Notes: generated by a model not told the origin, from the letters alone. A stretch of DNA of 35,810 nt from Myxococcaceae bacterium (GCA_019686135.1 JADGHL010000043.1:1-35810), one strand, 5' to 3'. Positions 1 to 35,810 are shown, counted from the stretch's first letter. Translations and numbers: made by a program.

Positions 1-19
1 CCCCGCCCAGCCCCCCGCG

Positions 20-826
20 GTGCGCACCGAGCCGGTCTCGGGCGCGCGCGTGCCGATCGTCCCGCCGCCACGGACGCAGTCCTCCGCGTCGAACCCGCGC
101 GCGCCGATCACCGGGCGGATGCTGGCGATGAAGCTGGGCACGGTGGAGTCCAGGGAGCAGGCCGAACGGCAGCTTCTGCAATCCGAGTTCGCCGGCGACG
201 ACGTCACCCAGTTCGACGGGTTGATCGACGGCAACACGCACGGGCGTACCGCGGTGGAGCGGGACGACGACCCGCAGCTTCTGGCGGCGCAGGACTTCGA
301 CGGGAACACGCCCGCGCCGGGGCTGACCTCGCGGGACACGCTCAAGGCGGTGGTGGGCCCCATCCAGAGCCGCGAGGGCCGCCGGTCCGCCGAGGTCTAC
401 CGCAAGGTGCTCGACCAGTTCGCGGTGGGCGCCAACCCGCGCTACGACCCGGATGCGCCCGACAAGCCGCGCGCGCACATCTTCGTCTGGGACGTCACCC
501 GGGCGATGCACTGCGAGATCCCCCACTTCCTCGGCGGGCGCGAGCTGTCGCTGGGGCTGATGGTGGAGTGGCTCCGGCACGAGGCGCCGATGCGGGGCTG
601 GCGCCGGGCCACCGCGGCGGTGGCGTTGATGGCCGCCAACGAGGGCTGCCCGGTGGTGGTGGTCCCCAAAGAGCTGCGGATCAAGCTGATGGCGATGGGC
701 CGGCCCGGCGAGGCGGCGCCGGACGGCAACCCATACCTCTCCGCCGCGGCGCTGGGGCGGGGCAACCACCTGACCGTGAAAGAAGCGTTCGGCGTCATGG
801 CGGTGGAGTTCTTCCTCCACCCGTGA
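20..826 (+). CDS. Hypothetical protein, possibly 5'-truncated by the window edge
   Basis: I do not recognise the family. The GTG at 20 gives 268 residues, but the frame is open back to base 2, so the true start may lie before the window. The first ~90 residues are Pro/Arg/Asp-rich and look disordered. The last ~140 look folded, with His, Trp and Cys scattered around residues 150-180 and hydrophobic helices near 190-215. There is no signal peptide or clear transmembrane segment in the visible part. Third codon positions are strongly GC, as in the neighbours, so the frame is very likely coding. It converges on the minus-strand gene at 830 with only 3 bases between the stop codons, leaving no room for separate terminators. 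Confidence 0.6.
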   Translation: MRTEPVSGARVPIVPPPRTQSSASNPRAPITGRMLAMKLGTVESREQAERQLLQSEFAGDDVTQFDGLIDGNTHGRTAVERDDDPQLLAAQDFDGNTPAPGLTSRDTLKAVVGPIQSREGRRSAEVYRKVLDQFAVGANPRYDPDAPDKPRAHIFVWDVTRAMHCEIPHFLGGRELSLGLMVEWLRHEAPMRGWRRATAAVALMAANEGCPVVVVPKELRIKLMAMGRPGEAAPDGNPYLSAAALGRGNHLTVKEAFGVMAVEFFLHP

Positions 827-829
827 CGC

Positions 830-1594
830 TCAACGCATCCACCCCAGCGTGTGGGCGAGATCCTCGTCCACGACGCGCACCCACGTCGGGCGGCGGGGCA
901 CGACCGCGGCCAGCACCTTCTCGCCGTTCCGCACCGGCGCGCGCCCGGGCCGGCCCCGCGCACGGACCTCGTGCTTCACGCCGTCGCGGAAGTAGCTGGC
1001 GTCGAACACCACCTCGCGCTTCGAGTCCGACAGCGGCTTTGCGGGCGTCAGCCAAACCAGGGCGCCGGTGCGCAGCGGTTCCACCAGCGAGCGGTAGACG
1101 CGCCGAAGCTCGAAGACGAAGCACGCGGCGGCGATCGCCAGCCCCAGCCCCAGGCCCAACGGGAGCAGCCACAGCATCCCGCCGCGGCGGCGCGCGCTCT
1201 CCTCCTCCCGCGGGTGTTCCGGATCCGCCGGGTCGACCAACAGGGCGATCTTCGCCCCGGGACCCAGCCCCTCGGCGCGCTCGGCCGCCATCCGTATCCC
1301 CGTGGCGCTTCGCTGGAGCCGGTCGAACTCGTAGATGGCTGTGAGGATGGCGTCCTCCCCCACCCGGCGCTCGAGCGGCGGCAACTCCACGCGGATCACC
1401 GTCCCCTCCACACGCTGGGCGCGACCGAGGAACGCGCGTTCGGCCGAGAAGTAACCCGTGGCGCGCAGGGCGATCCCCCCGGCGAGGATGCACAGCCCCA
1501 CGCCGACGGCCGCCGCAAGAGACAGGCGCATCACCGCACCCGGGACCTGAGTGAGGCGGACGGGCCTTGGCGCGTGGGGAATGGCAAGCTGCAT
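830..1594 (-). CDS. DUF3592-like two-helix membrane protein
   Basis: The 254-residue protein has a hydrophobic helix at about residues 23-46, an extracytoplasmic stretch of roughly 90 residues rich in beta-prone segments, then a second helix at about 140-162 and a basic soluble tail. Helix, small beta domain, helix is the usual plan of DUF3592 proteins, whose role is unknown. The ATG at 1594 lies 3 nt after the mutS stop, so the two are probably co-transcribed. No good ribosome-binding site precedes it. The ATG at 1531 (residue 22) sits just before the first helix and may be the real start, giving 233 residues. The family call rests on architecture and is tentative. Confidence 0.6.
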   Translation of the reverse strand: MQLAIPHAPRPVRLTQVPGAVMRLSLAAAVGVGLCILAGGIALRATGYFSAERAFLGRAQRVEGTVIRVELPPLERRVGEDAILTAIYEFDRLQRSATGIRMAAERAEGLGPGAKIALLVDPADPEHPREEESARRRGGMLWLLPLGLGLGLAIAAACFVFELRRVYRSLVEPLRTGALVWLTPAKPLSDSKREVVFDASYFRDGVKHEVRARGRPGRAPVRNGEKVLAAVVPRRPTWVRVVDEDLAHTLGWMR

Positions 1595-1597
1595 GGC

Positions 1598-4291
1598 CTA
1601 GGACAGCCGCTCTTTGAGCTGGGCGAGCAGCGTCAGCGCCCCGAGGGGCGTGGTGGTCTCCACCGAGAGCTCCCGGAGCGTCTTGAGCACCGCGGCTTCC
1701 CCTTCGGACAGCGACGGGGGCGGAGGTTGGTGGACGAAGATCCCCAGCTGCGCGGAGTCCACGCGGTAGCTGGCCCTACGCACCAGCCGCGGCTTGCCGG
1801 ATTCGTCCAGCTCGCCGGATTCGAGGTTGGCGAGGATCTCCCGCGCCCGGGCGACCACCTCCACCGGCAGCCCGGCCAGCTTCGCGACCTCGATTCCGTA
1901 GGACCGCGAGGCGCCGCCCGGGACCAGCTTGCGGAGGAACACCACCTTGCCGCCCACCTCCTTCACCGCCACCTGGCAGTTCTTCACCCGCGGCTTCTCC
2001 CGCGCCAGATCGGTGAGCTCGTGGTAGTGCGTGGCAAAAAGCGTCCGCGCGCCGATCCGGTCGTGCAGGTGTTCGGCCACGGCCCAGGCGATGGACAGGC
2101 CGTCGAAGGTGGAGGTGCCGCGGCCGATCTCGTCCAGGATCACCAGGCTCCGGCGGGTGGCGTGGTGGAGGATGTGGGAGGTCTCGGTCATCTCCACCAT
2201 GAAGGTGGACTGCCCGCGCGAGAGGTTGTCCGCCGCGCCGACGCGGGTGAACACGCGATCGCACAGCCCCACCCGGGCGCGCCGCGCCGGCACGAACGAA
2301 CCGGCCTGGGCCATCAGCACGATCAGCGCCACCTGACGCATCACCGTGCTCTTCCCCGCCATGTTGGGGCCGGTGATGACCAGGATCTGCGCGTCCTTGC
2401 GGTCCAGGCGCACGTCGTTGGGGACGAACTCCGCGTGCCCCAGCATCCGCTCCACCACCGGGTGCCGTCCCTCGACGATCTCCAGCACGTCCGAGTCGTC
2501 CACCACCGGCCGCACGTACCCGTGCTCCGCCGCCACGCGCGCGAAGGAGAGCAGCACGTCACAGGTGGACACCGCCTCCGCCGCCGCCCGCAACGCCGGC
2601 GCCGCCGCCACCACCTGCGCCCGCAGCTCTTCGAAGATCCGATACTCCAGCGCGGTGCGCTTCTCCTCTGCGGTGAGGACCTTCTCCTCGTACTCCTTCA
2701 GCTCCGGGGTGACGAAGCGCTCCGCCCCCACGGTGGTCTGCTTGCGGATGTAGTCGCTCGGGACCAGGTGGAGGTTCGGTTTTGTGACCTCGATGTAGTA
2801 CCCGAACACCTTGTTGTAGCGGACCTTGAGCGAGGCGATGCCGGTGCGTTCGCGTTCGCGGGTCTCGATCTGCAACAGGACGTCCCGACCCGAGGTGGAC
2901 AGGGCCACGTACTCGTCCAGCTCCGCGTTGAACCCGGGGCGGATGATCCCGCCCTCCTTCAGCGTCACCGGCGGGTCGTCCACGATGGCGCGCCCGAGCG
3001 TGTCGGTCAGCTCCGGCAGCGCGCGGAGCGGCGTGCACAGCGACTGAAGCAGCGACGACGAGAGCCCTTCCAGCACCTCCGCAAGCCGCGGGAGCTGGGC
3101 GAGCGAGGTGGCCAGAGCCCGAAGGTCCCGCGCGTTCCCCGCGCCCAGGGAGAGCCGCCCGCACACGCGCTCCAGATCCGCGATCTCCCGGAGCGCCGCG
3201 CTCAGCTCTTCACGGACGACACCTTTGGAGGCCAGCTCCTCCACTGCGTCCAGACGCGCCTCGATCTCCGGCAGCGACCGCAAGGGCGCCGTCAGCCAGC
3301 GCGCCAGCTTGCGCGCTCCCATCCCGGTGGCGGTGCGATCCAGGGTGCCGACGAGGCTCCCCTTCCGGCCGCCGTCGCGCAGGGTGCGGAGGATCTCGAG
3401 GTTGGCGCAGGTGGCCTCGTCCAGGATGAGGTGGCGTCCCCGCTCCAGCCGCGAGAGCCGGTCGATGTGCGTGGCGTCGGTCTTCTGGGTGTCGCGGACG
3501 TACCGGAGCGCGGCGCCGGCGGCGGCCTGGGCCAGCGGCGCGTCCTGGAGGCCGAACGCCTCGAGGGAAGCGACCTGGAAGTGGGCCTTGAGCAGCGCCT
3601 GGGCGCGCGCGGGTTCGAAGGCGGCGGCGTCCAGCGGGGCGATGGCCGGGCGCGTCCCCAGCCGGGACAGCAGCGCCTGCAGTTCGTCGGAGGCGCCTTC
3701 GCTCACGAGGAGCTCCCGCACCTGGGCGCGGCCCAGCTCCTCCGCCAGCGCGTCCAGCCCTTCGACCTCCAGCGCGAAGAAGTCCCCGGTGGAGGCGTCC
3801 AGCAGCGCGGCCCCCATCCGGTCCTGCCCGAAGGCGACTGCGCCCAGGAAGTTGTTGGCGCGCGGTTCGAGGACCTCGTCGTCCAGCACCATCCCGGGGG
3901 TGATGACGCGGATCACCTCCCGGCGGACGATGCCCGGGGCGGCGCCGGCCTCCTCCACCTGTTCGCAGATGGCCACCCGGAGCCCGGCGTCGATCAGCCG
4001 GGCGATGTACCGGCGCGCGGAGTGGTACGGCACGCCGCACATGGGCACCCGGTCCGCGCCCTTGGCCCGCGAGGTCAGGGTGATCTGAAGGATCTCCGAG
4101 GCGCGGACTGCGTCCTCGTAGAACATCTCGTAGAAGTCCCCGAGCCGGAAGAACAGCACGGCGTCGGGGACCTGCGCCTTGACCTCGGCGTACTGCCGCA
4201 TCATCGGCGTCAGCGGGGCGATCCCCTCCACCGCCTGTGCCGCCCCGGCGTCTGCCACCTGTGCTTCGCGTCTTTCTGGCCGGGCACCCAT
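1598..4291 (-). CDS. mutS: DNA mismatch repair protein MutS
   Basis: MutS binds mismatches and small loops in DNA and recruits MutL in an ATP-dependent way. The mismatch-recognition Phe-x-Glu motif is at residues 53-55 (GDFYEMF). Connector, lever and clamp regions follow. The ATPase has a Walker A (GPNMAGKST) near residue 641 and a Walker B (LDEIGRGTS) near 717. A QLGIF stretch near residue 846 resembles the beta-clamp-binding motif of MutS proteins. At 897 residues it is slightly longer than E. coli MutS (853), mostly from an N-terminal extension of ~25 residues. Met30/Met31 just before the conserved RQYAEVKAQ block are alternative starts. It is divergent from the gene at 4492 and followed 3 nt later by the DUF3592-like gene. 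Confidence 0.97.
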   Translation of the reverse strand: MGARPERREAQVADAGAAQAVEGIAPLTPMMRQYAEVKAQVPDAVLFFRLGDFYEMFYEDAVRASEILQITLTSRAKGADRVPMCGVPYHSARRYIARLIDAGLRVAICEQVEEAGAAPGIVRREVIRVITPGMVLDDEVLEPRANNFLGAVAFGQDRMGAALLDASTGDFFALEVEGLDALAEELGRAQVRELLVSEGASDELQALLSRLGTRPAIAPLDAAAFEPARAQALLKAHFQVASLEAFGLQDAPLAQAAAGAALRYVRDTQKTDATHIDRLSRLERGRHLILDEATCANLEILRTLRDGGRKGSLVGTLDRTATGMGARKLARWLTAPLRSLPEIEARLDAVEELASKGVVREELSAALREIADLERVCGRLSLGAGNARDLRALATSLAQLPRLAEVLEGLSSSLLQSLCTPLRALPELTDTLGRAIVDDPPVTLKEGGIIRPGFNAELDEYVALSTSGRDVLLQIETRERERTGIASLKVRYNKVFGYYIEVTKPNLHLVPSDYIRKQTTVGAERFVTPELKEYEEKVLTAEEKRTALEYRIFEELRAQVVAAAPALRAAAEAVSTCDVLLSFARVAAEHGYVRPVVDDSDVLEIVEGRHPVVERMLGHAEFVPNDVRLDRKDAQILVITGPNMAGKSTVMRQVALIVLMAQAGSFVPARRARVGLCDRVFTRVGAADNLSRGQSTFMVEMTETSHILHHATRRSLVILDEIGRGTSTFDGLSIAWAVAEHLHDRIGARTLFATHYHELTDLAREKPRVKNCQVAVKEVGGKVVFLRKLVPGGASRSYGIEVAKLAGLPVEVVARAREILANLESGELDESGKPRLVRRASYRVDSAQLGIFVHQPPPPSLSEGEAAVLKTLRELSVETTTPLGALTLLAQLKERLS

Positions 4292-4300
4292 CCCGCCGCC

Positions 4301-4306
4301 CCTATC
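4301..4306 (-). promoter_or_regulatory. Possible -10 element of mutS
   Basis: Read on the minus strand this is GATAGG, ending 9 nt before the mutS ATG at 4291. It matches a pattern seen before several other starts in this window and would give a near-leaderless mRNA. No clear -35 box is visible. If the start is instead Met30/31, the leader would be about 90 nt longer. Confidence 0.25.
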
Positions 4307-4491
4307 GCACGCTGCGCGCGCGGAAGTAAACGCGGCCTTCTAACAGCCCGGACTGACACGCCTCCACGCACGGAAGTGCTGGACGCGATGTGCCGGATGG
4401 ACGATCTGCTCACCGGGCTGGCCGCCGCCTCCCTCCCCGCATCCGACCGGGGCGAACCGGGGCGCCGCATACGGCCGGCGGAGTCGAACGC

Positions 4492-5466
4492 ATGAAGACG
4501 CTGCTGCTCAGGCAACAGGACGTGGTCCGGCACCTCGACGCGCTCGCGGTGCTGGCGGCGCTGCGCGAGGGCTTTCGCGAACACTCCGCCACAGACGCGC
4601 CGGCCGCATGGGGCGCACGGGCCGAGGTGGCGAAGGACGCCAGCGCGTCGGTGCTCTTCCCCGGGCTGTCGCCGTCGGTCCCCGCGTACTCGGTGAAGGT
4701 GCAGGCGCGCTTTGCGAACGCGGCGCAGCTCGCGACGAGTTTCCTTCACCTGCACGACCGCGCTACCGGAGAGCTCCTCGCGGTGATGGAGGCGTCTCAG
4801 CTCACCTCGCTCGGCACCGGGCTCACCGCCGCGCTGGCCGCGGACGTGCTGGCCCGGCCCGAGGCGTCGACGGTGGCGCTTCTGGGCGCATCCCGGCAGG
4901 CGAGCGTGGCGCTCAAGTGCCTCAGGCTGGTGCGGTCGCTCCGGTCGGTGCGGATCTGGGATCGCGATCCGGCGGCGGCGGATGCGCTGGCCCGGCGGAC
5001 GTGGCAGACGCTCTCGCTCCCCTCGCAGACCGCCCTGAACGTGGAGGAGGCGGTGGCGGAGGCGGACCTGGTCCTGTGCGTCGACGACGGGGGCGAGCCG
5101 CTCCTGTACCCGGGGATGCTGCGAAGCGGCGCGCACGTCTGTTCGCTCCCCGCCGGCGAGCCCGGCAAGGCCGATCTTTCCGCCAACCTGATCCGCCAGT
5201 CGAAGTTCTTCTGCGACGACCGCGCGCTGGCGCAGAGCCAGGGGATCCTCGGCGCGCTCGGGCTGGGCGGGGACCTGGTGGCGGCGGAGCTGGGCGAGGT
5301 CCTCCGCGGCACCCGCGAGGGGCGCATCCACGGCGATGAGATCACCCTGTTCGCCGCGGTGGGCCTGCCGTTGACCGACCTGTCCGCCGCGTGGAGCGTC
5401 TACGAGAGCGCGAAGGAGGACGAGACGATCGCCCGGATCGACTTCGGCGAGGCGGTGACCTTGTGA
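4492..5466 (+). CDS. Ornithine cyclodeaminase / mu-crystallin family protein
   Basis: Members of this family are NAD(P)-dependent. They include ornithine cyclodeaminase (ornithine to proline plus ammonia), alanine dehydrogenase of the archaeal type and ketimine reductases. The N-terminal half carries the family substrate-binding region, including YSVKVQARF with the conserved Lys and SLGTGLTAALA. The Rossmann half begins at VALLGASRQASVALKCL, a glycine-rich turn somewhat altered from GxGxQA, followed by an acidic end of strand two (IWDRDP). I chose the ATG at 4492 because the product then begins at the usual family position. An upstream in-frame start at 4390 would add 34 Arg/Pro-rich residues of low-complexity type. 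Length is 324 residues, typical of the family. Exact substrate cannot be read from the sequence. Confidence 0.85.
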   Translation: MKTLLLRQQDVVRHLDALAVLAALREGFREHSATDAPAAWGARAEVAKDASASVLFPGLSPSVPAYSVKVQARFANAAQLATSFLHLHDRATGELLAVMEASQLTSLGTGLTAALAADVLARPEASTVALLGASRQASVALKCLRLVRSLRSVRIWDRDPAAADALARRTWQTLSLPSQTALNVEEAVAEADLVLCVDDGGEPLLYPGMLRSGAHVCSLPAGEPGKADLSANLIRQSKFFCDDRALAQSQGILGALGLGGDLVAAELGEVLRGTREGRIHGDEITLFAAVGLPLTDLSAAWSVYESAKEDETIARIDFGEAVTL

Positions 5467-5501
5467 CCCACGCACCGGGCCGAAGTATCGGCAGGACGCC
5501 C

Positions 5502-5527
5502 CGCCCGGATGCCGCTTCGGCCGGGCG
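5502..5527 (+). terminator. GC-rich hairpin, possible weak terminator
   Basis: A perfect 7-bp inverted repeat (CGCCCGG at 5502-5508, CCGGGCG at 5521-5527) with a 12-nt loop lies 36 nt after the cyclodeaminase stop. There is no following T-run, so an intrinsic terminator is only possible. The rest of 5467-5681 holds no gene that I can support. Confidence 0.25.
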
Positions 5528-5681
5528 AGGAGCACATGCCCTCATCGGCGATGGTCGTCCAGCGTTTCCGCGGGGCCTCGGGTCGTCGCCCCCGCCGCCC
5601 CGGCCCGCTAGCATGGGTGGCTCGCCCGGCCCATCCGCCGACTGATCGTCGATTTCCCTTCCCGTCGCTGAGCCCCGCCCG

Positions 5682-6434
5682 GTGACCACTGCGTTTACGC
5701 TCCATCAGGTCAGCAAGCGCTACGGGGCGCACACCGCGCTGCACCCGTTGGACCTGACGGTGGAGGCCGGACAGCGGCTGGTGCTGATCGGCCCGAGCGG
5801 CTCGGGCAAATCCACCCTGCTGCGGCTGATGGTCGGGCTCGACGAGGCCTCTACCGGCGAGGTCCGCTTCGGACAGGAGCGGGTGACCGCGGACCGCTCG
5901 GCGGCGCTGCGGCGGAGGCTGGGCTACGTGGTCCAGGGCGGCGGGCTGTTCCCGCACCTCACCGCGCTGGAGAACGTGAGCCTGGTGGCGCGGCACCTCG
6001 GCTGGGATCGCGAAAGGCGCCTGGCGCGCGCGAGCGAGCTGGCCCAGCTGGTGCGGCTGCCCGACGACGTGCTCGAGCGCTATCCCATCCAGCTCTCCGG
6101 AGGCCAGGCGCAGCGGGTGAGCCTGATGCGCGCGTTGATGCTCGATCCGGAGGTGCTGCTGCTGGACGAGCCGCTCGGCGCGCTCGATCCGATCACCCGC
6201 CACGAGCTGCAGACGGACCTGCGGGAGATCTTCCAGAGGCTGCAGAAGACCGTGGTGATGGTGACGCACGATCTGGGCGAAGCGCTGTACTTCGCCGACC
6301 GGATCGTCCTCATGCGCGAGGGCCGGATCGTCCAGGACGGGCCGCCCGCCGACCTTCTCGAGAGGCCGGCGGATGCGTTCGTCACGCGCTTCGTCCGCGC
6401 CCAGCGCGCACCGCTCGCGGAGCCCGGGCCATGA
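5682..6434 (+). CDS. ABC transporter ATP-binding protein, compatible-solute (OpuCA/ProV-like) type
   Basis: This is the ATPase that powers import through the permease encoded next. Visible motifs are Walker A GPSGSGKS at residues 37-44, Q-loop Gln85, signature LSGGQ at 138-142, Walker B with Asp162/Glu163 and H-loop His196, so the ATP site looks complete. At 250 residues it lacks the C-terminal CBS domains of OpuA/ProV-type ATPases that sense ionic strength. Its stop overlaps the ATG of the receptor-permease by 4 nt, indicating translational coupling and a shared operon. The substrate class (glycine betaine, choline, carnitine or related) is inferred from the partner's receptor domain. The GTG at 5682 fits the usual N-terminus; no strong ribosome-binding site is seen. 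Confidence 0.9.
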   Translation: MTTAFTLHQVSKRYGAHTALHPLDLTVEAGQRLVLIGPSGSGKSTLLRLMVGLDEASTGEVRFGQERVTADRSAALRRRLGYVVQGGGLFPHLTALENVSLVARHLGWDRERRLARASELAQLVRLPDDVLERYPIQLSGGQAQRVSLMRALMLDPEVLLLDEPLGALDPITRHELQTDLREIFQRLQKTVVMVTHDLGEALYFADRIVLMREGRIVQDGPPADLLERPADAFVTRFVRAQRAPLAEPGP

Positions 6435-7921
6435 GCCGTCGCATGTGGTTTCTGGCCGGCGCGCTCCTGTGTGCGAACACCGCCCACGCGGACGAACGGC
6501 CCATCGTCGTGGGCTCGAAGCAGTTCACCGAATCGGTCATCCTCGGCGAGCTCGCCGTGCAGAAGGCGCAGCTGGCCGGGGTCCACGCCGAGCATCGCCG
6601 TGCGCTCGGCGGCACCCGCATCCTCTGGGAGGCCCTGGTGCGCGGGGACATCGACGCCTACCCCGAGTACACGGGCACGATCCTTCAGGAGCTTCTCCCC
6701 GGCACGCCGCCCGGGTCGCTCGAGACGGCGCTCGCAAAGAACGGCGTCGCGGTGACCCCGCCGCTGGGCTTCAACAACACCTACGCGATCGGGATGATGC
6801 CCGAGGTCGCCGACCGGCTCGGGATCCGCACCATCTCCGACCTGCGCCGCCACCCGGAGCTCACCTTCGGGTTCGCCAACGAGTTCCTCGATCGCGCGGA
6901 CGGCTGGCGGAGCCTCAAGGCGCGCTATCGACTGCCGCAGACCAACGTGCGCGGGCTCGACCACGACCTTGCGTACCGCGCGCTGGCGTCAGGACAGATC
7001 GCCGCCACCGACCTGTACTCCACCGACGCCGAGATCCGCGCGCACGGCCTGAAGGTGCTGGAGGACGATCTGCACCACTTCCCGCGCTACGACGCGGTGT
7101 TGGTCTACCGCGCCGTGCTGAAGGAGCGCGCGCCCGAGGCGGTGGCCGCGTGGAACCAGCTCGCCGGCCGGATCGACGAGGGGGCGATGATCGCGATGAA
7201 CGCGAAGGCGAAGCTGGACCACGTCCCCGAAGGCCGGGTCGCCTCCGAGTTCATCGCGAACACCTTCGGCGAGAAGACCGGGTTCGTCGCCACCTCGCGG
7301 GCGCACCGGCTGTGGATGCGCGCGAAGGAGCACCTCGCGCTGGTGGCGATTTCCCTCGGAGCGGCGATCCTCATCGGGATCCCGCTCGGACTGTGGGCGG
7401 CGAAGCGGCGGCAGGCCGGGCGGGTCATCCTCGCGGCGGTGGGGGTGATTCAGACCGTGCCGTCGCTCGCGCTCCTCGTGTTCATGATCCCGCTTCTGGG
7501 AATTGGCACCTGGCCGGCGATCGCGGCGCTGTTCCTCTACAGCCTTCTGCCGATCGTCCGGAACACCCAGCAGGGCATCACCGGGATCGCCGGGGAGCTC
7601 CGGGATTCGGCGCGCGCGCTCGGGCTGCCGGCGTGGACGACGCTGGGGCGGATCGAGCTCCCGCTGGCCTCGCCGGCGATCCTCGCGGGCATCAAGACCT
7701 CCGCGGTGATCAACGTGGGCACCGCCACCCTGGGCGCGCTGATCGGCGCGGGAGGGTTCGGGCAGCCGATCCTCACCGGGATCCGGCTGGCGGACGTAGG
7801 GCTGATCCTCGAAGGCGCCGTGCCCGCTGCGGTGCTCGCGCTGATCGTCCAGGCGTTATTCGACTTGTTGGAGCGCATCGTCGTTCCCCGGGGCCTGAGG
7901 CTCGATCGCGGCCGCGCATGA
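6431..7921 (+). CDS. Fused solute-binding receptor and permease of a glycine betaine/choline-type ABC importer
   Basis: A single 496-residue protein does two jobs. After a signal-like segment (residues ~4-20, ending in AHA), residues ~22-285 form an OpuAC/ProX-type receptor, recognisable from GSKQFTES, RRALGGTRILWEAL, DAYPEYTGT and TDLYSTDAEI. From ~295 on come about five to six transmembrane helices of the BPD_transp_1 permease fold. The coupling-loop region is ELRDSARALGLPAWTTLGRIELPLA in family position, near residues 393-417. The receptor precedes the membrane part, opposite to the better known OpuABC-type fusions. It overlaps the ATPase upstream and the NfeD-like gene downstream (ATGA at 7918-7921). 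Exact ligand is unknown; osmoprotectant uptake is the usual role. Confidence 0.88.
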   Translation: MSRRMWFLAGALLCANTAHADERPIVVGSKQFTESVILGELAVQKAQLAGVHAEHRRALGGTRILWEALVRGDIDAYPEYTGTILQELLPGTPPGSLETALAKNGVAVTPPLGFNNTYAIGMMPEVADRLGIRTISDLRRHPELTFGFANEFLDRADGWRSLKARYRLPQTNVRGLDHDLAYRALASGQIAATDLYSTDAEIRAHGLKVLEDDLHHFPRYDAVLVYRAVLKERAPEAVAAWNQLAGRIDEGAMIAMNAKAKLDHVPEGRVASEFIANTFGEKTGFVATSRAHRLWMRAKEHLALVAISLGAAILIGIPLGLWAAKRRQAGRVILAAVGVIQTVPSLALLVFMIPLLGIGTWPAIAALFLYSLLPIVRNTQQGITGIAGELRDSARALGLPAWTTLGRIELPLASPAILAGIKTSAVINVGTATLGALIGAGGFGQPILTGIRLADVGLILEGAVPAAVLALIVQALFDLLERIVVPRGLRLDRGRA

Positions 7922-9381
7922 ATCCTTTGGGACGGGTCGCTAGATTGGCCCCGATGCGGCGTGCGATGCGACCTCCCTCCGCCCTGCCTGTGGCGCTCGT
8001 CTGCGTGACGCTCGCGCTGGGCGCTGTCTGGGCGCAAACCCCGGCACCGCGTCATTTCGCGCGCGCACTTCCGGACATCCCGAAGGTAGGCGCCGTCTAT
8101 GAGGTCGAACTCCACGGCGAGATTGAGCCCGGGCTCGCGTCCTTCGTCACCCGGGTCCTCGCCGAGCACGCCCGCGAAGAGGAGATCGTCCTCCTCGACA
8201 TCAACACCCTCGGCGGACGGCTCGACTCGGCGCTGGCGATCCGCGACGCGCTCCTGGCCGCAAAAGCGCGAACCCTCTGCTGGGTCCATCCCCGGGCGAT
8301 CTCCGCCGGCGCGCTCATCACCCTCGCCTGCGACGTGGTGGCGATCGCCCCCGGGGGCAGGCTGGGCGCCGCCACGCCGGTGCAGATAGGCCCTTCTGGA
8401 AAGCTGTCTCCGGTCGACGCGAAGATCACCTCCTGGATGCGCCAGGAGATGGCCGCTACCGCGAAGGAGCAACGGCGCGATCCGCTCATCGCCGAGGCGA
8501 TGGTGGACGCTTCGGTGGAGGTGCCCGGCCTGGACGGACCGGACACGCTCTTGACGCTGGACACCGCGCAGGCGCTTTCGTGGAGCATCGCGGACCTCGC
8601 CGCCGCCTCGAAGGCCGAGCTCTGGCAGAAGCTGGACCGGGACCCGCCCCGCATCGAACTGCTGCGCCCCACCGGCGTCGAGGTCTTCGCTCAGCTTCTG
8701 TCCGAGCCGTTCCTCGCCACCGCGCTGATGATCCTCGGCCTTCTGGGGATCGCCTTCGAGCTCTTCCACCCCTCGCACGGGGCGTCGCTCCTCTTCGGAC
8801 TGCTGTGCCTCGGGCTGTTCTTCTTCGGGCACCACGTCGTCGCGCTCAGCGGCTGGTTCGAGCTGGGGCTGGTCCTGGCCGGCGTGATCCTCATCGCCCT
8901 CGAGTTCGTTTTTCCCGGCCACGCCGTTTTCGGCGGGGTGGGGCTGGCACTGGTGCTGGGCGGCCTCTTCTTCGGGCTGGTGAGCCTGAGGCAGATGCCG
9001 CTCTCCGTCGCGTGGGACACCGGCATCATCCCCGACGCGCTGGCGTCCGTGTTCGGCGCCGTGCTCTGCACGCTCATCGCCGCGGCGCTCCTCATCCGGT
9101 ACGCGCCCCGCTCCCGCTACGGCAAGGCGCTCATCCTCGATGCGGTGTCCGCCAACCCGACCCGGATCGAGACGGGGATCGGCGTCGAAGCGCTGGTCGG
9201 CCAGACGGGCGTGGCGCTCACCGACCTGCGGCCGATCGGCCGGATCGAGGTCATCAACAAGCGGATCGAGGCGAAGGTGGAGCGCGGGTTCGTCAACGCC
9301 GGTGGGAAGGTGACGGTCGTCCGGATCGACGGCGGTCAGGTGATTGTCCGCGAAGCGGCCGAGCCCGTCGCCGGCCCGTAG
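7918..9381 (+). CDS. Long NfeD-family membrane serine protease (NfeD1 type)
   Basis: Long NfeD proteins join a periplasmic ClpP-like protease domain to membrane helices and a cytoplasmic or membrane-proximal OB-fold. In an archaeal homologue they cleave stomatin. Here a signal segment (residues ~20-40) is followed by the protease domain. The Ser-Lys dyad is Ser129 in AISAGAL and Lys169 in PVDAKIT, 40 residues apart, close to the 41-residue spacing of the Pyrococcus enzyme PH1510. Five to six hydrophobic helices span ~250-400, and a C-terminal beta domain of NfeD type ends the 487-residue protein. The ATG at 7918 overlaps the upstream stop. The ATG at 7954 gives a neater signal peptide and is a real alternative. 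Linkage to a second NfeD and to floA supports the assignment. Confidence 0.88.
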   Translation: MNPLGRVARLAPMRRAMRPPSALPVALVCVTLALGAVWAQTPAPRHFARALPDIPKVGAVYEVELHGEIEPGLASFVTRVLAEHAREEEIVLLDINTLGGRLDSALAIRDALLAAKARTLCWVHPRAISAGALITLACDVVAIAPGGRLGAATPVQIGPSGKLSPVDAKITSWMRQEMAATAKEQRRDPLIAEAMVDASVEVPGLDGPDTLLTLDTAQALSWSIADLAAASKAELWQKLDRDPPRIELLRPTGVEVFAQLLSEPFLATALMILGLLGIAFELFHPSHGASLLFGLLCLGLFFFGHHVVALSGWFELGLVLAGVILIALEFVFPGHAVFGGVGLALVLGGLFFGLVSLRQMPLSVAWDTGIIPDALASVFGAVLCTLIAAALLIRYAPRSRYGKALILDAVSANPTRIETGIGVEALVGQTGVALTDLRPIGRIEVINKRIEAKVERGFVNAGGKVTVVRIDGGQVIVREAAEPVAGP

Positions 9382-9390
9382 AGTCCGGCC

Positions 9391-10461
9391 GTGCAGCGGC
9401 GAGGGGCGATCCTGGGGCTTCTGGCGGCCGTGCTGTTCGGCATGAGCGCGCCGATCTCCAAGGCACTGCTCGCGGACACCACCCCGCTGATGCTCGCGGC
9501 GCTTTTGTATCTCGGAGGGGGCATCGGGCTCGCCGCGTGGCGGCTTCTGTCCCGGAGAGACCGGCCCGCGGAGGCACCGCTTCGCCGGGAGGATCTTCCT
9601 TCGCTCATGGGCATCGTCCTGCTCGGCGGCGCGATCGGACCCGTGTCGATGCTGTGGGGGCTCCATCGCCTCACCGGGCTGGCGACGTCGCTGCTGCTCA
9701 ACCTCGAAGGACCCTTCACCGTGCTGATCGCGCTCGTGCTGTTCCGCGAGCACCTCGGTCGGAGGGGGCTTGCCGCCGCGGGGCTGATCTTCGTCGGCGC
9801 GGCCTCGCTGTCGCTGAAGGAAGGATCGGTTGGCGGGGACGTCGCCGGTGCAGTGGCGATGGCGGGCGCTTGCCTGGCGTGGGGGCTGGACAACAACCTC
9901 ACCCAGCGCCTCGTGATGAAGGATCCGCTCGCCGTGGTGCTGCTCAAGACGCTCGGCGCCGGCGGACTGATGCTGGTGACGGCGCTGGCGATCGGCGAGG
10001 CGCTGCCATCGCCGCGGATCGCCGGCTCTGCGCTTCTGCTCGGTGCCGCCGCGTATGGGGCCAGCCTCCTGCTCGATGCGCACGCGCTCCGGCTGTTGGG
10101 CGCGTCCCGGGAGGCGGCGCTGTTTGCCACCGCTCCCTTCATCGGCGCCCTGCTGGCGATCCCGCTGCTCCACGAACGCCCCACCGCTTGGGACGGCGCC
10201 GCCTCCGTGTTCATGGCCACAGGCGTCGTGCAGCTTCTGCGGGAACGGCACGCCCACCGCCACACGCACGAAGCGATGGTGCATGAGCACCTTCACGTCC
10301 ACGACGCCCACCACGCCCATGCGCACGAGGGTCCGGTCCACGAGCCGCACTCGCACAGGCACCGGCACGAACCCATCACGCACGACCACCCGCACGTCTC
10401 CGACCTGCACCACCGCCACGCGCACGGTCCGGACGACTCGGAGGGCCCCGACGACCAGTGA
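9391..10461 (+). CDS. EamA/DMT-family transporter with a histidine-rich C-terminal tail
   Basis: Ten hydrophobic helices in two EamA repeats (residues ~5-125 and ~145-283) mark this as a drug/metabolite-transporter superfamily member; its substrate cannot be told. After the last helix, residues 287-346 contain 24 histidines in 60 positions, mostly as HxH pairs separated by Asp/Glu. Such a tail could bind Zn, Ni, Cu or Co, so metal export or metal sensing is a reasonable but unproven idea. I recall similar His tails on other EamA proteins, so it may be a subfamily trait. The GTG at 9391 is 9 nt after the NfeD stop. The gene sits between two NfeD genes, which usually sit next to flotillin genes. 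Confidence 0.85.
   Translation: MQRRGAILGLLAAVLFGMSAPISKALLADTTPLMLAALLYLGGGIGLAAWRLLSRRDRPAEAPLRREDLPSLMGIVLLGGAIGPVSMLWGLHRLTGLATSLLLNLEGPFTVLIALVLFREHLGRRGLAAAGLIFVGAASLSLKEGSVGGDVAGAVAMAGACLAWGLDNNLTQRLVMKDPLAVVLLKTLGAGGLMLVTALAIGEALPSPRIAGSALLLGAAAYGASLLLDAHALRLLGASREAALFATAPFIGALLAIPLLHERPTAWDGAASVFMATGVVQLLRERHAHRHTHEAMVHEHLHVHDAHHAHAHEGPVHEPHSHRHRHEPITHDHPHVSDLHHRHAHGPDDSEGPDDQ
10249..10428 (+). other. Histidine-rich coding segment
   Basis: This stretch encodes the His-rich tail of the EamA-type transporter, with 24 His in 60 residues. It lies outside the two membrane repeats and would hang on one side of the inner membrane. Repeated CAC/CAT codons make it compositionally distinct from the rest of the gene. 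Confidence 0.85.
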
Positions 10462-10498
10462 CCCGCACGCGCCCAAGGCGCCCTGGGGCCCGGTCGGG

Positions 10499-10529
10499 TT
10501 GCAAGCACCCGTCACCCCCTCCGTATAAG
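10499..10529 (+). promoter_or_regulatory. Candidate sigma-70-type promoter for nfeD2-floA
   Basis: TTGCAA at 10499-10504 and TATAAG at 10524-10529 are separated by 19 nt in a 76-nt intergenic gap. The spacing is a little long. Transcription would begin around 10535-10538, at or just before the GTG start at 10538, so the mRNA would be leaderless or nearly so. This would let the short nfeD and floA be expressed apart from the upstream genes. Confidence 0.45.
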
Positions 10530-10537
10530 AACGGGCC

Positions 10538-11017
10538 GTGATCTGGATCGCGCTGGTCTTCCTGCTCTTCGTCGTCGGTGTCGTGCTGCTCGGGCTCGAG
10601 CTGTTCGTCATCCCCGGCTTCGGGGTGGTGGGCGTGCTCGGTATCGCCGGGCTGGTGGGCTCAGTGGTGGTGGCGTTCTGGAAGCTGGGCGCCTGGGAAG
10701 CAGGCCTGACGTTCGCCCTGGGCGCGGCGACCTGCGGCGGGCTACTCTTTGCGCTGTCGAAGTCCAGAGCCTCGAAGGCGCTCGTGCTGACGGAAGTGCA
10801 GAGCGGGATCGCCGTCGCGCGCCCGGACCTCCAGCCGGGGACCCAGGGCATCGCCGCCACCCCGCTGCGACCTTCAGGGATCGCCCGGTTTGCGGACAAG
10901 GAGCTGGATGTCGTAAGCGAGGCGGTCTTCGTCGAACCGGGGACTTCGGTGCGGGTCACGCGCGTTCAGGGCGCGACCATCTTCGTGGCACCGCAGCATG
11001 ACTACCAGGGAGGCTGA
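10538..11017 (+). CDS. Short NfeD-family membrane protein, flotillin partner
   Basis: This 159-residue protein lacks the protease domain of long NfeD proteins. It has two to three transmembrane helices at ~3-25, ~28-47 and ~50-72, with the typical PGFGVVGVLGI motif. A C-terminal NfeD OB-fold-like beta domain occupies about residues 90-155 (GTQGIAATPLRPSG in family position). Short NfeD proteins are commonly encoded beside flotillin/FloA genes and are thought to act with them in membrane microdomains. Here the stop is 3 nt before the floA start, so the pair is almost certainly co-translated. No conserved catalytic dyad is present, as expected. Confidence 0.9.
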   Translation: MIWIALVFLLFVVGVVLLGLELFVIPGFGVVGVLGIAGLVGSVVVAFWKLGAWEAGLTFALGAATCGGLLFALSKSRASKALVLTEVQSGIAVARPDLQPGTQGIAATPLRPSGIARFADKELDVVSEAVFVEPGTSVRVTRVQGATIFVAPQHDYQGG

Positions 11018-11020
11018 GCC

Positions 11021-12019
11021 GTGGCGCAATTCTCCGTCGTAGCAGTGGGCATTCTCGCCCTGATCGCATTCGTCGTGATCCTGTACATGGTGCCGTTGCG
11101 CCTGTGGATCGCCGCCAAAGCTGCCGGTGCCGGCGTGTCGATGCTGTCGCTCATCGCCATGCGGCTCAGGCGCGTCCCGCCGGATCAGATCGTCAACGCG
11201 CGGATCTCCGCGGTGAAGGCCGGGCTGTCGGTGAGCGTGGACATGCTGGAAGCGCATTACCTCGCGGGCGGCCGGGTGGAGGCGGTCGTCAACGCGCTCA
11301 TCTCCGCGCAGAAAGCCGGGATGAGCCTCGACTTCTCGCGCGCCCAGGCGATCGACCTTGCCGGCCGCAACGTGCTCGAGGCGGTGGCGATGAGCGTGAA
11401 CCCGCGGGTGCTGGAGACGCCGAAGGTGTCCGCGGTGGCCAAGGACGGCATCCAGCTCAACGCGATCGCGCGCGTCACGGTGCGGGCGAACATCGACCGG
11501 CTGGTGGGCGGCGCCGGCGAGGCCACGGTGCTGGCCCGCGTGGGCGAGGGCGTGGTCTCCACCATCGGCTCTGCGACCGACTACAAGCAGGTGCTGGAGA
11601 ACCCGGACATGATCTCCAAGGCGGTGCTCAAGAAGGGGCTCGATGCGGGAACCGCGTTCGAGATCCTCTCGGTGGACATCGCCGACGTGGACGTGGGCTC
11701 GAACATCGGCGCCAAGCTGCAGGCCGAACAGGCCGAGGCGGACAAGCAGGTGGCGCAGGCGAAGGCGGAGTCGCGGCGCGCGCTGGCGGTCGCCTCGGAA
11801 CAGGAGATGCGGGCGCGGACCCAGGAGATGCGCGCCAAGCTGGTGGAGGCGGAGGCGCAGATCCCGCTGGCGATGGCGGACGCGCTCCGGCACGGGAAGC
11901 TCGGCGTGATGGACTACTACAACATGAAGAACATCATCGCTGACACCGACATGCGCCTCGGCATCGCCGGGAGCATGAACACGCCGAAGTCCGGATCCGG
12001 CTCGCCGGAGGCAGCGTGA
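11021..12019 (+). CDS. floA: Flotillin-like protein FloA
   Basis: FloA is a membrane-embedded scaffold of the SPFH superfamily that organises membrane microdomains and affects lipid order, secretion and signalling. The 332-residue length matches Bacillus FloA (YqfA, ~331). An N-terminal hydrophobic hairpin (residues ~5-45, interrupted by basic and Gly residues) anchors it. The SPFH core follows, with [20 protein letters not shown] and [19 protein letters not shown] in order. An Ala/Glu-rich coiled coil (~235-290), typical for oligomerisation, precedes the conserved [14 protein letters not shown] near the C-terminus. The GTG start at 11021 follows the nfeD2 stop by 3 nt. The stop overlaps a possible small ORF at 12016 (GTGA). 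Confidence 0.95.
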
Positions 12020-12219
12020 GCGGACCGCAGCCGAAGGAGCTTTCGCCCTTCTCCTTCCTGCTGGATCGGGATCGGTTCCAGCAGCGGTTGATCCTCGCCG
12101 AAGTGCTGGGCCCACCGCTTTCGCAGCGCGCCCATAGGAGAGCCCCGTGGCCCATTTCGACATCGGCGACGCCATCAAACTCTTCGCTGCCGTCCTCGGC
12201 ATCCTCCTCCCGATCCTGA
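12016..12219 (+). CDS. Possible small protein downstream of floA
   Basis: A GTG overlapping the floA stop (GTGA) opens a 67-codon frame. The first ~40 codons have strongly GC-rich third positions, and the peptide looks natural, with a charged [20 protein letters not shown] stretch. After that the frame runs out of phase through the start of the zincin gene (12147) and becomes Ser-rich nonsense. Either a short gene overlaps its neighbour, or the 3' part has been lost by frameshift. It could also be leader sequence that only looks coding. I do not know the family. Confidence 0.35.
12136..12140 (+). promoter_or_regulatory. Ribosome-binding site deciding the start of the zincin gene
   Basis: AGGAG lies 6 nt before the GTG at 12147. 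It is one of the few strong Shine-Dalgarno sites in the window and supports that start over any downstream one. Confidence 0.7.
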
Positions 12220-13727
12220 AGAGGGCGCTCTCGGAGAAGGCCGAGGCGCCGCCGCCGAAACCGGTGGTGGTACCCAGGCCCCGTCCGGCCTTCTCTCCGC
12301 CCGCTCCGGATCGGGTGCGGGAGAAGCTGGCCGAGACCTTCGCGGCGCTCGAGCGCGACGCGAAGGCGCTCGCCGAATCCGTCCGGCAGGACCGCGCCAC
12401 CGAGCGGTTCTTCCCGGTGCTGGACGACTGGCTACCTCGGAGGTGCCGCGAGGCCCGCGACCGCGCGATGGCCGGCGATGCGTCGCTCGAGGTCATTCGA
12501 TGGCTGATGGACACCGCGCGGTGGCTGACCACCGTGCGGGACGAGGTCCGCGCCCTCATCGACCAGCGGCGCGACCCAACCCTTCTGGCCGAGCTGGGCG
12601 ACGCGGACGCGCTCGCCGAGTGCTGCTACGCGCCGATCGTCGACTTCGCCCGGACCCGGGGGCTTCCGCTTCGGAGCGCACGTCCGGTGGCCCGGCTCAG
12701 CGACTTCGACCTCAGCATCTGGACCGGCTTTGCGCCCACCTCCCTGGCGCCGATCTTCCTTCCGCCCGACTTCTTCTCCCGCGTGGCGTGGTGGCCGGCG
12801 GTAGCGCATGAGATCGGCCACGACTTCCTCATCTCCATCGACCGGCTGCGCGATCGGCTTGGGGTGGATCTCGGTTTGCCACCGGAGGACGTCGGGACCC
12901 TCCCGCTCCACATCAACGCGGAAGGCCTTCCGTCCGGTGAGCTGGTGCGCGTGCACGGCGCCTGGCTCGAGGAGCTGTTCTGCGACGTGTTCGGCACGCT
13001 GATGTGCGGCCCTGCCTACGCGCTCACCATGGTGGAGCTGTTCTCGCACGAGCAGGATCCGCGCGAGGTGCTGCTCGTCCCCTTCGACCGGCGCACCGGC
13101 CACTATGACACGCACCCGCCGCGACATCTGCGCGTGCACGCCGCCGCGTGGGTGCTGGAGGCCGCCGGCTTCCACCAGGACGCCCGGGAGATCCTCGAGG
13201 AGTGGTCCGCCCTCAATGATCTCGGCGACGATCCGTCGCACGTGCCGCTGTTGTTCTTCACCTCGGGCCGCTGGGTGCAGGTCCCCTTCGGACCGGTGGC
13301 GGCCTTCACGCGCGACTTCGTCGAACGGCTCTATGCCGGTCCGCTGCCCGCGCTGGGCGGAATCGGCCTTCGCGACATCTCCGGCCTGGACTTCGGCCCG
13401 CACGAGCACGCCGAAGCGAACCGGGCGCGCCTGGCGCTGTTGGCCGGACAGGTGCCCCAGACGAAGGACGCCCGCGCGGTGATCGCCGGAGCGGTGCTGG
13501 CGGCCCGGGAACAGCCGGAACAGGAGGCGACGATCCTCCACCGCGCGCGCCAGGCGATCGTCGCGGTGGGCACCTTCGAGCACCGCCCCGACGTCTACGT
13601 CCCCGCGGCGCTGCCCCAGGTTCCGGAGGCGCTCGAGCTTTCGCCCGACGCCGTCCGCGAGGCGCTGGTCCTCTCCGAGATCCTCAGGCGCCCGGGGAGC
13701 ACCGGGCGGCACCGCCGCGTGGCCTGA
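12147..13727 (+). CDS. Membrane-anchored zincin-like metallopeptidase linked to floA
   Basis: I do not recognise a named family. The 526-residue protein begins with a hydrophobic segment (residues ~8-26), then a Pro-rich linker (~30-52) and a helical region. The core carries AVAHEIGH, an HExxH zinc motif with His221, Glu222 and His225. About 50 residues later comes EELFCDVFG, with Glu276 and Asp280; Glu276 is a good third zinc ligand for a gluzincin-like site. Two more acidic/His clusters lie around 310-330 (GHYDTHPPRHLR). It is probably a peptidase on the membrane or cytoplasmic face, acting near the flotillin encoded just before it. Activity and substrate are inference. The strong ribosome-binding site supports the GTG start. 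Confidence 0.7.
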   Translation: MAHFDIGDAIKLFAAVLGILLPILKRALSEKAEAPPPKPVVVPRPRPAFSPPAPDRVREKLAETFAALERDAKALAESVRQDRATERFFPVLDDWLPRRCREARDRAMAGDASLEVIRWLMDTARWLTTVRDEVRALIDQRRDPTLLAELGDADALAECCYAPIVDFARTRGLPLRSARPVARLSDFDLSIWTGFAPTSLAPIFLPPDFFSRVAWWPAVAHEIGHDFLISIDRLRDRLGVDLGLPPEDVGTLPLHINAEGLPSGELVRVHGAWLEELFCDVFGTLMCGPAYALTMVELFSHEQDPREVLLVPFDRRTGHYDTHPPRHLRVHAAAWVLEAAGFHQDAREILEEWSALNDLGDDPSHVPLLFFTSGRWVQVPFGPVAAFTRDFVERLYAGPLPALGGIGLRDISGLDFGPHEHAEANRARLALLAGQVPQTKDARAVIAGAVLAAREQPEQEATILHRARQAIVAVGTFEHRPDVYVPAALPQVPEALELSPDAVREALVLSEILRRPGSTGRHRRVA

Positions 13728-13773
13728 ACGGTCGTGTCAGAGCCCTCTGCTACACCCCTCCACCGAGGGAGTG

Positions 13774-15027
13774 ATGGCGGGCTTCAAGTATCTGCACGCG
13801 GCGGATCTGCACATCGACAGTCCCATGCTGGGGCTGGAGCGCTATCCCGAAGCGCCCGTTAACGAGCTCCGCGGGGCCACCCGGCGCGCGTTCGAGAACC
13901 TGGTTCAGCTGGCAGTGGAAGAACAGGTCGCCTTCGTCGTTCTGGCCGGCGACCTCTTCGACGAGTCCTGGCGGGACTACAACACCGGGTTCTTCTTCTG
14001 CCGCCAGCTGGCGATCCTCGAGCGCGCGGGGATCCGGGTCTTCATCATCCACGGGAACCACGACGCCGCCGGGGACATGGTGAAGCGGCTCCGCTGGCCC
14101 GCCAACACCTTCGTCTTCGGGGCGGAGGCGCCGCACACCGAGCACCTGACGGATCTGGGCGTAGCGCTGCACGGGCAGAGCTTCCCAAGACGCGACGTCA
14201 CCTCCAACCTCGCCGCCCGCTACCCCGCGCGCGTCCCCGGGGCCTTCAACATCGGGCTCCTGCACACGGCGCTCGAGGGACGGGACGGGCACGCCGCTTA
14301 TGCGCCGTGTGCGCTGGGCGATCTGTACGCCCGCGGCTACGAGTACTGGGCGCTCGGGCACATCCACCGGCGCGAGGTCGTCTCGGACGCCCCGGCCCAC
14401 GTCGTGTTCCCCGGAAACCTGCAGGGGCGCAGCGTCCGCGAGACCGGACCGAAGGGCTGTTCGGTCGTGACGGTGCAGGACGGCCGCGTCGTGTCGATCC
14501 GCCATGAAGCGCTGGACGTGGTCCGCTGGGAGCGGGTCGAGGTCGATGCCTCGGGCCTCGTCGCCCCGGAGGACGTGGTGGACCGGGTGGCCGAGGCGCT
14601 GGCGGAGGTGGCGGACGGCGCCGGAGGACGGCTTCTGGCGGCGCGGGTACGGGTGACGGGCGCCACCGTGGCGTGCGCCATGCGCGCCGAGCCCGAACGC
14701 TGGCGCAACGAGCTCATCGTCCGGCTCTTGTCGGTCGCGCCCGACCGGGTGTGGCTGGAGAAGCTGGTGCTCGATCTCCGCCCGCCCCATCAGACCCGGC
14801 CCGAGGCGGGCGAAGGCCTGGCGCTGCTGGGGCGCCTGCTTCAGGACCTCGCGGAACCGGACGAGGGGCGCCCGGACTTCGTGTCCGACCTGGAGCGCAA
14901 GGCCGGCGCGGAGCTTGCGCGCGATGGCGTCCAATCGCTGTTCGATCCGGCCAGCCTCGCGCAGCTGCGCAGTGAAGCGGTGGAGCTCCTTCGGGCGCGG
15001 CTCGAAGCAACGGAGGGCGGGCGGTGA
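13774..15027 (+). CDS. YhaO/SbcD-like metallophosphoesterase (DNA repair nuclease subunit)
   Basis: The protein has the calcineurin-like phosphoesterase motifs of the SbcD/Mre11 group: DLHID near residue 11, GDLFDE near 59-64, GNHD near 94-97, a later LLHTALEGR block and ALGHIHRRE, all expected to bind two metal ions. Family members are exo/endonucleases acting on DNA ends together with an SMC-like ATPase, and that partner is encoded next with a 4-nt overlap. After ~240 residues of nuclease domain a C-terminal region (~250-417) probably binds the ATPase. The ATG at 13774 has GAGGGA at suitable distance; the adjacent GTG at 13771 is too close to it. YhaO is the closest type because of the YhaN-like partner. 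Confidence 0.88.
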   Translation: MAGFKYLHAADLHIDSPMLGLERYPEAPVNELRGATRRAFENLVQLAVEEQVAFVVLAGDLFDESWRDYNTGFFFCRQLAILERAGIRVFIIHGNHDAAGDMVKRLRWPANTFVFGAEAPHTEHLTDLGVALHGQSFPRRDVTSNLAARYPARVPGAFNIGLLHTALEGRDGHAAYAPCALGDLYARGYEYWALGHIHRREVVSDAPAHVVFPGNLQGRSVRETGPKGCSVVTVQDGRVVSIRHEALDVVRWERVEVDASGLVAPEDVVDRVAEALAEVADGAGGRLLAARVRVTGATVACAMRAEPERWRNELIVRLLSVAPDRVWLEKLVLDLRPPHQTRPEAGEGLALLGRLLQDLAEPDEGRPDFVSDLERKAGAELARDGVQSLFDPASLAQLRSEAVELLRARLEATEGGR

Positions 15028-18000
15028 GGTTCGAACGGATCGACATCATCCGGTTCGGTGCGTTGGAAGGGGTCTCGCTGGATCTGTCGAACCCCTCTCC
15101 CGGGCTCCACGTCATCTACGGGGAGAACGAGGCCGGGAAGACGACGCTCAGGCGGGCCATCTCCGCCCTGCTCTTCGGAATCCCCGAACGGACCGCCGAC
15201 GACTTCCGTTTCGAAAGAAGGGAGCTGCGCCTCGGCGCCACGCTGCGCCTTTCGGACGGCAGCGTCGTCTCCTTTCTCCGCAAGAAGGCCCGCAAGGGCG
15301 ACCTGCTCGATCTGGAGGAGCGGCCGGTGCGGATCGCCTGGCTGGAGGCATTCGCCCGGGACGTGGGGCCACAGCGCTTCCTCTCCGAGTGGTCGCTGGA
15401 CCACGAGCAGCTGGGCGAGGGTGGCCGGGAGCTCGCGGAGGGCCGAGGGCGCGTGGGCGAGACGCTGCTCTCCGCCGGGCTCGGCGGGCGTCCGGTCTCC
15501 CGGCTCCTCGAGGCTTTGGGCCAGGAGGCCGGAGAGCTCTTCCGCCCCAACGCCCAGTCCCCGAAGGTGAACGCGCTGCTCCGGCGGATCGCCGAATTGC
15601 GCGCAGAGCTCCACGCGCGCTGCCTGAGCCCGCGGGAGGTCGAGGAGAAGAACCGGCGCCTTGGCGAACTCGAGCGCCAGCGCGAGGAGATCCGGTCCAA
15701 GCGGGATGAGGCGCAGCGTACCCTGCAGCGGCTCGACCGGATCGAACGCGCGCGCCCGTCGCTGGGGCGGAGGGCGCGGCTGCGTGAACAGCTGGCGGAG
15801 CTGGCCCTTGTCCCGCGGCTGGGGGCGGACTTCGGCGTCCGGCGGATCGACGCCCAGAAGGCGGCGGACAGTGCGGCGGCGGCGTTGGAGAAGGCGACGC
15901 GCGAGCTGGCGGAGCTGGATGAGCGGCTCCGGTCGATTCACGTCGACGCGCAGGTGCTGGCGGCCGCCGCGGAGCTGGAGGCGCTCGCGGCGCGGATCGA
16001 GGTCTTCACGTCGAATCAGACCGAGCTGAAGAAGCTGGCGCAGGCCATCTCCGACGCAGAGCGGTCCGTTGCGGAGGAAGCCCGGGCGCTGGGGATGGAG
16101 GAACCGGCGCTTGTGGCCCTGACGCGCGGCCCCTGGCAGCGGCATGACGCCAACGTCCGCGACTTGGCCGATCGCTTCGCCGGGGCACTGCCCGAGTGCG
16201 CCCAGCTCGAACAGGAGGTCCGGGACGCCGAACGCCAGCTCGCGGTGCTGGAGCAGCGGGCGGCGGACCTTCCGGCTCCCCATGATGTGTCCGCGCTGGA
16301 GCACGCGTACGCCGCACTCGTCGCGGACGGTCCGCCCGACCGGCGGTGGGCGAAGCTCCGGTCCGCCGCCGAAGAGGCCGAGCTCGCCGCGCGCCGCGCT
16401 TTCGAGGGGCTCGGCCGCTGGGTGCAATCCCGCGCGGACCTCGAGAGGGCCGTCCTCCCGTCGCTGGAGGAGCTGGAGGCGCACGCCGAGGCGCTGGCGG
16501 TCGTCCCCGACGAGGCGGCCGTCCGCACCGCGCAGGCGGAGCTCGACCGGCGGCGAGCGGAGTTGCGCCGCCTTCAGGCCGGGGGCGCCATCCCCACCGA
16601 GGCGGCGCTGGACGAGGCGCGCCGCCGGCGCGATCAGGGCTGGAAACTGGTGCGCGACCGCCTGGAGGGAAAGTCCTCCCTGCCGGAGGAGGAGCAGCGG
16701 TTCGCCGGGAGCGCACCTCTGGCGGACGCGTACGAAGCCGCGGTCGTCGAGGCGGACAGGATCGCGGACGGGCTGCGCGAGAACGCGCGGCGGGTGGAGA
16801 AGTACGCCCAACTGTGCGAGCGGATCGAGGAGGCGGAGCAGGCGCTCCAGGCGGCGCAACAGGCGCTCGAGCGCGATCGCCAGAGGCTTTCGCGCGCCGA
16901 AGCCGCCTGGCGCGCGTCGTGGGCTCCCTTCGGGATGGAGCCGGCATCGCCGAAGGTGATGCGTGCCTGGCTGGGGCGGGCTGAGGAGGTCCGCCGGCTG
17001 CTGCATCAGGCGGCTGCGTCCCGGCGGGAGCTCGTCCAGACCGAAGCAGACCTGCGGACGCTGGCGGCACCCGTGGCCGCGGCCCTGGGGTGGCCGGAGC
17101 CGGCGCTGGAGGATCTCGCGAAGCTGGTCCTGGAGGCGGAGACCCGGCTCCAATCGGCCCGCGCGATGGCGGCAGAGCGCAAGCACGTGGAGGCCGCGCT
17201 GGCGGAGGCGCGCCACACGCTTGCGACGAAGACGTCCCTTTTGGAGCGCGCGTGGACCCGCCGCACGGAGCTGGAGCGCTCGCGTGAGGCCCTGGCCGTG
17301 GCGTTGGGCCTACCCGGCGACGCCACGGTGGAAGAGCTGCGGAGGGTGATCGCCCGGGTCGGCGAGGTCGCCGGAAGGCTCCGGCAGCTCGACCGTGATC
17401 GGATGCGCCGGGCCGAGCTGTTGGCCCGAAGCGACGACTTCGCGGCGGCGGTCCGTCGGGCCGCGGCGCGGCTCGGGCTGGCGGAGGCCGATCGCGCCGG
17501 CGTGGAGGTGCTCGCGCACACGCTGCGGGACCGGCTGAAGGCGGCGCGCGCGGCGGAGCAGGAACGTCGCCAGATGGAGGCGCTTCGCGCACAGGCGCAA
17601 AGGGCCCGGGACGAGGCGGCGGCGTCCGGTGCGACCGCGCACAAGGCGCTGGCCCGGCTCTGCGCCGAGGCGGGAACGGACGACCCGTCGGTTCTGGCGG
17701 GGCTGCAGGAACAGAACGACCGGCGCCGCGAGCTCGAGCAGCTGCTTCGTGAGTGCGAGGACGCTCTCATCGCCCAGGCTCCCGACGGCGACATCGAGGC
17801 GCTCGCCGCGGAAGTCGCATCGCTGCCGGCGGAGGGAGCATCGGCACTGAGGAGCAAGACCGAAGAGACGCTCCGGGCGTGCAACGACCGGTACACTGAG
17901 CTAACCCGGGAGGTCGCCCTGCTGGAGGCCGCGCTCGGGGCGATCCACGGCTCGGACGACGCCGCGGAGAAGAACGCCGAGCTGCAGTCCGCGCTGGCGC

Positions 18001-18548
18001 AGCTGCACGAGCACGCGGCGGAGTGGCTGCGCCTCAAGTACGCCGAGTCACTCCTCCGCCGGGCGATGGAACGCTACCGGGAGGAGCACCAGAACCCGGT
18101 GCTCCGGCGCGCGGGCGAGCTGTTCGCGCGGCTCACCCTGGGGAGGTACCCGGCAATCGGGATCAGCGCCGAGGAGGAGGAGCCCGTCCTTCAGGCGGTG
18201 CGCGTCGTGTACGGGCGCAAGGAGTACGTCGGCACGGACCAGATGAGCGACGGGACGCGGGATCAGCTGTTCCTCGCTCTGCGGATCGCGGTGATCGAAC
18301 AGGAGCTCGCCGCGCGCGAACCGCTGCCACTCATCGTCGACGACATCCTGATCCAGCTCTCCGACGACCGGGCCCGTGCGGCGCTGGAGGTGCTGGCGGA
18401 GCTGGCCGAGAAGACCCAGGTCCTCCTGTTCACCCACCACCGGCGGATCGCCGAGCTGGCGCAGTGGCTGATGGCGCCACAGATCCACGTCCACGAGCTC
18501 ACCGCACCCGCTCCCGGCGGGCTGCGGGTCGCGCAGCTTGCGGGCTGA
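15024..18548 (+). CDS. YhaN-like SMC-type AAA ATPase (SbcC-related)
   Basis: This large (1174-residue) ATPase is built like SbcC/Rad50: split ATPase ends joined by a long coiled coil. Walker A GENEAGKT is at residues 33-40 within the AAA_27/YhaN-style N-terminus. Ala/Glu/Arg-rich coiled coil fills roughly 190-1010. The ABC-type signature MSDGTRDQL starts at 1074, Walker B LIVDDI at 1103-1108, and a histidine switch lies in LLFTHHRR near 1134. There is no CxxC zinc hook in the coiled coil; the few cysteines are isolated. This agrees with YhaN and not with true SbcC/Rad50. It overlaps the nuclease gene by 4 nt and should form a complex with it for DNA end processing or repair. Confidence 0.88.
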   Translation: MRFERIDIIRFGALEGVSLDLSNPSPGLHVIYGENEAGKTTLRRAISALLFGIPERTADDFRFERRELRLGATLRLSDGSVVSFLRKKARKGDLLDLEERPVRIAWLEAFARDVGPQRFLSEWSLDHEQLGEGGRELAEGRGRVGETLLSAGLGGRPVSRLLEALGQEAGELFRPNAQSPKVNALLRRIAELRAELHARCLSPREVEEKNRRLGELERQREEIRSKRDEAQRTLQRLDRIERARPSLGRRARLREQLAELALVPRLGADFGVRRIDAQKAADSAAAALEKATRELAELDERLRSIHVDAQVLAAAAELEALAARIEVFTSNQTELKKLAQAISDAERSVAEEARALGMEEPALVALTRGPWQRHDANVRDLADRFAGALPECAQLEQEVRDAERQLAVLEQRAADLPAPHDVSALEHAYAALVADGPPDRRWAKLRSAAEEAELAARRAFEGLGRWVQSRADLERAVLPSLEELEAHAEALAVVPDEAAVRTAQAELDRRRAELRRLQAGGAIPTEAALDEARRRRDQGWKLVRDRLEGKSSLPEEEQRFAGSAPLADAYEAAVVEADRIADGLRENARRVEKYAQLCERIEEAEQALQAAQQALERDRQRLSRAEAAWRASWAPFGMEPASPKVMRAWLGRAEEVRRLLHQAAASRRELVQTEADLRTLAAPVAAALGWPEPALEDLAKLVLEAETRLQSARAMAAERKHVEAALAEARHTLATKTSLLERAWTRRTELERSREALAVALGLPGDATVEELRRVIARVGEVAGRLRQLDRDRMRRAELLARSDDFAAAVRRAAARLGLAEADRAGVEVLAHTLRDRLKAARAAEQERRQMEALRAQAQRARDEAAASGATAHKALARLCAEAGTDDPSVLAGLQEQNDRRRELEQLLRECEDALIAQAPDGDIEALAAEVASLPAEGASALRSKTEETLRACNDRYTELTREVALLEAALGAIHGSDDAAEKNAELQSALAQLHEHAAEWLRLKYAESLLRRAMERYREEHQNPVLRRAGELFARLTLGRYPAIGISAEEEEPVLQAVRVVYGRKEYVGTDQMSDGTRDQLFLALRIAVIEQELAAREPLPLIVDDILIQLSDDRARAALEVLAELAEKTQVLLFTHHRRIAELAQWLMAPQIHVHELTAPAPGGLRVAQLAG

Positions 18549-18585
18549 AGCGCCAAACGGTGTCGCCTCTGCCCGGACGCGCTGC

Positions 18586-18591
18586 TAATCA
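18586..18591 (+). promoter_or_regulatory. Possible -10 element of nhaA
   Basis: TAATCA ends 10 nt before the nhaA ATG in the 53-nt gap after the YhaN-like gene, within the string TGCTAATC. A TGCTAC string occurs in a similar place before the YhaO-like gene (13748-13753). No convincing -35 box is visible. Confidence 0.25.
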
Positions 18592-18601
18592 CCCCGCCGC
18601 G

Positions 18602-19945
18602 ATGGCGGAGAGGATCCAGACCACGGGACCGGCCGGGCCGCTCTTCCGGGCGGTGATCGCCCCGCTGCAGGCGTTCTTCCGGTTCGAGGCCGCCGGCGGC
18701 GTGCTGCTGTTGGTGACCACGCTGGTGGCGCTGGCGTGGGCGAACTCGCCGTGGAAGGACGCGTACCACCACCTGTTCTCCCTTCCGTTCGAGGTGACCG
18801 TCGGGGGCGTGGCGGTGCATTTCTCCTTCGAGGCGCTGATCAACGACGGCCTGATGACGATCTTCTTTTTCGTCGTCGGGATGGAGATCAAGCGCGAGCT
18901 TTTGATCGGCGAGCTGCGCTCGTACCAGCGCGCGCTGTTGCCGGCGGTGGCAGCGCTGGGCGGGATGATCGCGCCGGCGGTGATTTACGCGGCCATCAAC
19001 TGGGGCACACCCGAGCTGCGGGGCTGGGCGATCCCCATGGCCACGGACATTGCGTTCTCGCTGGGAGTGTTGACCGTCCTCAAGAAGCACGTGCCTTGGT
19101 CGCTGATCGTCTTTCTGACCGCGCTGGCGATCTTCGACGACATGGGCGGGATCGCGGTGATCGCCCTCTTCTATGGAACGGGGATCCACTGGCCGTGGCT
19201 GGCGGTGGCCGCGCTGTTCACCCTGACGGTGGCGGCGGTCGGCCGCGGCCTCATCGTGCGCAACGGTCTGGCATGGGGCGTGGTAGGGGTCGCGCTCTGG
19301 TACACGGTGCACCGGGCGGGGATCCACCCCACCATCGCGGGCGTGCTGCTCGGCCTGTTGATCCCCGCGCGCTCGGCGCCCTCCGGCCGGGAGATCCTCG
19401 CCAGCCTCTCCGACTACCTCCAGCAGCTTCTGGCGCGGCCCACCGAGGAGGAGATCAGCCAGGCCGAGGTGCTCGAGATCGAAGAACGGCTGGAGGACCT
19501 CGAGCCGCCGCTGAACCGGTTCGTCCACCTGCTCCACCCGTACGTCGCCTTCGGGATCGTCCCGCTGTTCGCGCTGACGAATGCCGGCGTCGATCTCTCC
19601 GGGGTGAGCCTCCACGCGCTGGCGCGGCCGGTCCCGCTGGGGATCGCGCTCGGGCTGTTCCTCGGCAAGCAGCTCGGGATCTTCGGCTTCACCGTGCTGG
19701 CGCTGCGCACGCGCCTGTCGCCGATGCCCACCGGCGGGCGCGCGTACGAGGTGTGGGGCGTGTCGGCGGTGGGAGGGATCGGCTTCACCGTCGCCCTGTT
19801 CGTCGCCACCCTCGCCTTCCGGGATGCGCCCCAGACACTCGCCGAGGCGAAGCTGGGGATCCTCGTCGGGTCCGCCGCGTCGGCGCTGTTCGGGTTCTTG
19901 TTGCTGTGGCGGGGCGGAAAGGCGCTCGCGACGGCCCGCAACTGA
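18602..19945 (+). CDS. nhaA: Na+/H+ antiporter NhaA
   Basis: NhaA expels Na+ (or Li+) in exchange for protons across the inner membrane and serves pH and salt homeostasis. The order of hydrophobic helices and signature blocks is typical: GMEIKRELLIGELRS, ATDIAFSLGVL with the helix IV Asp, FDDMGGI with the paired Asp residues that bind the ion, and ALTNAGV and GKQLGI later on. At 447 residues it is longer than the E. coli protein (388). The extra length is a charged cytoplasmic loop of about 45 residues (EEEISQAEVLEIEERLEDLE), seen in many longer NhaA proteins. The ATG at 18602 begins just before the conserved FRFEAAGGVLLL. It converges with the lipoprotein gene at 20253. Confidence 0.96.
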   Translation: MAERIQTTGPAGPLFRAVIAPLQAFFRFEAAGGVLLLVTTLVALAWANSPWKDAYHHLFSLPFEVTVGGVAVHFSFEALINDGLMTIFFFVVGMEIKRELLIGELRSYQRALLPAVAALGGMIAPAVIYAAINWGTPELRGWAIPMATDIAFSLGVLTVLKKHVPWSLIVFLTALAIFDDMGGIAVIALFYGTGIHWPWLAVAALFTLTVAAVGRGLIVRNGLAWGVVGVALWYTVHRAGIHPTIAGVLLGLLIPARSAPSGREILASLSDYLQQLLARPTEEEISQAEVLEIEERLEDLEPPLNRFVHLLHPYVAFGIVPLFALTNAGVDLSGVSLHALARPVPLGIALGLFLGKQLGIFGFTVLALRTRLSPMPTGGRAYEVWGVSAVGGIGFTVALFVATLAFRDAPQTLAEAKLGILVGSAASALFGFLLLWRGGKALATARN

Positions 19946-19985
19946 CCGCTGCCGCTTCGTCGTCGATCGAGCGCCCGTGTGCTCC

Positions 19986-20002
19986 GCGCCGCTGCACGGC
20001 GC
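19986..20002 (+). terminator. GC hairpin after nhaA, possible terminator
   Basis: A 6-bp perfect stem with loop CTGCA starts about 40 nt after the nhaA stop. It lacks a T-run, so Rho-independent action is uncertain. Confidence 0.3.
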
Positions 20003-20022
20003 ACGCACCGCCGCACGGCGCG

Positions 20023-20049
20023 CACCAGGCGCGCCAGGCGCGCCAGGCC
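20023..20049 (+). repeat. Three tandem copies of a 9-nt unit
   Basis: Units of the form CGCCAGGCG follow one another three times, with single changes in the first (A for G) and last (C for G) copies. Function is unknown; it may be simple slippage expansion. Confidence 0.7.
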
Positions 20050-20252
20050 GCGGCCTCCGGAGTCGGCGCCCCATCCCGCACTCAGCTCGCCGCCCTTACG
20101 CCACGCCGCACTCGCGCACCAGGCACGACACGGCGTGCAAGGACCGCATCCCGCACTCAACGCTGTATCCGGCCTCTTACACGCCGCCCGCATTCACCCC
20201 CGTGCTCCGCACGGACCCTGTGCCAGATTCCGCGCAGAACGCGCCGCTCGCC

Positions 20253-23219
20253 TCAGATGCAGCTCTTGCCCGCGATGCCGCCCTGGCAGATCAGCCCGGG
20301 GCTGCAGCCGTTCGGCGTGGCGCAGCTGCAGTTGGCGTCGCACGGCTGGCGCTGGGCGCACGCGTTGCTGGGGTTGCAGTACCAGTCGAGGGGACAATCC
20401 TGCACGTCCGTGCACGTGCAGACGTTCGGCGGCGTGCAGGCGGCGGGATCGACCTGGCACGAGCAGGGGCCGAACGTGCAGTCGCAGGTCAGCCCCGCTC
20501 CGCAGATCGGATCACCCGGCATCTGGCAGGCGCAGTCCTTTCCGCCGGGGTTCGCCACGCACGGGTCTTCAACGGCGCACGCGCACGTGCCGCCGGTGTC
20601 GCACGAGCAGATCAGCCCGCTGTCGCAGTCCGGATCGGCCTTGCACGTGCAGCCTTCGCCGGTGCACGGGGGCGGCAGCGGCCACAGCTCGCGGTCGGGG
20701 TAGGACGCCGGGCCGATCGCCTCGGGGAGCTTCGCGTCGTCCAGGGCCACCCGCACCAGGCCCTGGTCGGTGCCGGCGTAGATCACCCCGTCGTCGGCAA
20801 ACGTCACCCGCCACACGTAGCCGTAGAGCTGATCGCCGAAGGCCCGGGTCATACCGCCGTCGGCGCCGAAGACGTAGAGCCCATGCGTCGTGCCCACCGC
20901 GAGGTGTCCCACGGCGTCTTCGGCAAGAGAGAGCGGACGCTCGGGCGCGGTCCACGGCGCGTGAGCGAACACGCTCGTGGTCTTCCCGTCGAGGTCGAGG
21001 CGCAGAACACCCAGCCCGTCATCCACCGCGAACGCGCCGGCTTTGCCGACCGCGAGCCCCATCACATCCCCGAATGTCCCGCCCTCGGGCGGAGCGAACA
21101 CGCTCACCGTTTCGTCATCGACCAGGGCGATCCCACCGCGGGCGTTGCTGGGGGCGGGGTCTCCGAGCACGTGCTCGTAGGTGTACGAGAAGCGCTCCAC
21201 GCCGAGCGCTATCAGCGCCCGCCGGGAGGCCTCGTCTTCGCCGGGCAGCGGGACGACGTCCCACACCGCGTTGGACGGCAGGCCCTCGATCTCCGCGATC
21301 CCGAGGTCCGACTTCTCCCGCACGTACCTCCGGGAGAAGACGGGCGTGGCCGTCCCATCCAATTCCAACAGCCCGAGCCCATGCGGGCTGCGCCGGTTGA
21401 TCGCCACCTCGTCCATCATGGGGTACGACGACCACTCCGCCTTCGACCCCAGCCACAGCGTTTTCTTCACGCCGAACACCGCGCGCGTCATCCGAAGCGA
21501 CACCTTCGGGTCAATCTGGGTCATGATCTGCCGGGCGCTGTCGTTGGCGCGGGCGTACGTGGCGTCGCTCACCGTGGCCGCCGCCATCTGCTTCTGGGCC
21601 ACATCCCCGAAGGTCACGTCGACCGCGCTGGGCGAGGCGGCCAGCGTCCCGTCCCCGTCGTTCACGCTCAGCGGGACCACCTCGCACGCGCCGTCCGCGC
21701 GAAGCCGGCACACCGAGCTGCCCACGGGGATCCCATCGCACGCCATGCCGCCCTGGGCATCGTGCAGCGCCAGCCAGGTGTCGCCGTGGACGGGATCGAA
21801 CTCCACGTCGCGGACGCCGGAGATCCACGGGCGCACCAGCCGGGGCTCGTCCAGCGCGGTCCGCTCGACGCGGTAGACGGGCAGCTGCCGCATCTTTACC
21901 TCGCTGCACAGCTGGCGGCCGGCCACGTACAGGCGCCCCTCATCGTCGAAGGTGAGCACGTCGACGTTCCACGGCATCGCCCCCGCGTACGGATCCTTCG
22001 CGGAGATGAAGGGCTCGGCCGGCCCGAAGAACATGCCGTCGGGCGAACCCGCCAGCTCCACCATGCCGCCGCCCTCGAGGGTGTTGAGCAGCCGCCCGCC
22101 CACGACCAGCCGCTGGCGGTGGTCGTCCCAGGCCATCTTGCCGGGGACCACCGCGCCCACGCTGGAGGCGCTCAGCGTGTCGCTGTCCACCCGCACGTCC
22201 AGAAGAAGATTGCCCGGGTTCGAACCGTCTGGGGCGATGCCGTAGATGACGCCCCGCCCGTCGGACCCGAGCGCGCCCACCAGCATCACGCCCTGCATCC
22301 CGTAGACGGTGAGCGGGAACGACCCGTCGGTGAACGCCAGCGGCGTGGCGGCCGGCTCCCCGGCGAAAGCGACGGCGACGTGGGTCGCGGGCTGGCCGCT
22401 GGGGCCGAAGACGATCCCCACCGCCTCGCGTCCATCCACCACGCCCGAGCTCAGGTCCGACACCTCGGGGCCGGAGAGCGACACACCCAGATCCAGCCAG
22501 CGCTTCACCGCGAGATTCGTCGGATTGAGCACCGCCACGCCCTGGTTGGTGCCGACGAACAATTCGCCCCCGGCGACCGCCACGTGCTCGACGAGCGCCG
22601 GCGCGCTCTGGCCGGGCGCCTTCACCTTGACCGAGGAGAACGTCCACCCGCCGCTCTCGTTCTTCGCGCCGCGGACGACGAACTCGAAGCCCGCCGCGGC
22701 GAACGACGTGTCCTTTTCGATCCACGCGAGGTCAAACAACGAGACGGTGTTGAACCCGTAGTCCTCGAACTCGTTCTGGTAGCGCATCACCGGCAGCCCG
22801 TCGGAGGCGGTGTAGACGCGGACCTTGCCGGTCTTCGTGTCCAGAGCGATCAGCCCCGGGTGCAGCCAGTCGGCGGGCCCGGTGCTCTCCCGCCCGAAGT
22901 GGGCAGGGTCCTGCAGCATCGCGAGCGTGGCGAAGAAGGCGGTGTCGGTCCCGGCGATCACCGCGCGGGTGGGCGACGGCAGAAAGTTCCCGCGCGCGTC
23001 GGTGTCGGTGACCGTGGGGCCGGACGGATCCTCGCCGCCGTCCGGCAGGCCGCCATCCGGCAGCTCGCCCGCGTCGGTGTCCCCGCCCGCGTCCACGCCC
23101 GCGTCGCCGGGGGGATTCTCCTCCCCCGCGTCCGGTGTCCCGGTCGACGCTTTCCCACACCCGGCCGCCCACAAAGCACCCGCACAGATCACAACGGCCC
23201 AGCGCCAGCTCGTTCCCAC
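20253..23219 (-). CDS. Beta-propeller lipoprotein with cysteine-rich C-terminus
   Basis: The product (988 residues) is probably anchored in the outer or inner membrane. From the GTG at 23219 it has a short basic start, a hydrophobic stretch and the lipobox LWAAGC with Cys21. A 45-residue Asp/Gly/Pro linker (DAG, DGG repeats), common in myxobacterial lipoproteins, follows. The body (~100-850) has repeated blade-like segments of the ligand-binding sensor or propeller type (for example [20 protein letters not shown] and [17 protein letters not shown]). The last 137 residues contain 28 cysteines, many as CxC. The alternative ATG at 23258 adds 13 residues before the signal and has no ribosome-binding site. 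Function unknown; ligand binding or surface display is likely. No kinase domain follows the propeller. Confidence 0.8.
20256..20666 (-). other. Cysteine-rich C-terminal domain of the lipoprotein
   Basis: These 137 codons encode 28 Cys in an irregular repeat of the kind C-x-C-x(5-9)-C-x(5)-C-x-C, with Asp and Gly between. The pattern resembles disulfide-rich or EGF-like modules of secreted proteins. It may instead bind metal, which would fit the MopE-repeat lipoprotein encoded nearby. Confidence 0.7.
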
Positions 23220-23224
23220 GACTG

Positions 23225-23230
23225 CACCTC
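23225..23230 (-). promoter_or_regulatory. Ribosome-binding site deciding the lipoprotein start
   Basis: Minus-strand GAGGTG is followed by 5 nt and then the GTG at 23219. With this start the signal peptide has the usual length and charge, so I prefer it to the ATG at 23258. Confidence 0.65.
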
Positions 23231-23340
23231 GAAGCAAGAGGTCCGCTCCGGGATGCACCTGTCGGTGGCGCGGGAAAGCTTCAAAGTTTCGTCAGGCCGC
23301 ACCGGCCGGGCGCAGCCGAACTGGCGGCATGCCGGACCAC

Positions 23341-23357
23341 GTGCGACTGTTACGCAC
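23341..23357. repeat. Inverted repeat just before the ubiB-like start
   Basis: GTGCG and CGCAC flank 7 nt, ending 3 nt before the GTG at 23361. A perfect 10-bp palindrome (CGGCATGCCG, 23325-23334) lies close by. Both are in the 141-nt divergent gap between the lipoprotein and the UbiB-like gene, so they could be regulator sites, but short palindromes are frequent in GC-rich DNA. Confidence 0.3.
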
Positions 23358-23360
23358 AGC

Positions 23361-25052
23361 GTGCTGAAGGAAGCGTTCCAGGATCTCAACCGGGTGCGGC
23401 AGATCGCCGTCATCGCCGCCCGCCACGGGTTCGCCGACACGATCGAACGCTCGGGAGCCTGGCGGATCCTCGGCCGGAAGGAGAAGGTGGAGGTCACTCC
23501 CGAAGCGCAGCGCGCCTCCACCGCGCGGCGCTTCCGGATGTTCCTCAACGACCTGGGGCCGACTTTCATCAAGCTCGGCCAGATCCTCTCGACCCGGCAG
23601 GACCTCTTGCCGCGCGAGTACATCGACGAGCTCGCCCAGCTGCAGGACCACGTCCCGCCGATGTCCCACGAGGAGATGGAGCGGCAGCTGCGAACGGCGC
23701 TGGGGCGCGACCCGGCGGATCTGTTCCGCACCATCGACCCCGAGCCCCTGGCGGCCGCGTCGATCGCCCAGGTCCACCGCGCGGTGACGCTGGCCGGCGA
23801 CGAGGTCGTCATCAAGGTCCAGCGCTCGGGCATCACCGAACGGATCCGTTCGGACCTCTCCGTCCTCCACTACGTGGCGCGGCTTCTGGAGGCGGTGGTG
23901 GAGGAGACGGGCCTGTTGACGCCCACCGGGATCGTCGAGGAGTTCGACAAGGCCATCCACGAGGAGCTCGACTTCCTCCACGAGGCGCAGAACATCCGCG
24001 AGTTCTACGCCAACCACCTCGACCGGCCGTACCTCAAGGTCCCGCGCGTCTTCGACGAGCTGTGCACGCGCACGGTGCTGACCCTCGAGTTCATCCGCGG
24101 GACGAAGATCAGCCAGATCGACCTCCAGCACCGCGACCGCCACGCGATCGCCCGCCACCTGATCGAAGCGTCCTTCCGGCAGCTCTTCGAGGACGGGGTG
24201 TTCCACGGCGACCCGCACCCCGGGAACATCTTCGTCCTCGACGACGACACGGTGGCGCTGATCGACTACGGGATCGTCGGGCGGCTCACCCGCCCGATGC
24301 AGCAGACGCTGATCCAGCTCATCCTGGCGATCGCCCTCAAGGATCCGGACTCGGTGGCGCGGATCCTCTACCGGATCGGCACCCCGGACGCGCGGGCCAA
24401 CCTGATCGGCTTCCGCAACGACATCGACGCGATCCTCAACCAGTACCTGCCCTCCAGCATCGGGCAGATCAACGCCACGCGGCTGCTCAGCGAGCTGTTC
24501 GATCTCGCGGTGAAGTACCGCATCCGGATGCCGCGCGAGTACGCGCTGCTCTCCCGCGCGTCGATCAGCATGGAGGGGATCCTCCGCTGGCTGGCGCCCG
24601 ACCTGAAGATCAGCGAGGTCGCCCTCCCCTACGCGAAGCAGCTGTTCGCCGGGCAGTACGATCCCTCGAACCTGCAGGGCGGGCTGCTCCGGACGGTGAT
24701 GCGGCTGCAGTCGTTCGCCAACGACCTGCCGGTGCAGGTCTCGCAGATCCTCATGGATCTGGAGTCCGGCCGGTCCGTCGTGAACGTGCGCAGCGATCAG
24801 ATGGACCGCCTCAACGCCAACCTGCGCGCGTTCGCGGTGGTGGCCTTCATGGGGCTGGTGGCGTGCGGCCTCATCATCGGCGCGTTCATCTCCTTCGCGA
24901 GCCACCCCTGGGAGGTGAAGGGAGTTCCGGTGATGGGCGCGCTGGCGATCGCCCTCACCGGCGCACTCGTCGGCGCGGTCACCACCTGGATGCTGTTCGG
25001 CGGACGCCTCAGGAAAATTCGGCTCGCGCGGTTCCTCAACCGCAGCCGATGA
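23361..25052 (+). CDS. UbiB/AarF (ABC1/ADCK) family protein kinase-like ATPase
   Basis: UbiB-family proteins are atypical kinase-fold ATPases needed for ubiquinone synthesis in bacteria, and some members have other lipid-related roles. The family-specific KLGQ motif is at residues 71-74. The Ala-rich loop [11 protein letters not shown] is followed by VIKVQR with the ATP-site Lys, [11 protein letters not shown], the catalytic loop [10 protein letters not shown] and the metal-binding LIDYG, which has Tyr where Phe is usual. Two C-terminal transmembrane helices (about 485-510 and 520-545) anchor it in the membrane. I chose the GTG at 23361 since the product then starts as family members do ([17 protein letters not shown]). 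The ATG at 23253 would add 36 residues and overlap the promoter of the divergent gene. Length is 563 residues. Confidence 0.88.
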
Positions 25053-25098
25053 CGGCCCGGCTTTGGCCCGCGGCGAAGGCGTGGAAAACTCGCCCCCC

Positions 25099-27822
25099 AT
25101 GCCCCGTCGAATCCTCTGGATCCTCCCTGCGGCGACGCTGCTCGCCGCCGGCTGCGGCAAAGATGGCCCCGGTTCGGGCGCCGCGCGCGCGGTGATCGCC
25201 TGGCATGACGTCACGCCGCGCTGCCTGCGCCTCATCGCCACCCCACAGGACGGCGACCCGAAGGTGAGCGAGGTTCCGCTCGAGAATGCGTCCCCCAACG
25301 GCCAGAAGGTGATCGCCGTGTACCGCGCGGAGGGCTGGGGCCCGGACGTCACGCTCACCGCGCAGGCCTTCGAGGGCACCTGCGCCCAGGGGCAGGTCGT
25401 GGCCCAGAAAGAACAGTCCGCCCACATCACCACCGGCGTGGTGGAGGTCACCTTCGAATTAACCGCGAAGGACGCGGACAGGGACGGCTACGTCGACGCA
25501 AACGCCGAGCTCCCCGGGACCGACTGCGCGGACTCGGACCCGGCCATCCACCCGGGAGCGAACGAGGTCTGCAACATGAAGGACGACGACTGCGACGGGG
25601 CGGTCGACGAAGGCGTGAAGCTGCAATTGTACTGGGACGGCGACCACGACGGCTTCGGTGCGGGCCCCGTCTTCGAGGGCTGCAGCCCCACGCCGGACTG
25701 GGTGGCCGACAACACCGACTGCGACGACGAACGCGCCGATGTCCACCCCGGCCTGCCGGAGGTGTGCAACGGGATCGACGACAACTGTTCGGGAGAGCCG
25801 GACGAGGGGCTCGTCCTCGAGACCTTCTACGTCGACCAGGACGGGGACGGCTTCGGCGATCCGGCGCGCCCGGTGATGGCGTGCATGCAGGGGCCGGGGA
25901 TGGTCACCGACAACACCGACTGCGACGACGACCCGCAGGCGGGCGGCGCCTCCGCACACCCCGGCGGCACCGAGGTCTGTGACACCTTCGACAACGACTG
26001 CGACGGGATGGTCGACGACGGCGTGCGCCTCACCTTCTTCGTCGACGCGGACGGGGACGGCTTCGGCGACGAGACACAGCCCACGGTGATGGCGTGCAGC
26101 GCGCCCAAGGGCTACTCCGAAAAGGGCGGCGACTGCGATGACTCGCCCACCGTCGACGGGCCGTCGCGGCACCCCGGCGCCGCCGAAATCTGCAACGTGC
26201 TCGACGACGACTGCGACACGCAGGTCGACGAGGGCGTGAAGTCGACCTTCTACCGGGACCAGGACAACGACGGGTATGGCGACGCCCTCTCGAGCGTGGA
26301 CGCGTGCACGCCGCCGCCCGGGTACGTGGCCGACGCCACCGACTGCAACGACACCCCGGGCCCCGGCGCCGCCATCCACCCGGGCGCGGCCGAGGTCTGC
26401 AACGGCGTGGACGACAACTGCGCGGGCGGCATCGACGAGGGCGTCCTCATCACCTGGTACCGCGACCTGGACGGAGACACGTTCGGCGACCCGAACAACT
26501 CCACGACGGCCTGCACGCAGCCCGCCGGCTTCGTCCAGGACAACACCGACTGCGACGACACCAACCTGGCGATCCACCTCAACGCTCCCGAGACGTGCAA
26601 CTACGTGGACGACAACTGCAACGGCCAGGTCGACGAAGGCCAGAACGCCCCGGGGTACTTTGACCAGGACCACGATGGAGTCGGCGGCGCGGCCGGCCAG
26701 GGGTGCCTCAACCTGCCGGGGTTTTTGGCCGCCGGGGGCGACTGCGACGACGGCAACCCCTTCAACATGCCCGGTGGCACCGAGGTGTGCGACCAGATCG
26801 ACAACGACTGCGACGGGGTTGTGGACAATGGCGTGACCTGCACCGGATCGGACTGGGTGGAACCGGGGAATACCGGCGGAGGCGGTCACAACTACCACCG
26901 TCTGGCGATCGTCCAATCGGGCGCCTGGGCCGCAGGCGAAGGCGCGCTGCGCTATTTCCCAGGCAACAACGACGCCGCGAGCAACTACGACGGCGCTTGC
27001 GGCGGCACGAAGTGGCACTCGATCACGGCCGACTTTCTGGGAGGCACCGCCTACTTCGGAGACGACTCGAGCCGGCTCGGCTCGCAGACGCCCGGCGGGA
27101 GCTCTTGCTCCGGGCAGACGTCGTTCAAGGTGAACAACAACAATGTCGACCTGCGCGGGATGGCATTCGTTTACGACCTCACCTCCGGGTTGCCGTCGGT
27201 CTATGGCGTGAGCGACGGCGGGCACCTGTTCCGCTGGTCCTTCGCAGGCGGATCCACGGTGACCGAGGTGGGCTTCCAGGCGGGGTCGTTCTTCGACTTC
27301 GACGGGCTGTGGAACGGCTGGATGTTCGCCGTGGGCGCGGGCCCGGTCAGCACGGTCGAGCCGTACATCGTCCTGGGTCGCTCACCCACCGACTGGGTCG
27401 CGGATCCCATCGATCCAACGCTCACCTTCACGCCCGGTCAGACGCTGCGCGCCGTCTCGGTGGCTCTGTACGGGTACGCAGCCGCAGTGGGAGACGGGGC
27501 GCTGGTGCTCGTGCGCGATCCGTCGCCCACGAGCGGACCGAACCAGTGGACGAAGCTCCCGGACCCGCCGGGGGCGAACGACCTCATGGGCGTCAAATGC
27601 TTCGGCAAGAACCTGATCTACGTGGTGGGCACCGGGACCGGCACGGGCACCGTCAATGGCTACGGGCTGTGGCGCTGGAGCGGCAACCCGGCCTCGTGGA
27701 CGCTGGACAGCACCGTGGACTTCCAGGCCAGCAAGACGCCCCGGGACATCGATGGGGCGTCCCCGGACAACCTCTGGATCGTCGGGCTCAAGGGCTTCGT
27801 GCGGCACTGGACCCACCCCTGA
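25099..27822 (+). CDS. Lipoprotein with seven MopE-type metal-binding repeats
   Basis: The 907-residue protein begins with a signal peptide ending in the lipobox LLAAGC. Residues ~30-135 form a small beta domain. Residues ~139-580 hold seven copies of a ~65-residue repeat: DCDD, then HPGAxEVCN, then DDNCDGxVDEG, with aromatic/Asp-rich spacers (DxDxDGFGDP). This is the putative metal-binding motif named after the copper-binding protein MopE and abundant in myxobacterial secreted proteins. The Asp-rich loops look like calcium sites. The last ~325 residues are Gly/Ser/Asn-rich beta segments that may form a propeller. The ATG at 25099 gives a normal signal peptide; the frame opens earlier at 25063 without support. 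Role unknown; adhesion or metal binding is plausible. Confidence 0.85.
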   Translation: MPRRILWILPAATLLAAGCGKDGPGSGAARAVIAWHDVTPRCLRLIATPQDGDPKVSEVPLENASPNGQKVIAVYRAEGWGPDVTLTAQAFEGTCAQGQVVAQKEQSAHITTGVVEVTFELTAKDADRDGYVDANAELPGTDCADSDPAIHPGANEVCNMKDDDCDGAVDEGVKLQLYWDGDHDGFGAGPVFEGCSPTPDWVADNTDCDDERADVHPGLPEVCNGIDDNCSGEPDEGLVLETFYVDQDGDGFGDPARPVMACMQGPGMVTDNTDCDDDPQAGGASAHPGGTEVCDTFDNDCDGMVDDGVRLTFFVDADGDGFGDETQPTVMACSAPKGYSEKGGDCDDSPTVDGPSRHPGAAEICNVLDDDCDTQVDEGVKSTFYRDQDNDGYGDALSSVDACTPPPGYVADATDCNDTPGPGAAIHPGAAEVCNGVDDNCAGGIDEGVLITWYRDLDGDTFGDPNNSTTACTQPAGFVQDNTDCDDTNLAIHLNAPETCNYVDDNCNGQVDEGQNAPGYFDQDHDGVGGAAGQGCLNLPGFLAAGGDCDDGNPFNMPGGTEVCDQIDNDCDGVVDNGVTCTGSDWVEPGNTGGGGHNYHRLAIVQSGAWAAGEGALRYFPGNNDAASNYDGACGGTKWHSITADFLGGTAYFGDDSSRLGSQTPGGSSCSGQTSFKVNNNNVDLRGMAFVYDLTSGLPSVYGVSDGGHLFRWSFAGGSTVTEVGFQAGSFFDFDGLWNGWMFAVGAGPVSTVEPYIVLGRSPTDWVADPIDPTLTFTPGQTLRAVSVALYGYAAAVGDGALVLVRDPSPTSGPNQWTKLPDPPGANDLMGVKCFGKNLIYVVGTGTGTGTVNGYGLWRWSGNPASWTLDSTVDFQASKTPRDIDGASPDNLWIVGLKGFVRHWTHP
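25516..26838 (+). repeat. Seven coding repeats (MopE-type)
   Basis: Repeat units begin at roughly 25517, 25715, 25913, 26129, 26339, 26543 and 26738, each about 200 nt. They are clearly diverged at both DNA and protein level, so the expansion is not recent. Confidence 0.85.
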
Positions 27823-27837
27823 CGCCTGAACCGGACC

Positions 27838-28521
27838 GTGGAGCTTCGCCTGGAGGGGATCGCGGTGCGCTTCGACGGCGCGCCGGCGCTGAGCGACGTC
27901 TCGGTGGCCTTCCCCTTCGGCGCGCACGTGGGGATCTGCGGCGGCCCAGGCAGCGGGAAGACCACCCTGCTCAAGGTGCTGGCGGGCCTTCGCCGGCCGG
28001 ATGAAGGCCGGGTGCTCTGGGACGGCGAGGACGTGTGGGCGCTCTCCCCCGCCACGCGAAGAGACCGTCAGGCCGCGTTCGGGATGGTGTTCCAGTCCGA
28101 CGCGCTCTTCGACTCGGAGACGATCCTCATGAACGTGGAGGTGCCGCTCTTGCGCCGCGGCGTCCCGGCCCCCGAGGCGCGGGCGCGTGCGCTCGAGGCG
28201 CTCGGGGACGTGGGCATCACCGAAGCGGCGGACCTTCTTCCGGACCAGCTCTCCGGAGGGATGCGCAAGCGCGCCGGCATCGCCCGCGCCATCGCCGCGC
28301 GCCCGAAGGTCCTGCTCGCGGACGATCCACTGGCCGGGCTCGATCCCTCCACCGCCGCGCAGATCGCCCGGGTGTTGCGGCGGGTGGCGCAGGACCGCAC
28401 GCTCGTCCTGGCCGTGCCGGATCCCCTGGCGCAGCTGAGACTGCCGCGGTGGATCCGCCTCGAAGCGGGGCGGATCGTCGAGGACGGTCCGGCGAACGGG
28501 GTAACCCCGGACACGGTATAG
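27838..28521 (+). CDS. MlaF-like ABC ATPase with a degenerate catalytic site
   Basis: This is the first ATPase of a five-gene MCE lipid transporter. It resembles MlaF, including LSGGMRKRAGIARAIA after the short helical region. Walker A GGPGSGKT (residues 35-42), Q-loop Gln86 and signature LSGGM (138-142) are intact. Two catalytic residues are not: the Walker B reads LLADDPLAG, with Asp163 in place of the catalytic Glu, and the H-loop His is Pro194 (LAVPDP). Its own Walker site is therefore probably poor at hydrolysis, while it can supply a good signature to a partner. The GTG at 27838 lies 15 nt after the MopE-repeat gene. The matching partner is encoded at 30074. It has 227 residues, slightly shorter than MlaF (~269). 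Confidence 0.88.
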   Translation: MELRLEGIAVRFDGAPALSDVSVAFPFGAHVGICGGPGSGKTTLLKVLAGLRRPDEGRVLWDGEDVWALSPATRRDRQAAFGMVFQSDALFDSETILMNVEVPLLRRGVPAPEARARALEALGDVGITEAADLLPDQLSGGMRKRAGIARAIAARPKVLLADDPLAGLDPSTAAQIARVLRRVAQDRTLVLAVPDPLAQLRLPRWIRLEAGRIVEDGPANGVTPDTV

Positions 28522-28533
28522 GCTCACGCCGCC

Positions 28534-29331
28534 GTGAACCTCCTTCTGCGCATCCCGGCGTCCGCCGGCCACTGGGTGGTGGCGTGGGTCCGGGCCATCG
28601 GAGCGCTGACGCTGATGCTGGTGAGGGTGTGCCGGCTTCTGCCATCGATGGACCGGCGGGAGCTGCTCCGTTCCATCGCCCACTTCGGCTTCGGCAGCCT
28701 CCCGCTCACCATCGTCGTGGCCACCGTCACCGGCGCCACCGTGGTGCTGCAGACGTCGCTGTACGTGGAGCGCTTCGGCGCGCGGCAGATGCTCGGGTGG
28801 GCGGCCGGGTACGCGGTGCTGTGGGAGTTCGGGCCGCTCCTTCTGGGCCTGATGCTCGTGGCCCGGGTGGGCGCGCGCAACGCGGCGGAGCTGGCGCAGC
28901 TGTCGGTGGGCGGGCAGCTCGAGGGCCTGGCCGGGATCTCGCTCGATCCGTTGGCGCTGCTCGTCGCGCCGCGCGTGTGGGGCGTGCTGATGTCGGTGGT
29001 GTTCCTCGCCCTGCCCGCCTTCGTCATCGCCACCCTCTGGGAGATCGCGGCCGCGTTCTTCACGCTGCAGATCCCCGTGCGCGTGTTCCTCGGCACCTTC
29101 CAGGAGATGCTCGGGACCGGCGAGCTGTTGGGCGGGCTGGTGAAGTCGGTCGCCTTCGCCGGGGCCATTGCCCTGGTCTCCACCCTTGCGGGGATCCGCG
29201 CCCGCGGCGGTGCCCGCGCCGTGGGCCGGGCGGCGGCGTCGGCCGTGGTCTATGGCGCCGCGGCGATCTTCGCGCTCGATTTTTCGCTCTCCTCCCTCCT
29301 CTCGCGCCTGGCGCACGCGGCCGCCGGATGA
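28534..29331 (+). CDS. MlaE-like permease, first copy
   Basis: MlaE proteins form the inner-membrane channel of MCE phospholipid transporters. This 265-residue copy has an N-terminal amphipathic helix region, then five to six hydrophobic helices. The family core is recognisable as WEFGPLLLGLMLVARVGARNAAELAQL followed by DPLALLVAPRV. The usual EQIDAL-type coupling motif is changed to GGQLEGLAG, so this copy diverges more than the second at the place where MlaE touches its ATPase. The GTG at 28534 is 12 nt after the ATPase stop. Its own stop overlaps the second permease by 4 nt. Two permeases side by side suggest a heterodimer instead of the usual homodimer. Confidence 0.88.
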   Translation: MNLLLRIPASAGHWVVAWVRAIGALTLMLVRVCRLLPSMDRRELLRSIAHFGFGSLPLTIVVATVTGATVVLQTSLYVERFGARQMLGWAAGYAVLWEFGPLLLGLMLVARVGARNAAELAQLSVGGQLEGLAGISLDPLALLVAPRVWGVLMSVVFLALPAFVIATLWEIAAAFFTLQIPVRVFLGTFQEMLGTGELLGGLVKSVAFAGAIALVSTLAGIRARGGARAVGRAAASAVVYGAAAIFALDFSLSSLLSRLAHAAAG

Positions 29332-30077
29332 TCGCCCCGTTCCTTCGCGCCGTCGGCGGCCCCTTCTGGATGCTGACCCGCACCGTCGGCGCCACGGCGC
29401 GACGAGGCCTCTCCTTCGCCGAGCTCGTCCGCAGCCTGCACCGGATCGCCAACCGCTCGGCGGCGCTCGTCTTGTCCGGAATGACGTTCTTCGGCGTGGT
29501 GATGGTGGTGATCGCCCACGCGCAGGCGCGGCGCTTCACCGGGAACCTGTCGGTCGTGGGGCCCGCCTACTTCGAGCTGCTGGTCCGCGAGTTCGGGCCG
29601 CTGGTGTCCGCGCTGCTGGCCGCCTCCCGGGCCGGCGCGCACGACGCGTCCGAGCTGGCGTCGATGACGGTGAACGAGCAGGTCGAGGCGCTGGAGATGT
29701 CCGCCGGGGATCCGCTCGCGGATCTGGTGGCGCCACGGGTCGCCGCGGGGCTGATCGGCGTGCCGCTGCTGTGCATCATCGGCACCGGGGCGGCGCTCGC
29801 CTCCGCCGCGTTCACCGCCCAGTTCGTCTTCGGCGCGGACGGCGCCGCCTTCCTCGACGCGCGCTTCCTCACCGCAGGCGATCTCGCCTCCGCCACCGCC
29901 AAGGCGTTTCTGTGCGGCTTGTACATCCCGCTCGCCGCCAGCTGGCGCGGGCTGTCCACCCGCGGCGGAGCGTCCCACGTGGGCAGGGCCACCACCGAGG
30001 GCGTCGTGGCGAGCGTCCTCGGGTGCCTGGTGATCGATCTGCTGATGGCAATCGCCTTCCGGCTCGTGCACGCATGA
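29328..30077 (+). CDS. MlaE-like permease, second copy
   Basis: This 249-residue permease keeps the family core more closely than its neighbour: REFGPLVSALLAASRAGAHDASELASM followed by NEQVEALEM and DPLADLVAPRV. The N-terminal amphipathic helix (FLRAVGGPFWMLTRTVG) and five to six membrane helices match MlaE. It overlaps the first permease (ATGA at 29328-29331) and the second ATPase (ATGA at 30074-30077), so all are translated together. It probably pairs with the first copy in one transporter. The two are clearly related but only distantly similar, so the duplication is old. Confidence 0.9.
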   Translation: MIAPFLRAVGGPFWMLTRTVGATARRGLSFAELVRSLHRIANRSAALVLSGMTFFGVVMVVIAHAQARRFTGNLSVVGPAYFELLVREFGPLVSALLAASRAGAHDASELASMTVNEQVEALEMSAGDPLADLVAPRVAAGLIGVPLLCIIGTGAALASAAFTAQFVFGADGAAFLDARFLTAGDLASATAKAFLCGLYIPLAASWRGLSTRGGASHVGRATTEGVVASVLGCLVIDLLMAIAFRLVHA

Positions 30078-30808
30078 GCGCACCGGCGATCCGCTTTTCG
30101 GGTGTGAGCAAGGCCTATGGCGGCGCGCCGCCGGTGTTGCGGCGCGTGGACGTGGAGGTCCCCGACTCCGGAGTCACCTTCGTGGTGGGCCGCAGCGGCG
30201 CGGGCAAGAGCGTGTTCTGCAGGCTGGCGGTGGGGCTGGAGCGCCCGGACGAAGGCGAAGTGCTGCTCATGGGGACGCCGCTGTCCGGCCTGAGCGAACG
30301 CCGGCTCCTCGAGCTCCGGCGCGACGCGCCCTATCTCGTCCAGGGCCCGGCGCTTTTGGACTGGCTCACCCTGTCGGAGAACGTGGCGCTCGCCGACCCA
30401 CAGCGCGACCGCGCGCGCGCCTTGTCGGCACTGGAGCGCGTCGGGCTGACGAATGAAGCGGACCGGCTGCCCACCGAGGTCGGCCCGGGGGTGCGTAAGC
30501 GCGCGGCGATCGCCCGCGCGCTGGTGCTTGGGCCCCGCTACCTCCTCTTCGACGAGCCCACGACCGGCTTGGACCACAAGAGCGCGCGCCAGGTCTCGGA
30601 GGTGCTCGAGCGGCTGCGCGCGGAAGGACTTGGAGCGCTGGTGGTCTCGCACGATTATCCGCTGCTGGAGCGGATCGCCGACCGCGTGATCCTGGTGGAG
30701 GGCGGCCAGGCGCGCGTGTTCCCGTCGAAGGACGCCTTCTGGACCTCCGACGATCCGGCGGTGCGCGAGCTGTTGGCGCCAGTGCGCGCGGAGAGCTTCG
30801 ATGGATGA
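30074..30808 (+). CDS. MlaF-like ABC ATPase with intact catalytic site but degenerate signature
   Basis: This is the second ATPase of the MCE cluster (244 residues). Walker A GRSGAGKS (residues 39-46), Q-loop Gln90, Walker B FDEP with Asp160/Glu161 and H-loop His193 (VVSHDY) are all present, so its Walker site can hydrolyse ATP. The signature that should read LSGGM is VGPGV (136-140), although the following RKRAAIARAL is normal for MlaF. Defects here and in the ATPase at 27838 complement each other. A heterodimer would have one complete site (this Walker plus the other's LSGGM) and one dead site. The stop overlaps the MCE gene by 8 nt. Confidence 0.88.
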   Translation: MSAPAIRFSGVSKAYGGAPPVLRRVDVEVPDSGVTFVVGRSGAGKSVFCRLAVGLERPDEGEVLLMGTPLSGLSERRLLELRRDAPYLVQGPALLDWLTLSENVALADPQRDRARALSALERVGLTNEADRLPTEVGPGVRKRAAIARALVLGPRYLLFDEPTTGLDHKSARQVSEVLERLRAEGLGALVVSHDYPLLERIADRVILVEGGQARVFPSKDAFWTSDDPAVRELLAPVRAESFDG

Positions 30809-31814
30809 GCGGCGGTTGGAGATCCGCGTCGGCCTTTTGATGCTGCTGGGGATCGCCGGCGTGCTCGGGTTGCTGTGGCTTATGGGCGAGCTGACGCTCT
30901 CCCGCGCGCCCTCGCTCAAAGTGTTGTTCGCGCACACGGGCAACGTGGTGAAGGGCGCGCCGGTGAAGCTGGGCGGCGTCACCGTGGGGCGTGTGGACGC
31001 CATCACGCTGGATCCGACGCGCCGCGACGAACGGGGCGAACCGCTCCCGGTGCTGATGTCGCTCTCGGTGGATGAAGCGACGCTCGCCGCGCTGCACTCG
31101 GACGCGGCGGTGACCATCGCCACCGTGGGCCCATTGGGCGAGCCCTACCTCGAGCTGTGGGTCGGTTCGGCCGACGCGCCGCCGCTGCCCAGGGACGCGA
31201 CATTGCGTGGCACCGACTTCCCCCGCCTGGACGTGGTGGCGCTGCGGTTGTCCCGCTTCCTCGAGAGCGCCAGCCGGATCCTCGACGAGAACCCGAAGGC
31301 GATGAGCACGCTCGTCAGCGGCGTCTCCCGCCTCACCACCAACGTCGACGCGGTGCTGACCGAGAACAGGGACGACCTTCGCACCCTCACCGCCGAGCTC
31401 ACCGCGGCAGCGAAGGATCTCCGGCAGCTGGCGCAGGTGGCGCGGCGGAGCTTCGAGCCCGGCGGCAAGGGCGACCGGCTGCTCGACGACGCGGCGGTGG
31501 GCGCCCGCGCGCTGCGCACCGACGTCCCCGAGCTCTCCGAGAACGCAAAGCGCGTGCTCGCGCACCTCAACGCGCTGTCGGATCAGTTCAGCGAAGAGGA
31601 CATGCGCAAGCTGAGGCGGGCGATCGACCGCTACACCGCCGCGGCGGAGAAGCTGGACTCGCTGGCCGCGCGCGGCGACCGGCTGCTCGGGCAGATCGAA
31701 CGCGGCGAAGGGACGCTGGGGAAGATCCAGCAGGACCCCGCGCTGTACGGCGAGGTGAAGGCGCTGGTGGAGGACCTGCGCAAGCACCCGTGGAAGATCC
31801 TCTGGAAGGACTGA
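30801..31814 (+). CDS. MCE-domain protein (MlaD-like substrate-binding subunit)
   Basis: MCE proteins form periplasmic hexameric rings that carry phospholipids or other lipids between the membranes. One N-terminal transmembrane helix (residues ~10-30) is followed by an MCE domain (~37-120), clear from GNVVKGAPVKLGGVTVGRVDAI and the VGPLGEPYLEL block. A long helical region follows (~140-310), which could build a tube. The end (GTLGKIQQDPALYGEV, then a short KxPWKILW-type tail) is common in longer MCE proteins. At 337 residues it is longer than MlaD of E. coli (183) and nearer to the YrbD/Ttg2C-like long forms. It is the last gene of the cluster, starting 8 nt inside the second ATPase. No MlaB or MlaC gene is found beside it. 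Confidence 0.92.
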   Translation: MDERRLEIRVGLLMLLGIAGVLGLLWLMGELTLSRAPSLKVLFAHTGNVVKGAPVKLGGVTVGRVDAITLDPTRRDERGEPLPVLMSLSVDEATLAALHSDAAVTIATVGPLGEPYLELWVGSADAPPLPRDATLRGTDFPRLDVVALRLSRFLESASRILDENPKAMSTLVSGVSRLTTNVDAVLTENRDDLRTLTAELTAAAKDLRQLAQVARRSFEPGGKGDRLLDDAAVGARALRTDVPELSENAKRVLAHLNALSDQFSEEDMRKLRRAIDRYTAAAEKLDSLAARGDRLLGQIERGEGTLGKIQQDPALYGEVKALVEDLRKHPWKILWKD

Positions 31815-31823
31815 GCGCCCGCC

Positions 31824-31863
31824 GCACCAGAACGGATCGCCCCGGCTGCACCAGAATCGATCG
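31824..31863 (+). repeat. Pair of imperfect 16-nt direct repeats
   Basis: GCACCAGAACGGATCG (31824-31839) recurs as GCACCAGAATCGATCG (31848-31863), 14 of 16 identical, starting 24 nt apart. They lie in the gap between the MCE gene and the MBL hydrolase, about 50-90 nt before a sigma-54-like promoter. An activator site is possible, although such enhancers usually lie somewhat further upstream. Confidence 0.5.
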
Positions 31864-31913
31864 GCGATCCGCGCCGAATGGTCCGGGCGCGAAGGTTTCC
31901 GCGACGTTGCAGC

Positions 31914-31929
31914 TGGCACACGCGCTGCT
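31914..31929 (+). promoter_or_regulatory. Candidate sigma-54 (-24/-12) promoter of the MBL hydrolase gene
   Basis: TGGCAC, 5 nt, then CTGCT matches the RpoN consensus TGGCAC-N5-TTGCA except for two positions of the -12 element. The GG/GC spacing is exact. Transcription would start near 31940, leaving a ~50-nt leader before the ATG at 31989. A sigma-54 activator is encoded two genes on, which supports but does not prove the call. Confidence 0.4.
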
Positions 31930-31975
31930 CTGCCTCCGGTTCGACCAGGGCGCGCCGATTCACGGCGGCCCAACC

Positions 31976-31982
31976 GAGGAGG
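31976..31982 (+). promoter_or_regulatory. Strong ribosome-binding site of the MBL hydrolase gene
   Basis: GAGGAGG is followed by 6 nt and the ATG at 31989. This fixes the start and rules out the in-frame ATG at 31878, which would add 37 Arg-rich residues. Confidence 0.8.
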
Positions 31983-31988
31983 CTGGCA

Positions 31989-32822
31989 ATGGAAGTGCGG
32001 TTCTGGGGAGTGCGCGGCAGCGTGGCGGTGTCGGGAGCGCACTCGGCGCGGATCGGTGGGAACACCTCGTGCCTGGAGGTGACCAGCCAGGGGAAGCGGC
32101 TCATCCTCGACGCCGGGACGGGGCTGCGCGCGCTGGGCGATCAGATGCTGCGCGAACAGAACCTCGAGGCGGCGCTGCTCTGGTCGCACCTGCACTGGGA
32201 TCACGTGCAGGGCTTCCCGTTCTTCGCGCCCGCGTACGTCCCCGGCGCGCGACTGACGCTGTACGGCCCCGGCCCCGACGGTGCCACGGCGCTCCGGGAC
32301 GTGCTCGACCGGCAGATGCAGCCGCCCAGCTTCCCGGTGCCGCTTGGCGCGATGCGGTCGCAGATGACGTTTGCCACCGCGCGGGACGGTGAGCCCTTCG
32401 AGTGGGGGCCGTTCCGGATCACCCCGGTCGATCTCCCGCACCCGCAGGGCTGTCTGGGCTACCGGATCGAAGCGGACGGGCGGAGCTTCTTCTACGCCAC
32501 CGACGTGGAGATGAGCTTGGACGAGCTGAGCCCGAGGATCGCCCGCGCGATGGAAGGCGTGGATGCGTTGTGCCTGGACGCGCAGTACACACCCGACGAG
32601 TACGCCGGCAAGGTCGGCCCCTCCCGGCGGGGCTGGGGTCACTCCACGGCGATCGAGGCGGCGAAGATCGGCGCAGCGGTCAACGCGCGGCGGCTGTTCC
32701 TCTTCCACCACGATCCCGCGCACAACGACGAGACGGTGGAGCGGATGGCGGAGGAGGCCCGCGCCTATTGCGAAGTCGCGGAGCCCGCGCGCGAGGGCAA
32801 GCAGATCCTCGTGACCGCCTGA
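31989..32822 (+). CDS. Metallo-beta-lactamase-fold hydrolase
   Basis: The 277-residue cytoplasmic protein starts with WGVRGS and GGNTSCLEV, a hallmark of the MBL subgroup that includes PhnP-like and cyclic-nucleotide phosphodiesterase-like enzymes. The zinc motif HLHWDH spans residues 67-72. A later LPHPQGCLGYRIE, then ATDVEM with the bridging Asp, then HSTAIEAAKIG and FHHDPAHND provide the other ligands, so a two-metal active site looks complete. The substrate cannot be told; a phosphodiester is most likely for this subgroup. It stands alone between the MCE cluster and the sigma-54 activator, with its own likely promoter and strong ribosome-binding site. Confidence 0.9.
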   Translation: MEVRFWGVRGSVAVSGAHSARIGGNTSCLEVTSQGKRLILDAGTGLRALGDQMLREQNLEAALLWSHLHWDHVQGFPFFAPAYVPGARLTLYGPGPDGATALRDVLDRQMQPPSFPVPLGAMRSQMTFATARDGEPFEWGPFRITPVDLPHPQGCLGYRIEADGRSFFYATDVEMSLDELSPRIARAMEGVDALCLDAQYTPDEYAGKVGPSRRGWGHSTAIEAAKIGAAVNARRLFLFHHDPAHNDETVERMAEEARAYCEVAEPAREGKQILVTA

Positions 32823-32899
32823 GCCCGCATCACGGAGGCGCTCCCTTGCCCGAACCCTGCACGATCCGGACTCTGCTCTGCGCAAGCACCGGGCGAGGC

Positions 32900-32905
32900 T
32901 ATAGT
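32900..32905 (+). promoter_or_regulatory. Possible -10 element of the GAF/sigma-54 activator gene
   Basis: TATAGT lies 27 nt before the ATG at 32933. No good -35 box is present at the right spacing, so this is a weak call. Confidence 0.25.
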
Positions 32906-32932
32906 CCGTTCGAGCTCCCGCCGCTGCCCCGC

Positions 32933-34438
32933 ATGTCCACCCCCCGATCCGACGACGTCTCCCCGGTGTTGCTGTCGGTGGGGAACCTCGTCGGGCAGGA
33001 GGTCAACCTCGACGAGTTCCTGCAGACGCTGATGGATCGCGTCGCGGTGGCGATGCAGGCCGATCGCGGGACCCTGTATCTGCTCGATCCCGGGCGCGGC
33101 GAGCTCTTCTCCCGCGCCGCCCACCTGCCCGAGCTCGCGCAGATCCGCTTGAAGATCGGCCAGGGCGTGGCCGGGTACGTGGCCGAGACCGGCGCCACCG
33201 TGAACGTGCCGGATCCGTCCGGCGAGAAGCGCTTCTTCGCGGACATCGACCGGATGACCGGGTACCGGACCACGTCGATTCTCGCGGTGCCGCTGCGCGA
33301 TCGCGACGGGCAGCTGTTCGGCGTGCTGCAGGTGCTCAACAAGCGCGGCGGATCGACGTTCAGCGACGAGGACGCGGCGATGCTCGGGAGGATCGCCGCG
33401 CAGATCGCCACCGCGCTGGAGAGCACCAGCCTGTTGCAGGAGATCCGCCGCGCGCGCGAACAGCCGGAGGCGCCGGTCGGCTACTTCTTCAACCGGATCA
33501 TCGGCGAATCGCCGGCGATGCGGTCGGTGTACCGGCTGGTGCAGAAGGCGGCTGCCACCGATGCCACCGTGCTCATCCGCGGAGAGTCCGGGTCCGGCAA
33601 GGAGCTGTTCGCCCGCGCCGTGCACGTCAACAGCAGCCGCCGGCACAAGCCCTTCGTGAAGGTGGACTGCGCCGCCCTGCCCGCCTCGCTGATCGAAAAC
33701 GAGCTGTTCGGCCACGAGAAGGGCGCGTTCACCGGCGCGGATCACCGCGTCGAAGGCAAGTTCGAGGCGGCGGATGGCGGCACGGTGTTCATCGACGAGC
33801 TCGGGGAGCTTCCGCTCACCGTGCAGGGCAAGCTGTTGCGCGTGCTGCAGGACCGCGAGTTCGAGCGCGTGGGCGGCACGCAGACGGTGAAGGTGGACGT
33901 GCGGATCGTCGCGGCCACCAACCGGGACCTGCAGCGGATGGTCGCGGAGGGCCGCTTCCGCGAGGACCTCTACTACCGGATCAAGGTGGTGGAGCTGGTC
34001 CTGCCGCCGTTGCGCGAACGCGGCGCCGAGGACCTCGAGCGGCTGGCCCGCCACTTCGTGGCCGCCGCAGCGAAGAAGCACCGGCTGCCGCAGGTCCCGC
34101 GCCTGACCGCCTCCGCGCTCGCCTCGCTGCGCGCGTGGTCCTGGCCGGGAAACGTCCGCGAGCTGGAGAACTGCATCGAGAGCGCGGTCGTGCTGAGTGA
34201 CGGGGAGATCACCGCCGATGATCTCCCCCTCCCCTCGCGGGCGCGCCCGAGCGGAACGCCTCCGCCCGGCGGCACCGTTGAACCGCCGTCGATTGAGCCA
34301 TTGGCCGAAATCGAGCGCCGCCACATCCTCCGCGCGCTGGAGCTGTTCAACGGGAACCGGACCGCCGCTGCGAAGGCGCTGGGCATCGGCCGGAACACTT
34401 TGGGCCGCAAGCTCAAGGAGTACGGCCTCGAGGAATGA
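32933..34438 (+). CDS. Sigma-54-dependent transcriptional activator with GAF sensor domain
   Basis: The 501-residue regulator has three parts. Residues ~20-170 form a GAF domain ([40 protein letters not shown]), which usually binds a small ligand. Residues ~190-415 are the AAA+ core: Walker A GESGSGKE near 217-224, the sigma-54-contacting GAFTGA loop at 264-269, Walker [13 protein letters not shown] and the arginine-finger region FREDLYYR. The last ~45 residues ([36 protein letters not shown]) are a Fis-type helix-turn-helix. There is no receiver domain, so no partner kinase is required. Myxobacteria have many such proteins. The ATG at 32933 is preceded by no strong ribosome-binding site; the frame stays open far upstream inside the MBL gene, which is spurious. 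Confidence 0.93.
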
Positions 34439-34521
34439 TCCTTACCGGCCTGAGCAACGATCCTTTACGGGCTGGGGGCGGACCCTTGTCGGCGGCCAGG
34501 GCTATGCAAGGTTCGGGTGCC

Positions 34522-35190
34522 ATGAACCTTCCCCGTGTGCACTTTCTCGATAGCTCCGTTCAGATGCCCGCGTCGCTCGTGTTGCCGGTGCGCTGCGTCC
34601 TCTTCGAGCTTTCGGAGGCGCGCGTGCTGCTTGGGCCGGGCACGCGGCTGCGCCGCGAGCAGCTCGAGCAGGTCGGCCCGGTCACCGACATCGTGGCCAC
34701 CAGCCTGACGCACGCCTCCGGCGTCAAGCAGGCCGCCGAGGTGTTCCCCGACGCGCGACGCTGGGGCCCGGTCGGGATCCGCGAGAAGTACCCAGAGCTC
34801 ACCTGGCACGGTGTGCTCGGCGAGGACCCATGGCCGCACGAGCGCGAGCTTTCGCACCATCGGCTGCACGGCCAACCGAAGCTGAACGAGAGCGTCTTTC
34901 TCCACCACGCGTCGAAGACGCTTTACGTGAGCGATTTGGCCTTCAACATCACCGAGCCTCGCGGCCTCGCCGCCGCGATCCTCTTCCGCCTCTTCGGCAC
35001 CTACCGGCGCTTCGCCGTCAGCCGCATCTTCCTCCGCTACTGCGAGGACCGGGCCGCGCTGGCTCGGTCCGTCCAGGAGCTCATCGCGCTCGACTTCGAG
35101 CACGTGATCCCCGCGCACGGAGAGCCCGCCCTGAACAACGGCAAGGCCCGGCTCGAAGCGGCGCTGAAGGAGCGCTCGCTGCTTCGCTGA
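34522..35190 (+). CDS. MBL-fold-like protein with incomplete metal site (DUF4336-like)
   Basis: The 222-residue product has the layout of DUF4336-type proteins in the metallo-beta-lactamase fold: an N-terminal strand pair, DIVATSLTHASGVKQAAEVFPDARRWGP, a central YVSDLAFNI with the bridging Asp138, and HVIPAHGEP with His199 near the end. The usual HxHxDH is absent; only His64 remains in LTHASG. It may therefore bind one metal or none. An upstream in-frame ATG at 34435 would overlap the activator gene and add 29 residues of low-complexity type, so I prefer 34522. Function unknown. It may belong with the activator upstream, which ends 83 nt before it. Confidence 0.7.
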   Translation: MNLPRVHFLDSSVQMPASLVLPVRCVLFELSEARVLLGPGTRLRREQLEQVGPVTDIVATSLTHASGVKQAAEVFPDARRWGPVGIREKYPELTWHGVLGEDPWPHERELSHHRLHGQPKLNESVFLHHASKTLYVSDLAFNITEPRGLAAAILFRLFGTYRRFAVSRIFLRYCEDRAALARSVQELIALDFEHVIPAHGEPALNNGKARLEAALKERSLLR

Positions 35191-35710
35191 CCCGTCGCGG
35201 CTCACAAAGTGAGGGGTCGTCCGCCACCGGTGCGAGCGGTCGTGGTCGTCGTCAGCGGCCGTGATGTCACCCGCCGGGGTCCTCGGAGCGGTGCGAGCGC
35301 CGAAGGATCGGCGCCTTGATGGCACGATCTCCCTACTCGTGTCGGATCGTCACGTCCGGCGCTTCGCGCGCGTTGACCTGCTCTCCTCGCCCGGGCGGGC
35401 CCATTGCTGGCCGCTCTCCCCTGGTCGACTTGAGCCTCGGCCGGTAGGACCTGCCGTCGAAGACGAATTCGTTGGCTGCACGCAGGAACGTTGCCGTCAG
35501 CAGGAGCAGAGTGAACAGCATGCGCACGGCGGATGGCACAGGGATGGACGCGAGTCCCGGGAGTGGAGCGCGCAGGATGAACAAAGCGAACGGTGCGGAG
35601 ATAACGCGGGGCCACCGGGGCGGAGCGCACATGACGAGCGCAGCGAAGGCGCTGGGAGAAGCGCGGACTTCGGGATTCGAGCGCGCGACATGAGCCTGGC
35701 GAGCCGCGCG
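35191..35710. other. Stretch with no convincing gene
   Basis: No frame here shows the strong third-position GC bias of the neighbours over a useful length. A minus-strand ATG at 35521 opens 62 codons beginning with a signal-like hydrophobic run (MLFTLLLLTATFLRA), but no ribosome-binding site is visible, so I do not call it a gene. The region may be decayed sequence next to the insertion at the right-hand end. Confidence 0.5.
35297..35314 (+). terminator. GC hairpin downstream of the last gene, possible terminator
   Basis: GCGCCGA (35297-35303) and TCGGCGC (35308-35314) form a 7-bp perfect stem with a 4-nt AGGA loop, about 105 nt after the MBL-like stop. A T-run is missing. Confidence 0.3.
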
Positions 35711-35810
35711 ACAGGGTTGTGTCCCGTCAAGTGGTGTTCGAGCTCACGCCATCGTGTGAGTGCTTCAGGCTGACTTCTTGATAACCGGCTTCGGGTTCAT
35801 CGCTTCGAGT
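35711..35810 (-). mobile_element. Probable end of an insertion sequence running past the window
   Basis: The last ~100 bases differ from the rest in composition. The string GGTTGTGTCCCGTCAAGTGG (from 35715) resembles terminal inverted repeats of IS elements that I recall from transposase flanks, possibly IS256-like. On the minus strand a frame enters from the right edge and ends at the stop 35765-35767 with the basic tail LEAMNPKPVIKKSA, as expected for the C-terminus of a transposase. Neither the transposase body nor the other end is in the window, so the family is unproven. Confidence 0.4.
35765..35810 (-). CDS. C-terminal fragment of a protein, perhaps a transposase (cut by window edge)
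   Basis: Only about 14 codons before the stop are visible, rich in Lys and Pro (NPKPVIKKSA). Their place just inside a possible IS end suggests a transposase. There is too little sequence to identify it, and it could also be chance. Confidence 0.3.
   Translation of the reverse strand, partial: LEAMNPKPVIKKSA

Follow-up and report, generated by a model that had tools for sequence, protein, structure and literature searches.

Background

MlaFEDB, the phospholipid transporter of Escherichia coli, is a type VIII ABC transporter of the MCE family, in which a permease/ATPase module of twofold symmetry is joined to an MCE ring of sixfold symmetry. It has one permease gene and one ATPase gene, whose products act as homodimers, together with MlaB, MlaC and MlaA. 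In mycobacterial Mce1 (YrbE1A/YrbE1B, MceG and Mce1A-F), the permease is a heterodimer, the ATPase MceG is a homodimer, and there are six different MCE proteins and a helical MCE needle (PMC9882608).

Some heterodimeric exporters of drugs and peptides, among them TAP1/TAP2, TM287/288 and BmrCD, combine a canonical with a degenerate ATP site: in one nucleotide-binding domain (NBD) Asp replaces the catalytic Glu and the H-loop is changed, and in the other the signature is changed. Exporters are the best-known case of degenerate ATP sites; the reason for the persistence of such sites is an open question. In TAP, the sites are formed in trans: the Walker motifs come from one subunit, the C-loop and D-loop from its partner (PMC4242082; PMC7756269). 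The peptide importers DppBCDF and OppBCDF have two permease genes and two ATPase genes, and E. coli DppD and DppF were both reported to have functional motifs (PMC12136057). In the open-access literature (bioRxiv was not covered), we found no description of an MCE transporter with a heterodimeric, degenerate or asymmetric ATPase pair.

In the present study, we analyzed a five-gene locus of a Myxococcaceae bacterium. It shares with MlaFEDB the MlaE-family permeases, the MlaF-family ATPases and an MlaD-type MCE domain; however, the permease and the ATPase are both doubled and diverged, the helical region of the MCE protein is longer, and the four genomes checked gave no match to MlaA. With two diverged permeases and two diverged ATPases, the locus is not a case of the Mla pathway proper, in which there is one MlaF plus one MlaE. 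It shares with Mce1, by inference, a heterodimeric MlaE-family permease and a helical needle, but it has only one MCE gene, and the ATPase is also split and asymmetric. The pattern of its ATP sites is that of TAP1/TAP2, TM287/288 and BmrCD, although these are type I exporters with the transmembrane domain and NBD in one chain, another membrane fold and no MCE protein. The likeness to the peptide importers is limited to the gene number, since these also have another membrane fold. We conclude that the locus very probably encodes a heterodimeric ABC transporter of the MCE type, in which one ATP site is hydrolytic and the other degenerate; the assembly is inferred, and complex formation and ATPase activity have not been tested.

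Results and discussion

Organization of the locus

The window, i.e., the whole stretch of 35,810 nucleotides analyzed, contains at 27838-31814 five co-directional genes that overlap or nearly touch, in the order F1-E1-E2-F2-MCE (Table 1). The gene coordinates bear out the order ATPase, permease, permease, ATPase, MCE given in a preliminary description of this DNA. F1 and E1 are separated by 12 bases, and the overlaps are 4 bases (E1/E2), 4 bases (E2/F2) and 8 bases (F2/MCE). Both F1 and F2 are of the MlaF kind: they were found by the same searches, and fall in the same tree, as the MlaF-like ATPases of other MlaE loci, and the PDB matches of these ATPases include MlaF chains.

Table 1. Genes and ATPase motifs of the locus (positions counted from the first letter of the window)
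Feature	Coordinates	Strand	Remarks
F1, MlaF-like ATPase, 227 aa	27838..28521	+	GTG start; degenerate catalytic half, intact LSGGM and D-loop LDP
F1 codons 138-142, LSGGM	28249..28263	+	intact signature; would complete the active site on F2 in the proposed model
F1 codon 163	28324..28326	+	Asp replaces catalytic Glu
F1 codon 194	28417..28419	+	Pro replaces H-loop His
E1, MlaE-family permease (PF02405)	28534..29331	+	coupling loop GGQLEGL, without the usual Glu
E2, MlaE-family permease (PF02405)	29328..30077	+	coupling loop NEQVEAL, MlaE-like
F2, MlaF-like ATPase, 244 aa	30074..30808	+	Glu161 and His193 intact; signature VGPGV degenerate; D-loop altered to LDH
F2 codons 136-140, VGPGV	30479..30493	+	degenerate signature
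MCE protein, 337 aa	30801..31814	+	TM helix 3-27; one MCE (MlaD) barrel ~38-140; helical region ~143-328

The genome from which the window comes (5.5 Mb, 97% complete) has two more MlaE loci, both ordinary and each with an ATPase gene and an MCE gene of its own. In one of them (L002, on contig C156 of genome G000), the ATPase signature is LSIGM, with Glu and His intact. Another ABC ATPase gene in the window (5646-6431) lies outside this operon and has a canonical LSGGQ, Glu and His.

Conservation of the ATPase motifs

F1 has the Walker A motif GGPGSGKT, the signature LSGGM (138-142), D163 and P194, and F2 has GRSGAGKS, VGPGV (136-140), E161 and H193; the motif states on which the preliminary description was based are thus all present. 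It had proposed to check whether these changes are conserved in homologues of both ATPases and co-occur with two mlaE genes, and had held that clusters with canonical motifs in both ATPases, or sequencing errors at the motifs, would refute its reading. Clusters were read from relatives, a named genome collection, the class and the phylum, and 227 distinct ATPase sequences were compared (81 F1, 77 F2 and 69 ordinary MlaF-like). The changes are conserved in the F1 and F2 sequences, which come from independent assemblies, and are accompanied by two mlaE-type permeases. Among the clusters read, none had canonical motifs in both ATPases, the F2 signature being degenerate in 77/77, and the recurrence of the same states in independent assemblies excludes sequencing errors.

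The SGG of the signature is retained in 81/81 F1, 0/77 F2 and 68/69 MlaF-like sequences. The catalytic Glu is retained in 10/81 F1, 77/77 F2 and 67/69 MlaF-like sequences, and the H-loop His in 3/81, 76/76 and 68/69, respectively. Loss of the D-loop Pro is confined to F2 (retained in 81/81 F1, 19/77 F2 and 67/69 MlaF-like), and the aromatic residue (F/Y/W) of the A-loop is relaxed in F1 alone (43/80 F1, 74/77 F2 and 67/68 MlaF-like). The Walker A Lys was found in 81/81 F1, 77/77 F2 and 68/69 MlaF-like ATPases, and the Q-loop Gln in 79/81 F1 and 77/77 F2. Altogether, 66 of the 69 ordinary MlaF-like ATPases are fully canonical.

Only one F1 of 81 (L189) keeps both Glu and His, and it is paired with a degenerate F2; nine further F1 keep Glu. 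Thus, the fully asymmetric state is not universal. Asp in place of Glu and a changed signature lower hydrolysis but need not abolish it. The second site in the Glu-keeping lineages may retain some activity.

Pairwise dN/dS is about 0.01-0.35 for all five genes. Some of the F1 values exceed those of E1 and E2, as would fit a weaker constraint on part of this gene.

Two further variants were observed. In genome G027 (L010 and L039), the F1 H-loop has His while the sister genome G007 has Pro, so that this is a lone reversion or a variant. Genome G098 (L218, positions 1453-2256 on contig C322) encodes an ATPase in which Glu is replaced by Asp and the H-loop His by Pro (DDPTAGLDP, TPD), with the signature LSGGM; in the tree it groups with the ordinary MlaF-like ATPases and not with the F1 clade, and is possibly a second, independent degenerate MCE ATPase.

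Model of the transporter

Every element of one composite site (site 1) is conserved and every lost or relaxed element belongs to the other (site 2), while Walker A is kept in both. The conserved elements assemble as F2 Walker with F1 signature and the losses as F1 Walker with F2 signature, which leads to the heterodimer reading, as does the lack of a complete site in either homodimer: both signatures would be broken in F2:F2, and F1:F1 would lack the catalytic Glu and His. The preliminary description had proposed that pairing F1 with F2 gives one canonical and one degenerate site, and the complementary losses agree with this. The asymmetries of the D-loop and A-loop, of which it made no mention, are placed where the heterodimer model requires them.

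We propose one transporter, in which two different permeases (E1 and E2) and two different ATPases (F1 and F2) would be capped by the MCE protein. Site 1 would consist of the Walker A/B, Q-loop and H-loop of F2 with the signature and D-loop of F1; it is predicted to be fully canonical and is inferred to hydrolyze ATP. Site 2 would consist of the F1 Walker A/B with the F2 signature and D-loop. As its Walker A lysine is kept, site 2 probably binds ATP, by inference without useful hydrolysis, and it would hold the subunits together or serve as a regulatory site. In each cycle, a single ATP would power a conformational change of E1:E2 and, through it, the passage of lipid between inner membrane and MCE tunnel, where a lipid substrate is inferred from family membership only.

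Permeases and MCE protein

Both permeases match Pfam MlaE (PF02405; E1, E 5e-46; E2, E 3e-44), and their only PDB matches are MlaE and YrbE1A/B. In MlaE, the coupling helix is located between TM2 and TM3 (PMC7790496). The difference between the permeases pointed out in the preliminary description lies in the coupling loop (SVGGQLEGLAG in E1, TVNEQVEALE in E2). The Glu of the EQ motif in this loop is present in 59/59 ordinary MlaE and 74/78 E2, and in 13/83 E1, where Gly is usual. We infer that this change in E1 alters coupling to one ATPase.

The MCE protein matches Pfam MlaD (PF02470) above the cut-off. AlphaFold prediction was poor from the single sequence (mean pLDDT 50.6) and reached 69.2 with 22 sequences; in the latter model, the TM helix and the barrel are good and the helical region has low confidence. 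In a Foldseek search with the MCE model, Mce1 needle subunits and MlaD took the top ranks, Mce1 chains being the best. From its family, and not from the model, which is of a single chain, we expect the protein to form a hexamer whose helical needle extends into the periplasm. A recent PDB entry with an Mce/MlaD domain (13hr chain I, 312 aa) matches residues 7-286 of the MCE profile, including the helical region.

The designation "MCE (Mla-type)" in the preliminary description therefore stands as to MCE, but "Mla-type" is too narrow, because the protein, with its long helical region, matches both MlaD and mycobacterial Mce1 and because MlaA (PF04333) was not found in any of the four genomes checked (G000, G023, G007 and G044). 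MlaC-like genes occur, unlinked, in these four genomes; without MlaA, MlaC would need another outer-membrane partner.

Phylogeny of the ATPases and order of degeneration

In the tree of the 227 ATPases, F1 and F2 form clades with support of 0.978 and 0.997, respectively; the own support of the ordinary MlaF-like group is low (0.427). Parsimony gave no change at the first Gly of the signature within the F2 clade, and the degeneracy of the F2 signature is inferred to be ancestral to this clade. For Glu and His, there are five and three changes, respectively, in F1, against none in F2. Besides L189, which keeps both residues, L208 has Gly for Glu with His kept, Glu is kept with Asn for His in L199, L212, L214 and L228 and with Ala for His in L035-L037 and L069, and most Myxococcales have Asp with Pro, Ala, Thr or Ser. 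Such lineage-wise variation of F1 would be expected if constraint on one composite site were relaxed.

Distribution and linkage

Orthologues of E1 were found in 84 of the 147 genomes of the class, mostly adjoining E2, and are separated by a clear score gap (E < 1e-85, with the next MlaE at 1e-56). The hosts include Myxococcus xanthus, with an orthologous cluster in strain AM003 (L099), Corallococcus, Pyxidicoccus, Archangium and many Myxococcales MAGs; some Myxococcaceae genera are without the system. Weaker E1 homologues occur with E2 and F2 in other classes of the phylum. Only one phylum was searched systematically; genomes outside it were reached by a single pattern-based scan.

The permease pair, F1, F2 and MCE are found on different contigs or far apart in three small genomes (G044, G049 and G053); all five genes persist and the scattered genes keep the same motif states. 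The system is thus kept in genomes of 2.9 Mb with its genes on separate contigs. In the other classes, F1 is unlinked from E1-E2-F2-MCE and was located elsewhere in six genomes (G194, G187, G190, G189, G193 and G156). This spread through the phylum, with its unlinked copies, goes beyond what the preliminary description had noticed. F1 was not identified in G191 or G098, neither search being exhaustive; in G098, a contig end cuts the system, and F2, MCE and part of E2 are seen (L240). In the E1-less genomes checked (G028, G015, G017, G014, G006 and G021), orthologues of the F1, F2 and MCE classes were not found, and there are only ordinary MlaF and MCE proteins. Several genomes have the operon interrupted at E1/E2, E2/F2 or F2/MCE by insertions of about 1-4 kb (L039, L040, L105, L052, L044 and L051).

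Alternative explanations

Since Walker A and the Q-loop are kept in both ATPases and each is of the MlaF kind, one could imagine two transporters at one locus, with an F1 homodimer on one permease pair and an F2 homodimer on the other. However, each homodimer would then have two defective sites, the losses are complementary rather than shared, the locus has a single MCE gene, and the genes are co-retained in a genome even when unlinked; we regard this arrangement as very improbable. A less distant alternative, although still unlikely, is that F1 is a pseudo-ATPase that donates its signature and D-loop to the F2 site, nucleotide at site 2 having no function. The loss of Glu and His in most F1 copies, and an A-loop aromatic in only about half, would fit this, but the Walker A Lys (81/81) and Q-loop Gln (79/81) suggest that nucleotide binding is under selection. 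This possibility departs from our model only on whether site 2 needs ATP.

The absence of the system from some Myxococcaceae genera might suggest random decay of a dispensable operon, and an assembly error at the motifs could also mimic the observed states. Against both, the same states occur in independent assemblies and genera, dN/dS is far below 1, and the genes survive unlinked in the small genomes. The recurrence in 81 F1 and 77 F2 leaves room for neither chance nor sequencing error, so that, given the motif conservation and dN/dS, we reject random decay and sequencing error as having next to no likelihood. The argument of the preliminary description that complementary loss is hard to explain as random decay is upheld by the same data. 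The heterodimer with one hydrolytic and one degenerate site remains the preferred reading.

Neighbouring genes

Upstream of the operon, an open frame at 19608-25052 of the window holds a UbiB/ABC1 atypical kinase gene; about 17 related loci also have one upstream. Myxococcus and Corallococcus instead have an RND pump, an HlyD-type adaptor and a TolC-type protein on this side. The gene at 25063-27822 ends 15 bases before F1, with which it may share a transcript; its 919-aa product carries seven putative metal-binding motifs of the MopE type (PF11617). Frames next to about 20 related loci match this stretch. Downstream, at 31878-34438, are a metallo-beta-lactamase-fold protein and a GAF/sigma-54 activator regulator, common to only a few related loci. 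The neighbours (UbiB kinase, RND pump) vary by lineage and give no firm clue to the substrate.

Conclusions

We consider it likely that the locus represents a class of MCE transporters found throughout the phylum Myxococcota, in which a motor that is an obligate heterodimer, with one site hydrolytic and the other degenerate, evolved independently of the exporters and is matched to a heterodimeric permease with differing coupling loops, and in which the path of degeneration (the signature first, then the H-loop and Glu by lineage) can be read from living sequences. This would be a new MCE architecture: in Mce1 the permease is split and the ATPase is homodimeric, whereas here the ATPase is split too. 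A degenerate ATP site seems to have arisen independently here, in an ABC fold other than that of the exporters, and intermediates are preserved. Myxococcus xanthus is a genetically tractable host of an orthologous cluster, and an inherently asymmetric motor would make symmetry breaking and the coupling of one ATP per cycle directly testable.
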